NCBI GenBank assembly: GCA_020831625.1
Contig: JAFIGD010000031.1
Location: forward strand, 1-61,448
Direction: 5' to 3'
Source of the DNA: Verrucomicrobiota bacterium
GTDB lineage: Bacteria > Verrucomicrobiota > Kiritimatiellia > SS1-B-03-39 > UBA6053
DNA: 61,448 nucleotides
Numbering within the stretch: position 1 is the first letter of the stretch; each line of letters begins with the position of its first letter. Both the position numbers and the translations under genes were made by a program. Shown here one piece after another: positions 1 to 61,448 of this stretch. The notes under the pieces were generated by a model. It did no database searches. It had not been told where the DNA came from and saw only the letters and a program-made list of their open reading frames with translations.

Positions 1-15
1 CCCCCCCCCCCCCAC

Positions 16-1561
16 CCCCCACCACCCCCTTTCACGACAGTTTATTGAGACACCCTAGTTCTTGTCTGTTCGCCTTGCATATCCCAACCCCCAAACACCC
101 CCTTTCCCGACAGGGAATTGAGACACGACGGCATCCCGCTGGTTGTCACCGACTCGATTGCCCCCAAACACCCCCTTTCCCGACAGGGAATTGAGACGTC
201 AACTAGCTTACCGTTGCAGTAGAACTCATCCTCCCCCAAACACCCCCTTTCCCGACAGGGAATTGAGACCTCTGAATCCAAAGTGTTTCGATTTCATGAC
301 GCAAGCCCCCAAACACCCCCTTTCCCGACAGGGAATTGAGACATTTTTTGACATTCCAGGTATATTTCAAAGGCCTTCCCCCCAAACACCCCCTTTCCCG
401 ACAGGGAATTGAGACCTCCAAGGTGATTTTCTTTACAAGCTTTTTCTCCTGCCCCCAAACACCCCCTTTCCCGACAGGGAATTGAGACAGCATCAGCTTA
501 TGCTTAGGGTTATCCTGTAATGTCCCCAAACACCCCCTTTCCCGACAGGGAATTGAGACACTGCGAGAATGTTTTCTTTGCCAGGGAAAGGAGACCCCAA
601 ACACCCCCTTTCCCGACAGGGAATTGAGACTTTGATTGCTTGTCAGATTGCGAGCAAGTCCTCACCCCAAACACCCCCTTTCCCGACAGGGAATTGAGAC
701 AATCTTATTCATGTTGTTTTCCTTTCCCGGCTTTCCCCCAAACACCCCCTTTCCCGACAGGGAATTGAGACGAACTCCATCAGCTTTTCTTGAATTATGA
801 AATTGCCCCCAAACACCCCCTTTCCCGACAGGGAATTGAGACCAAGGGCTGGATGTTTACTATGTGTCCGGTAGAACCCCCCCAAACACCCCCTTTCCCG
901 ACAGGGAATTGAGACTCAATCATATTCATCGTATTCATCGTATTCATCCTCCCCCAAACACCCCCTTTCCCGACAGGGAATTGAGACGCTGTGCAAGGCC
1001 GCAAAGCCATCATTCAGCACCCACCCCCAAACACCCCCTTTCCCGACAGGGAATTGAGACTTCCCGATACAAGTAAATATCCGAACCCCGAATCCCCCCA
1101 AACACCCCCTTTCCCGACAGGGAATTGAGACCTGCGTGAACTCGTCTTTTTCCTTTTTGGTTAAGTCCCCCAAACACCCCCTTTCCCGACAGGGAATTGA
1201 GACTTTGTCGCTCGTTATTTATATGTTTACACGTACCCCCCCCCAAACACCCCCTTTCCCGACAGGGAATTGAGACCATCAGCTTTTCTTGAATTATGAA
1301 ATTGATTTCTTCCCCCAAACACCCCCTTTCCCGACAGGGAATTGAGACTCTTGCAAAGCATGGACATATTCAGGATTCATTCCTCCCCCAAACACCCCCT
1401 TTCCCGACAGGGAATTGAGACATTTGCGATCATGGTTAAATTTTCCGCCATATCCCAACCCCCAAACACCCCCTTTCCCGACAGGGAATTGAGACTGTAA
1501 GGATTGCGGGAAAGTCATCAGCGGATACGGTCCCCCAAACACCCCCTTTCCCGACAGGGAA
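16..1561 (+). CRISPR. CRISPR array, 22 repeats of 36 bp, 21 spacers, no cas genes in window
   Basis: The repeat is 36 bp; it begins CCCCAAACACCCCC, has a small hairpin TTCCC-GACA-GGGAA, and ends ATTGAGAC. Repeats start at 16, 89, 162, 234, 307, 380, 453, 524, 595, 665, 736, 807, 880, 952, 1025, 1096, 1168, 1241, 1313, 1386, 1460 and 1533. Spacers are 34-38 nt and AT-richer than the flanking genome. The first repeat (16-51) has about 6 mismatches and the last (1533-1561) loses its final seven or so bases. The variable run of C before many repeats makes the 5' boundary fuzzy by 1-3 nt. The 3' end resembles the ATTGAAAC handle of type I/III repeats, so I favour plus-strand crRNA, with the truncated last repeat as the leader-distal end. 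Bases 1-15 are nearly all C, so the array may run into a contig edge. Subtype cannot be assigned without cas genes. Confidence 0.97.
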
Positions 1562-1589
1562 AGGTTTATACCTCATTTCGATTTCCCAA

Positions 1590-1760
1590 ACCTGATTCGT
1601 GTTTATTTGTGTTCATTCGTGGTTCCTCGTCAGGCGTTTGAGCCGTTTCCCGCTTTTCCAACGGTCTTCATCCGTTGTCCGGCGAAGCCATCCGTTGGAC
1701 CGTCCTCTTCTCTTCATCCGTGGTCCGGCAAGGCCGTCAGCGGTCTTTTTCCCGCGCAAC
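1590..1760. repeat. Interspersed repeat fragments downstream of the CRISPR array
   Basis: Immediately after the truncated terminal repeat the DNA holds phrases such as TTCATTCGTGGTTCC and CATCCGTGGTCCGGCAAGGC. The latter recurs near 26624 and, in variant form, near 27021 and 61017. No credible coding region is seen between 1562 and the tRNAs: the open frame across 1599-1985 runs through the repeats and the tRNA-Lys. It is unclear whether part of this stretch could be a CRISPR leader. It is not strongly AT-rich, which argues against that. Confidence 0.6.
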
Positions 1761-1808
1761 CCGCTCCGCCCGCACGATGAAGGCCCGTTGAAAGATGAGG
1801 GTTTTGAC

Positions 1809-1838
1809 TTGCCAACCCGCCGGATTTTTCATTTATAC
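1809..1838 (+). promoter_or_regulatory. Possible sigma70-type promoter of the tRNA genes
   Basis: TTGCCA (1809-1814) is followed after 18 nt by TTATAC (1833-1838), 7 nt before the tRNA-Lys 5' end. The match to consensus is partial. An overlapping TTGACT at 1804-1809 has no good -10 at standard spacing. Confidence 0.35.
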
Positions 1839-1844
1839 GGCGGC

Positions 1845-1920
<76 letters not shown>

Positions 1921-1949
1921 TTTTTTTATCTCAAGCGCCTCGGCGCGGT

Positions 1950-2033
1950 GGGCGCGTGGTGGAATGGCAGACACGCTGGATTTAGGTTCCAGTGCCGAGA
2001 GGCGTGTGGGTTCGACTCCCACCGTGCCCACCA
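1950..2033 (+). tRNA. tRNA-Leu (anticodon TAG)
   Basis: This is an 84-nt tRNA with a class II variable arm. The acceptor GGGCGCG pairs with CGTGCCC (one G-U), the anticodon loop is TTTAGGT (anticodon TAG), the T-arm reads GGGTTCGACTCCC, and CCA is encoded at 2031-2033. The phoH start codon follows only 14 nt after the CCA end. Confidence 0.96.
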
Positions 2034-2047
2034 GTTATCTTCTTTGT

Positions 2048-3031
2048 ATGTCGGTGGAATCCACACTCTATTTTACAGGTCCGGGCGAAAGCGAGGACAT
2101 CCTGGCTCCGCGCGGCGGTCTTCTTCGCGCTATGGAGACATCCTTTGCTGTTCAGTGCACGGCCCGTGATCACTGGCTCAAGATTACCGCTGAATCGCAG
2201 GAAGTCATCGACCGGATCACCGCCTTTGTGAACCTCCTGCGTTTCGCCCGCTCGGGCGGCGCGGATCTCCGCGGCCCCACCCGCTTCTACATCATGGAGC
2301 GCTTTCTGGAGGGACGGGAGGAGGAGATCCGCAAAATGGTGACCACCAAAATCGAGGTCATGCAGGGCAAGCGCCCGGTGTTTCCGAAAACCCTGGGGCA
2401 GGCCGATTACCTGAAGGCGATTCAGGAACACGATGTCACCTTCGGCCTCGGTCCCGCCGGCACCGGCAAAACCTACCTGGCCATGGCCATGGCGGTTTCA
2501 GCCCTCCTCAAGGGCGAAGTCAACCGCATCATTCTCACCCGCCCCGCCGTCGAGGCGGGCGAGGCCCTGGGCTTCCTCCCGGGCGATCTGCAACAAAAGA
2601 TCCTCCCCTACCTCCGCCCCCTCTATGACGCCCTGCACGACATGCTCGACAGCGCCACCGTGGCCCAGTTCATCGAGCGCGGCGTCATCGAGGTCGCGCC
2701 GCTGGCCTACATGCGCGGCCGCACCCTGAACCAAAGTTTTATTCTGCTCGACGAAGCCCAGAACACCACCGAGGAACAAATGCTGATGTTCCTCACCCGC
2801 ATCGGCTATGACAGCAAATGCGTGGTTAACGGCGACATCACCCAGATCGACCTGCCCAACAACAAGCGGTCCGGTCTGCGTGAGGCCACGCGCGCCCTGC
2901 AAAACACCCGGGGAATCGCCCTCGTCCCGCTCAGCGAGGACGATGTGGTGCGACACGCCCTGGTGCAGCGGATCATCCGCGCCTACCGAACCCTCCGGGA
3001 CGAGCCCTCCCCCTCGCCCGTTTCCTTATGA
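2048..3031 (+). CDS. phoH: PhoH/YbeZ-like P-loop ATPase
   Basis: This is a 327-aa PhoH-family NTPase, normally linked to rRNA maturation and RNA metabolism with YbeY. A Walker A motif GPAGTGKT lies at about residues 135-142 and a Walker B ILLDEAQ at about 232-238, in the usual PhoH spacing; the length fits the family. The open frame extends upstream into the tRNA-Leu gene, so I chose the ATG at 2048, the first Met after the tRNA. It has no clear Shine-Dalgarno sequence and a very short leader. The stop overlaps the next start by 4 nt (ATGA). The phoH-pgpH-ybeY-corC order is a widespread conserved cluster, which supports the identity. Confidence 0.93.
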
Positions 3032-5460
3032 CAGATCAAAAAGCTCTCGTTTCCAAGTCCCGTCAAAAACGCACCCAACAGCGCACCCGTCAGGCCACCC
3101 GCAAAGACCGGGTGCTCACCCTCCAGGTCATCCTGGTGTTCGCCCTGCTGTGGAAGGCGGTCATGGCGCTGCTTTACCTGGGCGGCCGGCCGGTGCTCAC
3201 CGACCTGACCCCCGGGCAGATCGCCCCCTTCACCGTCTGGGCCGAAGTCGACTACACCACCCAGAACCTCGAAGCCACCGAAGCCCGCCGCGCCCGGGTC
3301 GCCGGGGAGGTTCCCGCCGTGCTGGCGCTGCAAACCGACCGCCTGCGCATCCGCGAACGCGACCTCGAGCGGTTTCTGCTTCATGTCCGCGAGCATATTC
3401 AATCGCCGGACCGCCCCCTCCCCTCCCCGGAACCGCCCGCCGGAAACGATCCCGCAGGCTCCGCGGAGCCGAACCCCTTTCAGCAATTTCTCGATTTCCA
3501 GAATCTGCCCTCCACGCTCAGCGCCTTTCCCGCACGGTTCACCGCCGAAGAGCTGAACGCCCTCTCCGCCCCCGTCCGCACCAAAGTCCAACAGCTCTGG
3601 GCCCGGGGCATGATCGCGTCCCGCGACCGCGAAAGCCAATTCCAGGAACGCGTCAACACCGCACAGGTGTACATCGGCTCCCGCAACCAGACCCCGCGCG
3701 AATTCCGGACCCTTCCCACACCCGCCGAAGCCGCCTGGAGAGCCGCGGATGAACTGACGGAAACCCTGCAACTGGACGAGGCACAGACCGATGTGGTCCG
3801 CATCCTCCTCGAAGCCTTCCTCGAGCCGAATCTTTCCTTTGATTCCCAGGCCACCCAGCTCGCGCGAACCGCCGCCGCCCAGGCCGTTGAACCGGTGCTC
3901 GTTGCCCGCCGTCCCGGCGACATGATTATGCAGGCCCGCCGTCCGGTCACCGCCCAAATGATTCAGGATTTCATCTCCCACTCTGCGGAACTCGCCTCCC
4001 TTCAGGAAACCGATCCGGAGCGCGTCCGCCTTCCCAGCCGCGGCATCCTCCTGTTCACCGGTCTCGGCATGAGCCTGGTGCTGATGATTCTGCTCCAACC
4101 GGAAATTACCCGGAAAACCGGTCGGCTGATCCTGTGGGCGGTGCTCACGCTGTTGAGCCTGCTGATCGCCAAGGGCGTGCTCTATCTGGCCGGAAACATC
4201 AATTTGATACCCGGTCATATGATCCGCCCCCTGCTGACCCTGGCGCTGGCACCGCTCCTCGCCACCATTCTGCACGGCCCCCGGTTCGCCCTGGCCGTCG
4301 GGGTCTCCTCCAGTCTGGTGGTGGCACTGGAGCAGGACATGGACATGATGGTGTTTTACACCGGGCTGGCCCTCACCCTCACCGCCGCCATCGGAGTCCG
4401 CTCCATTCACAAACGCTCCAACCTCTTCCGGGCCGGCCTCTGGATCGGCGGGGTCAAAGCCATGGTGATCATTGCCGTGAGCGTCAGCGAACAGGTCCCG
4501 GTCTTCATTATCGCCCAACAGGGCCTGGCCGCCTTCGGCACCGGACTCCTCAGCAGCATTCTGGTGCTGCTGTTGATCCCGCCCTTCGAATATCTTTTCA
4601 AGGTCACCACCGACATCCGCCTTCTGGAACTGTCGGACATGGGACATCCGCTCCTCGCCCGCCTCGCCATGGAGGCGCCCGGCACCTACCACCACAGCCT
4701 CATGGTCGCCCACCTCTCCCAGGCCGCCGCCCGCGAAATCGGCGCCAACGATCTGCTTGTCCGCGTCTGCGCCTACTATCACGATATCGGCAAACTCACC
4801 AAACCCGAATTTTTCATCGAAAACATTCACGACCGCAAAAATCCGCACGACGACCTCTCGCCCAGCATGAGTCGTCTGATTGTGATCTCGCACGTCAAAG
4901 AGGGGGTCAGCCTCGCCCACCGCTACAAACTCCCGCACATCATCATCGACGGCATCGAACAGCATCACGGCACCAGTGTGATCCAGTACTTCTATCACCG
5001 CGCCCGCACCCGCAACGAAGAGAATGTCACTGCCGAGGACTACCGCTATCCCGGCCCCCGCCCCAAAACCCGGGAAATGGGCATTCTCCTGATCGCCGAC
5101 ACCATCGAGGCCGCCTCCCGCTCCATCGACAAAAACAAACCCGGACAAATCGAGGGGCTGGTGAACGAAATCATCCGCGAAAAAATCAACGACGGCCAGT
5201 TGGATTTTTGCGGGCTGACCCTCTTTGAGATCACCCATATCCGCCGATCCTTCATCTTCTCCCTCAACAACATGCTCCACGGCCGCATCGCCTATCCGAA
5301 AGACAGCGAGAAAGCCGACACCAAAGCCGACGCCAAGGCCGACGCCAAAGCCGCCCCCGCCGGAAAATCCGGCGAGACCCGGACGTCTGAAACCGCCTCC
5401 TCCGCCAATTCCGTGTCCCAAACCACCGCCCCCCCGGAGCCTTCGGACCATGCAAATTGA
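3028..5460 (+). CDS. pgpH: PgpH-like 7TM-HD (HDIG) phosphohydrolase, probable c-di-AMP phosphodiesterase
   Basis: An 810-aa membrane protein. It has an N-terminal TM helix at about residues 29-50, a large extracytoplasmic 7TMR-HDED-type region to about 335, a cluster of TM helices at about 340-560, and a cytoplasmic HD domain with [10 protein letters not shown] and YHDIGK (HD at about 585-586). Characterised family members hydrolyse c-di-AMP. The last 40 or so residues are low complexity (repeats of KADAKAD, then Ser/Thr-rich), probably a disordered tail. It overlaps phoH by 4 nt and ybeY by 11 nt, so translation is probably coupled along the block. Confidence 0.92.
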
Positions 5461-5911
5461 CATCACCAACACGCAGGATCAGATCGCGGTCAACGAGGAT
5501 GCGGTCCGCCGCTATGCCCACTGGATTATGGAGCGCGTCCAGCACCTCCGCAAAGAATTTAAATGGACCGAACTCTCGATTGTGCTCACCGACGACAGCA
5601 TCCGCACCCTCAATCAGGAGTGGTTCGGCAAAGACAGCGTCACCGATGTCATCAGTTTCGCCTACCCCGACAGCGGCAACGAGACCGGCGACACCGGCGA
5701 GGTCATTCTCAATGTGGTTCAAGCCCGGGAGGAGGGCCTGCTCCGCGCCTCGCCGGACCGTGAACTCGCGCTCTACCTGGCCCACGGCTGCCACCACCTC
5801 ACCGGAGCCGAGGACAACACCCCCGAACGCAAACGCGCCATGCTCCGGCTCGAATCCGCCTGGGTCAAAAAAGCGGAAGCCCTGAATCTCGCCGGTCCCT
5901 TTTTCCAATGA
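5450..5911 (+). CDS. ybeY: YbeY-like endoribonuclease / rRNA maturation factor
   Basis: A 153-aa protein of the UPF0054 family, which acts in 16S rRNA 3' end maturation and ribosome quality control. The segment DSVTDVISF matches the conserved PTDVLSF block, and HGCHHLTGAED matches the zinc site HGxLHLxGYDH. The third metal ligand position, usually His, reads Asp here. Asp can ligate metal, so activity is not excluded. The ATG at 5450 is inside the end of pgpH; a longer in-frame start at 5225 would lie wholly in pgpH and is rejected. It overlaps corC by 4 nt. Confidence 0.92.
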   Translation: MQIDITNTQDQIAVNEDAVRRYAHWIMERVQHLRKEFKWTELSIVLTDDSIRTLNQEWFGKDSVTDVISFAYPDSGNETGDTGEVILNVVQAREEGLLRASPDRELALYLAHGCHHLTGAEDNTPERKRAMLRLESAWVKKAEALNLAGPFFQ

Positions 5912-7158
5912 ACCCCCTGCTCGGTCTCTCCATACTCGCCCTCCTCGGCGCCGGCGCCTTCAACACCCTGCTCCGCTCCCTGCGCTTCAGCGGCGAGGCC
6001 GGCCTCTCCCGCCTCTCCGAAAAACAGCCCAAATTCGCCCGGGCCGAACGACGCTGGGGTGCGAAATGGATGGAAATTATTTCCGTCATCACCCTGATGG
6101 CCGTCTGCTGCCAGATCGCCGCCATCTGGGCCTCGGTCACCCTGTTCAATCTTCATCTCCGCCCCGACGCCTTCGGCCTGCTGATCGTGGGCCTCTACAC
6201 CCTGCTCAACATCGCCCTGACCCGCACCGTGCCCGGGGTCGTGGCCGAGCACTATGCCGACCGCATCACCCTCGCGCTGCTGCCCGTCTGCGGACTGCTC
6301 TATTGGATTCTTTTTCCCTTTGCGTTTCTGCTGACCGGCATCGAACGCCTCCTGCACCTCCGCCTCGCCGGCTCGCCGGAGCAGGGAAACCGCCCCAGCG
6401 CCGAAGACGAAATCCTCACCCTCGTCGACCAAAGCCACAACCACGACCTCGATGAGGAAGAGCGCGATTTCATTCGCTCCGCCCTAGAGTTCGGCGAAAC
6501 CATCACCCGGGAAATCATGACCCCCCGGGTCCGCATGGTCGGCCTGGAGGACACCCTCACCGTGGCCGGAGCCCTCGACATCGTCAAAGACAGCCCCTAC
6601 TCACGCTTCCCGCTCTATCATGAGGATTATGACGAAATCCTTGGCATGGTCCACGTCAAAGACCTCATCCGCGCCATCGCCAACGGACGGACCGCCGAAC
6701 CGATCACCCAGGTGATGAGTCCCTGTATTTTCGTGCCGGAATCCATGCTCATCAGCGACCTCATGCGGCAAATGAAACAGAAAAAAGTTCACACCGCCAT
6801 TGCCGTGGATGAATACGGCGGCACCGCCGGGATCATCACCCTGGAGGACATCCTCGAGGAACTGGTCGGCGAAATTGAGGACGAGCACGACCGAGAAAAC
6901 AAACCCTTCTCACGCATCAGCGAAGGGGTTTATCAAGTCGACGCCTCCATGAACATCGACGAACTCAACGATGAGCTGGATCTGGAACTGCCCGAACGCG
7001 AGGAATACGACTCCGTGGCCGGATATCTCCTGTATTCTCTGGGGCGCATCCCCGCCACCGGGGAAGTGTTTCAAGGCCCCGGCTGCGAAATCCGCATTCA
7101 AAACGCCACCACCCGGCGTATCCAAACCCTGACCCTTCATCTGAAAAACGAAATCTAA
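5908..7158 (+). CDS. CorC/HlyC-type CBS-domain membrane protein (CNNM-like)
   Basis: A 416-aa protein with an N-terminal DUF21/CNNM membrane domain (several hydrophobic helices in residues 1-150), then the signature [15 protein letters not shown] at about 184. Two CBS motifs follow, starting near IMTPRVRMV (about 204), and a C-terminal CorC_HlyC domain from about 335. Members are linked to Mg/Co efflux or magnesium homeostasis; older 'hemolysin C' names are misleading. It is the last gene of the ATGA-coupled phoH block and is followed by a 57-nt gap to deoC. Confidence 0.92.
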
Positions 7159-7215
7159 GATCAATTTTTCCAACGAAAGGCTTGTATATTTTCAGAAGCT
7201 GTGGAAAATTCTGAA

Positions 7216-8139
7216 ATGCCTTCCACCACATCTAAAAAATCGAAGCGTCCCGACTTTCGGATGAGCCCCCGCGTGGATCAGGTTGGGGTTGAGGAGCGCG
7301 CCATGCGCATTCAGACCCGGAGCATCAAGAATGAATCCAAGGTGCAGGGGCTTAAAATGGTGTTGAGCATGATTGATCTCACCACTCTGGAGGGACAGGA
7401 CACGCCGGGCAAGGTCCGGCAGTTGTGTCACAAAGCGATGCATCTTCACGACGCTCTCCCGGGATTGCCCCCGGTGGCGGCGGTCTGCGTGTATCCGAGC
7501 ATGGTGTCCACGGCCCGGACCGCGCTGGGAAAAAGCAAAATCAATGTGGCCTCTGTGGCCACCGCCTTCCCGTCGGGACAAAGTTCGCTGGACATCAAAC
7601 TGGCCGACACCCGGATGGCCGTGGAGGCGGGCGCCGACGAGATCGACATGGTGATCTCCCGCGGAAAAATGCTTTCGGGAGAGTACAACTTCGTGTTTGA
7701 TGAGATCGCGGCGGTCAAAGAGGCCTGCGGAAAGGCCCGGCTTAAAGTGATTCTCGAAACCGGGGAGCTGGACACCTATGACACCGTGCGCCGCGCCAGT
7801 GACATCGCCATGCACGCGGGTGCCGATTTTATTAAAACCTCCACCGGCAAAATCCAGCCGGCGGCCACCCTGCCGGTCACCCTGGTGATGCTGCTGGCCA
7901 TCCGCGATTTTCACCGCGCCACCGGGCGAATGGTGGGCATGAAACCCGCCGGGGGCATTTCAACTTCCAAACTGGCACTGCACTATCTGATGCTGGTGAA
8001 GGAAACCCTCGGCGACGACTGGCTGGACAACCACTGGTTCCGCTTTGGGGCCAGCAGCCTGGCCAACGACGTGCTGATGCAGCTCATGAAACAGCACACC
8101 GGCGTTTATCAATCCGCAGACTACTTTTCCATCGTGTAA
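7216..8139 (+). CDS. deoC: Deoxyribose-phosphate aldolase
   Basis: A 307-aa class I aldolase that cleaves 2-deoxyribose-5-phosphate to glyceraldehyde-3-phosphate and acetaldehyde. The Schiff-base lysine is in FIKTSTGK (about K207) and the second lysine is in MKPAGG (about K243); EIDMVI supplies the conserved Asp. The first 40 residues precede the usual DeoC core. I chose the ATG at 7216; a GTG at 7201 in the same frame is an alternative, and neither has a strong ribosome binding site. The two aldehyde dehydrogenase genes that follow at 3-nt and 2-nt spacing probably dispose of the aldehyde product. Confidence 0.94.
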   Translation: MPSTTSKKSKRPDFRMSPRVDQVGVEERAMRIQTRSIKNESKVQGLKMVLSMIDLTTLEGQDTPGKVRQLCHKAMHLHDALPGLPPVAAVCVYPSMVSTARTALGKSKINVASVATAFPSGQSSLDIKLADTRMAVEAGADEIDMVISRGKMLSGEYNFVFDEIAAVKEACGKARLKVILETGELDTYDTVRRASDIAMHAGADFIKTSTGKIQPAATLPVTLVMLLAIRDFHRATGRMVGMKPAGGISTSKLALHYLMLVKETLGDDWLDNHWFRFGASSLANDVLMQLMKQHTGVYQSADYFSIV

Positions 8140-8142
8140 CTT

Positions 8143-9597
8143 ATGGCCACTAAAACGAAAACCACCTGGGATCTCGCGCCCGCTCCGGAAAGTTCAGACC
8201 ACGTTGAACTCAAGACCGCCTACGGTCTGTTTATCAACGGATCGTTTGTTCCCTCCGCGTCCGGCAAAACCTTCGACACCATCAACCCCGCCAACGAAAA
8301 GGTGCTGTCCTCCGTGGCCGAGGCCGGAGCCGAGGATGTGGACCGGGCCGTCAAGGCGGCACGCGCCGCCTACAACAAGCACTGGAGCAAACTGCCGGCC
8401 GCCGAACGGGCCAAATACATTTTCCGCATCGCCCGGATCATCCAGGAGCGCGCCCGCGAATTCGCGGTGATTGAATCCATGGACGGTGGAAAGCCCATCC
8501 GCGAATCCCGTGATGTGGATGTGCCTCTGGCCGCCAATCACTTTTTCTATTACGCGGGCTGGGCGGACAAACTCTCCTACGCCTTCCCGAACCGGAACCC
8601 CTCCCCGCTGGGCGTGGCCGGTCAGATCATCCCCTGGAATTTCCCCCTGCTGATGGCCGCCTGGAAAATCGCTCCCGCCCTGGCCACCGGAAACACGGTG
8701 GTGCTGAAACCCGCCGAAACCACCCCGCTCACCGCACTGAAACTCGCGGAGGTAATTCAGGAGGCCGGGCTGCCCGAGGGTGTGGTAAACATCATCACCG
8801 GAGCCGGGGCCACCGGCGCGGCGCTGGTGAATCACCCGGACATCAACAAAATCGCCTTCACCGGCAGCACCGATGTCGGCAAACGGATTCAGCGGGCGGT
8901 CAGCGGCAGTGAGAAAAGAATCACTCTCGAGCTGGGCGGCAAAGCCGCGAACATCATCTTTGCGGATGCCGCGATCGATCAGGCGGTGGAAGGCATCATC
9001 AACGGGATTTACTTCAATCAGGGACACGTGTGCTGCGCGGGCTCCCGCCTGTTTGTGCAGGAGGCCGTCTACGACGAGGTGATGGAGAAATTGAAACACC
9101 GCATCGAGTCGCTGATCGTCGGGGATCCGCTGGACAAAAATACCGACATCGGGGCGATCAACAGCAACGAGCAGTTACAGCGGGTGAGGCACTATCTCGA
9201 GGTTGGCAAAAAAGAAGGCGCGGTGCTGCATCAAAGCTCCTGTTCGCTTCCCCGGAAAGGCTATTGGTGCAAACCCAGTCTGTTTGAAAACGTCAGCCCG
9301 TCGCACGCCATCGCCCGCGAGGAGATTTTCGGTCCGGTGCTGGCGGTGCAGAGCTTCCGCACCGTGCAGGAGGTCATCACCAAAGCCAACAACACCCCCT
9401 ATGGATTGTCGGCGGGGGTTTGGACCGACAAGGGAGCCAAGATTTTCAACCTCACCTCTCAAATACGGGCCGGGGTGGTGTGGGCCAACACCTTCAACCA
9501 GTTCGATCCGACCTCGCCCTTCGGGGGCTACAAAGAAAGCGGCTTCGGCCGCGAGGGCGGCATGCACGGATTATCCCCTTACCTCAACCTGAACTAG
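8143..9597 (+). CDS. Aldehyde dehydrogenase (ALDH16 N-terminal-domain-like)
   Basis: A 484-aa NAD(P)-dependent aldehyde dehydrogenase. It has IIPWNFPLLMAAWK for cofactor binding, FTGSTDVGK, LELGGK with the general-base Glu (about 263), and GHVCCAG with the catalytic Cys (about 297-298). All catalytic residues look intact. It starts 3 nt after deoC and ends 2 nt before a second, shorter ALDH-like gene. Acetaldehyde from DeoC is the obvious candidate substrate, which is an inference from position. The pair could together form an ALDH16-type enzyme. Confidence 0.93.
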   Translation: MATKTKTTWDLAPAPESSDHVELKTAYGLFINGSFVPSASGKTFDTINPANEKVLSSVAEAGAEDVDRAVKAARAAYNKHWSKLPAAERAKYIFRIARIIQERAREFAVIESMDGGKPIRESRDVDVPLAANHFFYYAGWADKLSYAFPNRNPSPLGVAGQIIPWNFPLLMAAWKIAPALATGNTVVLKPAETTPLTALKLAEVIQEAGLPEGVVNIITGAGATGAALVNHPDINKIAFTGSTDVGKRIQRAVSGSEKRITLELGGKAANIIFADAAIDQAVEGIINGIYFNQGHVCCAGSRLFVQEAVYDEVMEKLKHRIESLIVGDPLDKNTDIGAINSNEQLQRVRHYLEVGKKEGAVLHQSSCSLPRKGYWCKPSLFENVSPSHAIAREEIFGPVLAVQSFRTVQEVITKANNTPYGLSAGVWTDKGAKIFNLTSQIRAGVVWANTFNQFDPTSPFGGYKESGFGREGGMHGLSPYLNLN

Positions 9598-9599
9598 CC

Positions 9600-10550
9600 A
9601 TGGCAGACTCCACTTCACAAAAAAAACCGGCCGCGAACAGCGCCTCCGCCAAAGCCCCCGCTCCCGGGCGGGGACGGGTGGAGGTGCTCAAAACCCACAA
9701 ACTCTACATTGGCGGCGCCTTTGTGCGCACGGAAAGCGGGCGGTATCTCAAGCTGAAAAACGCCAAAGGGGAACTGATTGCCAATATCTGCCACGCCTCC
9801 CGCAAGGACTTCCGAAATGCGGTGAGCGCCGCCGGCAAAGCCCTGCCCGGATGGAGCGGAAAAAGCGCGTTCAACCGCAGCCAAATTCTCTACCGCATTG
9901 CCGAAATGCTGGAGCAGCGGGCCCCCTTGCTGGTGGACGAAATGGTGCGGATGGGTGTCGCCCGGGCCGCGGCCCGGCGGGAAGTGGATCTTTGCATTGA
10001 CCGCACCGTCTATTTCGCGGGCTGGTGTGATAAATACGCGCAGATCTTCTCCTCCGTCAATCCCGTGGCCTCCGCCCACTTCAATTTCTCAGTTCCCGAA
10101 CCCATGGGGGTCATCACCGTGGTGGCGGGGAATGACACGGCCCTGCTGAGTCTGCTTTCCAATCTGCTGCCGGTGCTGGCGGGCGGAAACACGGCGGTGG
10201 TCCTGGCCCCGGAGAAATATCCGCTTTCCGCGGTCTTCCTGTCGGAGATCCTCAACGATTCCGATGTCCCCGGGGGCGCGGTGAATATCCTGACAGGCCT
10301 TCATCAGGAGCTTTTGCCCCACGCGGCCGGGCATATGGGGGTTCACGGCTTGATTGTGGACGATTGCGCCAAAGACACCGCCGCCGGACTTCGGGAGCAG
10401 TGCGCCGAAAACCTCAAGCGGCTGATCCTTCGCGCCGCCGACTGGACCTCCCCCGACTCCCAGCATCCATATCTGATCATGGACACCCAGGAACTCAAAA
10501 CAACCTGGCATCCTGTTGAGAAGATCTCCGGCGCGGGATCAGGCTATTAA
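9600..10550 (+). CDS. Truncated ALDH-superfamily protein lacking the catalytic cysteine region
   Basis: A 316-aa protein that opens with an Ala/Pro/Lys-rich stretch (residues 1-30), then an ALDH cofactor domain: LYIGGAF, PEPMGVITVVAG, LLPVLAGGNTAVVLAPE, and VPGGAVNILTG. It stops after the first domain, so the Cys/Glu catalytic domain is absent. The same layout is the vestigial second domain of ALDH16. The frame is intact, so this is a real short gene and not a frameshift remnant. It probably contributes to assembly with the upstream ALDH. The 3' end overlaps the convergent MFS gene by 56 nt. Confidence 0.85.
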   Translation: MADSTSQKKPAANSASAKAPAPGRGRVEVLKTHKLYIGGAFVRTESGRYLKLKNAKGELIANICHASRKDFRNAVSAAGKALPGWSGKSAFNRSQILYRIAEMLEQRAPLLVDEMVRMGVARAAARREVDLCIDRTVYFAGWCDKYAQIFSSVNPVASAHFNFSVPEPMGVITVVAGNDTALLSLLSNLLPVLAGGNTAVVLAPEKYPLSAVFLSEILNDSDVPGGAVNILTGLHQELLPHAAGHMGVHGLIVDDCAKDTAAGLREQCAENLKRLILRAADWTSPDSQHPYLIMDTQELKTTWHPVEKISGAGSGY

Positions 10551-11748
10551 ACGTCAGCAGGAACAGAATTCCGAATAAAAACGGAACCAGATAAAAGGCC
10601 TGATTCAAATCACTCCGCTCGGCCAGCCAGCCGATGGACCAGGACGCGAACGAGAAACCGGCGATCCCCCCGCACGAGAGCATGATAAACAGTGACGTGC
10701 TGTCCAGCGGCAGACGCTCCACCGCCAGGGCTTGCAGACTTGGCCAGAAACAGCCCACCGAACACCCGGCCAAAAACACCAGCCCGAAAAAGAATCCGCC
10801 GTAGGGCACCAGGGGAAAGACCAGACTCACACCGATCCCCAGCACGATCGAGGCGCGGACAAAGCCCGGAAGCTGATGTTGACGCACCCGCCAGCCGCCG
10901 CCGAAACGGCTGACAATCATGCCCAGCGAAAACAGCGCCGCCGCAATACCCGCAATTCGCGGGCTTTCGCCGTGCACCAGTTGCACATAACTCGCGGTCC
11001 AGAAGGTGAACACCCCCTCCGCCGCGCCGCCAAAAAACATCATCGCGCTGAAAATCCAAAAACCCCGGTGCCGCAAAATGTCCGCTTTGTGCCCCCAGAC
11101 ATCCCGCATCGGTATCCGTTGCCGCGTCGAACCTGTGCTTCGCAAAATCAAAAACAGACTCCCGCACAGCAGACTGATGCCGCAAATAACCAGGATCAAC
11201 GGACGCCAGGCCCCGGTTCGCGCCAGAAGTTCTCCCCCCGTCAGCATGGTCAATAAAACCCCCACCGACCAAAACCCGTTGATAATATTCAGATACCGTC
11301 CCGCGTCCTCCCGGTGAAGCTCCTCCACCAGCGGATTGATCAGCGCCTCAATCACCCCGCCGCCGACCCCCATCAGGGCCAGAGCCAGCACAACCACCGC
11401 ATAAACCGGGGCCTGACTGTACAGCAGGAGTCCGGCGCCCAGAAAGAATGAAGCCCCCGCAAGCGCCCGGACTTTCCCAAGGTGGGCGGCCAGAAAACCG
11501 CTCCCCAGAAGCGTCAAAAAAATCAAACCGCTCCGGGCCACCTCCAGCACACCGGCCCCGGTTAATCCGAAGCCCAGCTCCCGGCTCAGAGTGACCAGGA
11601 TGATTGGCGTGGCGGTCGCACTGGCGGAATAGGCCAGAAATCCCAGACAAGTCGCGTAATCCAGCGGATGAAAATGAAGCCGGTCCCGCTTTAAAACCGC
11701 TTCAGCATCCCGCTCAGTCTTCAAGTCCGCCGGCAACAAAGGTTTCAA
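10495..11748 (-). CDS. Major facilitator superfamily transporter
   Basis: A 417-aa protein with about 12 hydrophobic helices and an internal duplication typical of MFS permeases. Helices begin at LDYATCLGFLAYSAS (about 29), with a cytoplasmic loop around residues 200-225 (TGSTRQRIPMRD). The substrate cannot be told from sequence. The start is TTG at 11748; no in-frame ATG precedes the first helix. It is the last gene of the minus-strand lysS operon, 12 nt after the putative anti-sigma gene, and its end overlaps the convergent ALDH-like gene. Confidence 0.86.
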   Translation of the reverse strand: MKPLLPADLKTERDAEAVLKRDRLHFHPLDYATCLGFLAYSASATATPIILVTLSRELGFGLTGAGVLEVARSGLIFLTLLGSGFLAAHLGKVRALAGASFFLGAGLLLYSQAPVYAVVVLALALMGVGGGVIEALINPLVEELHREDAGRYLNIINGFWSVGVLLTMLTGGELLARTGAWRPLILVICGISLLCGSLFLILRSTGSTRQRIPMRDVWGHKADILRHRGFWIFSAMMFFGGAAEGVFTFWTASYVQLVHGESPRIAGIAAALFSLGMIVSRFGGGWRVRQHQLPGFVRASIVLGIGVSLVFPLVPYGGFFFGLVFLAGCSVGCFWPSLQALAVERLPLDSTSLFIMLSCGGIAGFSFASWSIGWLAERSDLNQAFYLVPFLFGILFLLTFNSLIPRRRSSQQDARLF

Positions 11749-11760
11749 ATACGGGGGACA

Positions 11761-12390
11761 TCAAGGCCTTGAAATATGAATGACCGGCAAACTCATCGGC
11801 TGTTGAAGAAAAGGGGCCACCGTGGGTTCGGGCTGCGGCTGCAGAGCGAAATCGCGGTCCGGTTGAGCCGAATTCGGATCGAAGTCCGGGAGCGGAAAGA
11901 GGAAGCGTTCAGGCAACTGTGTGGTGAACGCATCCCGGTGAACCAGTTCGGAAGCCTGAAGCCGGTCAAGGCTGTTCAGGTCTGCGGTGGCAACAAGTTC
12001 CATCCCCTGCTCCGCCTCCTGAGCCAGATCGAGGGCGTCCGCCATTTCATTCCGCAGCATTTCGCGGTGGGTCAGCACACTCAGACCCAGCATCACCACC
12101 ACCACCGCCGCCATCCGCACCCAGGCAGGCAACAGATGGGCGTTTTGAAAGGAAAGGCGCTGCCCAAGCGGCTTGTGGTCCACGGCGGAAAGCCGGACCG
12201 CCCGGCAAAGCCGTTCGGACAGGCGGGGATCCGGCGTTTCATACCGCTTGAGCCCCATCAACTGTTTTACAAGAAGTTGCTGCTCAAAAGCCTGTTTCAA
12301 CTGGGGATCCTGCTTCAGTTGATCCTGAAGCCCTTCGGGAATCGACTCAAAGGGTTCACCGGCATACTGGATTAACGTTTCTTCATTCAT
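11761..12390 (-). CDS. Single-TM protein coupled to the ECF sigma gene, putative anti-sigma factor
   Basis: A 209-aa protein with an acidic/Gln-rich N-terminal cytoplasmic part (residues 1-105), one TM helix at about 112-130 (MAAVVVVMLGLSVL), and a Pro/Gln-rich C-terminal part. It lacks the HxxxCxxC zinc motif of ZAS anti-sigma factors. Its start overlaps the end of the sigma gene by 8 nt, and this position and topology are the only evidence for an anti-sigma role. Otherwise it is a hypothetical membrane protein. Confidence 0.7.
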   Translation of the reverse strand: MNEETLIQYAGEPFESIPEGLQDQLKQDPQLKQAFEQQLLVKQLMGLKRYETPDPRLSERLCRAVRLSAVDHKPLGQRLSFQNAHLLPAWVRMAAVVVVMLGLSVLTHREMLRNEMADALDLAQEAEQGMELVATADLNSLDRLQASELVHRDAFTTQLPERFLFPLPDFDPNSAQPDRDFALQPQPEPTVAPFLQQPMSLPVIHISRP

Positions 12391-12976
12391 GCGACATTAG
12401 ATCAGAGAGTTCAGCTTGTAATTGTTGACGGGCATAAAAGAGCCGCGAGCGGACCGTCCCGGGGGAACAATCCAGCGTTTCCGCGATCTCGTTGTGGGGT
12501 ATGCCCTGAATATCATGCATAACCACCACAATCCTATGTTTCTCAGACAGTGTCTGCAATGCGGTGTTCAATTTTTTCTGCAGCTCGTTGAGGTTGGCCT
12601 GGTCCACGGGCGTGTTGCCAGAAGCCATTTCAACAAAGGCCGGATCCCGCTCCAGACCCAGGTCCACATGATCCAGACTGAGCGCGGATTTCCGTTTCCG
12701 TTTTTTCACAAAGTTAATCGCCCGGTTCACCCCGATCCGGTACACCCAGGTGTAAAAAGAGGACTGACCTCTGAATTTGGGCAAAGACTGATAGGCCTTC
12801 AAAAACACCTCCTGCAACAGGTCCTCCGCGTCCTCTTTGTTGCTGGTCATATGATACAACAGCGCGTAAATCCGGCCGTGATAGCGTTGCATCAGGGTGT
12901 CAAACGCCTGCAAATCACCGCCGCGGGCGGCATCCACCAGCTCGGAGTCCGGAATGTCAGGCTTCTCCTCGCTCAT
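12383..12976 (-). CDS. ECF-type RNA polymerase sigma factor (sigma-24 family)
   Basis: A 197-aa protein with sigma70 region 2 (DAEDLLQEVFLKAYQSL and GQSSFYTWVYRIGVN, about residues 50-90) and region 4 (IPHNEIAETLDCSPGTVRSR, about 160-182). A Lys/Arg-rich stretch KKRKRKS joins them. The upstream extension to 13207 would run through the LAB_N gene, so the ATG at 12976 is chosen; it overlaps the previous stop by 4 nt. Its place between lol genes and a membrane partner suggests envelope-responsive transcription, which is an inference. Confidence 0.93.
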   Translation of the reverse strand: MSEEKPDIPDSELVDAARGGDLQAFDTLMQRYHGRIYALLYHMTSNKEDAEDLLQEVFLKAYQSLPKFRGQSSFYTWVYRIGVNRAINFVKKRKRKSALSLDHVDLGLERDPAFVEMASGNTPVDQANLNELQKKLNTALQTLSEKHRIVVVMHDIQGIPHNEIAETLDCSPGTVRSRLFYARQQLQAELSDLMSHE

Positions 12977-13299
12977 GACACCTCCACGGTCGGCGGGGTT
13001 TGACGCTTCCGGTGACTGATCTCCAGAAACAAATTGTACGAAGCCACAAACGAAGGGAACAGATTGCTCAGAATCCCAACCGCATCGTTTTTCCCGAAAA
13101 TAAAATAGCTCAGCAGCATAAAGCTCCCGAAGAGGCTCATGATCCAATACCCGATCGGGATCACCGGACGCCCGGCCTTCCGTGAATAATGCATCTGCAC
13201 AAACCAACGCCCGGTGAACATCAGCGCGCCCGCAAACCCCCAGAGTTTCCAGGGGGTGATCAGCAGTTCGATATTCGTGAGCGGGAGGGTAAGCGTCAT
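12973..13299 (-). CDS. Lipid-A-disaccharide synthase N-terminal-domain (LAB_N) membrane protein
   Basis: A 108-aa protein with three predicted TM helices. The signature WFVQMHYSRKAGRPVIP (about residues 31-47) and the following IGYWIMSLFGSFMLL match the LAB_N family (PF07578), found alone or fused to LpxB. Stand-alone members have no proven biochemical role. It overlaps lolD and the sigma gene by 4 nt on either side (ATGA), so it is translated as part of that operon. It supports a diderm cell with lipid A. Confidence 0.85.
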   Translation of the reverse strand: MTLTLPLTNIELLITPWKLWGFAGALMFTGRWFVQMHYSRKAGRPVIPIGYWIMSLFGSFMLLSYFIFGKNDAVGILSNLFPSFVASYNLFLEISHRKRQTPPTVEVS

Positions 13300-14060
13300 G
13301 TGTCGTCCGTGGGAATTTCAGCGGAATGCGCTATAGCGGTTTCGTTGGCAAATGGCAAATGTGTTTTCGAAGAGACCATCCGCCCGTCCTCCAGATAGAC
13401 CACCCGCTGACATCGGGAGGCCAGTGCCGGATCGTGGGTGACAATCACCAGGCAGCGTTTCCGCTCCCGGCTCAGCGCGAACAGATCGTCCAGCACCCGG
13501 TTGCCGGTGTCCGCGTCAAGATTGCCGGTGGGTTCGTCGGCCAGCAGAATGTCCGGATCATTGATCAGCGCCCGGGCAATCGCCACCCGCTGCTGCTCGC
13601 CGCCGCTGAGTTCCATCGGCCGGTGCGTCAACCGGTGCCCAAGCCCCACCCGCTCCAGAAGCCGCCGGGCCTCCCCGCGGGCGCGCGGCCCCGGACTCCC
13701 CCAGCGGCGCAGCGCCCGCACCGGCATCAGCACATTCTCCAACACATTCAAATCCGGCATCAAATGATAACTCTGAAACACAATCCCGATCCGCCGGGCC
13801 CGGAACGCCGAGCGCCGCGATTCCGGCCAGGCGTGAAACGGCTGCCCCTCGGCGAACATCTCGCCCGCTCCGGGCGTGTCCAGTCCCCCCAGCAAATGCA
13901 GCAGCGTGCTTTTTCCCGCGCCGCTCGCCCCCATGATGCACACCTGTTCCCCCGCCTCAATCCGCATGGAAACGCCTTTGAGCACCTCCACCCGCCCCTT
14001 GGGCATCTCGTAGGATTTCTCCAGATTCCGGGCCTCCAGCAAGGGCGCATTATCCGACAT
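13296..14060 (-). CDS. lolD: Lipoprotein-releasing ABC transporter ATP-binding protein LolD
   Basis: A 254-aa ABC ATPase with Walker A GASGAGKST (about 39-47), Q-loop FQSYHLMPDLN, signature LSGGEQQRVAIARAL (about 145), Walker B ILLADEPT and the H-loop IVTHDP. The Q-loop and signature are typical of the LolD/MacB branch. With the adjacent permease it extracts lipoproteins from the inner membrane. The ATG at 14060 (MSDNAPLLEARNLEKSYE) is chosen over an upstream frame that runs into lolC. It overlaps lolC by 11 nt. Confidence 0.93.
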   Translation of the reverse strand: MSDNAPLLEARNLEKSYEMPKGRVEVLKGVSMRIEAGEQVCIMGASGAGKSTLLHLLGGLDTPGAGEMFAEGQPFHAWPESRRSAFRARRIGIVFQSYHLMPDLNVLENVLMPVRALRRWGSPGPRARGEARRLLERVGLGHRLTHRPMELSGGEQQRVAIARALINDPDILLADEPTGNLDADTGNRVLDDLFALSRERKRCLVIVTHDPALASRCQRVVYLEDGRMVSSKTHLPFANETAIAHSAEIPTDDT

Positions 14061-15285
14061 GACGCATCGCCTCCACCGGATTTTTCCGCGCCGCCAGCCA
14101 GGCCGGCACACTCCCGCCCATCAGACACAGCGCCAGCACCAGCCCCACCACCCGGAAAATATCGGACGCCCGGGTTTCCGACGGCAGTTCATTTAGAAAA
14201 TACAGCTCCGCCGGCAGCACATCATGTTGCATGATGTTTGAAATCACATCCAGAATTTCCTGACGGAATTCAAGCACCAGCAACCCGGTCCCCACCCCGA
14301 ACGCGATCCCCAGAAGGCCCTCAATCAGCCCGTACCACATAAACACTCCCATAATCGTCCCGTTGCGGAATCCCATGGATTTCAACAGCCCGATCTCCTG
14401 GGTTTTCTGCACCCCCACCATGATCAGCGTGCTGGAGATCAAAAAACTGGCCACAATGGAAATCACCGCCAACAGAAAAAACATCATGTTTTTCTCCATC
14501 GACAAGGCGTTAAACAGCACCTGATTCATCCGCATCCAGCTCATCGCCTCCAGACGGTAATCTGTCAGGGCGCGCAGCGCCTCCGCCAGTTGCTCAGCCC
14601 GCATGAGATCCCGCCCCAGCACCTGGAGCCCGTCAATCCCGTCATCCGCCCCGATCACATCCCGGGCGGTCTGCAGATCCGTCAGCAAAAATTCATTGTC
14701 CACCTGAAACATGCCCACGCTGAACACCCCCGCGATGCGCAAATCCACCGGCAGCCGCAATTCCCGCCCTCCGGAAAACATCGACGGACTGATCACGCTG
14801 ATCACATCCCCGGAACGCACTCCCAGCGTTCGGGCCAGCTCCAGCCCGATCAGCGCCTCCTCATCGCCCAGCTCAAAAGTTCCGTCCACCAAATACTCCG
14901 GATTCGAGGCAAGCTGCTGATACAGAAAATCCTCCTCCGGATTCACCCCCCGCAAAAACGGCGCGATCATCGCCCCCCGGTATTCCCCCATCACTTTCGT
15001 CAGAATAAACGGCGACACCGCCAGCACATCCGGATGCTCCGCAATCTCCTGAATCAGCGGATCATCCTCCGCCAGACGGTTCTGGGTGGCGAACAGACTC
15101 ACATGCGGATGAAAACTGAGAATTTTCTCCTTCCACATGCTGTCAAACCCGTTCATCACCGAGATCACAATCACCAGCACCGCCACCCCCAGCATCGTCC
15201 CTGTCACCGCCAGCACATTGATCACCGACAGCAAATGCCGCTTCGGCTTCAAATACGCCAGAGCCAGGTAGAGTGACGGTGTCAT
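14050..15285 (-). CDS. lolC: Lipoprotein-releasing ABC transporter permease (LolC/LolE family)
   Basis: A 411-aa permease with an N-terminal TM helix (VINVLAVTGTMLGVAVLVIV, about 22-41), a periplasmic MacB_PCD domain to about residue 265, then three C-terminal helices of the FtsX type. Only one permease gene is present next to lolD, so the transporter may work with a homodimer as in LolF-type systems, or a partner lies elsewhere. It starts 7 nt after lysS. Confidence 0.92.
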   Translation of the reverse strand: MTPSLYLALAYLKPKRHLLSVINVLAVTGTMLGVAVLVIVISVMNGFDSMWKEKILSFHPHVSLFATQNRLAEDDPLIQEIAEHPDVLAVSPFILTKVMGEYRGAMIAPFLRGVNPEEDFLYQQLASNPEYLVDGTFELGDEEALIGLELARTLGVRSGDVISVISPSMFSGGRELRLPVDLRIAGVFSVGMFQVDNEFLLTDLQTARDVIGADDGIDGLQVLGRDLMRAEQLAEALRALTDYRLEAMSWMRMNQVLFNALSMEKNMMFFLLAVISIVASFLISSTLIMVGVQKTQEIGLLKSMGFRNGTIMGVFMWYGLIEGLLGIAFGVGTGLLVLEFRQEILDVISNIMQHDVLPAELYFLNELPSETRASDIFRVVGLVLALCLMGGSVPAWLAARKNPVEAMRHVG

Positions 15286-15292
15286 ACGGTCC

Positions 15293-16753
15293 TCAGGAAC
15301 TCTTCGGCTTCATCTGCGGAAACAGAATCACATCCCGGATCGCCTCGCTGCCCGTCAGCAGCATCACCAGGCGGTCGATACCCACGCCCATGCCGCCCGC
15401 GGGGGGCATGCCGTGCTCCAGCGCCAACAGGAAATCCGCGTCAAACTTCATCGCATCCTCCCCGGACTGCTCCAGCAGCCGCTGCCGCTGAATGATCGGA
15501 TCATTGAGTTCATTGTACCCCGGCGCAATCTCCTTGCCGCCGATGATCAGCTCAAACACATCCACCTTACTCTCATCATCCGCGCAGGGCTTGGCCAGCG
15601 GCACCAGTTCCGCCGGAAGCCGGGTCACAAAAGTAGGCTGGATCAGCGTTTTCTCAATGCACTTCTCGAAAATCTCCTGAGTGGTCTCCACCGAATTCCA
15701 GGCCGGATCCACCGCGCAGCCCAGCGTCCGGGCCCGGTCCTGCTGCCCTTCCAGCGGCAGCTGAAAATAATCCTCCCCCGCTTTGCCGAGGATCAGCGCG
15801 TCATACGTCACCTCCTGCCACTGGCTCAGATCCACCGGGTCCTGCTCGGTGCCGACATGCAACGTGCCCATCACTGTCTGCGCCAAATGGGTGATCATCT
15901 CCTGAACCAGCGTCTGCATGGTTTCCCGGTTCCCGTAGGCCTCGTAAATCTCCAGCATCGTGAACTCCGGATTATGATTCCGGCTCAGGCCCTCGTTCCG
16001 GAAATTCCGGTTCAATTCGAAGACCTTGTCAAATCCGCCCACCAACAGCCGCTTTAAATACAGCTCCGGCGCGATCCGCAAAAACATGTCCATGCTCAGC
16101 GCGTTGTACCGGGTCTGAAACGGCGTCGCCGCAGCCCCGCCGGGAATCGACTGCATCATCGGGGTCTCCACCTCGTCAAAGCCCCTGGCCGCCAAAAACA
16201 ACCGCATTTCCCGCAAAATCGCAATCCGGGCGTCAAACACCTTGCGCACCTCCGGATTCGCGATCAGATCCAGATACCGCTGACGGTACCGGATCTCCAC
16301 ATCCTGCAGACCGTCCCACTTGTCCGGCATCGGCAGCAGCGCCTTGGACAGCAGCGTCCAGGTGTCCACGTGAATCGTTTTTTCCCCGGTCCGGGTCACA
16401 AACCACTTCCCGGTCACCCCGATATGATCCCCCAAATCCGCCCACTTGAACGCCCGGAACGCCTCCTCGCCCACATCATTAAGCTTCAAATAAATCTGAA
16501 TGCGGCCGGAGCCATCCTGCACATGCGCGAACACCGACTTGCCCATTTCCCGGCAGGTCACCAGCCGACCCGCCAGCCGCACGCTTTTGCCTTCTTCAAA
16601 CTGCTCAATCAGTTCGGAAAAACGTCCGTCACGCTCAAACGCCTGACCAAACGGCGTATACCCCGCCTCTTTCAGCTTTTCGAGGTTCAACAGACGCTGG
16701 GCGCGGAGATCATTTTCAGAAACGGGTTCGGGGGAGTCGGGTGTGTTCGTCAT
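15293..16753 (-). CDS. lysS: Lysyl-tRNA synthetase (class II)
   Basis: A 486-aa class II LysRS. The N-terminal OB fold includes VRLAGRLVTCREMGKS. Motif 2 is FRNEGLSRNHNPEFTMLEIY and motif 3 is GMGVGIDRLVMLL. I chose the ATG at 16753 (MTNTPDS); an in-frame TTG at 16768 would add five residues. No strong ribosome binding site is visible. It appears to lead the minus-strand operon lysS-lolC-lolD-LAB_N-sigma-anti-sigma-MFS. Confidence 0.95.
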   Translation of the reverse strand: MTNTPDSPEPVSENDLRAQRLLNLEKLKEAGYTPFGQAFERDGRFSELIEQFEEGKSVRLAGRLVTCREMGKSVFAHVQDGSGRIQIYLKLNDVGEEAFRAFKWADLGDHIGVTGKWFVTRTGEKTIHVDTWTLLSKALLPMPDKWDGLQDVEIRYRQRYLDLIANPEVRKVFDARIAILREMRLFLAARGFDEVETPMMQSIPGGAAATPFQTRYNALSMDMFLRIAPELYLKRLLVGGFDKVFELNRNFRNEGLSRNHNPEFTMLEIYEAYGNRETMQTLVQEMITHLAQTVMGTLHVGTEQDPVDLSQWQEVTYDALILGKAGEDYFQLPLEGQQDRARTLGCAVDPAWNSVETTQEIFEKCIEKTLIQPTFVTRLPAELVPLAKPCADDESKVDVFELIIGGKEIAPGYNELNDPIIQRQRLLEQSGEDAMKFDADFLLALEHGMPPAGGMGVGIDRLVMLLTGSEAIRDVILFPQMKPKSS

Positions 16754-16859
16754 GGGAGTTCGATTCAAACATCATCCGCGCATCCGGTCAGGACGCACGG
16801 GAATTGGGGATTAAAAAAAGAGAAGAGAAATGAAACGCGGGAGGCGGACCGAAAAACGG

Positions 16860-17165
16860 TCAGTCGCCGGTCACCTGCTGCTTCATGATTTTGCCGGGCT
16901 TGAACTTCACCACCTTGCGGGTGGGAATCGTCACCGTCTGCTCCGGCTTGTTCGGATTGCGGCCGATGCGCTGTTTGCGCTCGGTCACCTCAAACACGCC
17001 GAAATTGCGGAATTCGACATCCTCGCCATTTGCGAGGCTTTCGGTAATATAATCCAGTGTTTTCTGGATCACATCATAGACATCCTGCTGGATCAGCCCG
17101 GTTTCATTGGCAATCCGGACCACCAACTCGCGTTTGGTGGTGCGTTTCTTGAGAGGATCAGACAT
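16860..17165 (-). CDS. HU/IHF-family DNA-binding protein
   Basis: A 101-aa nucleoid protein with the conserved core VEFRNFGVFEV, the arm RIGRNPNKPEQ and the C-terminal VVKFKPGK. The N-terminus KRELVVRIANETGL fits the dimerisation helices. Whether it is HU or IHF-like cannot be settled; it has a short basic N-terminal extension. The ATG at 17165 has a good Shine-Dalgarno (AGGAG, about 9 nt upstream) and a plausible promoter. It is transcribed in the same direction as lysS but 106 nt upstream. Confidence 0.94.
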   Translation of the reverse strand: MSDPLKKRTTKRELVVRIANETGLIQQDVYDVIQKTLDYITESLANGEDVEFRNFGVFEVTERKQRIGRNPNKPEQTVTIPTRKVVKFKPGKIMKQQVTGD

Positions 17166-17218
17166 AAAGTTAAACTCCTGAAGCGTGAACAGTAAAGTGT
17201 ATCCTGCGAAATATCAGC

Positions 17219-17247
17219 ACCTTAGACCTCAAAAGCCTTCAGGTCAA
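17219..17247 (-). promoter_or_regulatory. Predicted promoter of the HU/IHF gene
   Basis: On the minus strand TTGACC (17247-17242) is followed after exactly 17 nt by TAAGGT (17224-17219). The start codon lies about 54 nt downstream, preceded by AGGAG. Confidence 0.5.
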
Positions 17248-17280
17248 GCCGGAACCCCCAGCAGACAACGAAACCACGCG

Positions 17281-17329
17281 TTTCCGAACCTCGGAAAACC
17301 CGACGTCCAATTTTCCGATCTTCGGAAAA
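17281..17329. promoter_or_regulatory. Pair of perfect dyads, TTTCCGA-N3-TCGGAAA, candidate operators
   Basis: Two inverted repeats share the same arms: TTTCCGA-ACC-TCGGAAA at 17281-17297 and TTTTCCGATCTTCGGAAAA at 17311-17329. Their centres are 31 bp apart, close to three helical turns. They sit between the divergent hup and eboE-like genes, upstream of both. The regulator is unknown. Confidence 0.55.
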
Positions 17330-17456
17330 TCTAATCCGCACTCTCCCGCAGTCGGAGCACCCTTCCTGCTGCGATAATGGATTTTCACATAAACACATCC
17401 CCCGTTCCTGTACGGTTAAGCTTGAACTTTTCCTACTTTTCAGAGACGCTTAACCC

Positions 17457-18641
17457 ATGCGATTGCCCGGAACTCCGTTTCATTTCTCCTACTGCCTGAA
17501 TGTCCACCCCGGCGAATCTCTTGATGGCCTGTACCGCGTCCTGGACACCTGCATCCCCGAAATCAAACAGGCGCTCAGCCCCGGTGCGCCGTTCGGTCTC
17601 GGGCTTCGCCTTGCGAACCGCGCCGCCGCGGAACTGCGATCGCCTGAACGCCTGGCGGCCCTTCGCGACCGTCTTCAAACCGGAAATCTGTACGCTTTCA
17701 CTGTCAATGCCTTTCCCTATGGTGCCTTTCACCAAACCCGCGTCAAAGAAAACGTCTACGCCCCGGACTGGCGGACACCGGAGCGGCTTGACTATACCCG
17801 CAACGTCTTCAACGCGCTGGCCGAACTGCTGCCTGATGACGTGTCCGGATCGGTCAGCACGGTTCCTCTCTCCTATGGCGCATGGGATTTCAGCGAATCG
17901 GACCACGCCCGCGTCCGACAACACCTTTGTGACCTCGCGTTTGAACTGGCCCTCCTGGAGGAGAGCACCGGCAAAACCCTTCACCTCGGTCTCGAACCCG
18001 AACCCGACTGCACCCTCGAAACCACGCCGCAAACCGTCTCCTGGTTTGAAGACGATCTTTTCCGCCTCGGCGCACCCGGGCTGGCGAAACGGAAAGGACT
18101 CGACCCCGACTCCGCTGAAGACCTCCTTCGCCGCCATATCGGCGTATGCTTTGACACCTGTCACGTGGCCATGCAGTTCGAAGACCCGCTCGAAACCCTA
18201 CAAACCTATACCCGCCGCGGCATCCGCATCTCCAAAGTGCAGGTCAGCGCCGCCCTCGAATGCGACCCGTCCCCCGAAAGTCTCCACGCCCTCCGCGACT
18301 TCGACGACGGCGTCTATCTGCATCAGGTGAAATCCGGAGACCTCCAATCCTGGCCCGATTTGCCCGCCCTCTTCGCCGATCCGCCGGACAGCAGTGCCCC
18401 CCTCCGCATCCACTGCCACGTCCCGCTCCACTGGCCCGGGTCCGGCCTGCTTCGCAGCACCCGTCCCACCCTCACCCCCGCCTTTTGGCAGGCGCTGCTG
18501 CAAAGCGGCTGCGAACACATCGAAGTCGAGACCTACACCTTCGATGTCCTCCCGCCCGACGTGCGCGGCGGTTCCCTAACCCGTAATATTCTCTCCGAAT
18601 GCGAATGGGCTTTGGACGCCCTGAAAAGGAAATCCATATAA
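17457..18641 (+). CDS. EboE-like TIM-barrel protein (metabolite traffic protein family)
   Basis: A 394-aa protein that I recognise as EboE-like from FHFSYCLNVHPGESLD, PFGLGLRLANRAAAEL, TVNAFPYGAFHQTRVKE, DWRTPERLDYTRNV and HIEVETYTFDVLPP. The fold is a xylose-isomerase-like TIM barrel. In eustigmatophyte endosymbionts, cyanobacteria and others, EboE belongs to the ebo cluster, thought to help export or traffic a metabolite precursor. No other ebo gene is in view. The start at 17457 has no clear ribosome binding site. The stop overlaps the DUF2339 start by 1 nt (TAATG). Confidence 0.83.
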   Translation: MRLPGTPFHFSYCLNVHPGESLDGLYRVLDTCIPEIKQALSPGAPFGLGLRLANRAAAELRSPERLAALRDRLQTGNLYAFTVNAFPYGAFHQTRVKENVYAPDWRTPERLDYTRNVFNALAELLPDDVSGSVSTVPLSYGAWDFSESDHARVRQHLCDLAFELALLEESTGKTLHLGLEPEPDCTLETTPQTVSWFEDDLFRLGAPGLAKRKGLDPDSAEDLLRRHIGVCFDTCHVAMQFEDPLETLQTYTRRGIRISKVQVSAALECDPSPESLHALRDFDDGVYLHQVKSGDLQSWPDLPALFADPPDSSAPLRIHCHVPLHWPGSGLLRSTRPTLTPAFWQALLQSGCEHIEVETYTFDVLPPDVRGGSLTRNILSECEWALDALKRKSI

Positions 18642-20857
18642 TGTACAACGAATGGGTCTGGATTCTGCTTTTGCTTTTCCTCTTTTGGGGTCTGCCTCTG
18701 ACCCTGGGGATCACCGCCCTCGTCAAAATCCGCACCCTGCGGAATGAGGTCTACCTCCTGCGTCAAAACCTGCGCCGCAAAACCGATGCTCCCGCCTCCG
18801 CCGATCCCGCGGCCGCGCCGGTCATTCCTCCGCCCCTGCCGCCCCGGAAACCGGAAGCGCCTCCCGCGAAGCCCCCCAAACCCGCTTCCGACGACGCATC
18901 CATTGTGCCGCATCTCCCCCAATCGCCCTTCAACGAAATCCTCGTCGGCGGCAAGCTCGCCAGTTTCGCCGGCATGGCGCTGGTCCTCATCGGCATCGCC
19001 CTGCTCATCGGCTACGCGGTCCGCCACGCCTGGTTCGGCCCCGGCGCCCGGGTGCTCCTCGGCCTCGTCTCCGGCGCGGTCTGTGTCGGTCTCGGTCACC
19101 TCGCCGAAGTCAAAGGCAACCAAAAACTCCACATCCTCGCCCGCAGCCTCACCGGCGGCGGCGCGGCGATTTTCTACTTCTGCGTCTTCGCCGCTTACAG
19201 CTTTTACGAACTCATTCCGGGCCCCCTGGCCGCCGGTGGCCTGGTTCTCAGCGCCGCCGCCACCCTCGGCCTCGCCGTCGCCTACCGCAGTCAGGCCGTC
19301 GCCGTGATCGGTGTGCTCGGAGCCTTTCTCATGCCGGTTTTTCTCGACGATCTGTCCGACAGCCGTCTCTTTTTCCTCAGCTATATCGCCCTCATCAATC
19401 TGCCCGTTATTTTCCTCGGGCTGCAGCGCAAATGGCAGGCGCTCTACAATCTGGCCTTCGGATTCACCTTCTTTTTCGTTTGCGCCCTCGCGGTTTCCGA
19501 ACCGCCGAGGCTGCGGGACGGCTCTCTGCTGCTGATCTTCGGTTTCATTTTCTTTCTGCAATTCATCTCGCTCGGACTCCTCAAACTCCGCCGCGAACGC
19601 GACATCCGCGGCCGCACCGCCGATATCGTCCGTCTCATCCTCAACTCACTGGGACTGCTGGCCCTGCTGTATCATGAGTTCGAGGCGATGGACCTCAGCG
19701 CCTACACCGCCGCCGCGATGCTGGCGGTCGCGCTCCTGCACATCGGCTTCGTCCGCCTCGGCTGGAAAGCCTTTCCCGCCTTTGAACTCGACAACCTCGC
19801 CCTTCTCGTCGGAGCCCTCACCTACGCCAGCCTCGCGCTGCCCGTGCAGCTCGACGGCGCCTGGGTCAGCACCGGCTGGGCGGTCATGGGCGTGATCCTC
19901 TGCGCCTTCGCCCTCCGCGCCAGGATCCCGCTTCTCCAGGTCATCGCCACCCTGCTCGGCCTGCTGGGGCTCATGAAGTCCCTCACCTTCGACATCCGGT
20001 TTTACCAAACCGCCCCCGATCTCTTTTTCAATGCCCGCTTCGCCAGCGGCCTTGTGTCAGCCCTCCTCCTGGGTGCCCAGGGTTGGCTGCACCGCCGTCA
20101 CGGGAACGCCCCGGAGAACGCAACCGTCTCCAGCGCCCCGCTGGTGCTCTCGCTGGGACTCCTCGGCATCCTCTTCGTCTTTTTCGCAGATGTCTTTTGG
20201 ACCCTCGGCACCCGCGACAGCGCCGCCTGGCTTCTCTCCACCCTCTTCCTGCTCATCACCGCCGTCACCGCCGCCTTCCTCGCCCGGAATGAACCCGGCA
20301 TCGCCCGGCTGACCCTCCTGCTCTTCGCGCTGCTCCCGGTGAAACTGCTGATCGACCTGATCGCGCTCCACGCCATCGGATATCCGGATGACCTGCTCAT
20401 CTTCGGCAATTTGACCTTTTTCGCCCTGCTCGTTCTGTGCGCCCTCAGCCTTCTGCTCAGCCGCGAACTGCCCCGGCGGGATCCCTTTCCCTCCCTCCTC
20501 GCCGGAAACGCCTACGCGGTCACCCTCCACCTCAGCGCTCTGGCCGCCGGCATCCTCATTGTCACCACCGAACTCTACCGCATTCGAAGCGACTGGAACC
20601 AGACCGCCGTCACCGTCTGGTGGGCCGCCTGCGCCATGGCCCTGGTGCTGGCGGGCCTGTTCCGGAACACCCGCGCCCACCGCCGCGCCGGACTCACGCT
20701 GTTCGCCCTCACCACCGCGAAAGTGCTGCTCGTCGACATGTCCGAACTCGAGGGCCTCGACCGCATCACCGCCTTCCTCGTCGCCGGGGTGCTGCTGCTC
20801 ATCCTTTCTTTTCTCTATCAGCGCGCCGCCACCCGCCTCCGGGAGAACACCCCATGA
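18641..20857 (+). CDS. DUF2339 polytopic membrane protein
   Basis: A 738-aa protein with one N-terminal TM helix (WVWILLLLFLFWGLPL, about 6-22), a Lys/Pro-rich linker (residues 45-90), the conserved FNEILVGGKLASFAGMALVL (about 101-120), then some twenty hydrophobic helices to the C-terminus. This is the DUF2339 layout. The function is unknown, although the family is often paired with DUF3999 proteins. It is coupled to both neighbours: TAATG with eboE-like and ATGA with DUF3999. Confidence 0.88.
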   Translation: MYNEWVWILLLLFLFWGLPLTLGITALVKIRTLRNEVYLLRQNLRRKTDAPASADPAAAPVIPPPLPPRKPEAPPAKPPKPASDDASIVPHLPQSPFNEILVGGKLASFAGMALVLIGIALLIGYAVRHAWFGPGARVLLGLVSGAVCVGLGHLAEVKGNQKLHILARSLTGGGAAIFYFCVFAAYSFYELIPGPLAAGGLVLSAAATLGLAVAYRSQAVAVIGVLGAFLMPVFLDDLSDSRLFFLSYIALINLPVIFLGLQRKWQALYNLAFGFTFFFVCALAVSEPPRLRDGSLLLIFGFIFFLQFISLGLLKLRRERDIRGRTADIVRLILNSLGLLALLYHEFEAMDLSAYTAAAMLAVALLHIGFVRLGWKAFPAFELDNLALLVGALTYASLALPVQLDGAWVSTGWAVMGVILCAFALRARIPLLQVIATLLGLLGLMKSLTFDIRFYQTAPDLFFNARFASGLVSALLLGAQGWLHRRHGNAPENATVSSAPLVLSLGLLGILFVFFADVFWTLGTRDSAAWLLSTLFLLITAVTAAFLARNEPGIARLTLLLFALLPVKLLIDLIALHAIGYPDDLLIFGNLTFFALLVLCALSLLLSRELPRRDPFPSLLAGNAYAVTLHLSALAAGILIVTTELYRIRSDWNQTAVTVWWAACAMALVLAGLFRNTRAHRRAGLTLFALTTAKVLLVDMSELEGLDRITAFLVAGVLLLILSFLYQRAATRLRENTP

Positions 20858-22104
20858 TCAAAGCACTTCTCGTTTCCACCCTCTTTTCCCTCGCGCTGCG
20901 CGCCGAAGCCCCCCGCGACTTCGCCTGGCGGATCCCGCTCTCCGGTGACATCCAACCCGACGCCTACTACAGCATCCCCCTTCCCCGCGAAGTCCGCGCC
21001 CACGCCGCCGATTTTCCCCGGGATCTGCGCATCCTCGACGAAACCGGCGCCGCCTGGCCCTTCTTTCTCGAACGCCCCCCGCAAACCGGCCCCGCCACCG
21101 AAGCCGTTTCCGCCGTCCGGCGCAACGCCCTCCACGTCGAAGGCCCCGACGGCCACCGCCAAATCGACCTCCACATCTCCGGCGACCGACCCGCCCACAC
21201 CCAGCTTCACATTCAAACCGACGGAACCGATTTTGTCCGCCGGGTCGAAATCCTCGGGTCCGACGACCAGCAAACCTGGGGACTGATGGCCATGGGCTAT
21301 CTCATCCACGCCAACCGCCCGCAAACCCTCCGCGAAACCACCATCCGCTACCCCGTCTCCAATCTGCCCTATCTCCGCGTCCGTGTTTTCCCCAACACCC
21401 GCGACGCCCTCGAAACCTTCAGCATCCAAACCCTCCGCGTCGAACGCGCCACCCGGACACCAACCCCGCCGCTCACCGAACACGCCTTCACCCGCCTCCC
21501 CGACACCTCCGCCGAACGGGGCATTCAGCAGATCCACCTCGATCTCGGCCTTGAGCGACAACCCTTTCAGGCGATTGAACTCACTGTCAAAGGCCGCGAC
21601 TATCTGCGCCGCGTCAACGTCTTCACCCGCAACCGCGAATCCGATCCCTGGCGCGGCAGCGGCGGCGGCGATATCCTGCGCGTGGAAACCCTCCGCCAAA
21701 ACCGCCTCAACGTCAGCGGCGCCGGACGCTTCATCCGCCTTGACATTCACAACCACAATGACCCGCCCCTCGACATCCAAGACCTGCGCGTGCTCTACCG
21801 CACCGAGCACCTCGTCACCCAGGCCCCGTCGAACCCCTCCGCGCCAAGCCTCTATCTCGGGGCCGAACACCTTCCCGCGCCCCGCTACGACCTGCAAACC
21901 CGCTGGGAGCGCCTCCCGTCGGCCCCGGCGCTGCAAACCCTTCATCCCGGCGGCCTCGAGGAAAATCCCCTGCACCGCGCCGGGCTCTCCCCCGACCGCC
22001 TCCGCATCCTCTCCATCCTCCTCGTCGCCGCCGTCAGCACCCTCGTCATCTGGATCATTTACCGCATGATGACCTCGCCCCCGCAGCCCGAATCCCGCTC
22101 CTGA
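20854..22104 (+). CDS. DUF3999-like secreted protein with C-terminal membrane anchor
   Basis: A 416-aa protein with a signal peptide (MIKALLVSTLFSLALRAEA), a long extracytoplasmic region that looks like two beta-rich, discoidin-like halves (residues 25-370), and a C-terminal TM helix (ILSILLVAAVSTLVIWIIY, about 390-408). DUF3999 genes are commonly found beside DUF2339 genes, which supports the call. No catalytic motif is recognised. The pair probably forms an envelope complex, an inference from coupling alone. Confidence 0.82.
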   Translation: MIKALLVSTLFSLALRAEAPRDFAWRIPLSGDIQPDAYYSIPLPREVRAHAADFPRDLRILDETGAAWPFFLERPPQTGPATEAVSAVRRNALHVEGPDGHRQIDLHISGDRPAHTQLHIQTDGTDFVRRVEILGSDDQQTWGLMAMGYLIHANRPQTLRETTIRYPVSNLPYLRVRVFPNTRDALETFSIQTLRVERATRTPTPPLTEHAFTRLPDTSAERGIQQIHLDLGLERQPFQAIELTVKGRDYLRRVNVFTRNRESDPWRGSGGGDILRVETLRQNRLNVSGAGRFIRLDIHNHNDPPLDIQDLRVLYRTEHLVTQAPSNPSAPSLYLGAEHLPAPRYDLQTRWERLPSAPALQTLHPGGLEENPLHRAGLSPDRLRILSILLVAAVSTLVIWIIYRMMTSPPQPESRS

Positions 22105-22125
22105 CCCGGCCAAAACGAAAACTCG

Positions 22126-22160
22126 CACCCACTCCCCGCTTGCAAAGCGAGTGCTTTTAA
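22126..22160 (+). terminator. Possible Rho-independent terminator after the DUF3999 gene
   Basis: An imperfect hairpin is formed by ACTC...GCTT-GCA-AAGC-GAGT within 22131-22152, with a CCC bulge, followed by CTTTTAAA. The stem is weak and the T-run is short, so this is only a candidate. Confidence 0.35.
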
Positions 22161-22221
22161 ACTAGGGGAATTCCATGCGATTTTCAAACGATTCAAGCCC
22201 GACGCCCGGGAGGCTCCGCAC

Positions 22222-22476
22222 ATGAAGCAAACCCTCGGCTGGACCGATGCCGAACGCGAAGACGGCCCCTACGATGTCGAAGCCCACCACAACCGGAATC
22301 AATGGACCTTCAAGCGCCGCCGAAACCGCCGGGACCTCTGGGAAACCTACGCCCCGGAGCTGCGGGACTGGGAGGCGCTGCTGGACCTGCTCCAGCGCAA
22401 ATACCAGCGCCGCCGCTGCGCCTGGCGCGATGTCGAGGAAGTCCAGGCCTTCCTCGACAAAGCCCGAAACGCGTAG
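22222..22476 (+). CDS. Small highly charged hypothetical protein
   Basis: An 84-aa protein rich in Arg, Asp, Glu and Trp (WETYAPELRDWEALLDLLQ). It is predicted soluble and mostly helical, with no signal peptide and no recognised motif. The frame is plausible because its codon use matches neighbouring genes and it fits a gap of 426 nt between the DUF3999 gene and uxaC in the same orientation. I do not recognise a family. Confidence 0.6.
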   Translation: MKQTLGWTDAEREDGPYDVEAHHNRNQWTFKRRRNRRDLWETYAPELRDWEALLDLLQRKYQRRRCAWRDVEEVQAFLDKARNA

Positions 22477-22530
22477 GGGCGAGACCTGTCTCGCCCACAC
22501 CCACAGTTCACCCCCAAAAACCGTATCACT

Positions 22531-23955
22531 ATGACCAATAACACCCCCTTCATCCACGACGATTTTCTCCTCCAGAATGAACCCGCAAAGCATCTCTATC
22601 ACACCTACGCTGAAGAGATGCCGATTATCGATTACCACTGCCACCTCAGCCCGCAGGAAATCGCCGAAGACAAACGCTGGGACACCATCACTCAGGTCTG
22701 GCTCTACGGCGATCACTACAAATGGCGCGCCATGCGCACCAACGGCGTCGCCGAGAAATACTGCACCGGCGACGCCTCCGACTGGGAAAAATTTGAAAAA
22801 TGGGTGGAAACCCTCGCCGCCTGCTATCGCAATCCGCTCTACCACTGGAGTCACCTCGAACTCTCACGTTATTTCGGGATTACCGAACTCCTGACCCCCG
22901 CCAACGCCCGCGAGGTCTACGACCGCGCCAACGCCCGCCTCGCCGAAGCCGACTTCAGCGCCAGGGGCCTCATCCGCATGTCCAACGTCAAAGCGGTCTG
23001 CACCACCGACGACCCCGTCGACGATCTCCGCTGGCACCGTCAAATCCGCGAAAGCGGCTTTGAGGTCAAAGTCCTTCCCGCCTGGCGTCCCGACAAGGCC
23101 ATGGCCGTCGAAAACACCCAGACGTTTCTGGACTACGTCCAAAAGCTCGCCCTCGCCGCCGACCGGGAGATCACCGACTTCCACAGCTTCATGACCGTCC
23201 TCAAAGCGCGGCATGATTTCTTCCACGCCGAAGGCTGCCGCCTTTCCGACCACGGAATCGAACGCTTTCACGCCGCCGACTATACCGAATCCGAGATTCA
23301 CGCCATCTTCGACACCCTCCTGCAGGGCAAAACGCTGTCCCCCGACCAAATCGAACAGTTCAAATCCTGCATGTTGCATGAGTTCGGGGTGATGGACCAT
23401 GCCAAAGGCTGGGTGCAGCAGTATCACTACGGTGCCCTCCGCAACAACAACACCCGCCTCTTCAAAGCCGTCGGACCCGACACCGGCTTCGACAGCATCG
23501 GCGACTTCACCGTCGGCAAAGACCTCTCCAAATTCCTGGACCGGCTCGACCTCAACAACCAGCTCGCCCCCACGATCCTCTACAACCTCAACCCGCGCGA
23601 CAACCACCTCCTCGCCGCCATGCTCGGCAATTTCCAGGACGGCTCCCGCCCCGGCAAAATGCAGCACGGCAGCGGCTGGTGGTTCCTCGATCAAAAGGAC
23701 GGCATGGAGCGTCAAATGGAAATCCTCTCCCAACTCGGCCTCCTTAGCCGCTTTGTCGGCATGCTCACCGACAGCCGGAGCTTCCTCAGCTACACCCGCC
23801 ACGAGTACTTCCGCCGCATCCTCTGCAACATGATCGGCAAAGACGTGGTTGAAGGAGCCCTGCCCAACGATCTTCCCGCCCTCGGCGCCATGATCCGCGA
23901 CATCAGCTTCAACAACGCCGCCCGCTATTTTGACTTTGGGATCGACCCAGTTTAA
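22531..23955 (+). CDS. uxaC: Glucuronate (uronate) isomerase
   Basis: A 474-aa amidohydrolase-superfamily isomerase converting D-glucuronate to D-fructuronate and D-galacturonate to D-tagaturonate. Recognisable blocks are PIIDYHCHLSPQEIAEDKRW (about 31-50, HxH metal site), KAVCTTDDPVDDLRWH, LTDSRSFLSYTRHEYFRR (about 410-427), and the C-terminal NNAARYFDF. The length matches the family. With the GH4 and other glycosidases in the window it points to uronate catabolism; no other uronate-pathway enzyme is adjacent. Confidence 0.96.
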   Translation: MTNNTPFIHDDFLLQNEPAKHLYHTYAEEMPIIDYHCHLSPQEIAEDKRWDTITQVWLYGDHYKWRAMRTNGVAEKYCTGDASDWEKFEKWVETLAACYRNPLYHWSHLELSRYFGITELLTPANAREVYDRANARLAEADFSARGLIRMSNVKAVCTTDDPVDDLRWHRQIRESGFEVKVLPAWRPDKAMAVENTQTFLDYVQKLALAADREITDFHSFMTVLKARHDFFHAEGCRLSDHGIERFHAADYTESEIHAIFDTLLQGKTLSPDQIEQFKSCMLHEFGVMDHAKGWVQQYHYGALRNNNTRLFKAVGPDTGFDSIGDFTVGKDLSKFLDRLDLNNQLAPTILYNLNPRDNHLLAAMLGNFQDGSRPGKMQHGSGWWFLDQKDGMERQMEILSQLGLLSRFVGMLTDSRSFLSYTRHEYFRRILCNMIGKDVVEGALPNDLPALGAMIRDISFNNAARYFDFGIDPV

Positions 23956-23972
23956 GGAAAGTGATTCTACAC

Positions 23973-24001
23973 TTGTCAATGTTCAGGTAACGTCATAAGT
24001 G
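23973..24001 (+). promoter_or_regulatory. Predicted promoter upstream of the PfkB kinase gene
   Basis: TTGTCA (23973-23978) and TAAGTG (23996-24001) are separated by 17 nt, 66 nt before the start codon. The -10 is a moderate match. Confidence 0.4.
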
Positions 24002-24017
24002 CAAATCCGCTGCAATT

Positions 24018-24038
24018 CAGGCCGCAAGCCTGTTATAA
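24018..24038 (+). terminator. Weak hairpin between uxaC and the PfkB gene
   Basis: A 5-bp stem, CAGGC-CGCAA-GCCTG (24018-24032), is followed by TTATAA. It could end uxaC transcripts or form part of the leader of the next gene. The stem is too short for a firm call. Confidence 0.3.
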
Positions 24039-24066
24039 AACCTCTTAAACCTCTCCTATTCCCCCC

Positions 24067-25188
24067 ATGTCATCCAAACCTGAAAAACTGATAAAAGCCG
24101 CCCAGCAACTCGAATCCGTCCCCGCCAACGCCGGGGTGCTCATCGGCTTTGACGGCTTTATCGACGAAATTATCCGCCTGGTCGACACCCGAACCTCTCC
24201 CACGGACTACACCCCCATCTCCACCATCACCGAATTCGGCCAGCGCATCTCCGCCGCCGCCGGGCTCAGTTGCAACATCGAAATGGTTCCCGAGCAGATC
24301 AAACTCGGCGGCAACGGCCCCATTATGGCCAACAACCTCGTCGAGCAGGGATATGCGGTCACCTATTGCGGCGCCCTCGGAGCCGAAGGCAACGTGAACC
24401 CCGTGTTCAGCGATTTCGCCGACCGCTGCGCCGAAGTCATCACCCTGTGCGATCCCGGCCATACCGATGCCGTGGAATTCGACGACGGCAAAGTCATGCT
24501 CGGAAAAATGAACACCCTGCCCTCCGTCAACTGGGACAATCTTCTGGCGCAGGTTCCCGCAGAAACGCTTAAAGAAAAACTCAAAGCGGTGGAACTCATC
24601 GGGTGCGTCAACTGGACCATGCTCACCGAAATGAACACCATTCTGCAGGGGCTGGGGAGCATCCTCAAGGATTTGCCCACTCGGAAAAAACTTTTTATTG
24701 ACCTGACCGACCCCCGCAAACGCAGCCGCGAAGACATTGCCAAGGTGCTGAGCATCCTTTCCGACCTCAATAAGGTCACCGATGTGGTCCTCGGTCTCAA
24801 CGAAAACGAATCTGTCCAGGTCGCCGAGGTGCTCTTCGGTCATGCCGGCGACGACCTCACCGCCCGGGCGCAAAACATCCGCACGAAACTGGACCTCTTC
24901 CAGGTTGTGATTCACCCCACCCGCAGCGCGGCAGTCGCAAGCGCCGAAGGCGAATGGTTCATCGAGGGTCCCTACACCCCCAAACCCAAACTGACCACCG
25001 GCGCGGGCGACAACTTCAACGCCGGATACTGCAACGGGCTCCTCAGCGGGCTGTCCCCCGAAGGCTGCCTGATTACCGGCGTTTCCAGTTCCGGTTTCTA
25101 CGTGCGCAACTGCCGCTCCGCCACCCGGGCCGAACAGATCAACTTCCTTCGCGCCTGGTCCGACGCCGGCGGCGGAGACATGCCCTGA
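24067..25188 (+). CDS. PfkB-family carbohydrate kinase
   Basis: A 373-aa ribokinase-fold sugar kinase. The C-terminal signature TTGAGDNFNAGY (about 315-326) has the catalytic Asp and anion hole; KLGGNGPIMANNL (about 80-92) is the N-terminal substrate block and VVLGLNENE the nucleotide region. The substrate is uncertain: position after uxaC suggests 2-keto-3-deoxygluconate or another sugar-acid product, but the sequence alone does not show this. Its stop is one base before the ATG of the NusG-like gene (TGA-G-ATG). Confidence 0.9.
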   Translation: MSSKPEKLIKAAQQLESVPANAGVLIGFDGFIDEIIRLVDTRTSPTDYTPISTITEFGQRISAAAGLSCNIEMVPEQIKLGGNGPIMANNLVEQGYAVTYCGALGAEGNVNPVFSDFADRCAEVITLCDPGHTDAVEFDDGKVMLGKMNTLPSVNWDNLLAQVPAETLKEKLKAVELIGCVNWTMLTEMNTILQGLGSILKDLPTRKKLFIDLTDPRKRSREDIAKVLSILSDLNKVTDVVLGLNENESVQVAEVLFGHAGDDLTARAQNIRTKLDLFQVVIHPTRSAAVASAEGEWFIEGPYTPKPKLTTGAGDNFNAGYCNGLLSGLSPEGCLITGVSSSGFYVRNCRSATRAEQINFLRAWSDAGGGDMP

Positions 25189-25189
25189 G

Positions 25190-25738
25190 ATGACCGACAC
25201 CCCGGACCTTCCCCCCGATCATCCTCTCGCCCTCCTCACCCCCGCCCCGCCGGATCAGCGGTGGGTCGTGCTGCACACCCGCCCCCGCTGCGAAAAAAAA
25301 CTCGTTCAACACGCGCGCCTCCGCCCCTGCCGGACATATCTGCCCACCACCCGGCGGGCGCATAACTACGGCAAACGCGTCCGTGAATACGATGTGCCCC
25401 TGATCAACGGCTACGTCTTCGCCTGTATTCAGAACGAGGACCTCAGTTGGTTCCGGAACAATCCCTACGTCGCCAATCTCCTGGAGGTGCCCGACGAGGC
25501 CGAATTCCTCACCCCGCTCCGCGTCCTGGCCGACGCCCTCAACCGGGGTCTCGAAGTGGAGGTGCTCCCCTACCTCAAACCCGGCAAAAAAATCATCATC
25601 ATCGGCGGCCCCATGAAAGGCCTCGAAGCCGTCATCGCCGAGGTCAAAGGCAAAAACAAAGTCATCCTCCGGCTCGAACTCATCCAGCAAAGCGTCGCCC
25701 TCGAAATCGACACCGCCTGGATCAAATCCGCCGACTGA
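25190..25738 (+). CDS. NusG-like transcription antitermination factor (specialised paralogue)
   Basis: A 182-aa protein with a NusG N-terminal domain (RWVVLHTRPRCEKKLVQHA, about 25-43; PLINGYVFACI, about 70-80) and a C-terminal KOW-like domain (GPMKGLEAVIAEVKGKNKV, about 141-159). It resembles the RfaH/UpxY/LoaP side of the family rather than housekeeping NusG, which is usually followed by ribosomal protein genes. It is coupled to the PfkB gene and followed by 1.36 kb of repeats, so its target operon is not obvious. Confidence 0.88.
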   Translation: MTDTPDLPPDHPLALLTPAPPDQRWVVLHTRPRCEKKLVQHARLRPCRTYLPTTRRAHNYGKRVREYDVPLINGYVFACIQNEDLSWFRNNPYVANLLEVPDEAEFLTPLRVLADALNRGLEVEVLPYLKPGKKIIIIGGPMKGLEAVIAEVKGKNKVILRLELIQQSVALEIDTAWIKSAD

Positions 25739-26110
25739 TCTCCGCGCCCCCTTCGCCCCCCGGAATTCAGAGGTCAGAGGTCAGCACCGCCGCCGACGGG
25801 GATCGGAATTTTAACGGAGAAGAAGTGAGAGGTGAAAAACAAATGCAGGCCCAACGGCCCGACTCTTCAAAGCCCGGTCCGTCAGGACTGGGTTTTGCCC
25901 TCACAGAAAAACAAAGCACTGAAGGTGCGGCTTAAGGGACATTTCAAAGCGATCCGGTCATGGCGTTTTGGGGGATGCGGAGAAGACGCTTTGTGTTTCT
26001 TTGCGTCCTTCTGCTCCCCCCCCTTGCCTCACAGCCCGCCTGCGGCGGGTAAACATCCGTGGTCTTCGATCCGTGGTCTCATCCTAAGGTTTCCCCCACA
26101 GCCCTCTGCC
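25739..26110. other. Non-coding DNA downstream of the NusG-like gene
   Basis: No credible gene is seen. It holds the phrase AGAGGTCAGAGGTCAG (near 25769), which recurs in similar form at 55500-55525, a CCCGCCTGCGGCGGG hairpin (26035-26049) and CATCCGTGGTC repeat fragments from 26056. The short open frames here run through repeated sequence. Confidence 0.6.
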
Positions 26111-26341
26111 TCTCCTTGATTCCACCGGCATCTCAGCCTTCAGCAAGAGGCAGTGCCCCTTGACCTGTTTACCACACAATGCGCATCCTGAAGGGATGCC
26201 ACACCTTTGCCCCATATCCATTCGCGGGACGGCAAGGCCATTTTCAGGGTTTCCTTCCCGAATTCATCCGCTGTCCGGCGCAAGCTGTCCGTTGGAACTC
26301 CCCCAATCTTCATCCGCGGTCTTCTATCCGCGGTCTCTTCC

Positions 26342-26369
26342 GCGCTCTCCGAGCTTGCTCGGGGAGCGC
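26342..26369. repeat. 28-nt near-perfect hairpin within the composite repeat
   Basis: The arms GCGCTCTCCGAGC and GCTCGGGGAGCGC flank a TT loop: 13 bp with a single T-G pair. Related but less perfect hairpins occur in the other two modules. It could be a REP-like palindrome or a transcript-end structure. Confidence 0.6.
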
Positions 26370-26566
26370 AACCATCTCATTCCACGAACCGCCTGCCGCC
26401 CCCAAAAAAAGCGATTTCCGAGCTTGCTCGGGAAGCGCAACCCATCTTATCGAGCGGCATGAGATGATTCCGCGCAACGAGCAAGCTCGATGCGCGGTGT
26501 CTTTTGAAGCAAGCTCAGCCTGCATGCACGAAGTCCCTCAAAATTAAGGCCCTTTTGATTGGGACC

Positions 26567-26614
26567 GATTACGATTACGATTACGATTAAGATTAAGATT
26601 AAGATTAAGATTAA
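26567..26614. repeat. Hexanucleotide tandem repeat, (GATTAC)3(GATTAA)5
   Basis: Eight uninterrupted 6-bp units end one composite repeat. Shorter tracts of the same unit lie at 26990-27013, 49469-49504 and 61426-61448 (running off the window). Confidence 0.95.
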
Positions 26615-26989
26615 GAAGCAACATCCGTGGTCCGGCAAGGCAATCCGTGGTTCTTTCCCCGCATTCATCCGTTGTCCGGCGCAAGCTATCCGTTGGAACT
26701 CCCCCAATCTTCATCCGCGGTCTCTTCTGCGCTCTCCGAGCTTGCTCGGGCAAGGGCGCAAACATCTCATTCCACGAACCGCACGCCGCCCCCAAAAAAA
26801 GCGATTTCCGAGCTTGCTCGGGAAGCGCAACCCATCTTATCGAGCGGCATGAGATGATTCCGCGCAACGAGCAAGCTCGATGCGCGGTGTCTTTTGGCCA
26901 TGCGGTCCTGAAATAAGATGCGTGCGGTCGGCCGAGCAAGCTCAGCCCGCACGAAGTCCCTCAAAATTAAGACCCTTTTGATTGGGACC

Positions 26990-27013
26990 GATTACGATTA
27001 AGATTAAGATTAA
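26990..27013. repeat. Hexanucleotide tandem repeat, GATTAC(GATTAA)3
   Basis: Four units in the same sequence context as 26567-26614, preceded by TTTTGATTGGGACC and followed by GAAGCAACATCCGTGG. Confidence 0.92.
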
Positions 27014-27099
27014 GAAGCAACATCCGTGGTCCGGCGAAATATCCGCAGGCAGGAGCCCTCTTCTTCCATTCGCGTGACGGCAAGGCTGTTCGCGGGACT

Positions 27100-28098
27100 T
27101 TACAGATTCGAATTCACCGCGGACCACTGATCCAGCGGCGGCAGCACGCCCATGCCGATGACTTCGTCCCGCAGCTTCACCAAATGCTGGTAAGAGGCTT
27201 TGAGCGCGTCGATTTCTTCCGGCAGTCCTTCAGGCATGGAGAGTGTCAGTCCGTCTCCGGTCAGTTGCGTTTCCATCGCCATCATAATGCGCTCGAAACC
27301 GAAGTCGTTCACATACCCGCCCACCGGCCAGGGATACCCCCCGCCTTCGATGACGCCTTTGATCATCATCACCGATTGATGCGCCGGACTCTGGAACGAA
27401 CTGCGGCCGCGCAGCTGAATCACTTTTTTGCCGCCCTGCGAAACATGACCGCGAATCGCGTCCCACTGCTCGTGGGTCAGTTTTTCGGTGCCGATCAGTT
27501 CGGTGAGCGGCGTGCCCTTCACCCGGGCCGTCGAGGCGAAAACCGCCATCATTTCGCCGTGCCCGCCGTACGTGCGGCAGCCCGTGACCTCATCCTGCTT
27601 CACACCGAAGTGCTGGGAAAGCGCGGTCTGCAGACGGGTCGAATCCAGGGCCGCCAGGGTGCCGACTTTGGAGGGATGCAGGCCGGAATGCACCAGCGCG
27701 ACCAGTCCGGTGATGTCGGCGGGATTGAAAATCACCACCAGAAACTTAAGATCGGGGCAATACGCTTTGACGTCTTTTCCGAGCTGTTCCGCGATTTCGG
27801 CGTTCCCTTTCAGCAAATCCTCGCGGGTCATGCCGTCCTTGCGCGGGGCGCCGCCGGAGGAGATGATGTACTTTGCATCGGTGAGGGCTTCTTTGATGTC
27901 CGTGGTCCAGGTGAGTTCGGCTCCGGGAAACGCGCAGTGATACATTTCTTCGGCCGCGCCCTTCAGGCCGGGTTCAAAGGGATCGTATCCGCAGACATTG
28001 GGGGACAGGCCCAGCGTCAACACCGCCTGCATCATGTTGGAGCCAATGGCGCCGCCGGCGCCCAGAATCACGATTTTATCTTCGGTCAAGTAAGCCAT
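27100..28098 (-). CDS. mdh: Malate dehydrogenase (lactate/malate dehydrogenase family)
   Basis: A 332-aa NAD-dependent dehydrogenase. ILGAGGAIGSNMMQAV (about 11-26) is the Rossmann motif, SGGAPRKDGMTREDLL (about 85-100) the substrate loop with paired Arg/Lys, VVIFNPADITG the Asn segment, and TYGGHGEMMAVFAS (about 190) the catalytic His. The APRK loop favours malate over lactate. The ATG at 28098 has AGGAG about 10 nt upstream, which decides it over an upstream in-frame Met. It is the most downstream gene of the minus-strand group starting with the PPIase, although a 105-nt gap separates it from the CitE-like gene. Confidence 0.9.
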   Translation of the reverse strand: MAYLTEDKIVILGAGGAIGSNMMQAVLTLGLSPNVCGYDPFEPGLKGAAEEMYHCAFPGAELTWTTDIKEALTDAKYIISSGGAPRKDGMTREDLLKGNAEIAEQLGKDVKAYCPDLKFLVVIFNPADITGLVALVHSGLHPSKVGTLAALDSTRLQTALSQHFGVKQDEVTGCRTYGGHGEMMAVFASTARVKGTPLTELIGTEKLTHEQWDAIRGHVSQGGKKVIQLRGRSSFQSPAHQSVMMIKGVIEGGGYPWPVGGYVNDFGFERIMMAMETQLTGDGLTLSMPEGLPEEIDALKASYQHLVKLRDEVIGMGVLPPLDQWSAVNSNL

Positions 28099-28203
28099 TA
28101 CTGTTCTTCTCCTGAGGGATTGGGGGTTCAAAAATCTCTTGATCTGTCCTACCCGATTTTCAGCCGGGGTAAAGAATGTTCTGTTGCCGAAATCGGATAT
28201 CGC

Positions 28204-29133
28204 TTACTCCGGCGGCGTTTCTTTGGCACGGACGGCCTCCATGCGGCGCATCACATCCCGCGCCATCCGCAAACTCGCCTGGTCGATCATGGATCCGCCG
28301 ACCGCCGCCGCGCCGCGCCCCTGTTCCTGCGCCGCCTCGTACGCGCGGATCACCTCGCGGGCCCGCTCAACCTCCAGATCATCCGGCGCGAAAACCCGGT
28401 TCAATTCCGCCAGTTGCGAGGGATGAATGGCCCACTTTCCGTCAAACCCCAGGGCCCGGCTCCGCCCCGCCGCCCGGGTCAACCCCTCGGAATCGCGGAA
28501 ATTGCCGTACGGCGCGTCGATCACCTGAAGCCCGGCCGCCTTGCCGCACATGATCAGCCGACTGTACACAAAATGCAGCGGATCGCCCGGATACAGGCCG
28601 TCCGCCTCGCCGTGCCCTGAAACCGACGTCAGCGGCATGTTCACACTGGCGGAATAGTCCGCGACGCCGAACACCAGACACCGCATGCGCGGCGAGGCGG
28701 CGGCGATGGCGTCCGCGTCCCTCAGAGCCCGGGCGCTTTCAATAATCGCCTCAATACCGATCGGGGTCTCCAGGCCCGCCTCGGCCTCCAGCGCGCTCAG
28801 CGCCCGGTCCACAAAAGCGATATCCCCCGCCGACTCCACCTTCGGCACCACCACCGTGTCCAAATGACCGCCCGCACGCGGAATCACCTCCACCAAATCG
28901 CGCAACGCGAACGGACTGTCCACCGGATTGATGCGAAGCGTCAGCACCTTCCCCCCCCACGCCAGGGTGTTCAAGGATTCGATCACGACCGAACGGGCTC
29001 CGGCTTTTTCCGCGGCCGGACAACTGTCCTCCAGATCCAGCATTATCACATCCGCGGCGGAATCGGCCGCTTTGAGATGCATGGAGGACCGGTGACCCGG
29101 CACGGACAAAATACTGCGGCGAAGTGCATTCAT
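28204..29133 (-). CDS. HpcH/HpaI aldolase / citrate lyase beta-subunit (CitE)-like protein
   Basis: A 309-aa TIM-barrel lyase. RSILSVPGHRSSMHLKAA (about 5-22), MLDLEDSCP (about 31), LRINPVDSPF (about 67) and the metal-binding Glu/Asp segments match CitE/malyl-CoA lyase-type enzymes. No citrate lyase alpha or gamma subunit is nearby, so citrate lyase itself is unlikely. Proximity to malate dehydrogenase makes a malyl-CoA or related activity an attractive inference. The start is 3 nt after the pseudopilin-like gene. Confidence 0.86.
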   Translation of the reverse strand: MNALRRSILSVPGHRSSMHLKAADSAADVIMLDLEDSCPAAEKAGARSVVIESLNTLAWGGKVLTLRINPVDSPFALRDLVEVIPRAGGHLDTVVVPKVESAGDIAFVDRALSALEAEAGLETPIGIEAIIESARALRDADAIAAASPRMRCLVFGVADYSASVNMPLTSVSGHGEADGLYPGDPLHFVYSRLIMCGKAAGLQVIDAPYGNFRDSEGLTRAAGRSRALGFDGKWAIHPSQLAELNRVFAPDDLEVERAREVIRAYEAAQEQGRGAAAVGGSMIDQASLRMARDVMRRMEAVRAKETPPE

Positions 29134-29136
29134 AGG

Positions 29137-29655
29137 CTAATCAAACTGGACCGGTAAACTGTGCGGCGGGAGGAGGGTCCGTTCAACCCGTCGATCGGTG
29201 TAGAGAATATTGTACCCGCCGAAATGCGGCCCCGGCACGCGGTCGTCGAGCGCCTGCAGGTCCACCAGCACCCAGGTGGGCTCCAGCCGGTTCACCAGCG
29301 AGGTGTTGTTCAGGGCGGTGTTCCAAAGATAACTGATCCCGTGCTCCCGCAGCACCCCCGAGGCGGCGGGACAGACGGCGTCGGCGGGATCGAGGCCGTA
29401 GGGCTTCAGGATGTGCACAAGACTTTCCGGATCATTCAGCGCGTCCTGCGGAAACATTTTGAGCGACGGCAGATAGCCGTGATCATTTTCGTACATCCGC
29501 AGAAAATCATAGATCCGCAACAAATTCTGTTCACAGCCCTGGGCCTCGCGCACCTGACGGGTCAGACGGTTCATCATCCAGACCAGACTGAACAGCATCA
29601 GGAAAATGAACACCCACGGCCAGAAGGCCTTTGGATAGGGTCGTTTCCGGCTCAT
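29137..29655 (-). CDS. Pseudopilin-like single-TM protein without a prepilin cleavage motif
   Basis: A 172-aa protein with a short basic N-terminus, one TM helix (WPWVFIFLMLFSLVWMM, about 11-27), then CEQNLLRIYDFLRMYENDHG (about 40-59), which strongly resembles the post-helix region of type II pseudopilins in PVC bacteria. The usual G-FTLIE cleavage motif is missing. The C-terminal part (PHFGGYNILYTDRRVER) resembles the 'ADG' end of those proteins. The ATG at 29655 overlaps the kinase stop by 4 nt. Confidence 0.78.
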   Translation of the reverse strand: MSRKRPYPKAFWPWVFIFLMLFSLVWMMNRLTRQVREAQGCEQNLLRIYDFLRMYENDHGYLPSLKMFPQDALNDPESLVHILKPYGLDPADAVCPAASGVLREHGISYLWNTALNNTSLVNRLEPTWVLVDLQALDDRVPGPHFGGYNILYTDRRVERTLLPPHSLPVQFD

Positions 29656-31286
29656 AAGCGCCCTTTCAGGTATGCGGCCATGGGCAGCGGCCATTCCAGC
29701 GGCGTTCCGCTCTCGCGGATAATCTCATCCAGTCTCCGCACCAGCACGGCCCTCTCCTGATTGCTCCGGTGACGGATCACCTCCGCGATCAGAGCCTTTG
29801 CCCGCAGCCGGCTTTGCCATTCCTCCCGATGCACCGCCCACTGATCCGGAAACGATTCACCCAGCGCCACCGCCATCATTTGCGGATATGGCCCCGGCTG
29901 GAGCGTCTCCATACGGGTCAACAACTCGCGGGCCTCGGAGACCCGCCCGTCCAGAATCAACAGCAATCCCCCCTCAAACGCCGCGATCTGCCGCAACAGC
30001 GGTTCCGCCTCACCGCGGTCCCAGACATCCCGGTACAGTTCCAGCGCCCGCAGGCTGTTGTGCAGCATCATTTCCGCCCGGGCCAGCTCCAGCTGCGAAT
30101 CCGTCAGCGGCGCGGTCAGATTCAAATCCCGGTTGATGCTCACGGCGTATTGCAACAGATCGCGCGCCTCCAGCCAGCGACCGGCCCGCATGGCGCTGCG
30201 CGCGGAGCGGACCGCCGGCTCGGAGATGTTTTTGGTCGCGATCGCCTCGCGCACCTCCAGGCTGGTTTTAATCGCCCTGAAAATCAGAAGTTGCTGCTGG
30301 CTTTGCTGCAGATTCTCCCGCACTGCCGCCGCAACCACGCCCGAAAACACCAGCAGGGTCGCCGCCGCGAAAAGCCGGTTCCGGTTGCGGATCGCCCAAA
30401 AGCGGGCCGCGGTCCAGGGCGACACCCAGCGGCCGGCCACGGGCTTGCCCTCCAGAACACACTCCAGATCATGACCGAACTCCCGCGCGGTGGCATAACG
30501 CTCCGCCGGATCTTTTTTCATCGCCCGCATCAGCACATAGGCTAGATCCCGGCTGATGCGCGGGTCCGCCTTGCGGGGATGCACCGGCGGCAGCCGTTTC
30601 ACCGCGTCCAGAATCGTCGGCGTGGACGGATTCTCCGGAATCTCGTAGGGAATCCGCCCCGTCAGCGCCTCATAAAGCACCACCGCCAGTGAATAGACAT
30701 CCGAACCTGGCGAAACCTCCTCCCCCCTCGCCTGCTCCGGCGACATATACATCGGCGTGCCGGTCAGGGTCCCGCTCAGCGTCAGGGTCGGCCAGTCCAT
30801 CAACTCCGCCACCCCGAAATCCGCCAGCATCGGCTCATTGAACTCATCCAGCAGAATATTCGACGGCTTCACGTCCCGGTGAATAATCTGATGCTCATGC
30901 GCGTACTCCAGCGCCGACGCGATTTTGATGGCGATATTGATCAAAAGATCCACTGGAGTTTTTTTCCCCACCAGCGCCTCCAGCGAGCGGCTGTCGTCCA
31001 CCCGCTCCATGGCGATATAATGATATTCCCCCTCATTTCCCGTGGCATACACCGTAAGAATATAGGGATGCCGCCGAAGTTTTTTGGTGGCCTCCGCCTC
31101 GCGGCGAAACCGCTCCAGCATGGTGTAGGACATTCCCCCGCCGGCCCGGAACACCTTCAGCGCCACCGAGTGGCCGGTCGAATCCTCCGCGTCATACACA
31201 TCCGCCATGGCGCCCTGGCCCAGGCGTCCGAGAATCCGGTATCCTCCCAGGATATCGGTCGGCAAACTGTGTGAGGGTGAATTCAT
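29652..31286 (-). CDS. Membrane-anchored serine/threonine protein kinase
   Basis: A 544-aa Hanks-type kinase. The Gly-rich loop LGQGAMADVY is at about 23-32, the ATP-binding Lys is in VALKVF, the catalytic loop is IIHRDVKPSNILLDE (about 133-147), and the Mg loop is DFGVAEL. APE-equivalent residues are in MYMSPEQARG. A TM helix follows at about 298-318 (FAAATLLVFSGVVAAAV), then a helical C-terminal sensor-like region, perhaps TPR-like. All catalytic residues are intact. The ATG at 31286 overlaps the PPIase stop by 4 nt. Confidence 0.92.
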   Translation of the reverse strand: MNSPSHSLPTDILGGYRILGRLGQGAMADVYDAEDSTGHSVALKVFRAGGGMSYTMLERFRREAEATKKLRRHPYILTVYATGNEGEYHYIAMERVDDSRSLEALVGKKTPVDLLINIAIKIASALEYAHEHQIIHRDVKPSNILLDEFNEPMLADFGVAELMDWPTLTLSGTLTGTPMYMSPEQARGEEVSPGSDVYSLAVVLYEALTGRIPYEIPENPSTPTILDAVKRLPPVHPRKADPRISRDLAYVLMRAMKKDPAERYATAREFGHDLECVLEGKPVAGRWVSPWTAARFWAIRNRNRLFAAATLLVFSGVVAAAVRENLQQSQQQLLIFRAIKTSLEVREAIATKNISEPAVRSARSAMRAGRWLEARDLLQYAVSINRDLNLTAPLTDSQLELARAEMMLHNSLRALELYRDVWDRGEAEPLLRQIAAFEGGLLLILDGRVSEARELLTRMETLQPGPYPQMMAVALGESFPDQWAVHREEWQSRLRAKALIAEVIRHRSNQERAVLVRRLDEIIRESGTPLEWPLPMAAYLKGRL

Positions 31287-32044
31287 GAATTGGGATCTTC
31301 CTCCGGAATCCACACCACGCGGGTACGCTCAATGGTGATGTTTTTCCGGGGGGGAACCCCGTTCGAGCGCGGATCCGGATTGCCCGCGGCCTCCAGCGCC
31401 TTCACCACCTCCAGCCCCTCCACCACCCGCCCGAACACCGAATATTGCATATCCAGACTCCGCGCGTCCGCAAAAGTGATGAAAAACTGCGACCCGGCGC
31501 TGTTCCGCTGCTGGGAGCGGGCCATGCTCAGCACCCCCGGCCCGCGGTGCAGCCGGTCCCGGCTCACCTCCAGATTCACCGTATAGCCCGGACCGCCGGT
31601 TCCGCGGCCGACCGGACAGCCGCCCTGCGCCATGAACCCCGGAATGATCCGGTGAAAATTCAGACCGTCGTAAAACCCTAAAAGACTCAGATAAAGCACA
31701 TTGCGAACATGTTCCGGCGCGACATCCGGATAGAGTTCCGCCGTGATGTCCCCCTCCGAGGTTTCCAGAATCCACTGATACGTCCCGCCCGCCTCAAAGG
31801 CCACCGCCTCAAACTTCGGCAGCCGCGTCCGCCACCCGTCCCGCTCCGACTCGATCCGCCCGGCTTCCCGCTGACGCTCGATGCTTTCCCGCATCAACGT
31901 GACCGCGTCCCCCTGAGAGGGTTCTGACGGAGAGGATTCTGACGGAGAGGGTTCCGGCGGAGAGGATTCCGGAGCGGTTTCCGCAAAGGAAAACAGGTGA
32001 AGAAAACAAAGCGAAATAACGGCCGGGAGTTTTGAGAATGTCAT
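31283..32044 (-). CDS. Secreted cyclophilin-type peptidyl-prolyl cis-trans isomerase
   Basis: A 253-aa protein with a signal peptide (MTFSKLPAVISLCFLHLFSFA), a Pro/Ser/Glu-rich linker (SSPPEPSPSESSPSEPS, about 27-43), then a cyclophilin domain: FHRIIPGFMAQGG, SMARSQQRNSAGSQFFITF and VFGRVVEGLEVV. The active-site Arg is in FHRIIPGF. It acts in the periplasm by inference from the signal peptide. It is the first gene of a coupled group with the kinase and pseudopilin-like protein. The ATG at 32044 is chosen because it directly precedes the signal peptide. Confidence 0.92.
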   Translation of the reverse strand: MTFSKLPAVISLCFLHLFSFAETAPESSPPEPSPSESSPSEPSQGDAVTLMRESIERQREAGRIESERDGWRTRLPKFEAVAFEAGGTYQWILETSEGDITAELYPDVAPEHVRNVLYLSLLGFYDGLNFHRIIPGFMAQGGCPVGRGTGGPGYTVNLEVSRDRLHRGPGVLSMARSQQRNSAGSQFFITFADARSLDMQYSVFGRVVEGLEVVKALEAAGNPDPRSNGVPPRKNITIERTRVVWIPEEDPNS

Positions 32045-32152
32045 TGTTTCATCATGCAAAGAAAAGCGGGGCTTGTCAATCGCGGGGACGTGTTCGGAAA
32101 TTTTATCCCGGCGGGATTGCAAACCCCGGGCAATCAGTGATAAAGAGAACCT

Positions 32153-32602
32153 ATGAAACCTTTATTTCCCCTTCTGATTCTCTCTGTATGCGTCACCGGC
32201 TGCGTCACCCGCGGCCCCCGATACCAAATTTCCGTCGGAAACGAACATGATCAGCGCAGCATCCGCGATGTTGAAGTGCTGGCCGACGGACGCACTCTGC
32301 ATGAATTCTCCCGGATCGGCCCCGTCAAAAGCGCCGCCCTCCGCCCCCGCCGCGGCGCCCCGCCGCTGGAGTTGACCGTGCGCTGGTCGGATCCCGAAGG
32401 CAACCGGTTCGAACAGTCCTTCAATCCCCGGGAGGACATGCCCGTTGATTTCCAAGGCATGATTTTTGTGAAAATCGGCACGGATCAGCGCGGCGAACTG
32501 ATGCGGATCGCGTCCACCTCGGACGATGAATCCATTCTGCCCTGGAACGTTCCCGAAAGCTGGGAGGGCTCCATCGGCATTCCGGGCATGGGCGAACGCT
32601 GA
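32153..32602 (+). CDS. Small secreted lipoprotein
   Basis: A 149-aa protein with a lipoprotein signal peptide: MKPLFPLLILSVCVTGC, lipobox VTGC with Cys at residue 17. The mature part is predicted to be a small beta-rich domain with no recognised family motif. It is divergent from the PPIase gene with a 108-nt gap, and is followed at 87 nt by the large glycoside-hydrolase-like lipoprotein. Confidence 0.8.
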   Translation: MKPLFPLLILSVCVTGCVTRGPRYQISVGNEHDQRSIRDVEVLADGRTLHEFSRIGPVKSAALRPRRGAPPLELTVRWSDPEGNRFEQSFNPREDMPVDFQGMIFVKIGTDQRGELMRIASTSDDESILPWNVPESWEGSIGIPGMGER

Positions 32603-32689
32603 TGCGCCTCCGGGCTCCCGCCGGCCCGCCTGACTAAGTATTCTTTCTCATTTGTTATCCTCCGTCCTGAACCTCACATTAGTCAAACC

Positions 32690-35302
32690 ATGAAAACACA
32701 CCCCTCAGCCGCCCGCCTGTCCGCCCTTATCGGAACTTTACTCATGAGCACATCCTGTGTAACCACCGCCCCCCGGATAACCGCCACCCCCTGGCTGTCT
32801 GTGCCCGAAGCCGGTTTTTCTCCGGCACAAACCTCCCCAGATGGGATCAATTTCCACTTCGATCTCGGAACTGAACGCCGGAACTGGAATCATGCCCGCT
32901 GGTCGGTGTACCGCTTTGACACCCCCCGGGATCTGCGCGGCGCCGCGGGATTTCTGCTGGAGGTCGCCACCGACGCACCCCGCCGCGATGTCCGGGTCGC
33001 GCTGGCCGTCCGCGAAGCCGACGGCACCTGGTACAGCCATCCCGACGCGGTCCACCTCTCCGCCGCCGACGGCCGCAATCAGGGTCTGGCCCTTTTTGAA
33101 CACTTCAGCCTGCCGCTCTACCACAACCCGCCCGATGGGAGCTTCCGGGACGAGAACGACCAGCTCGATCTCGACGCAATCACCGGCATCGCCCTCGGGG
33201 TCGTCAATCCCCTCGGCGTCGGCGACGTCCGCTTCACCCTCACCCGCCTGGATACCGTCCACATTGAAAATCCGCCGAAGGTTCCCGCCCGCGTGGAGGT
33301 CAGCGGCCATCTGCTGAACATCAACGGCACCGACACCCTGCCCTCCGGTCTTTTCGGAGGCTTCCACCTGGGGGAAGGCCGGCACGAACGCTACCGCCTC
33401 GCCGCCAACCGCACCATTCATCACGACGGTGTGACCGGCCGCGCCCGCTTCGGCGACGCGCATACACCCATTTATATCAACACCATCGGCGACCGCGTGC
33501 GCCCCTCCCCCCGCCTGAGCAGCGCCGACTGGGCCGAACGATCCGAAGCCCTCGGCCGCGGCATGGGCCGCGCCGCCGTCGAAGCCGACAAACCACTGTT
33601 CATCGAATACTGGAACGAACCCTACCTGAACTGGGCCAATTTCAACCGCGCCAACTTCATTCCGCGCCACTACGACGAAAGCCGCGCCGAAGAGGGCGGA
33701 CCCGTTCATATCCGCCACGACGGCTCGGCCGCCCCCCACCTGATCTGGACCCGTGACCGCCGCCATTTCCGGCCGTTTATGATCTCCGGGGCCGTCAACC
33801 GCCGCTATCCCGATCTCGATCACTGGCGGCGCGGCCGGCGGGCCGACGGTCGGGCGCTCTCCTCCAGCGCGGAACCTTACCGAAGCATGGAGTTTTACTA
33901 CGAGGGCCGCTGGGAACCCGCCAGCCATCCCCCCAAAGACGTGGCCGACGGCGAAACCTACGAATACAACGGCCAAACCCTCACCGCGTTCACGCCCTGG
34001 CATATCGTCGACACCACCCAGTTCACCTACTGGTCCGGCAAGGGCATGGTCAAACCCTACCTGGATCCCATGCTCGCGTTCGCCCGCGGCCTCCGGGAGG
34101 AAAATCCCGGTGCCACCCTGATCATCGGCTGGGGCAACCGCCCCGGCGAAGACCACTGGGACGCCTTCCGCATGCTCTATCAGCCCGTCATCGACAAAGC
34201 AATTGATGTGATCGACGGCTATAACGATCACGATTACGGCGGCCACCCCGCCAATCTCAACGCCCAGTACGAAGTGGTCACCGCCTACGGCGTCACCCGC
34301 CACAACAAATGGCTCTACGCCTTCAACACCGAGGCCGGCTCCAACAGCGACCCGCAGGTGTTTGCCGACAGCGCCACCCACACCGCCGATCTCGACAAGT
34401 TCCACTGGGTCACCCGCAAAATGATGCACGCCCTCGCCACCGTGCCCGACAAAGCCCGCGTCTTCCTCCATTTCGGAGACGGACGGAACACCGGCGGCTC
34501 CAACAGCCCCTGGTGGTCCGACACCGGCGAAGGGCGCACCATGGAGCTGCTCATCAATCTCCGCGGCCGCCTGCTCCACACCCGCAGCACCCACCGGGAT
34601 CTCCACATTGTCGCCACCCTCGACGGCACCGATCCCTTCGCCCCCCGCCCCGACTTCCTTTCCGGTCAAAAAGAATTTGTCGTGGCCGTCTTCAACGACC
34701 GCCAGGAGGCCCGCGAAATTCAGCTCGACCTCGCCGCGCCCGGCGGAGCCCGAATCGGAGCCGGACACCTCAAGCGTTCGGACATCGTGGACGGCAACGT
34801 CCACATCCGCACCGAAGATGTGACCGCCCGCGACAACCGCTTCGCGGAAACCGTCACCCTCGCGCCCCGCGAACTGCGGGTGTACACCTTCCCCCTGTTC
34901 AACAGTGACGACCTCGCAGACAATCCGGAAGACTGGGACGGCGCCCTGCCCGTGATACAACAACGCCAGGTATTCGGACACACCCTCCTGCACGACCTGA
35001 CCCCGGACACCCCCGTTTCCGAAACCCTCACCCTTCCGGAGGAAAGCCTCCGCACCCTCCGCTCCGCCCGCATCCGCTTCACCGGACGCAATCTCGGACC
35101 CGGCGACGTGACCGCCCTCATCAACGGTCAGCCCCACATCCTGCCCGCCGCCCTGCCCCCGGAAAACAACGACAAACTCCTGGAATATTTGATCGACCCG
35201 GCTCTCCTCACCCCTGAAACCAGGGTGGAACTCCACATCAGCGATCCCGACCGCGCCGGCGGATTCCTCGGCATGTTCAGCCTCATTCTGGAATCCCTCT
35301 AA
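32690..35302 (+). CDS. Clan GH-A glycoside hydrolase, agarase-like (GH86-type), probable lipoprotein
   Basis: An 870-aa exported protein. The signal peptide ends in LLMSTSC (Cys about residue 23), a near-lipobox. A beta-rich N-terminal domain to about 205 is followed by a TIM barrel with FIEYWNEPYLNW (about 303-314, acid/base Glu in the WNEP motif) and WLYAFNTEAGSN (nucleophile Glu, about 549). Beta-sandwich domains make up the rest. The layout and motif spacing resemble beta-agarase/porphyranase-like GH86 proteins of marine bacteria. Substrate is not provable from sequence. Confidence 0.75.
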   Translation: MKTHPSAARLSALIGTLLMSTSCVTTAPRITATPWLSVPEAGFSPAQTSPDGINFHFDLGTERRNWNHARWSVYRFDTPRDLRGAAGFLLEVATDAPRRDVRVALAVREADGTWYSHPDAVHLSAADGRNQGLALFEHFSLPLYHNPPDGSFRDENDQLDLDAITGIALGVVNPLGVGDVRFTLTRLDTVHIENPPKVPARVEVSGHLLNINGTDTLPSGLFGGFHLGEGRHERYRLAANRTIHHDGVTGRARFGDAHTPIYINTIGDRVRPSPRLSSADWAERSEALGRGMGRAAVEADKPLFIEYWNEPYLNWANFNRANFIPRHYDESRAEEGGPVHIRHDGSAAPHLIWTRDRRHFRPFMISGAVNRRYPDLDHWRRGRRADGRALSSSAEPYRSMEFYYEGRWEPASHPPKDVADGETYEYNGQTLTAFTPWHIVDTTQFTYWSGKGMVKPYLDPMLAFARGLREENPGATLIIGWGNRPGEDHWDAFRMLYQPVIDKAIDVIDGYNDHDYGGHPANLNAQYEVVTAYGVTRHNKWLYAFNTEAGSNSDPQVFADSATHTADLDKFHWVTRKMMHALATVPDKARVFLHFGDGRNTGGSNSPWWSDTGEGRTMELLINLRGRLLHTRSTHRDLHIVATLDGTDPFAPRPDFLSGQKEFVVAVFNDRQEAREIQLDLAAPGGARIGAGHLKRSDIVDGNVHIRTEDVTARDNRFAETVTLAPRELRVYTFPLFNSDDLADNPEDWDGALPVIQQRQVFGHTLLHDLTPDTPVSETLTLPEESLRTLRSARIRFTGRNLGPGDVTALINGQPHILPAALPPENNDKLLEYLIDPALLTPETRVELHISDPDRAGGFLGMFSLILESL

Positions 35303-35326
35303 CCCCTCCCGCCCTCCACGCCCTCT

Positions 35327-36541
35327 ATGTCCGAACTCGTCCAACTTGACATCTCCGGCCGCGACCGCCCCGGCATCACCGTCGCCCTCACCGAGGTCCT
35401 CGCCCGCCACGGCGTGACCGTGCTGGACATGGGGCAGTCGGTCATCCACAACACCCTCGCCCTGGGCATGCTCATCGAAGTGCCCGACGAGACCTCCTCC
35501 CCCGTGTTCAAAGAACTCCTCTTCGCCGCCCACGGACTGGGCATGGAGCTTCGGTTCACCCCCATCGACCCCGACGAGTACGAAAACTGGGTTCTGGCCC
35601 AGGGCCAGCCGCGCCATATCCTCACCCTCCTCGGCCGCAGCATCACCGCCGGACACATCGCCCGCGTCTCCGCCATTGTCGCCCGGCACGGACTCAACAT
35701 CGAACAAATCACCCGGCTCTCCGGGCGCATCTCGCGCAAAGCCCCCGCCACGCCCCAGCACGCCAGCATTGAAATCTGGCTCAAAGGCCCCGTGGAGGAT
35801 CTCAGCACCCTCCACAGCGACCTGCTAGCCCTCGGCAGCGAACTCGATCTCGACCTCGCCGTTCAGGAGGACGACATCTTCCGCCGCAACCGCCGTCTCG
35901 TCTGCTTCGACATGGACTCCACCCTCATTCAGGCCGAGGTCATCGATGTCCTCGCCGACGCCGCCGGGGTCGGCCCACAGGTCGCCGCCATCACCGAAGC
36001 CGCCATGCGCGGCGAACTCGATTTCACCGAAAGCTTTAAAAAACGCCTCGCCCTCCTCAAGGGACTCGACGCCTCGGTGCTCCCCGGACTCGCCGCCGCG
36101 CTCCCGGTCACCCCCGGTGCCGAAAAGCTCATCACCACCCTCAAACGCCTCGGCTACCGCGTCGCCATTCTCTCCGGCGGCTTCGACTACTTCGCCAAGG
36201 ATCTGCAGGTCCGCCTGGGCATCGACGAAGTGCACGCCAACCATCTCGAAATCGTTGACGGCAAACTCACCGGAAAGATCAAAGGCGCGGTGGTCGACGG
36301 CCCCCGCAAGGCCGAGCTTCTCCGCGACATCGCCCGCCGCGAGGGATTCCGGCTCGAGCAGACCATCGCCGTCGGTGACGGCGCCAACGATCTCCCCATG
36401 CTCTCCATCGCCGGACTCGGCATCGCCTACCGCGCCAAGCCCCTCGTCGTGAAACGCGCCCGCCACGCCCTCGGAAATGTCGGACTCGACGGCATTCTGT
36501 ATTTGCTCGGAATGCGCGACCGCGATATAACTGCACTCTAA
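35327..36541 (+). CDS. serB: Phosphoserine phosphatase with N-terminal ACT domains
   Basis: A 404-aa protein. Two ACT-like domains occupy residues 1-175 (LDISGRDRPGITVALTEVLA at the start). The HAD phosphatase follows: FDMDSTLIQAEVID (about 195-208, nucleophile Asp), ILSGGFDYFA (motif II), and VGDGANDLPML (about 348-358, motif IV). It makes serine from 3-phosphoserine. The two-ACT design suits amino-acid feedback control. It starts 24 nt after the agarase-like gene and its stop overlaps the next start (TAATG). Confidence 0.95.
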   Translation: MSELVQLDISGRDRPGITVALTEVLARHGVTVLDMGQSVIHNTLALGMLIEVPDETSSPVFKELLFAAHGLGMELRFTPIDPDEYENWVLAQGQPRHILTLLGRSITAGHIARVSAIVARHGLNIEQITRLSGRISRKAPATPQHASIEIWLKGPVEDLSTLHSDLLALGSELDLDLAVQEDDIFRRNRRLVCFDMDSTLIQAEVIDVLADAAGVGPQVAAITEAAMRGELDFTESFKKRLALLKGLDASVLPGLAAALPVTPGAEKLITTLKRLGYRVAILSGGFDYFAKDLQVRLGIDEVHANHLEIVDGKLTGKIKGAVVDGPRKAELLRDIARREGFRLEQTIAVGDGANDLPMLSIAGLGIAYRAKPLVVKRARHALGNVGLDGILYLLGMRDRDITAL

Positions 36542-37548
36542 TGATGAAAACCGTAAACTTCGCCATCCTCGGATACGGACGCGTCGCACCCACCCACCGC
36601 GACGCGATCCTGTCCCTCGCCCCCGAAGCCCGCATCGCCGCCGTCTGCGACCGCGATCCCGCCGCCCTCGACGCCGCGGAATCCGATCTTCAGACGACCA
36701 AAGGCGGGGTAAACCTCTATTCAGATCTCAACGATCTCCTCGCCAATCCGGACATCGACGTCGTCTCCGTCTGCACCCCCTCCGGTCTGCACGCCGAATA
36801 CGGCATCGCCGCCGCCAGGGCCGGCAAGCACGTGCTGGTGGAAAAGCCCATGGACGTGACCCTCCCCGCCGCCGAGGCGCTGGTTCAAGCCTGCGCGGAA
36901 AACCAGGTCCACCTCTTCCCCGTCTACCAGAACCGGCTCAACTCCACCATCCGGCTCCTCAAAGCCGCGGTGGACAAAGGCCGCTTCGGCAAAATCTTCG
37001 CGATCAACAGCACCGTCATCTGGCGGCGGACGCAGGACTATTACGACTCCGCCCCCTGGCGCGGCACCCGCGCCATGGACGGCGGCGCCTTCATGAATCA
37101 GGGCATTCATTTCCTCGACGCCATGCGCCACATCGGCGGCGAAATCACCGACGTTCAATCCACCCTCGCCACGCTGGGACGGAGCATCGAATGCGAGGAC
37201 ACCGGCTCGGCGCTCTTCCGCTTCAAATCCGGAGCCCTCGGCAATCTCTTCGTCACCATGCTCGGATTCAACGACCGCGAGGGCTCCCTCACCGTCATCG
37301 GCGAAAAAGGCCAGGTGAAAATCGGCGGCGTCGCCCTCAACACCATAGAGGAATGGTCCTTCGCCGAACCCGACCCCGGACAGGACGCCCTCGCCCGCGA
37401 TTCCGATTATCATACCGCCAGCGTCTATGGAAACGGACATAAAGCCTTTTACCGTCAGACCCTCGACACCCTCCAGTCCGGGACCCCGCCCGTAGACGCC
37501 ACCCCCGAGCTCGATTCGCTGAAGATTCTCCTGAAGCTGTACGCTTAG
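36541..37548 (+). CDS. Gfo/Idh/MocA-family oxidoreductase
   Basis: A 335-aa NAD(P)-dependent oxidoreductase. FAILGYGRVAPTH (about 6-18) is the Rossmann motif, HVLVEKPMDVTLPAAEALV (about 98-116) contains the EKP signature, and GGAFMNQGIHFLDAMRHIGG (about 181-200) has the conserved catalytic His region. Substrates in this family are sugars or cyclitols; the specific one is unknown. A second in-frame ATG follows directly (36544). In sugar-nucleotide pathways close relatives oxidise UDP-GlcNAcA-like substrates, so that is an alternative. Confidence 0.9.
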   Translation: MMKTVNFAILGYGRVAPTHRDAILSLAPEARIAAVCDRDPAALDAAESDLQTTKGGVNLYSDLNDLLANPDIDVVSVCTPSGLHAEYGIAAARAGKHVLVEKPMDVTLPAAEALVQACAENQVHLFPVYQNRLNSTIRLLKAAVDKGRFGKIFAINSTVIWRRTQDYYDSAPWRGTRAMDGGAFMNQGIHFLDAMRHIGGEITDVQSTLATLGRSIECEDTGSALFRFKSGALGNLFVTMLGFNDREGSLTVIGEKGQVKIGGVALNTIEEWSFAEPDPGQDALARDSDYHTASVYGNGHKAFYRQTLDTLQSGTPPVDATPELDSLKILLKLYA

Positions 37549-37762
37549 CCGGCCCCGGTACCCCACAAAGGCCTCTTGGCAGACCGTTCATAAAAAAAAG
37601 GTCCAATTGATTCGCGTCCGCCGCGCGGTGCAGCACAAAGAAGCGGACAGCACCCGGCCCTGGGTGCCCCCCCCGTCATCCGACCATCGACCGCCAAGTT
37701 AACTGTTGTGCAAAAAAGCCCTGCATTAACATGTATTCAGCCTTCTCGGAAATAGGACGGGC
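37549..37762. other. Intergenic region upstream of the GH39-like gene
   Basis: 214 bp with an A-run (37591-37598) and an AT-richer stretch before the next gene (37700-37740). No convincing -35/-10 pair, terminator or small gene was found. Confidence 0.4.
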
Positions 37763-39385
37763 GTGTATTCCAAAGCAGAATCATCACCTGCCTTAACCGC
37801 ACCCGGAGACAAAATCGTTATGACTCTTAAAGCCACCCTCCCCCCTCTCACGCACGCCTGGAAAGGATGCATCTGTCAGGGCACCGCCACGGAAATTCTC
37901 CGCGCCGATGTTCAGGAGCATCTTCGCTTCCTCCAGAAAGAACTCGGATACAAAGCCATTCGCTTTCATGCCTCCTATCACGATGACCTCGGAGTGGTGG
38001 AGCGGGCCGCGGACGGTTCGCTGGTGTTTAACTGGGCACTGGTCGACAAGGTCTACGATGTGCTGGTCGAATTGGGCTTTGATCCCGTCGTGGAACTCAA
38101 CCCCATGCCGACCTGCATGGCCTCGGGAGACAAAACCTTCTTCTATTATAAAATGAACGTCACCCCCCCGAAGCTCATGGCGGAATGGGAGGAGCTGGTC
38201 ACGGCCACCGCCTGCCATTTTATCGAACGCTACGGCATGAACCGGGTGCGGCGCTGGAAATTCGAGGTCTGGAACGAGCCCAATTTGCACGGACAGTTCT
38301 GGTCGGGCACCCGGGAGGAGTATTTCGAACTCTATGCCGCCAGCGCCCGGGCGATCAAAGGCGTGCATCCCGATCTGCTCATCGGCGGACCCGCCTCCGC
38401 CGGGGGCGAAATGGTGCTGCCCCTGGCCCTCTGGTGCCGGGACCGCCAGGTGCCCATTGATTTTTTCAGCTATCATTATTATCCCATGGGAGAGTACAGC
38501 ATCTACGCCTGGCGCAAGGGTTCCCCTCATGCCCCCGGAATGAATTTCGCCGATGAGTTCCGTAAAATCCGCGCCGCCGTAACCGAAGAAGGCTTCGGGG
38601 ACATTCCCCACATCATCACCGAGTGGAACATCCAGCATTGCGGTCCCAACGGCAAAGCCAAGTGGGTGGGCGGCGATGACGTGGTGCGCCTCTTCGGCTG
38701 CGCCGCCGTGCTCCATCACAACCTCCACGCCGAACCGCACGTGGATGTCCTGGGCTACTGGACCGCCTCCGATGTCATGCACGAGGCCCGCGTCACCCAC
38801 CGGCGCTACGACAACCGCAATCAGTACTACGGCATTCTCAACCTCGCCGGCGAACCCAAACCCGCCTTCCACGCCTTCAGCTTCCTGAACCGCCTCAACG
38901 GTCCCCGCTACGACATCCCCTGTCCCGGTAAACCCGCGCTGGCGGATTGGATCATCACCGATGAAACCGTCACCACCCGGGCCCTGCTCTGGAACTTTCA
39001 CATGCCGGAAATGGAAACCGAAACCTGGACCGGCTCCGTGGAGATTCCCCTCCCCGAACGGATGCGGGAGGCCCGGCAGGTGCGTCTGGCCACCGCTCTG
39101 GTCACCGAAGGCGCGGGCAGTGCCTGGGAAATCTGGAAGTCTCTGGGAAGTCCCGCCAGCCTGAGCCGGATCGATGAGGACGCCCTTCGCGCCGCCGCCC
39201 ATCCCCGCCACCGCTCGCGATACGTGGAGGTGGTCGATGGAAAAGCCGTCCTCACCTTCACCCTCCGCAGGGATGAAGTGCTCTTTGTCGAGGTTCTCCC
39301 CGCAGAAGCCTCCGTCGCCTTCGCCGACTCCGCCGAACTCGCCGCCCTCAACAAGGCTCTTGAATACCCCGGCGCGGTTGAGTGA
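37763..39385 (+). CDS. GH39-like beta-xylosidase-family protein
   Basis: A 540-aa intracellular (no signal peptide) clan GH-A hydrolase. IRFHASYHDDLGVV (about 68-81), RRWKFEVWNEPNLHGQFW (about 164-181, acid/base Glu in NEP) and IITEWNIQHCG (about 285-295, nucleophile Glu) match GH39. A C-terminal beta domain follows. Known GH39 enzymes act on xylosides, iduronides or related glycosides, so the substrate is open. I give the GTG at 37763 with AGGA 5 nt upstream; an ATG at 37820 with GGAG is an equally plausible start. Confidence 0.85.
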   Translation: MYSKAESSPALTAPGDKIVMTLKATLPPLTHAWKGCICQGTATEILRADVQEHLRFLQKELGYKAIRFHASYHDDLGVVERAADGSLVFNWALVDKVYDVLVELGFDPVVELNPMPTCMASGDKTFFYYKMNVTPPKLMAEWEELVTATACHFIERYGMNRVRRWKFEVWNEPNLHGQFWSGTREEYFELYAASARAIKGVHPDLLIGGPASAGGEMVLPLALWCRDRQVPIDFFSYHYYPMGEYSIYAWRKGSPHAPGMNFADEFRKIRAAVTEEGFGDIPHIITEWNIQHCGPNGKAKWVGGDDVVRLFGCAAVLHHNLHAEPHVDVLGYWTASDVMHEARVTHRRYDNRNQYYGILNLAGEPKPAFHAFSFLNRLNGPRYDIPCPGKPALADWIITDETVTTRALLWNFHMPEMETETWTGSVEIPLPERMREARQVRLATALVTEGAGSAWEIWKSLGSPASLSRIDEDALRAAAHPRHRSRYVEVVDGKAVLTFTLRRDEVLFVEVLPAEASVAFADSAELAALNKALEYPGAVE

Positions 39386-39389
39386 TCTC

Positions 39390-40583
39390 ATGATCCCCTA
39401 TTTCAAAAAAGCCACCCCGCTCACGATCGCCATGTGGGATTTCTCCTGGCTGCAAAGCCACCATCCCGGCGGTGCCTTCCAAGACCTCGAACGCTGTGTG
39501 ATCGAGGCCGCCGAACGCGGCTACAACACCCTGCGCGTGGATGTGTTCCCTCATTATTACCTTAAAGGCGAGCACACCTTTCCCGAACGCGGAACCAGCC
39601 GCCGCGTCACCTCCTGGGGCTTTGTGCGTCACCCTGGAGGCCTGACCGTCAACGTTCGCGACAACGTGATTGAACTCGCGGACCTCTGCCGCAAACACGG
39701 GCTTTGGCTCGGTCTGGACACCTGGAAATCTTTTGAAGTTCTCGGCAGCGAACTCATCCCCCCTGAACGCGAGGAGAGCGTCTGCCGCGCCTGGGCCGAC
39801 ACCTGGGTCAAGGCTCTGCGCCTCATGCGCGAAGACGGCGTTCTTGAACGCGCGGTCTGGGTGGCCCCGCTCAACGAGGTGCCGATTTTCCTCGGCAACC
39901 TCATTCAGCGGATTCGCGAATCGTCCGAAGAACTGAAGGAAATCGGCGACGGGGAAATCCGGTACCTTCGCCCCGATCACGACCCGCTCTACAAGGACCT
40001 CAACCTCTGGCTCGGCGAGGCCGTCAAAGCCGAAATCACCCGCGACGAAATCCCCCTGCTCTACTCCGGCGTGTGGGTCGAGAACTATCCCGCCCGCGTC
40101 CCCGCGATTTACGACGCCGTCGACGCCCACTTCATGCCCGACGCGCAGCTCACCGACGCCGACCGTGCCGCGCTCGAAAAAGCCGGCCCCGGAGCCTCCG
40201 GGTTCATGCTGCATCATCAACAGGAGCCCATCGACCTCGCCCTCTACAGCGCCGCCTGGGCGCGGGCCTGCCGCCGCAACTACGCCGCCATGCTCCAACA
40301 CGCCCGCGCGTTCTGCGAGACCACGCACAAGTCCCTCACCCTGCCCTGCGGCCACCGCTTCGCGGTCATCTGCACCGAAGCCTACGGCCCCTGCAACTTC
40401 CCCGACCTGCCCGAAGTCGACTGGACCTGGTACAAACACTACAACGCCGACGCCGCCCGGATCTTCGCACAGTTCCCCTGGTCCGGCCTCACCCTCTCCA
40501 ACCACGCCGAGCCGATCTTCTCCCTCTGGGGGGATGTGGATTGGCACTGCCGAAGCAACCACTATATCCTCGCGCAGTGCTGA
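39390..40583 (+). CDS. Cellulase-like (GH5-type fold) family protein
   Basis: A 397-aa protein with a TIM-barrel glycosidase layout. IAMWDFSWLQSHHPGGAF (about 13-30), YNTLRVDVFPHYYLKGEH, VAPLNEVPIF (about 169, candidate acid/base Glu), and ICTEAYGPCNFPDLP (about 329, candidate nucleophile Glu) are the key blocks. There is no signal peptide. It starts 4 nt after the GH39-like gene, so the two probably act on the same imported oligosaccharide. The ATG at 39390 is chosen; the frame upstream is inside the GH39-like gene. Confidence 0.8.
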   Translation: MIPYFKKATPLTIAMWDFSWLQSHHPGGAFQDLERCVIEAAERGYNTLRVDVFPHYYLKGEHTFPERGTSRRVTSWGFVRHPGGLTVNVRDNVIELADLCRKHGLWLGLDTWKSFEVLGSELIPPEREESVCRAWADTWVKALRLMREDGVLERAVWVAPLNEVPIFLGNLIQRIRESSEELKEIGDGEIRYLRPDHDPLYKDLNLWLGEAVKAEITRDEIPLLYSGVWVENYPARVPAIYDAVDAHFMPDAQLTDADRAALEKAGPGASGFMLHHQQEPIDLALYSAAWARACRRNYAAMLQHARAFCETTHKSLTLPCGHRFAVICTEAYGPCNFPDLPEVDWTWYKHYNADAARIFAQFPWSGLTLSNHAEPIFSLWGDVDWHCRSNHYILAQC

Positions 40584-40604
40584 TCCCGGCGCCTCTATGA
40601 CGAT

Positions 40605-42092
40605 TCAGTCGTACTCCGGTAAAAACGCCTTTTGCGCCTCGAACATCTCCAGCGTCATTTCCCGGATTTGTGCGGGCGTGCACACCGCCGCCGTCAGCGG
40701 ATCCAGCATCAGCGCATGCACCGCCGTCTCCACGCTCCGGTGAATCGCCGCCTCCGCCGCCAGTCCGAACATCGCCAGGTTCGACGCGCAAAGACCCGCC
40801 ATCTGCGGCGGCAAGGCCCCGTACCGCGTCGGGTGCACCCCGTTGCCGTCCACCAGACAGGCGACCTCGACTGACTGGTCCGCGGGCAGATTGCTGATCA
40901 GCAGGCCCTGCCCGGATCTCGGCTGGTTCATCACGTTCCCGTGAATCCGGTACGGCGTGTTCTTCTCGCGCGCCTCGATGATCCACGACGCGTATTCCCA
41001 GCTCCGCTCCCAGTCCATCGCCTGCTCCCCTTTCAAAATTGCCGTCCGCTGATTGTCCTGATGCTTCCGCCAGTCCGGCCAGTTCGTCGCATAAAACCGC
41101 GAGCCCCCGTCATAGCCGCAGCGCAGCAGTTTCCGTCCCGCCTCCGACTTCCGGTAGTAAGGCAGATACTCCGACAAATGCCCGGAACTTTCGGTAATAA
41201 ACGCCCCGAAATTCAGACACATGTCTTTGCGGATCAAATCGTGGTGATGTTCCGGCATCCCGTCCGGGCGCGGCCCCGGCCAGGTCGACAGCCACTCCGC
41301 ATCCACCGTGCCGGCGTCCACTTCCGCCAGGGATTTTTTGATCTGCGCCGCGAAATCCTTTTTCAGTTTCGGATACAGATCCTTCCCCTTGTGCGCCAAA
41401 GTCGTGAACCAGGCCAGATGATTGATCCCCGCGCATTCCCACTCCAGCTCCTCATAAGGAATTCCCGCATAGCGGGCCAGCAGATTGCTCGTGCCCTGCA
41501 CACTGTGGCACAACCCCACAACCTCCATCGAACTCGCCCGCCCCGCGGCGGTGCACAGCATCGACATCGGATTCGTGTAATTCAACACCAGCGCCTTCGG
41601 GCACAATTCCTCGCAATCCTTCAGAATCCCCAGCCAGGCCGGAATCGTCCGCAGAGCCTTGAACAGCCCCCCCGGTCCGATCGTGTCCCCGATGCACTGA
41701 TCCACCCCGTACTTCAACGGAATGTCATTATCCATCTCCACACAGGCCGCCCCGCTCACCTCAATACAGTTGATCACATAATCACTCCCCTTCAGCACCT
41801 TGCGCCGGTCCGTCGACGCCGTTACCTTCCATTCCGTTCCCTTCACCAGTTCCCGCACCATTTTCGCCGTCAATTTCAGCCGCCGCTCATCAAGATCCAC
41901 CAAAGCGAAGGTGCCGCCCGCCTGACCCGGCGTTTTCATGATATCATTCAGCACCCGCGGGGTGAAAAAACTCCCCGCCCCCATAAACGCCACTTTGATT
42001 TTACGCGAAAACACCCCCGGCAAGCCCTTCTCCCGGGCGTCCTGTGTGTGATCCGCATGTCCCGCTTTCGATGATTTTTTTGCTGCCGCCAT
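40605..42092 (-). CDS. GH4-family glycosidase (alpha-glucosidase / alpha-galacturonidase type)
   Basis: A 495-aa NAD- and metal-dependent glycosidase. VAFMGAGSFFTPRVLNDI (about 34-51) is the NAD-binding loop, NYTNPMSMLC the substrate loop, GLCHSVQG (about 192-199) the metal-binding Cys-His pair, and GINHLAWF the conserved His. These features rule out a classical retaining or inverting hydrolase. Family members act on 6-P-glucosides, galactosides, or galacturonides; the last would suit the uronate isomerase in the window. The ATG at 42092 has AGGAG about 8 nt upstream. Confidence 0.9.
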   Translation of the reverse strand: MAAAKKSSKAGHADHTQDAREKGLPGVFSRKIKVAFMGAGSFFTPRVLNDIMKTPGQAGGTFALVDLDERRLKLTAKMVRELVKGTEWKVTASTDRRKVLKGSDYVINCIEVSGAACVEMDNDIPLKYGVDQCIGDTIGPGGLFKALRTIPAWLGILKDCEELCPKALVLNYTNPMSMLCTAAGRASSMEVVGLCHSVQGTSNLLARYAGIPYEELEWECAGINHLAWFTTLAHKGKDLYPKLKKDFAAQIKKSLAEVDAGTVDAEWLSTWPGPRPDGMPEHHHDLIRKDMCLNFGAFITESSGHLSEYLPYYRKSEAGRKLLRCGYDGGSRFYATNWPDWRKHQDNQRTAILKGEQAMDWERSWEYASWIIEAREKNTPYRIHGNVMNQPRSGQGLLISNLPADQSVEVACLVDGNGVHPTRYGALPPQMAGLCASNLAMFGLAAEAAIHRSVETAVHALMLDPLTAAVCTPAQIREMTLEMFEAQKAFLPEYD

Positions 42093-42214
42093 GTGAAGTC
42101 TCCTGAACAATGATTAAAGGTTGATCTGACAATACGTGATATACTACCCGTTTGGATATGAAAAGATAAGACACATTTCTTGATTTTTACCCGTCATTTT
42201 GTGATATTAACCCC
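42093..42214. promoter_or_regulatory. Divergent promoter region between the GH4 and AraC-type genes
   Basis: AT-rich, in contrast to its neighbours. Toward AraC, TTGATT (42180-42185) and GATATT (42203-42208) lie 17 nt apart, placing transcription start almost on the ATG (possibly leaderless). Two GTGATAT copies (42137-42143 and 42201-42207) are candidate regulator half-sites. Confidence 0.4.
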
Positions 42215-43024
42215 ATGGCCGATTTTTCACCCTCCCTGACCGCCCTCCCCGATATCCGCCTCGCGCGGCGCGAAACCCATCCGGATCGATCCTATCAGTG
42301 GGACAACCAAACCCGAAAGCCCGACCGGGGCCTTGTCATCCAGCGCACCGTCTGCGGCAGTTGCGGATTCACCAAAGGGTCCGTCCACACCGAAGTCCTT
42401 CCCGATCAGGCCATGCTCTTCCGTCACGGCGAACACAGCCGCTACGGCATCACTCCGGACTCATCCCTCCCCTACGAAACCGAATACCTGGTCATGGACC
42501 CCGGGGGCGGCGTGGCCGAACTCTTTGAAGGTCTCCGCGCCCAGTACGGACCCGTTCTCCGCATGGAGGCCGACGGCACAGCCCGGCGGATTCTGCTGCA
42601 ACTGCTGATCGAATTTGAATCCAACCGCCCCTCCGACCGCATATCCCGGGCGGAATCCCTCTATCTTCTCCTGCTCAATCTCTTTCGCGAACAGGGACGC
42701 GACGCCCGCGGGAGAGATCCTGTGGCCTACGGCCGCCACCTCCTCGAAACCCGCTACCGCGAGCCCGGCAATCTCAAGGAATGGTGCGCGGAAATCGGCA
42801 TCAGCCGCGAACATTTCAGCCGGGAATTCACCGCCCGCTACCGGGAAACTCCGGCCGAATTCCTCAGGAACCTGCGCCTCAGCCACGCCCGGGGACTCCT
42901 CAACATCAGTACCCGCATGTCCCTCGAGGACGTCGCCGCCCTCAGCGGCTTCGCCTCCGTCCAAACCTTTCAGCGCGCCTACAAGCGCCGCTTCGGTCAT
43001 CCCGCCACCCGCACTAAACGTTAA
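42215..43024 (+). CDS. AraC-family transcriptional regulator
   Basis: A 269-aa regulator with an N-terminal cupin-like sensing domain (residues 1-160) and a C-terminal double HTH domain: LKEWCAEIGISREHFSREF (about 189-207) and LEDVAALSGFASVQTFQRAY (about 235-254). It is divergent from the GH4 gene, the usual arrangement for a local sugar regulator, so it probably responds to a sugar handled by the neighbouring glycosidases. The end overlaps the convergent AlkC-like gene by 11 nt. Confidence 0.92.
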   Translation: MADFSPSLTALPDIRLARRETHPDRSYQWDNQTRKPDRGLVIQRTVCGSCGFTKGSVHTEVLPDQAMLFRHGEHSRYGITPDSSLPYETEYLVMDPGGGVAELFEGLRAQYGPVLRMEADGTARRILLQLLIEFESNRPSDRISRAESLYLLLLNLFREQGRDARGRDPVAYGRHLLETRYREPGNLKEWCAEIGISREHFSREFTARYRETPAEFLRNLRLSHARGLLNISTRMSLEDVAALSGFASVQTFQRAYKRRFGHPATRTKR

Positions 43025-44150
43025 GATCCTCTTCAAGCCGCAACCGCGCCCTGCCTTTCCGACAGCCGTTGAGTTGAAGCTCAATAAAATGATCCCCCGG
43101 ATAGAGCGCCCGGACAGACGAGGGGCGGAAAAACGGAAGGGTTTTGCGCAGCGTCCGTTTTTCGCCGGGCGCCAGCGTCAGGGTCGTCCATTTGAACACC
43201 TTTTCCCGAAGCGCTCCGTTTTTTCCCGGAAACGAAACCACAAGATCCAACAGCAGCGCCTGCGGAGCCGCGGCGGCATTGGACAGTCCGGCCTCCAGCG
43301 TCACCGTCTCCCCGATTCGACAGCTGTCCCTCTCCAGTTTCGGTACCGCCTTCACCGGCGGGTCCGTCTGATATCCCATCAGCGCCAAAGCCCGCGGATG
43401 CCCGTCTTTGATCAAACTGCGCAACCCGTGACGGATGATCCATTGCCGGGCCTCCCCCGCGTCCTGTTGCCAGACCTCACACCGGTCCAGCACCAACTCC
43501 GGATGATCCTTGGCGATGTCGTTGATGCAATTCGCCACCGATTTGCGCACATACAGGCTGGAATCGTCCTTCAACGCCTCCAGAATCGGCCAAAGAGGCG
43601 AAGGATCCCGCACCAGCGCGTGCAGGCGGTTCCCCCACGGGAGCCGGGGCCGAATCCCCTCCGAACACCAGCGGCGCACATGGGGACTTGCATGAGACGT
43701 CAGCTTCAACAATGCCGCGAACGTCTCCGTTGGCCGATGCTCCACAAACGGCCGCACCGCGAATTCGGAACTGAAGCGCTGCGTCAACGCAATCATCGCC
43801 CGGAACGCGGCGTCAAACTCCGCCAGCCCGCGTTCGGCGATGAAATGCCCCAGCGGCCATTGCAGCCAGCCGTCATTCATCGGCTCGTTGTCCGGATTCA
43901 CCGGCGGCAAACTTCGGGTCAAAATCGCCAGCGCTTCAGAAAGATCATCCGGCAGACATTCCCCCAGCGCGGCGGCGAACTGATGCACCCGCCCGTGAAA
44001 CTCCAGCCCCTCGAGCCCGCGCGCCGCCCGTTTTTCAAACCGCTTCAACGGAAACTCCGCCCACGCGGCCCGCATCTGCACCCCCAAACGATGCGCCGCA
44101 TCTGCATCAAACCAGTCTTTAAAGGCTTTTCTTTCGGTGTTCGTGCTCAT
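43014..44150 (-). CDS. AlkC-like HEAT-repeat DNA alkylation repair protein with C-terminal Ig-like domain
   Basis: A 378-aa protein. Residues 1-260 are helical HEAT-like repeats with features of the AlkC/AlkD superfamily (FKDWFDADAAHRLGVQM; PHVRRWCSEGIRPRLPW; VRKSVANCINDIAKDHP). Residues 270-378 are beta-rich, with KLERDSCRIGETVTLEAGL and APGEKRTLRKTLPFF, and look like an Ig-type domain, as seen in AlkC. AlkC excises N3-alkylated bases without base flipping. It stands alone in the window, convergent with araC. Confidence 0.85.
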   Translation of the reverse strand: MSTNTERKAFKDWFDADAAHRLGVQMRAAWAEFPLKRFEKRAARGLEGLEFHGRVHQFAAALGECLPDDLSEALAILTRSLPPVNPDNEPMNDGWLQWPLGHFIAERGLAEFDAAFRAMIALTQRFSSEFAVRPFVEHRPTETFAALLKLTSHASPHVRRWCSEGIRPRLPWGNRLHALVRDPSPLWPILEALKDDSSLYVRKSVANCINDIAKDHPELVLDRCEVWQQDAGEARQWIIRHGLRSLIKDGHPRALALMGYQTDPPVKAVPKLERDSCRIGETVTLEAGLSNAAAAPQALLLDLVVSFPGKNGALREKVFKWTTLTLAPGEKRTLRKTLPFFRPSSVRALYPGDHFIELQLNGCRKGRARLRLEEDLNV

Positions 44151-44292
44151 GACATACCCCTTTCACAACATCATCGAAAAGTAACCCCAAAAAATGCAAA
44201 ACAGGAGGCCTTTTTTCAGGATCATCCTCCGCTCCGGCCGCAAAAATCTCTTCAGGGTTGCGTGCGCGGAATTTATTGATAATAGCATCTCA

Positions 44293-46629
44293 ATGAACAA
44301 AAAGCATCAGGTTTCGCTTTCCGCTCGGCCGCAACGCACTTGGCGGTGCATTCAAGCCCTGGCCTTTGTCAGTGGCGGTCTGGCTCTGGCCCAGCAGGTG
44401 TTGTGGACCCGGCGAATGATCGATCTGCTCGGCGCGGCGGCGGGCTCTTCCGCGCGCGTCTTCAGTTGCTTTTTCCTGGGCCTCGCGCTCGGCGCGGCCG
44501 CCGGCGGAGCCTTGGCCCGGCGCACAAAACGCCCCTGGAAATGGATTGGCCTCGCGGAATTGGGGGTCGCCCTTTTTTGCCTGCCGATGGTGTTCCTGCC
44601 CCAGTGGTCGCGGGAGCTGTGGCCCTGGCTGGGACCGGAGCGACTGACCGGTCCAGTGGGCGCCGGTCTGAAAACCCTCCTTTCTGTGGGGCTGGTCCTC
44701 CCCCCCGCCCTCTTTATGGGCTTTTTCCTGCCCCTGGCAGTAGCCGGACGCCCCCGGAACATCCGCACGCGCGATCCGGGTCTCCGCCTCTATGTGATCA
44801 ATACCCTCGGGGCCGTGGCCGGTATTCTTTGGGTCACCCTGTGGCTGCCGGCACGCTTCGGCATCCTCAACGCCATGCTCTGGGTCATCGGCGGCAATGT
44901 TGCCTCCGCAGCCGTCTACTTCCTCCTGAACCGTCTGCCAGACCTGCAACCGACTTCGGTTCCCCGCTCCGCAAAAACATCCGCCGCCGGCTTTCCCCCG
45001 AAAGGACTGCTCACACTCGCCGCCGTCTCGGGCGCGGGCGTACTTTCCATCGAGATTATCGCCTTGAAAATGGTGCAATGGGTGGCACCGCTGTCTTTCT
45101 TCGGTCCGGGGGCCATCCTCGCCAGTTTCATCGGCCTGCTTGTCATCTCCTCCGCGCTGGTGGAACAGGGAATCCGCCGCAGCCCGTTCTCCGACACCGC
45201 CCTCCTCCTCACAGCGCTCGCTGCCGGCCTGCTCTTGCTGCTGACGCCTCCGCTGTTCCGGTTTTTCGCCCCGGCCTTTTCCGATGCGGGCGCGCCCGGC
45301 CTGTTGGTCTTCTTCATCCGGCTGATGTTCTTCACCCTGCTGGTTTTTGGCCCGGCGGTGCTGATCGCCGGATTCTGGTTCCCGCTCGCCGCCCACAAAG
45401 CGGCCGAAACCCTGCCCGATCACCCGGAAACAGCCTGGGCCTGGATGCTGGCCGCGAACGGCGCCGGCGGCCTGCTGGGCGCCGAATTCACCCTGCAGAT
45501 CCTCTTGCCTCTGGCGGGTCCCTTCCCCGCCCTCGGCATTCTGGGCGTGATTTACCTTTTCGCCGCCTGGATGCTGCTCCCCCGCGAAGCGCCCCGCTCG
45601 TGGAGCGTTGCCGTCGGAGCCCTGACCTTGACCGCATTGCCTGTCTCTTTTCAAATCTTCCCCCAATTGCCCACCGTACACCCCTCCTTCGCGCCCTATG
45701 TGCTCGATGAACATCACGGCCGGGAGGGCAGCGTGATCCTCCTGGACTCGCCCCGCACCGGCCGGGCCATCCTCCTGCAGAATCAGTATATCCTCGGCTC
45801 CAGCCTCGCGGTGCCCGAACAGGAGCGCCAGGCGCATGTGCCGCTGCTGCTGCATCCCGCCCCCCGTCAGACAGGCTTCATCGGCGCCGGCACCGGCATC
45901 TCCCCGGGCGGAGCGCTCCGCCACAGCGCCGTCGAACAGGTCACCACCGCCGAAATCTCCGCTGCTGTGCTTCGCGCCGCGGATCAGGGCTTCGCAAAGG
46001 AAAATCACAACCTGATGCATCACCCGCGTTCGAAGGTGGTCACTGAAGACGGCCGCACCTGGGTCGCAGCGCATATCGGCTCCTTCGACGTGTTGATTTC
46101 GGACTTATTCCTCCCCTGGGGACCCGGTGAGGGGCGCTTATATACCCTCGAACATTTCCATGCCTGCCGCCGCGCCCTGCGGAAGGACGGCCTGTTCTGT
46201 CTCTGGCTGCCGCTGTACCAACTGACCGACGAGCAGACGCTCCTCATTCTCAGAACCTTTCTCGAGGTCTTCGGGGAGGCCGAACTCTTCCTGCGGGAAC
46301 GTGAGGATCAAACCCCGGCCCTGGGTGTCATCGGCGGTCTGCGTCAGGTGAATCCCGATACCGCCGCCGAACGGCTGCTCGAAGAGCCGGGACTGAACGA
46401 TCCGGAAATTACGCCGGCACAACGGCTCCTCGAACTGCGCCTCGGGCGAATCCGCCGCACCGATTTTCCCGGTGACGTGAACACCCTGGACAACCTCCGT
46501 CTGGAACTGGCCGCCGGTCGCATGCGGGCCACCCTGTATGAGGAGGCGCCTTACCTCACCGGCGAACGCCTGCGCGCCTTTCTGGAAGATCTGCCGATGG
46601 ATCGAACCTTCAGCGGGGCGCCGAATTAA
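44293..46629 (+). CDS. Large membrane protein with a spermidine-synthase-like C-terminal domain
   Basis: A 778-aa protein. Residues 15-470 form about a dozen TM helices ([36 protein letters not shown]), and residues 490-740 resemble a methyltransferase-like polyamine synthase fold ([16 protein letters not shown] about 541; [11 protein letters not shown] about 592; FDVLISDLF about 607). Such fusions are common and their substrate is unknown. An upstream in-frame start at 44194 exists; 44293 is preferred because the first TM helix follows at the usual distance. Its end overlaps the convergent pseudopilin by 20 nt. Confidence 0.8.
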
Positions 46630-47353
46630 CCAGACCCGGATTGGTTCCCCCTGTAATCAAGTCATAAAACACCTGCGCGGGCACATGCAGAACCCCGCCG
46701 TCGGCATACAGATAATTGGAGCCTCCGTTTAACTGCTGCGGATGAGGCCTGCCGCGGTGAAAACGGTCCGCCGCCACGTCCGATAAAAACCGGTTCCAGT
46801 TATTCCACGTTCCCGTGTGGGTATGATCATTCCTGGCCCCGGTTCCCACCCGGTCGGAGGCCACCACCGACAACAGGGTGCGGGCCGGCTGCTCAATTCT
46901 CGTTAAATGTCCAATGCCGCCCGGAAGCGGATTTCCTCCCGGATCCAGGGCAATATCGAAAATACGGTCATTCGCCAAATAAGACGTGCCGCCCCGTCTA
47001 AGCCGTTCAGCGCCTCTTGGATCCGCCGGGGAAATGCGAATGGCGTCCATGTCCCCCAAATACGGCCGCAAAACAAAAATCCAGGCCTCTTCTTCAGAGG
47101 CAAAATGGCGGGTCGGGGGAAGCCGCCCCTGATGTTCCGTCGCATACGTCAGCACCGCCATGCCCACCTGACGGAGGTTGGACATGCATTGCGTCCGGCG
47201 CGCCGACATCAGCGCGTTCGAAACCGAGGGCACTAAAATCACCCCTAAAATCGCAAGAATCGCGATTACCACCAACATTTCAATCAGCGTGAACCCACGC
47301 CGATTGATTCGGGATGAACCGGAAAACAAAATTGAAGCACTTGATTGCAGCAT
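46610..47353 (-). CDS. Type II pseudopilin-like protein with prepilin N-terminal motif
   Basis: A 247-aa protein with the class III cleavage motif [19 protein letters not shown] (about 18-36), then [21 protein letters not shown] (about 56-76) and the C-terminal [13 protein letters not shown]. This is the DUF1559-like/PVC pseudopilin architecture, numerous in these genomes and mostly uncharacterised. A leading stretch (residues 1-17) before the motif is longer than in most pilins, so a start nearer the motif is possible. It is divergent from the PEP-CTERM gene. Confidence 0.88.
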
Positions 47354-47378
47354 GTCTCCCCTTTACACGCATCAAACG

Positions 47379-47396
47379 ATATTGCAAAATCAATAT
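47379..47396. promoter_or_regulatory. Perfect dyad ATATTG-N6-CAATAT
   Basis: An 18-bp inverted repeat, ATATTGCAAAATCAATAT, lies 26 nt upstream of the pseudopilin start codon and 17 bp before the -35 of the PEP-CTERM gene. It is a candidate operator for either gene. Confidence 0.35.
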
Positions 47397-47412
47397 TTTT
47401 ATTCAGAAGGTG

Positions 47413-47440
47413 TTGACGAATCAAATCTGATGCGTATTAA
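47413..47440 (+). promoter_or_regulatory. Predicted sigma70 promoter of the PEP-CTERM operon
   Basis: TTGACG (47413-47418) and TATTAA (47435-47440) are separated by 16 nt. The start codon is 49 nt downstream with AGGA at 47478-47481. Confidence 0.6.
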
Positions 47441-47455
47441 ATGAGAATCATCTTT
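47437..47455 (+). promoter_or_regulatory. Fur-family-like box overlapping the -10
   Basis: The stretch at 47437-47455 contains AATGAGAATCAT, matching the core of the 19-bp Fur consensus at 12 of 19 positions, including AATGA and AATCAT. It overlaps the -10 and presumed start site, a classic place for repression by a metal-sensing Fur-family protein. Confidence 0.5.
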
Positions 47456-47488
47456 CAATAAGAAACGACACCAACCCAGGACCTCTCA

Positions 47489-48310
47489 ATGAACACCCCC
47501 ATCAAAACCCTCCTCGCCGGTCTCGGACTGGCCGCACTGCTTCCACTGTCAAACGCCCAAAACATTGAATTTAACGGCGGCGTGGTCGACCTCGTCTTTT
47601 ATTATGCCAGCCAGGAAGGCACCGGCGGCACCTGGTATCCGATTTTTCGCAATAAAGGCACAACCAGTGCGACCGGAAACACGACGACTTTTAACGGATT
47701 TCCAGGGATTGTTGGCAATGAAACCGCCAATGACGTCAGCTTCAGCAACCTGACCGTGAATGTGTCCACAACCACAGCGGTAACGGTTGGATCAACGTCC
47801 TATTTTGTTGCCACAGCCTCCGGCTCCCCGTTTCTAAACGACGGTTCCACACCGGACCTCGGTTTCCGGACCCGGCTCAGAGAGGATCAAAACGCCCTGG
47901 GGATCGGAGAAATTTCGGCGGCGAATCAATTCGACTCGCTCAATTTCACCTTGAATCTCGGGGCCTCAACCTTCAACGGAAACCCTCTCGCGGGGAATGC
48001 GGATGTCAGCCTTCTTCATTGGGATGGAGCCGACAATCCGGCGCCGATGATCGACACCGCCGCCGGTTCATTAACCGCAAACTTCGGCAACTACGCCCAT
48101 GTGCACCGGAACTGGGGCTTTTCGGACTACGGTCAATACACATTGAGCTTTGACCTCCAGGGCGTCGGGGGAACCTACGGAAACACGGCCTCCACGGGAA
48201 GCCTCGACATCACGTTCAATGTCATCCCCGAGCCCTCCACAGTCATGCTCCTCTTAACCGGAGCCATCGGCCTCATCGGAGCCCGCAAACTGAAAAATCG
48301 CAATGCGTAA
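47489..48310 (+). CDS. PEP-CTERM surface protein with choice-of-anchor M (TIGR03769-like) domain
   Basis: A 273-aa secreted protein: signal peptide (residues 1-23, cleaved near SNA-QN), a beta-rich mature region with AHVHRNWGFSDYGQYTLSF (about 200-218), the hallmark of choice-of-anchor M domains, and a C-terminal PEP-CTERM tail (IPEPSTVMLLLTGAIGLIGA then RKLKNR). PEP-CTERM proteins are sorted by exosortase, not seen here. In Actinobacteria this domain travels with metal-type ABC transporters. The gene overlaps the next by 8 nt and has a Fur-like box in its promoter. Confidence 0.88.
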   Translation: MNTPIKTLLAGLGLAALLPLSNAQNIEFNGGVVDLVFYYASQEGTGGTWYPIFRNKGTTSATGNTTTFNGFPGIVGNETANDVSFSNLTVNVSTTTAVTVGSTSYFVATASGSPFLNDGSTPDLGFRTRLREDQNALGIGEISAANQFDSLNFTLNLGASTFNGNPLAGNADVSLLHWDGADNPAPMIDTAAGSLTANFGNYAHVHRNWGFSDYGQYTLSFDLQGVGGTYGNTASTGSLDITFNVIPEPSTVMLLLTGAIGLIGARKLKNRNA

Positions 48311-49412
48311 ACGTTTAAATTTCAGGTCTCTTTCTCTGTTCCTGATTCTGCCTGCATTCGTGCAGGCGGAATCTTTTGATTACCGGGCCTATACCGATCA
48401 GCATATGGATATCGGCCCGAAACTGGAGAACGGCGTCTTGTCAGGCTACTGGAAAAACGATTTCGCCGTCATAGAGGGTGTCATTGATCTCACAGCGGAA
48501 TTCGAAGCCCACGAACTCCGGGCTGTGGGCATCTTCGATTCGGACACACCGCCCTACATACGGAACTCCGGAAGCCAATGGAATTTTTTAGGTGTCGGGG
48601 CGGGTGAACCGTTTTACGCCTTCCCTTCCGGCGGCATCCCCGACACCCTTCCCTATTTGGGTTTCTCCACCGAACATCCTTCCGTGGGTGCCTATGAGGA
48701 TTTTAGAATCACATTGACCGCCATGACCGGCCCACAAGGCGGTGTTTTTTCACTCTACACCGGCGCGTCAAATGTCTTCATGAACACGCTGAACGGCATA
48801 TCGCCCGAGGAGGATTATATTGACCTCCAGGTCGGTGACCATGCGCACTACAACTGGGCCTTCTCCCTTCCCGGCACCTACGACCTCACCTTCCTCTTTG
48901 AAGTCTTTGACGCGATGGGAACTCTGTCCCATTCCGGATCCGACACCTTTCGCTTTCACATCACCACCGGCGGCGGCTACGACAATTACGAACACTGGCG
49001 CCGCACCCATTTTCATCCCGATGACTTTGAAGACGACGCCATCAGCGGTTCGGAGGCCGACGCGGGACTCGCCGTCGGTCTCCCCAAACACTTCACCAAC
49101 GCCCAGCGCTTCGCCTTCGGCAACAATCCGACCGTGGAATTCACCGAGGTCGAAATCGACTCGGTTCTCTATCCCGCCGTTCGTCTGACCCTGCGTAAAG
49201 ACACCGGCGGTCTGAACACCTTTCCCGAAGTTGCAACCGATCTCCTCGGTTCATGGTCGGATGATCTCACCGAAGTCGAATCCGAGCGGAAACGCATCCG
49301 TCACGATCCCGGCCTCGAACGCCGCTTATACCGGCTCAACACCCCACCCGCCGACGGCCCCCTGTTCTTCCGCGCCGGCGCCGAAATCGTCAGCGAAATC
49401 AGTGCCGATTAA
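48303..49412 (+). CDS. Second secreted choice-of-anchor M domain protein
   Basis: A 369-aa protein with a signal peptide (LSLFLILPAFVQA, about 9-21) and DHAHYNWAFSLPGTYDLTF (about 178-196), the same motif as in the upstream protein. It has no PEP-CTERM tail. Instead, residues 255-369 resemble the C-terminal domain common in verrucomicrobial exported proteins (AQRFAFGNNPTVEF...FFRAGAEIVSE). It overlaps the upstream gene by 8 nt, so both are expected from the Fur-box promoter. Confidence 0.82.
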   Translation: MRKRLNFRSLSLFLILPAFVQAESFDYRAYTDQHMDIGPKLENGVLSGYWKNDFAVIEGVIDLTAEFEAHELRAVGIFDSDTPPYIRNSGSQWNFLGVGAGEPFYAFPSGGIPDTLPYLGFSTEHPSVGAYEDFRITLTAMTGPQGGVFSLYTGASNVFMNTLNGISPEEDYIDLQVGDHAHYNWAFSLPGTYDLTFLFEVFDAMGTLSHSGSDTFRFHITTGGGYDNYEHWRRTHFHPDDFEDDAISGSEADAGLAVGLPKHFTNAQRFAFGNNPTVEFTEVEIDSVLYPAVRLTLRKDTGGLNTFPEVATDLLGSWSDDLTEVESERKRIRHDPGLERRLYRLNTPPADGPLFFRAGAEIVSEISAD

Positions 49413-49420
49413 GACGTGTG

Positions 49421-49504
49421 ATGTGAGATGCGTGCGATCGGACGAGCAAGCTCAGCCTTCATGAAATAGATTAAGATTATGATTAAGATTAAGATTAAGA
49501 TTAA
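49421..49504. repeat. Composite repeat fragment with hexanucleotide tract
   Basis: ATGCGTGCGATCGGACGAG and GCAAGCTCAGCC, as in the repeat islands at 26.9 and 61.4 kb, precede six GATTAA-type units (49469-49504). Confidence 0.85.
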
Positions 49505-49620
49505 GAAATAGAACATCTGTAGTCTCTCCCCCCCCCGTTGTCCCACAGCATCCGTGGTCTCTCCATTCCCTTGGGCGTTCAATGTTCGACGTTCGGTTTC
49601 AATGTCCCCCCTCTTCACTC

Positions 49621-49720
49621 ACCATTCGTCACTCGTCACTCTCCATTCGTCACTCTCCATTCGTCACTCTCCATTCGTCACTCCCCATTCGTCACTCGTC
49701 ATTCGTCACTAATTCGTCAT
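49621..49720. repeat. Minisatellite of CATTCGTCACT(C/CTC) units
   Basis: About seven tandem copies of CATTCGTCACTCTC or shorter variants fill this stretch. The tract extends into the end of trpD, so the last codons and stop of that gene lie inside a repeat unit. Confidence 0.85.
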
Positions 49721-50713
49721 GCGAACCAGCGCGTCTAATTTCTGCAGGGCCGCGCCGGAATCGATTGAGGTCTTCGCCAGTCCGACAGCCTCTTCCAAAC
49801 CGTTGGCTTTTCCACCGGCGTGAATCGCCGCCGCCGCATTCAACACCACAATATCCCGCATCGGTCCGGGAGAGCCGCTTAAAATCGACCGGGTGATCGC
49901 CGCGTTCTCCGCCGGATCGCCCCCCTGCAGGTCCTCGATCAACACCCGGTCAAATCCGTATTCTTCGGGGCTCAGACTGAAGCGCTGCACGGTGCCGTTT
50001 TTCACTTCGGCGATTTCGGTGGTGGTCGTGGTGGTGATTTCATCCAGGCCGTCGTCCCCGTGTACCACGTACATGTGCTCGGTGTCCAGTTCCGCCAGCG
50101 CGTTCGCGACCAGATCCACCATGGCGCTGCTGTATACCCCCAGCACCCCGCGCCGCGTTTGCGCGGGATTGCTGAGCGGACCGAGAATATTGAACAGCGT
50201 GCGGATCCCCAGCTCTTTGCGGGGACCGATCGCGTGCTTCATCGCCGGATGCAGCGAGGGGGCGAACAAAAAGGCGATGCCGATTTCGTCCAGGCATTTC
50301 CCCATGGTTTCCGAATCCGCCGCCAGGTTCACCCCCAGCTCTTTGAGCACATCCGCGCTGCCGCTGCGGCTGGAAACCCCGCGGTTGCCGTGCTTCGCCA
50401 CCGGCACCCCCGCCCCGGCGGTCACAAACGCCGCCGTGGTGGAGATGTTGAAGGTGTGCAGTCCGTCGCCGCCGGTCCCGCAGGTGTCCACCGCGTCGCG
50501 ATGCCCGCAAACCACCGGCGTGCTGGCCTCCCGCATCGCCTGGGCCGCCCCGGCGACAATGTCCGGGGTCTCGCCGCGCAGGCGCAACGCCACCAGCAAA
50601 CCCGCAATCTGAGCATCCGTCGCCTCGCCGCGCATGATGGTGCCAATCGCCTGATACGCCTCGTCGCGGGTGCAGCCCTGTCCGTCAATCAATTTTGCCA
50701 AAAGTTCTTTCAT
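49709..50713 (-). CDS. trpD: Anthranilate phosphoribosyltransferase
   Basis: A 334-aa enzyme of tryptophan biosynthesis, joining anthranilate and PRPP. VDTCGTGGDGLHTFNIST (about 77-94) is the PRPP-binding loop, KHGNRGVSSRSGSADVLKE (about 105-123) is the anthranilate region, and HGDDGLDEITTTT (about 221) is conserved. All core residues are present. The ATG at 50713 is chosen. No other trp genes are near. The last three residues and stop are encoded by the downstream minisatellite. Confidence 0.95.
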   Translation of the reverse strand: MKELLAKLIDGQGCTRDEAYQAIGTIMRGEATDAQIAGLLVALRLRGETPDIVAGAAQAMREASTPVVCGHRDAVDTCGTGGDGLHTFNISTTAAFVTAGAGVPVAKHGNRGVSSRSGSADVLKELGVNLAADSETMGKCLDEIGIAFLFAPSLHPAMKHAIGPRKELGIRTLFNILGPLSNPAQTRRGVLGVYSSAMVDLVANALAELDTEHMYVVHGDDGLDEITTTTTTEIAEVKNGTVQRFSLSPEEYGFDRVLIEDLQGGDPAENAAITRSILSGSPGPMRDIVVLNAAAAIHAGGKANGLEEAVGLAKTSIDSGAALQKLDALVRMTN

Positions 50714-50753
50714 GAAACATTGATAAATCCCGGAGACGGAAGCGCAAGACTTT

Positions 50754-51347
50754 TTATGCCTCAACCGGCAAAAGAAAATGATCCCAGTCGGGAATCCCGT
50801 GGATGTTCCGCAGAAAAAATGTCGAGGGCAGCACCCGGGGCGCGTCCGGCTCTTTCAGCAGATCCAGGCCCGCCTCCGCCGGGGTGCGGTTGGCTTTGCG
50901 GTTGTTGACCCGCTTGCAGCTGAGCACGCAGTTGTGCCAACTGGTTTTTCCGCCGCGCGACACCGGAACCACGTGATCAATGTTCCCCTCGTCGGGGCGC
51001 AAAAGCCGTCCCGTATACTGACACCGGCCGCCGTCGCGTTCCCGGATCGCCCGGTACGAAAATTTCGGACGCCGAAGCGGAACTTTATTGTAGTACGTGG
51101 TCAGAATAACGGTCGGAACCCGCAACGCCCCCTTCACCACGCCCACCTCCATATCGCAATCGCGGACCGGCAGCCCCAGCCATTCCTCCCAGGTTCGCGG
51201 CACCATCTGCACGTCCTCAAGAATATCCAGCCCCTGCGCGTTACCGGCCGCCATTTGGCAAAACGCGTGCGCCGGCGTGGTGGTGTTCACCGCCTGCCAG
51301 TTTCGGTTCAGAACCAGGACGACATTTTTTTCCAGTACAGAATCCAT
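50754..51347 (-). CDS. HNH endonuclease-family protein
   Basis: A 197-aa protein. Residues 1-95 are the conserved N-terminal region (LVLNRNWQAVNTTTPAHAFC). The HNH domain follows: CQYTGRLLRPDEGNIDHVVP (about 110-129, His in DHV), GGKTSWHNCVLSCKRVNNRK (Asn/His). This family of stand-alone HNH proteins is widespread and its role is unknown; there is no restriction or phage context here. The ATG at 51347 has AGGTGAG upstream. It lies 40 nt before trpD on the same strand. Confidence 0.86.
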   Translation of the reverse strand: MDSVLEKNVVLVLNRNWQAVNTTTPAHAFCQMAAGNAQGLDILEDVQMVPRTWEEWLGLPVRDCDMEVGVVKGALRVPTVILTTYYNKVPLRRPKFSYRAIRERDGGRCQYTGRLLRPDEGNIDHVVPVSRGGKTSWHNCVLSCKRVNNRKANRTPAEAGLDLLKEPDAPRVLPSTFFLRNIHGIPDWDHFLLPVEA

Positions 51348-51441
51348 AATCTCACCTGTTTTCAGGTTGAAGACGCATAATCTGCATGACTTCCCGCAAG
51401 AGGTCAACCCGGGAATTGTTTGTTTTGTGTAAAAAATCGCC

Positions 51442-51843
51442 CTACTCCAAAAACCGGACCGCCTGATCCGGACTCGGCAGCGGGCAGGATTCGGTTTTTC
51501 CGAACCAGCGGTAGCGCCTCCGCGCGATCCATCGATAGCCGAGCCTCCGCACCCCGGCCGGGAAAACACGCAGGGCCCGCAGCCAGCGGTAAGGCGGCTT
51601 CATGTAGTCGCACAAGGCCAACGCCGCGTCCGGTCCCGTCAGCGTCCGGTCCGCCTCCACAAGGACCATCGCGTCCACATCAGAGTCCACCCCCCGCTCC
51701 AGCAGCCATTTTTTTCCGGTGTCCGAGGTCAGCGCCGCAAAGGTCAACACCGTCTCGCGTTCGTGGCGCAATAAAAAACGGACCGAGCGCTGACACAGTC
51801 CGCAATGTCCGTCGTATAGAACCAGAGGAGGTTCCCGGTTCAT
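51442..51843 (-). CDS. DCC-family thiol-disulfide oxidoreductase (DUF393)
   Basis: A 133-aa protein with the hallmark LVLYDGHCGLCQRSVRFLL (about 7-25), whose DxxCxxC gives the family its name, and LRVFPAGVRRLGYRWIARRR near the C-terminus. It is thought to have a thioredoxin-like fold; physiological partners are unknown. Its start overlaps the end of a 55-aa membrane protein gene by 4 nt. Confidence 0.88.
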   Translation of the reverse strand: MNREPPLVLYDGHCGLCQRSVRFLLRHERETVLTFAALTSDTGKKWLLERGVDSDVDAMVLVEADRTLTGPDAALALCDYMKPPYRWLRALRVFPAGVRRLGYRWIARRRYRWFGKTESCPLPSPDQAVRFLE

Positions 51844-52007
51844 CGGCCCTCACCGGCCGGAGCCGACCGCGCGGGCGCTTCATACCCCGGCGGCGCGATG
51901 ATGGTGTGTCCCGGACCGAGCGAACGCTCCAGAATTTCGGCGGTGACCCACAACACCCCCAGAAGAATGAAAAACGGAATCATTTGTTTGGCGACATCTT
52001 TGAACAT
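51840..52007 (-). CDS. Small single-TM membrane protein
   Basis: A 55-aa frame not long enough for most ORF cut-offs. It begins MFKDVAKQMIPFFILLGVLW, has one TM helix at about 9-23, and a Pro/Ala-rich tail. Its stop overlaps the ATG of the DCC oxidoreductase (ATGA), in keeping with the many coupled pairs in this genome, and it fills the gap before the hydrolase gene. No family is recognised. Confidence 0.65.
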   Translation of the reverse strand: MFKDVAKQMIPFFILLGVLWVTAEILERSLGPGHTIIAPPGYEAPARSAPAGEGR

Positions 52008-52037
52008 AGTATGCGCATCCTACACCGAATCCGAAGA

Positions 52038-52589
52038 TTACTTCAGTCCAAAAAACCACTTTTTTCGAATACCCCAAACAAGGAGAAACAAAAGTGTCGC
52101 GAACACCAGTTCCTCGAAAAACGTGACCCAGTGTCCCGCATACAGCACGCCTTCAGACCAGCGGAGCCCCCCGAACACCTCAACCGGGGCCTGAATCCGC
52201 CCGGAATACAAAGGCCAAAACAAACGAAGCCCGCGTCCATATGTGAACAGATCCATCAATAAATGCAGGAAATAGGAAACGAAGGTGATCGCAAACACCC
52301 CGCCGGAAAAACGGACACCGCGCAACCGGCCCGCCATCCAGCCCGCCAGAAGGGAAAACCCGGCGGCCGCGAACAGACTGTGCATCTCCTGATTATGAAA
52401 GCTGTGCATGTCCCCCGTCAACACGCCGGGCACAACATCAAGATCAGGAAGCATAGACGCCCCCAGGAAACCGACAAAACCCGTGACACGTTTAACACGT
52501 GACACGGGTTCAGATGAGGCCGGTCTGTGAGCGTCCCAAAGACTCCACAGGGCCGCGCCCATGGCAAGATGTGCAATCGGAGAAGGCAT
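52038..52589 (-). CDS. YdjM-like (DUF457) membrane-bound metal-dependent hydrolase
   Basis: A 183-aa protein with MPSPIAHLAMGAAL at the N-terminus, MLPDLDVVPG (about 42-51), HSFHNQEMHSLFA (about 62-74) and FLHLLMDLFTYGRGLRLFWP (about 108-127), which give the His/Asp metal sites and TM helices of the family. The specific substrate is unknown. Residues 26-37 (EPVSRVKRVTGF) are encoded by a long DNA palindrome (52480-52508), unusual inside a gene. Confidence 0.86.
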   Translation of the reverse strand: MPSPIAHLAMGAALWSLWDAHRPASSEPVSRVKRVTGFVGFLGASMLPDLDVVPGVLTGDMHSFHNQEMHSLFAAAGFSLLAGWMAGRLRGVRFSGGVFAITFVSYFLHLLMDLFTYGRGLRLFWPLYSGRIQAPVEVFGGLRWSEGVLYAGHWVTFFEELVFATLLFLLVWGIRKKWFFGLK

Positions 52590-52632
52590 GGCATCTTCCT
52601 ACCACGCCCCGCTCCGATTGCAACCCTCCGCC

Positions 52633-54552
52633 TTAGTCTTCCGAAGGCAGCAGGGTGGCGTGTGGAATCAGATTCTGATAATCCTCCACACTGCCGCCGT
52701 TCATGCAGCATTCGATGATCTGACGTCCAAGCGGCATCAGGTCGTCGCACAGGAATTGCGAGAGTTCTTTCTTGAAGAAGTCATGCAGAATCTCCGCGCC
52801 TTTGTCGTACGCCTCCTCGCCCACTTCGGGCTGCTTGGCCACATTAAAGAACCAGGAGCCCACCGGACGGCCTTCGACCAGAATCGAACTCGGAGACCAG
52901 CCCAGCAGCGCGCTGCGGCAGGGTTTGACCTGTTCGCCGGTGAAGTTGGCACCGCCGCGGCGGGCCAGATACTCACGCGTCACCCACTGCGGCATGAAGC
53001 TGACTTCCCAGGCGCCGATGTGCTGGTTGGGGCACAGGATGTATTTCACTTTGGGCGTGTCCAGAATCTGCTTCAGAATCAGGTTGGCCTGATCCACCAT
53101 CCGACCGGTCGCAAAGGGCCAGTAGGAACCGACACCCTCACTGGACATGCCTTCCGAAGACACAATGCTCGGGTTCGCATGACCGCGCGGAGCCACCAGA
53201 CGCCACAGCCAGGCCAGCGCCGGCGGCAGCAGATGGAACATCCCGATAATCCCGTACGTGGGATTTTCGGCGGTACAGGGCGGACAACGGACCCCGAAGG
53301 AGCGGATGTCAATGTCCACCGTGCCGCGGTGCACGTTCGGAACCGCAGTGGCCGGAACAATCACCCGGGGATTCGGACAGGGTTTGCCGGGAGCGTCCAG
53401 GATGTGCTCCCAGATCAAAGCGGTGCCGCCCGGCTTGGCGTCGATGTTCAGGAACAACAGCGGGCTCGGCGGATCAATGGTCAGACTTTCCAGATGCGGA
53501 TCGACCCCGTAATGCTCAATGTGATTCACACGCACAAACCAGGCGTCTTCCGCATCCATCAGCGTCAGTTTCCCATTGCCTTTGTTCAGCGAGGGATGGC
53601 ACAGCGCCATGTCGTCGGTCACCGGACGAATCTGACAGCACTGCGGAATCGTCAGACTGCGGGTCTCGCCGTTGACAATGTTTTTGCCCAGCAGCAGGGT
53701 TCCGTCCTGCTGACGGTGGGGAAGCTCAAGCATTTCGCTTTTGCCGCCGCCGCTGGCGCCTTCATGTGAAATCCCCACCCGGTTTTCGTAGGGCGTCACA
53801 ATCTGAGCCGCGGAGCAGTGCATGGTAATCCAGTCTTCTTTTTCACCCAGCGTCAACAACACCCCGTAAATCCCCTTCTTGGCGCTCGGGCCGGGGTACA
53901 GGTTGTAGCTGAACAGTTCGTGCATGCCGGTCAGACGGTTGTGCACCACCACCTGTTTGCCATCCAGATCGGTATGACGGAACGGCGGGGCCACGTAAAT
54001 GATCGCCTTGGGCTCGAAGTCTTCCGGCAGTTCATCCGGGGGAATCATCCCCTGCAGCATCGCCAGACCCAGCGCGAAGAATCCGGCGTTGGCCGGCGCG
54101 ATCACCAGCGCGTCGGTGCCTTTGCCCGGCATCCCGGCGGTGAAGGCGAAACCGGCCAGATCCTGTGTTTTCATCCAGTCAAAGGTGGCCTGACGCAGAT
54201 CGGAAAAATCTTTTCCGTAACGCTCTTTGAAGGTCGGCTTGTCGGTGGGCAGCTTGTCGCCGATCACCATGCAGTCCGGGTCGCGGCGCCGCATGTAGGG
54301 CTCAAAGTAGTTCGCGGCGATGCCGTTTTTCACTTTGCACACCCGGGCCTCATCCACGGACCCTTTGCCGGGCACATCGTAGGACACCACGTGCCAGCCG
54401 TCCGGACCCGCGTCTCGGACCGCAAGTTCTATCAGTTGTTCGGTGCTCTCCGCCATCGTGAAGGACGGAGCCGAGGCGATCAGGTCCGCCGTTTCGGGAG
54501 GAAGCTTGAACTGCTCGTGGATGGGGAGGTCTGCGTTTACTTTTTGGTTCAT
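52633..54552 (-). CDS. DUF4914 protein, PEPCK-like P-loop fold
   Basis: A 639-aa protein. GISHEGASGGGKSEMLELPH (about 268-287) is a kinase-type P-loop like that of phosphoenolpyruvate carboxykinases. Other strong blocks are VFELFSYNLYPGPSAKKGIYG-like sequence (about 214) and TAENPTYGIIGMFHLLPP (about 438). I recall this as DUF4914; its reaction is unknown. There is no second PEPCK gene in the window. The ATG at 54552 has GGAG 6 nt upstream; earlier in-frame Met codons lack this. Confidence 0.82.
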   Translation of the reverse strand: MNQKVNADLPIHEQFKLPPETADLIASAPSFTMAESTEQLIELAVRDAGPDGWHVVSYDVPGKGSVDEARVCKVKNGIAANYFEPYMRRRDPDCMVIGDKLPTDKPTFKERYGKDFSDLRQATFDWMKTQDLAGFAFTAGMPGKGTDALVIAPANAGFFALGLAMLQGMIPPDELPEDFEPKAIIYVAPPFRHTDLDGKQVVVHNRLTGMHELFSYNLYPGPSAKKGIYGVLLTLGEKEDWITMHCSAAQIVTPYENRVGISHEGASGGGKSEMLELPHRQQDGTLLLGKNIVNGETRSLTIPQCCQIRPVTDDMALCHPSLNKGNGKLTLMDAEDAWFVRVNHIEHYGVDPHLESLTIDPPSPLLFLNIDAKPGGTALIWEHILDAPGKPCPNPRVIVPATAVPNVHRGTVDIDIRSFGVRCPPCTAENPTYGIIGMFHLLPPALAWLWRLVAPRGHANPSIVSSEGMSSEGVGSYWPFATGRMVDQANLILKQILDTPKVKYILCPNQHIGAWEVSFMPQWVTREYLARRGGANFTGEQVKPCRSALLGWSPSSILVEGRPVGSWFFNVAKQPEVGEEAYDKGAEILHDFFKKELSQFLCDDLMPLGRQIIECCMNGGSVEDYQNLIPHATLLPSED

Positions 54553-54747
54553 GGAATTCTCCATTGGTTTGGGGTTAACAGGGTCTTCGTCGTAAAACGC
54601 AATTCTTATAACAAACATCCGCTTTATCGGCTAGCGCGGGTTTTGACTTATATGGTTGTTTTTTGATGTCAAATAAAGCTCACACTTTTCTAACATGGTT
54701 TTTCCTCCCGAAATAGACATCGTTGGATTCCGGGATATAGAAACAGC

Positions 54748-55530
54748 ATGTCAACCCACTCCCCCGGAAAAGCCCTTGTTTTGATTGGCCACGGCAGCGC
54801 CCGCAATCCCGGCACCCGCAAACCGATCTGTGCGAACGTGCAAAGGCTCAAAGCGATGAATCTCTTTGACGAGGTCCGCTGCGGTCTCTGGAAGGAGGAT
54901 CCGCATGTGTCCGTCACCCTCGACAAGATTTCCAGCCAGAACGTTTATGTCGTCCCTTTCTTCATTGCCGACGGCTACTACACCCGCAAAGTGATCCCCG
55001 AACAGATGAACCTCAGCGGGACGCTGACCCGGAGAAACGGACAAACCATCCATTACACCCGCTCCGTCGGCGGCCATCCGCGCTTTGCGCACCTGTTGCA
55101 CCGGCACGCGGTCGACGCCGGCTGGCGTCCCGGGGACGCGCTGGTGGTGCTGGGTCATGGCACCGAGCGCAACCCCGCCTCCGGCACCAACGTCTACCTT
55201 CAGACCGAACGCCTCCGCCGCGAACTGCCAGGCGAGGACATCCGCACAATGTTCATCGACCAGCCCCCCTTTGTTCAAACCGTCTGGGACACCTGCTCCG
55301 CACAGCGTATCCTCATCGTTCCGCTCTTCATCGCCGACGGCTGGCACGTCACCGAAACCATCCCCGAAGATCTGGGCCTGGTCAACAACCGCGCCACCCG
55401 CGACGAACGGGAACTCCTGCTCACCTCCGCTGTCGGCACCGATCCAGGCCTCACCGAGGTTATTCTCGAAATGGTGCGGGAATGCGAAGAGGAGACGGAG
55501 AGAGGTCAGAGATCAGAGGTAAGGGGATGA
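54748..55530 (+). CDS. Tandem CbiX-domain protein (sirohydrochlorin chelatase-like)
   Basis: A 260-aa protein with two CbiX-like halves. The first has LVLIGHGSARNPGTRK (about 10-25) and VYVVPFFIADGYYT; the second has LVVLGHGTERNPASGTN (about 132-148) and ILIVPLFIADGWHVTETIP. The His of each GHG is the metal-binding/catalytic residue. Known members insert Co, Ni or Fe into sirohydrochlorin; no other corrin or siroheme genes are near. The last dozen residues (TERGQRSEVRG) are encoded by an AGAGGTCAGAG repeat and probably a non-native tail. Confidence 0.88.
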   Translation: MSTHSPGKALVLIGHGSARNPGTRKPICANVQRLKAMNLFDEVRCGLWKEDPHVSVTLDKISSQNVYVVPFFIADGYYTRKVIPEQMNLSGTLTRRNGQTIHYTRSVGGHPRFAHLLHRHAVDAGWRPGDALVVLGHGTERNPASGTNVYLQTERLRRELPGEDIRTMFIDQPPFVQTVWDTCSAQRILIVPLFIADGWHVTETIPEDLGLVNNRATRDERELLLTSAVGTDPGLTEVILEMVRECEEETERGQRSEVRG

Positions 55531-55665
55531 GACTTCAAGTCCTATGCGGAATCGGTTTCGGGCTCGGGTTCGGGTTCGGTTAGGATTAGGATTACGAGTC
55601 CACAGCCATAACGCTCTCCTAAACGATCCGTGGTCTTCAATCCGTGGCACACTCGCCCCCCTGCC
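55531..55665. repeat. Short interspersed repeats between the CbiX gene and maf
   Basis: Contains GGTTCGGTTAGGATTAGGA (near 55574), related to the hexanucleotide family, and GATCCGTGGTCTTCAATCCG of the CATCCGTGG family. No gene is seen. Confidence 0.65.
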
Positions 55666-56223
55666 TCACAGCCCCCACGCCCGCACCGCCTCCGCAACCT
55701 CCGCCATCGGCAGTCCCACCACATTGGTGTAACTGCCCTCAATGGAACGGACCATATGGGCCGCGCCGGACTGGATGCCGTACCCGCCCGCCTTGTCCAT
55801 CGGCTCGCCGCTTGCGACATACGCATCGATTTCCGCATCCGTGAGATCACGAAAGCGGACCCGGGTGCTCACAGCCTCCACATGGACAAAATTATCCCCG
55901 CCCAGGGCAAATCCGGTGATCACCGCATGATCGCGGCCCGAAAGCGCGCGCAGCATGCGCCCCGCCTCCGCCGCGTCCGCCGGCTTGCCGAGAATGCCCC
56001 CCTCCAAAACCACCACCGTGTCCGCCGCCAGAATCATCGCGCCGGGACAGGTGTGCCTCACGGCCCGCATCTTCGCCTCCGCCAGCCGCTTCACCGCCTC
56101 CCCCGGAGACTCGCCCGGCAACAGGGTTTCATCCACATCCGGAGACATCACCTCAAACGAAAACCCCGCCGCGCGCAGGAGGTCCTGACGGCGCGGCGAG
56201 GAACTGGCGAGCATCAGGCGCAT
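55666..56223 (-). CDS. maf: Maf-family nucleoside triphosphate pyrophosphatase
   Basis: A 185-aa protein with the Maf signatures LASSSPRRQDLL (about 5-16), SPDVDETLLPGE, ILAADTVVV (about 65-73) and GKPADAAEA. YGIQSGAAHMVRSIEGSYTN near residue 149 is the conserved C-terminal block. Maf proteins hydrolyse dTTP/UTP or modified NTPs to monophosphates as house-cleaning enzymes. Its ATG overlaps the M42 peptidase stop by 1 nt (TGATG). Confidence 0.94.
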   Translation of the reverse strand: MRLMLASSSPRRQDLLRAAGFSFEVMSPDVDETLLPGESPGEAVKRLAEAKMRAVRHTCPGAMILAADTVVVLEGGILGKPADAAEAGRMLRALSGRDHAVITGFALGGDNFVHVEAVSTRVRFRDLTDAEIDAYVASGEPMDKAGGYGIQSGAAHMVRSIEGSYTNVVGLPMAEVAEAVRAWGL

Positions 56224-57296
56224 CAGAACGGAGTCAAATCGTGATCGGCCTTCAGCGCCAGCACCGTCTGCGCCATCAGTTCAATGCAGTGCTCCACATC
56301 CCGCAGATCGACCATCTCGCAGGGACTGTGCATGTAGCGGTTCGGGATGCTCAGCAGGGCGGTCGCCATGCCCGCGCGGCTCAACTGCATCGCGTTCGCG
56401 TCGGTGCCGGTTCCCCGCCCCTCGGCATTGATCTGCAGCGGGATTTTTTGGGCTTTGGCCACCGAAACTATCAGTTCGAACACGGTGGCATTGGTGTTCG
56501 GCCCGCGGGTCAGCACCGGCCCCTTGCCCAGTTCGCAGTCGTTCAGGGCCCGGCCGGCGTCTCCCAGCCCGGGATGATCTCCGGCAAAGGTCACATCCAC
56601 GGCGATGCCCATGTGCGCGTCCACGCCGAATGCCGACGTCATCGCGCCCCGCAGACCGATCTCCTCCTGCACCGTGGCCACACTGTAAAGCGACGCGGAA
56701 GCCTTGGGCTTCGCTTTCGCCACCCTCCGCGCCGCCTCCAGCACCACAAACGCGCCGATCCGGTTATCCATGCCCCGCGCCACCGCTGTTTCCCCGATCA
56801 AACGCTCATAGCCCTGATCCACCACCAGCGGATCGCCCACCGCCACAACTTTTTCCGCCTCCTTGCGGTCCTTCGCGCCGATGTCCACCCACATATCCTT
56901 GATTTGCACCACGTTTTTGCGGTCTTCGGGCGACATCAAATGAATCGGCTTCTTGCCCATCACCCCTTTCACCACCCCGCCGCGCCCCAGAATCTGCACC
57001 CGCTGCCCCTGGGCGATCTGCGGATCCCATCCCCCGATCGGGGCGATCCAGCAATATCCGCGCTTGTCGATATGGGTGATCAAAAAGCCGATCTCGTCAC
57101 AATGCCCCGCGAACATCACCCGCAAATCACCGGTTCCCGCCACATGCGCAATCGTGTTGCCGTGCAGATCCCGTTTCACCGCATCGGCAAACCCCTCTGC
57201 CTCCTCTTTAAAGATATTCGCCGACGGCCCCTCATAGCCCGACGGACTGATCGCCTCCAGCATGCGTTTTAAAATCTGCTCAGTATTTTTTTTCAT
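56223..57296 (-). CDS. M42-family metallopeptidase (glutamyl/TET-type aminopeptidase)
   Basis: A 357-aa cytosolic aminopeptidase. AGHCDEIGFLIT (about 66-77) has the first metal His, ARGMDNRIGAFVVLEAA (about 174-190) the bridging Asp, VATVQEEIGLRGA (about 207-219) the catalytic Glu pair, AVDVTFAGDHPG an Asp ligand, and MHSPCEMV (about 320) the last His. All metal ligands are present, so it should be active in trimming peptides. AGGGAG precedes the ATG at 57296. Confidence 0.94.
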   Translation of the reverse strand: MKKNTEQILKRMLEAISPSGYEGPSANIFKEEAEGFADAVKRDLHGNTIAHVAGTGDLRVMFAGHCDEIGFLITHIDKRGYCWIAPIGGWDPQIAQGQRVQILGRGGVVKGVMGKKPIHLMSPEDRKNVVQIKDMWVDIGAKDRKEAEKVVAVGDPLVVDQGYERLIGETAVARGMDNRIGAFVVLEAARRVAKAKPKASASLYSVATVQEEIGLRGAMTSAFGVDAHMGIAVDVTFAGDHPGLGDAGRALNDCELGKGPVLTRGPNTNATVFELIVSVAKAQKIPLQINAEGRGTGTDANAMQLSRAGMATALLSIPNRYMHSPCEMVDLRDVEHCIELMAQTVLALKADHDLTPF

Positions 57297-57404
57297 AGGA
57301 CTCCCTTTTTAATGGCTCTCGCGGGACGGACCCGGATTTCGGTTGCGTTTTTATCGAAGCTCTATAAGGGACATGAACTTCACAAAAAATCAAGAATAAC
57401 CTGC

Positions 57405-58829
57405 ATGGAACCAACAATCTTACAACGTAACGACCACAACGTCAGCCGCAAAGACATCAGTCAGGCGGCTCTCAAAGTTCTCTACCGCCTGCACGAACGT
57501 GGCTACAAGGCCTACCTCGCCGGGGGCTGTGTCCGGGATCTCCTCCTCGGCAAGCACCCGAAAGACTTTGACGTGGTCACCGACGCCACCCCCAACGAAG
57601 TCCGCCGCTGCTTCAGCCATTGCCGCCTCATCGGCCGCCGCTTCCGCCTCGCGCACGTTATTTTCGGCGACGAAGTCATCGAAGTCGCCACCTTCCGCGC
57701 CGCCAGCGCCGCCGACGACACTCCCGACGAAGAAGAAATCGACGAGTCTGATGTGTCCGATGCGTCTGATGTGTCCGATGCGTCTGATCAGACCGATCCG
57801 TCTGATCCGACCGATCCGTCCGAAGAGTCCGACGAATCCGATCCCCCGCCCCGCTCCCACCGGCAGCGCGGCAGCGACCGCGACAGCATGGTCAACGAGG
57901 AAACCGGCGTCGTGCTCCGCGACAACGTCTTCGGCACCCCCGAGGAGGACGCATTCCGCCGCGACTTCACCATCAACGCGCTGTTTTACAATATCGCCGA
58001 TTTCTCGATTATCGACTATGTTGGCGGTCTCAAAGACATCGAGAAAAAAGTGGTTCACGCCATCGGAGATCCCGACCTGCGCTATCAGGAGGACCCCGTC
58101 CGCATGATCCGCGCCCTGCGCTTCGCCTCCACCCTCGGCATCGAAATCGAAGAAAACACCTACGAAGCCATCCTGCGCCAGCGCGATCACCTGGCTCACG
58201 CCAGCCACGCCCGCATGTACGAGGAAATTCTCAAATTCTTCTACAGCGGCAGCATGAACGACGCCTTTGACCAGTGGTGCGAAACTGGTCTGCTGGACGT
58301 CATGTTCCCCGGCTTCGCCCTTTGGGTCCGCGAGGACTCCACCGAAGCCGACATCGCCTGGCTGCGGGTCGCGCTGCAGCAAATGGACAAATGGAAAAGC
58401 CACAAGGTCAAAGCCTCCCAGGAACTCCTCTATACCCTCTTCCTCGCGCCCTACATCCGCGCGAAGGCCGCGGAAATCGCGGAAGGTGATCCCTCACAGG
58501 ACGCCCTGCTCACCGCACTGCAAATCATTCAGGAGCAGCTCGCGGTCCGGATTCTGATTCCCAGACGGATTCTCTTCCGCATGAATGACATTCTCAAGGC
58601 CCAGGAGCGCTTCGGCGACCGCCGCAACGACGACCGGGTCCAGCGCTTTGTCCGCCGCCCGTTCTTCCGCGACGCCCTGGTGTTCTTCAAACTCGACATG
58701 CTCGCCAAGGGAGAAAACCAGGCCGACCTGATCGCCGCCTGGAGCCGGGACCTCGCCAAAGCCCCGCCGCCTGATCCGCGCCGCCGCCCCCAACAGCGCC
58801 GCCCCCGCCGCCGCCGCCAGCGCCGCTGA
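57405..58829 (+). CDS. pcnB: Poly(A) polymerase (PcnB-like) with acidic low-complexity insertion
   Basis: A 474-aa class II nucleotidyltransferase. LAGGCVRDLLLGKHPKDFDV (about 33-52) holds the catalytic DxD, RRDFTINALFYN (about 185-196) the second palm motif, and DPVRMIRALRFAS (about 230) the neck. A Ser/Asp-rich insert (residues 105-150) interrupts the region before LRDNVFGTPEEDA and is built from five 18-bp DNA repeats (57747-57836). The C-terminus is Arg-rich. PcnB makes 3' poly(A) tails; a CCA-adding role is unlikely, as the tRNAs here encode CCA. The ATG at 57405 is chosen. Confidence 0.9.
   Translation: MEPTILQRNDHNVSRKDISQAALKVLYRLHERGYKAYLAGGCVRDLLLGKHPKDFDVVTDATPNEVRRCFSHCRLIGRRFRLAHVIFGDEVIEVATFRAASAADDTPDEEEIDESDVSDASDVSDASDQTDPSDPTDPSEESDESDPPPRSHRQRGSDRDSMVNEETGVVLRDNVFGTPEEDAFRRDFTINALFYNIADFSIIDYVGGLKDIEKKVVHAIGDPDLRYQEDPVRMIRALRFASTLGIEIEENTYEAILRQRDHLAHASHARMYEEILKFFYSGSMNDAFDQWCETGLLDVMFPGFALWVREDSTEADIAWLRVALQQMDKWKSHKVKASQELLYTLFLAPYIRAKAAEIAEGDPSQDALLTALQIIQEQLAVRILIPRRILFRMNDILKAQERFGDRRNDDRVQRFVRRPFFRDALVFFKLDMLAKGENQADLIAAWSRDLAKAPPPDPRRRPQQRRPRRRRQRR
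57747..57836. repeat. Five 18-bp tandem repeats within pcnB
   Basis: Units TCTGATGTGTCCGATGCG (twice, identical) and three diverged copies encode SDxSDx or SDxTDP. A similar unit, TCTGATTCGTCTGATGCG, is found on the minus strand in the neighbouring gene at about 59102-59130. Confidence 0.85.
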
Positions 58830-58849
58830 TCAGAGCACCGCTGATCCGC

Positions 58850-59758
58850 TCAGATATCCCAGGGGAAATCCACCGCCTGGTCGACCTCGATCCGCTCACT
58901 CGGAATAAACACCTCCGTCGCCCGGCCGGGTCCCGTCGGCGCGCCCGGCGGCACGTCCGGCGGCGGATCGGGTAAAGAATCGTCCCCGCCCATCCCCTCT
59001 CCCATTTCAGGAAGTGCGGGCGGTTCGGGCATGGTCTCGGGCGGGGCTTCGGGGCCTTCGGCGGGGTCGGACAGGTCGGGGTCGGACACCTCTGACAAAT
59101 TAGACGCATCAGACGAATCAGACGCGCCCGATTCCTCGGCATCGCCCTCAAGGCCCTCGGGAAAATCCTCCCCGTTCAAAGCCCCCTCGGCATCGCCCTC
59201 AAGGCCCTCATGCCCTTCCTCCCCGTCCATACCGGGGTCCACTTCTTCACCCTCCGGCTCCTCCATGCCCTCCGGCCCTTCCTCCCCGACCACACCGGGG
59301 TCCACTTCTTCGCCCTCCAGCCCCTCCACGCCCTCCGGCCCCTCCTCCCCGTCCACACCGGGGTCCGCTTCTTCGCCCTCAGGCCCCTCCATGCCCTCCG
59401 GCCCCTCCTCCCCGTCCACACCGGGGTCCACTTCTTCACCCTCGGGCCCGGCATCTTCACCCTCCGGGCCCTCAATCCCCTCCGGGCCTTCTTCGTCCAC
59501 CCCGTCCACACCGTCCACCGGGTCCACTCCGTCCACGTCCTCCCCCTCCGGCGCTTCCTCCCCCTCCGGCATTTCCTCCGCCTCAGTCCCCTCTTCCCCC
59601 TCCGGCATCTCCGGCAACTCCGGCATTTCCTCCGTCTCCGGCATCTCCGCCGCTTCCGGCACCTCCGGCGACCCGTCAAAAATCCGCCAATCGATTTCGG
59701 CTTGCCCCGTCCCGGCCGCAAGCCACCCCCACAGTCCCAGGAGCATCAGCCGTTTCAT
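58850..59758 (-). CDS. Secreted acidic Glu/Gly/Pro repeat protein
   Basis: A 302-aa protein with a signal peptide (MKRLMLLGLWGWLAAGTGQA) and an extremely acidic mature region. Residues 30-55 are MPE-rich. Then come four tandem copies of a 21-aa unit, EEVDPGVDGEEGPEGMEGPE, and an SDSSDASNLSEVSD stretch. A less repetitive end (EVFIPSERIEVDQAVDFPWD) may be the functional tail. It is not a strict collagen Gly-X-Y repeat. Its start overlaps the adenylate kinase stop by 4 nt. Function is unknown. Confidence 0.72.
   Translation of the reverse strand: MKRLMLLGLWGWLAAGTGQAEIDWRIFDGSPEVPEAAEMPETEEMPELPEMPEGEEGTEAEEMPEGEEAPEGEDVDGVDPVDGVDGVDEEGPEGIEGPEGEDAGPEGEEVDPGVDGEEGPEGMEGPEGEEADPGVDGEEGPEGVEGLEGEEVDPGVVGEEGPEGMEEPEGEEVDPGMDGEEGHEGLEGDAEGALNGEDFPEGLEGDAEESGASDSSDASNLSEVSDPDLSDPAEGPEAPPETMPEPPALPEMGEGMGGDDSLPDPPPDVPPGAPTGPGRATEVFIPSERIEVDQAVDFPWDI
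59185..59437. repeat. Four 63-bp tandem repeats in the acidic protein gene
   Basis: Each unit contains GTCCACACCGGGGTCCACTT or a near variant and CTCCTCCCCGTCCA, with few differences between copies. The near-identity at DNA level suggests recent expansion. Confidence 0.85.
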
Positions 59759-60933
59759 CCCCGCCGGCCTCCCACCTGAAACAGGGTCCGCACCTCCGCC
59801 GCGCAGCGCTCGAAGACCTCTTCAAAACTGCCGGTTCCATCAATTTTCTTCACCCCGTGGGCCTGCTCGTATTTTTCGATCACCGGAACCGTCTTCACCT
59901 CATGTTCCCGCAGGCGCCGGACGATTTTTTCGGTGCTGCTGTCGTAGGGCATCCTGCTGTCCGTGTGACTGCGGCGGTCCAGCCGCTCAATCAGCTGCAG
60001 GGTCGGCACCTCGATTTCCAGTATCTTGGAGAGCGCGCAGCCGTGTTTCTTCAACAGACCGTCCAGAATATACGATTGCACCAGCGTTCTCGGAAAGCCT
60101 TTGAAAATAAAGCCCCGCACGTTCTGCGTGGTTTCGAGTTTCTTTTCAATCAGCGGGATCACAATCTCATCCGGCACCAACTGACCGTTCTCATACAGCT
60201 CCCGGATCTTCAGGCCCGTCTCCGTTCCCGCCGTCATTTCCTCCTCCAGCATGCGGCCGGTGGCGATGAACTCGAGTCCGAACTCATCCGCCAGCGCCTT
60301 CGCCTGCGAACCCCGTCCCGAGCCCGGATAGCCGAACATCACCATGCTGACCGGACGCTTGCTGTACTGCGCCTGCACGATCTTTGCCACATCGTCCCGC
60401 ACCCCCTCAATCGACTGCGTGCCGTCCACATCCACGCACTGACCCCGGGCGCGGTAAAAATCCAGCACCGGCAGGGTTTTCTCGTGATATTCCAGCAGGC
60501 GGTTTCGAATCACCGACTCTTTGTCGTCGCTCCGCCCCGAGGTTTTGGCCCGCAACAACAAGCGCTTCACCGACTCCTCCTCCGGCACATCCAGATTGAT
60601 CAGACAGTCCAGCGTCGTATTCAATTTCAGCATCAGCCCCTCAAGAATATAGGCCTGAATGCGGGTTCTGGGAAACCCGTCGAACAAAAATCCGCTCGCA
60701 TAGGGATTTTCCGCGATCGTTTTCTCCAGAATCTGCACGATAATCTCGTCCGACACCAAGCCCCCCGCCGCGATGATATCCCGCGCCTCGCGGCCGAGTT
60801 TGCTGTCCGCGGCCAGTTCCTTCCGCAGCAAATCCCCGGTGGAAATGTACCCCAGATTGAATTTCTCAACCAGAAAGTCCGATTGAGTCCCCTTCCCCGC
60901 TCCCGGCGGTCCAAACAGCGCGACATTTAACAT
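59755..60933 (-). CDS. adk: Tandem adenylate kinase (two Adk domains, second with degenerate P-loop)
   Basis: A 392-aa protein of two Adk-like domains. The first (1-190) has a canonical ALFGPPGAGKGTQSDFL P-loop, LFDGFPRTRIQAY and LLRAKTSGRSDD. The second (191-392) has MFGYPGSGRGSQAKAL, in which the P-loop Lys (GKG) is replaced by Arg, and KGFPRTLVQSYIL. The first is expected to make 2 ADP from ATP and AMP; the second may be regulatory or have altered activity. Normal bacterial Adk is about 215 aa. It is coupled to the acidic repeat protein. Confidence 0.88.
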   Translation of the reverse strand: MLNVALFGPPGAGKGTQSDFLVEKFNLGYISTGDLLRKELAADSKLGREARDIIAAGGLVSDEIIVQILEKTIAENPYASGFLFDGFPRTRIQAYILEGLMLKLNTTLDCLINLDVPEEESVKRLLLRAKTSGRSDDKESVIRNRLLEYHEKTLPVLDFYRARGQCVDVDGTQSIEGVRDDVAKIVQAQYSKRPVSMVMFGYPGSGRGSQAKALADEFGLEFIATGRMLEEEMTAGTETGLKIRELYENGQLVPDEIVIPLIEKKLETTQNVRGFIFKGFPRTLVQSYILDGLLKKHGCALSKILEIEVPTLQLIERLDRRSHTDSRMPYDSSTEKIVRRLREHEVKTVPVIEKYEQAHGVKKIDGTGSFEEVFERCAAEVRTLFQVGGRRG

Positions 60934-61448
60934 AAGAATCCTTTAAGTTGGTTTATGTAGTTTTTTAAAGGCTACAGCGGATCAAAAAATAGTAAAAGCT
61001 TAAAACACATCCATTCGATGTCCGGCAAGGCTATCCGTGGTTCCTCCTCCTGTCTTCATTCGTTTTCCGGCGTGCCATGCCCCTTCGCCTCCGGCTTCGG
61101 GGCACACGTCCATTTTGGACTCCTCCATTTTCATTCGCGGGACGGCAAAGCTATTCGCGGGTTCTACATCCGTGGTCTTCTATCCGCGGTCTCTTCCCCG
61201 CCCCACGAGCTTGCTCGGGCAAGGGCGAAATCATCTCATTCCACGAATTGCTCCCCCCCAAAAAAAAGCGATCCACGAGCTTGCTCGTGAAGCGCAACAC
61301 ATCCCAACGGACATGATGAGATGGTTCCGCGCAACGAGCAAGCTCGATGCGCGTTGTTTGTAAACGCCTCAATCCGGATATGAGATGCGTGCGGTCGGCC
61401 GAGCAAGCTCAGCCTGCATGAAATCGATTAAGATTACGATTACGATTA
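60934..61448. repeat. Composite repeat island at the window end
   Basis: No gene is seen in this 515-bp stretch. It holds TCCGGCAAGGCTATCCGTGG (near 61021), ATTCGCGGGACGGCAAAGC, a third copy of the CGAGC-TT-GCTCG module (61192-61358), ATGCGTGCGGTCGGCCGAGC and a GATTAA/GATTAC tract (61426 to the window end). The order of parts is as in the island at 26.1-27.1 kb. Confidence 0.85.

What the first reader, a model, noticed from the sequence alone, without database searches (positions are those of the whole stretch)
47413..49412. Two anchor-M surface proteins under a Fur-like box
A sigma70-like promoter carries AATGAGAATCAT over its -10, and both downstream genes encode choice-of-anchor M domains, one with a PEP-CTERM sorting tail. 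In Actinobacteria this domain accompanies metal ABC transporters. The combination suggests a metal-starvation-induced surface binding system in a Gram-negative PVC bacterium, which I believe is undescribed.
Basis: partly seen in the sequence, partly recalled or inferred. Interest (0 to 1): 0.62.

Follow-up and report, generated by a model that had tools for sequence, protein, structure and literature searches.

The report
Zinc-starvation surface protein gene cassette
The two genes encode zinc-type surface proteins that look switched on by zinc starvation; similar proteins are known in diphtheria bacteria, but here they belong to a conserved, largely undescribed gene set of uncultured Verrucomicrobiota-related bacteria.

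Summary
AATGAGAATCAT (47440-47451) is half of a 20-nt palindrome, 47440-47459, abutting the -10 of a sigma70-like promoter. Gene B is a choice-of-anchor M protein; gene A is a divergent relative with a PEP-CTERM tail. The metal is most likely zinc, not iron. A matrix trained only on promoters of the zinc chaperone gene zigA in seven relatives ranks three sites highest in the 61-kb window: the promoters of an MFS/spermidine-synthase fusion, of gene A and of a pseudopilin. The same box precedes zigA and an OMP-znuACB operon elsewhere in this genome. In relatives and the window 23 of 25 matches fall in this cassette's promoters. The regulator is probably the Fur-family protein on contig C15, whose orthologue sits beside znuABC. 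Gene B carries the HxD/HxH motif that Corynebacterium diphtheriae ZnuE and ZnuG need in growth assays. So the kind is known. New here are the PVC version with two anchoring styles, and the Zur-box linkage to the pseudopilin and the MFS/spermidine-synthase fusion; the anchor-M/pseudopilin neighbourhood recurs in Verrucomicrobiota, Planctomycetota and Fimbriimonadaceae. Capture and hand-over of zinc are inferred, not shown.

The parts
44275..44294 (.). Zur-type palindrome ATTGATAATAGCATCTCAAT at the start of the MFS/spermidine-synthase gene
   Evidence: best matrix score in the window, 23.7 bits; 1 mismatch of 12 to TTGATA-N6-TATCAA, among the 7 best sites of the genome
44293..46629 (+). fused MFS / spermidine-synthase-like membrane protein, 778 aa
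   Evidence: NF037959 62 bits, cut-off 40; orthologues 44-56% identical in the cassettes of relatives; similar to solved spermidine synthases over residues 480-650
46610..47353 (-). DUF1559-type pseudopilin, 247 aa
   Evidence: N_methyl and SBP_bac_10/DUF1559 above cut-off; beside anchor-M genes in relatives and in other classes and phyla
47375..47394 (.). Zur-type palindrome AACGATATTGCAAAATCAAT before the pseudopilin gene
   Evidence: third-best matrix score in the window, 18.0 bits
47413..47440 (+). sigma70-like promoter TTGACG-16-TATTAA
   Evidence: read in the sequence; a TTGACA-17-TATTGA arrangement is at the same place in relatives
47440..47459 (.).
   Evidence: second-best matrix score in the window, 18.9 bits, p about 5e-7 per position
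47489..48310 (+). gene A: exported anchor-M-like protein with PEP-CTERM tail (residues 246-269) and HxHxNWxF (residues 204-211), lacking the HxD half
   Evidence: AlphaFold model beta-rich with a C-terminal helix, mean pLDDT 68
48303..49412 (+). gene B: choice-of-anchor M protein with HxD (residues 34-36) and HxHxNWxF (180-187); C-terminal module of about 140 aa without a PEP-CTERM
   Evidence: NF038134 83 bits, cut-off 55; motif residues invariant or nearly so in 13 orthologues
48402..48410 (+). HxD half of the predicted zinc motif of B (HMD)
48840..48863 (+). HxH half of the predicted zinc motif of B (HAHYNWAF)

Best explanation
The locus is a zinc-starvation cassette repressed by a Zur-type Fur-family protein. 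With zinc present, Zn-Zur would sit on the palindromes at the three promoters (MFS/spermidine-synthase fusion, pseudopilin, A-B operon). When zinc falls, all are derepressed together with zigA, the OMP-znuACB operon and a His-rich lipoprotein/ABC operon. A and B are exported beta-sandwich proteins. A is sorted to the envelope by its PEP-CTERM tail and exosortase; B has another C-terminal module. B, and perhaps A, bind zinc through the HxD/HxH site and concentrate it at the surface for the outer-membrane proteins and ZnuABC. Supported by computation: shared palindrome, conserved cassette, motif. Inferred: repression by Zur, zinc binding, delivery, and the roles of the pseudopilin and the MFS/spermidine-synthase fusion.
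For: (1) A matrix trained only on zigA promoters of seven relatives has its three best window sites (23.7, 18.9, 18.0 bits; next 12.0) at the cassette's three promoters. (2) In 12 relatives' loci plus the window, 23 sites fall in 8.2 kb of cassette promoters against 2 in 164 kb elsewhere. (3) In this genome the palindrome precedes a ZigA-type gene (597.5 bits, cut-off 600; 0 mismatches), an OMP-znuA-znuC-znuB operon and a His-rich lipoprotein/ABC operon. A second ZnuA-family operon has no site above 14.5 bits. (4) The orthologue of the C15 Fur-family protein is divergent from OMP-znuACB with two boxes between (G006); the other Fur-family gene is beside katG. (5) Anchor-M and ZigA co-occur: 10 of 13 genomes with anchor-M have ZigA against 10 of 133 without (not corrected for kinship). 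ZigA, Znu or Fur-family genes also neighbour anchor-M genes in other classes (L228, L231, L234, L237, L238, L240, L241, L243). (6) B has HxD...HxHxNWxF, invariant or nearly so, the motif of C. diphtheriae ZnuE/F/G (PMC12445094). (7) PEP-CTERM tail on A and two exosortase genes in the genome.
Against: No expression or binding data. Zur and Fur cannot be told apart by sequence here; some relatives hold only one Fur-family gene, and a FeoB-like gene carries the same box, so a mixed metal regulator is possible. The AlphaFold models are of medium confidence (pLDDT 73 and 68) and coordinates were not inspected, so the spatial meeting of HxD and HxH is not shown here. A lacks the HxD half. In C. diphtheriae, znuF or znuG deletion did not reduce growth in zinc-limited medium when ZnuAECB was present (PMC12445094).
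Confidence: 0.82

Rival explanations
1. The box is an iron Fur box and the proteins belong to an iron-starvation response.
For: TGAGAATCAT resembles Fur half-sites; a FeoB-like permease on C13 has a perfect palindrome.
Against: The same box precedes zigA in all eight family-f1 genomes checked and znuACB; the FeoB-like gene and its flavoprotein neighbour lie in a znu cluster (L237) or with zigA (L202, L238) in relatives.
Confidence: 0.1
2. The cassette is Zur-controlled, but A and B are zinc-free replacement surface or adhesion proteins attached to a pseudopilin fibre rather than zinc scavengers.
For: The pseudopilin is the commonest neighbour of anchor-M genes outside the own class (15 of 27 loci); the beta-sandwich model aligns weakly with pilus adhesin lectin domains such as FimH and FmlH as well as cupredoxins, Z about 6.
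Against: The HxD/HxH site is conserved in B orthologues and in nearly all anchor-M loci checked from other classes and phyla; related C. diphtheriae proteins shift in melting on zinc addition, and the motif histidines are needed in growth assays (PMC12445094).
Confidence: 0.2
3. The box is a chance sequence and the gene pair an ordinary, unregulated pair of surface proteins.
For: The 12-mer itself is expected by chance.
Against: Independent matrix and comparative tests.
Confidence: 0.03

Closest known systems
ZnuE, ZnuF, ZnuG, CmrA, CmrA2 of Corynebacterium diphtheriae (anchored-repeat Znu system; PMC6711530, PMC12445094)
   Same: HxD-(about 150 aa)-HxH motif, secreted and anchored, Zur- and zinc-repressed, linked to a zinc ABC transporter.
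   Different: Gram-positive, sortase or C-terminal TM anchors; no pseudopilin or MFS/spermidine-synthase partners described there. Here PEP-CTERM or another C-terminal module, divided into A (HxH only) and B (complete motif).
ZepA of Anabaena and PVC homologues (PMC10957091)
   Same: Zur-controlled exported PEP-CTERM protein with an Ig-like beta sandwich; COG0523, TonB receptor and Fur-family neighbours.
   Different: ZepA zinc motif H-X2-9-H-[FY]-H is not conserved in A or B. A functional parallel; homology not shown.
ZigA / COG0523 zinc metallochaperones in Zur regulons (PMC2770081)
   Same: zigA shares the box in this genome and lies in or beside the cassette in several relatives.
   Different: Cytoplasmic chaperone; here only regulon context.
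NCBIfam choice-of-anchor M (NF038134) and TIGR03769
   Same: B meets NF038134; A and B meet TIGR03769.
   Different: A does not meet NF038134.

Membership tests
choice-of-anchor M (NF038134) | score above curated cut-off 55, gene B | tested here: met
   gene B 83.2 bits
choice-of-anchor M (NF038134) | score above curated cut-off 55, gene A | tested here: not met
   gene A 31.5 bits; over TIGR03769 cut-off and aligned to B by hhalign at 97.8%: a divergent relative, not filed as a member
ZnuE/F/G-type zinc surface proteins | HxD and HxH about 150 aa apart, gene B | tested here: met
   gene B residues 34-36 and 180-182, conserved in orthologues
ZnuE/F/G-type zinc surface proteins | HxD and HxH about 150 aa apart, gene A | tested here: not met
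   gene A has HxH 204-206 only
ZnuE/F/G-type zinc surface proteins | zinc binding | not testable with these tools
   needs purified protein
PEP-CTERM / exosortase substrates | C-terminal PEP, hydrophobic stretch, basic tail, and an exosortase in the genome | tested here: met
   gene A residues 246-269, 23.2 bits, cut-off 16; two exosortases; Pfam score 19.5 just below 20.7
Zur regulon | operator shared with zinc-uptake genes | tested here: met
Zur regulon | Fur-family regulator that senses zinc | tested here: inconclusive
   two Fur-family genes; orthologue of one beside znuABC; metal specificity not testable
ZepA | conserved H-X2-9-H-[FY]-H motif | tested here: not met
   absent from A; one match in window B (HWRRTHFH), absent from all its orthologues checked
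Fur (iron) regulon | operator shared with iron-uptake genes | tested here: inconclusive
   only the FeoB-like gene, which sits with znu or zigA genes in relatives

The most novel reading that the evidence does not exclude
The cassette is a self-contained extracellular zinc-scavenging device: the MFS/spermidine-synthase fusion makes and exports an aminopropyl-type zinc ligand, the pseudopilin displays or secretes the anchor-M proteins, and these capture zinc or the zinc-ligand complex for hand-over to an outer-membrane receptor and ZnuABC.
Probability: 0.13. Interest if true: 0.8.

Novelty: new variant of a known kind. Interest (0 to 1): 0.55.

Why it matters
It gives a probable function (zinc handling at the cell surface) and a regulator to a surface-protein family of uncultured soda-lake Kiritimatiellae and other PVC bacteria, extends a system studied in Corynebacterium to Gram-negative bacteria with a different anchoring machinery, and ties two families of unknown role, a DUF1559-type pseudopilin and an MFS/spermidine-synthase fusion, to zinc starvation. 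The operator is specific enough to predict a regulon in organisms that cannot yet be cultured.

Tried and rejected
Iron Fur box: rejected as the leading reading because of the genes that share the operator. The 12-mer as evidence by itself: not beyond chance. ZepA membership: motif absent. Solved homologues of A or B: none by sequence. Fold searches gave only generic beta-sandwich matches (weak; best Z 6.4 to cupredoxin domains of copper nitrite reductase and CueO, in the range that may mean only a common arrangement). Literature: no paper held combines the Zur regulon with Verrucomicrobia, or the zinc uptake regulator with Kiritimatiellota. A first tblastn used the MFS protein in a wrong frame; corrected.

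Full report
What is there. Gene A (47489-48310) and gene B (48303-49412) overlap by 8 nt and follow TTGACG-16-TATTAA; AATGAGAATCAT starts at the last base of the -10. B is a choice-of-anchor M protein (83 bits, cut-off 55); A is below that cut-off but meets TIGR03769 and NCBIfam PEP_CTERM, and its alignment matches the alignment of B by profile comparison (97.8%). Next to them are a divergent DUF1559-type pseudopilin (46610-47353, -) and, before that, a fused MFS/spermidine synthase (44293-46629, +).

The cassette is conserved. Among 146 relatives 13 have anchor-M. In families f1, f9 and f14 the four genes MFS/spermidine synthase, pseudopilin, A and B occur together in several orders; zigA is next to them in several genomes (G008, G056, G058, G073, G113), and a TonB-dependent receptor lies beside the G058 cassette. 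In two genomes a B-type protein has its own PEP-CTERM and is followed by the pseudopilin (L031, L032). Beyond the class, 15 of 27 anchor-M loci have a pseudopilin homologue (Verrucomicrobiota, Planctomycetota, Fimbriimonadaceae) against none in 14 comparison loci (181 kb) without anchor-M; these comparison loci were chosen for zinc or Fur-family genes, not at random. ZigA, Znu, Fur-family, FeoB-like or MFS genes neighbour many others; in G297 (L237) OMP-ZnuACB, flavoprotein, FeoB-like permease, anchor-M and pseudopilin lie within 11 kb.

The box. Upstream regions of relatives' cassettes share a palindrome TTGATA-N6-TATCAA close to the -10. In the own genome the best sites are before a ZigA-type gene (C5, 0 mismatches), a FeoB-like permease and a flavoprotein (C13), a His-rich lipoprotein with ABC genes (C30), and the MFS gene of the window (C46); a 2-mismatch site precedes the OMP-ZnuACB operon (C73). 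Two further 1-mismatch sites (C49, C110) have no clear zinc gene beside them. At up to 2 mismatches the genome has 62 sites against 33 for the reversed pattern, so many weaker sites are chance. All eight family-f1 genomes with a full-length zigA have the palindrome before it with 0-2 mismatches; in f9/f14 zigA follows a bL28-type ribosomal protein gene. To avoid circularity a 20-nt matrix was trained on seven zigA promoters from relatives only. In the 61-kb window its three best sites are 44275 (23.7 bits, MFS), 47440 (18.9, gene A) and 47375 (18.0, pseudopilin); the fourth scores 12.0. Over 12 relatives' loci plus the window, 23 of 25 sites of at least 14.5 bits are in cassette promoters (8.2 of 172 kb). 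Caveats: promoters are AT-rich, though under the composition of the own intergenic region the 47440 site still has p = 4e-5 per position; and the loci are related to each other, so these are not 23 independent events.

The regulator. The genome has two Fur-family genes. One is beside katG and resembles PerR models. The other, on C15, has orthologues in all four genomes of the genus and in most of the family searched; in G006 its orthologue is divergent from OMP-ZnuACB with two boxes between, and in G004 a box lies directly before it. I call it the Zur candidate; sequence alone does not prove metal specificity, and where it is the only Fur-family protein it might serve more than zinc.

Function. 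B carries HxD (34-36) and HxHxNWxF (180-187), conserved in its orthologues and in nearly all anchor-M loci checked from other classes and phyla. Peng et al. 2025 (PMC12445094) describe this HxD/HxH motif, about 150 aa apart, in C. diphtheriae ZnuE, ZnuF, ZnuG, CmrA and CmrA2. They saw zinc-dependent thermal shifts and a requirement for the motif histidines in growth assays, but could not pin zinc binding to the motif in vitro. The genes are Zur-regulated (PMC6711530). Gene A has the HxH half only. Fold searches give generic beta sandwiches. The best reading is a zinc-starvation surface system; capture and delivery are inferred. The roles of the pseudopilin and the MFS/spermidine-synthase fusion are open.

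Novelty. Zur-controlled anchor-M proteins are known in Actinobacteria, and a Zur-controlled PEP-CTERM exoprotein (ZepA, other motif) is known in cyanobacteria with PVC homologues (PMC10957091). The PVC anchor-M cassette with pseudopilin and MFS/spermidine synthase, and its operator, I did not find described in the papers held.

Noticed in passing
G000:C13:48712-48729 and 40222-40239 (L108): Perfect and near-perfect copies of the same palindrome before a FeoB-like permease and a flavoprotein; both genes lie with zigA or znu genes in relatives (L202, L237, L238), so they may serve zinc rather than iron.
   Followed up: partly
L134 and L136, upstream of zigA in family f31: A different palindrome, TTGCGATAATTATTATCGCAA, at the same place, which may be a lineage variant of the Zur operator.
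   Followed up: no
L200 2851-3483 (-), also L202, L204, L205: Uncharacterised protein of about 210 aa in zigA operons (between two COG0523 genes in this genome), conserved in several families of the class.
   Followed up: no
G000:C30:84860 (L201, L115): Palindrome before a His-rich lipoprotein followed by ABC transporter genes, resembling from memory the zrgABC arrangement of Vibrio.
   Followed up: partly
L203, L034 and other f9/f14 zigA loci: zigA directly follows a bL28-type ribosomal protein gene, a classical Zur-regulon partner; whether it is the zinc-free form was not settled.
   Followed up: partly
window 48344-48373: 13-bp hairpin followed by TTTT within the signal-peptide region of gene B, a possible attenuator between A and B.
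   Followed up: no
window 49468-49710: Tandem repeats (AGATTA x6.5; 14-nt TCGTCACTCTCCAT x5.6) directly downstream of gene B.
   Followed up: no
window 48984-49409 (gene B residues about 228-365): C-terminal module conserved in B orthologues without PEP-CTERM; it may be an alternative sorting or anchoring domain, since B-type proteins of G008 and G019 have a PEP-CTERM instead.
   Followed up: partly
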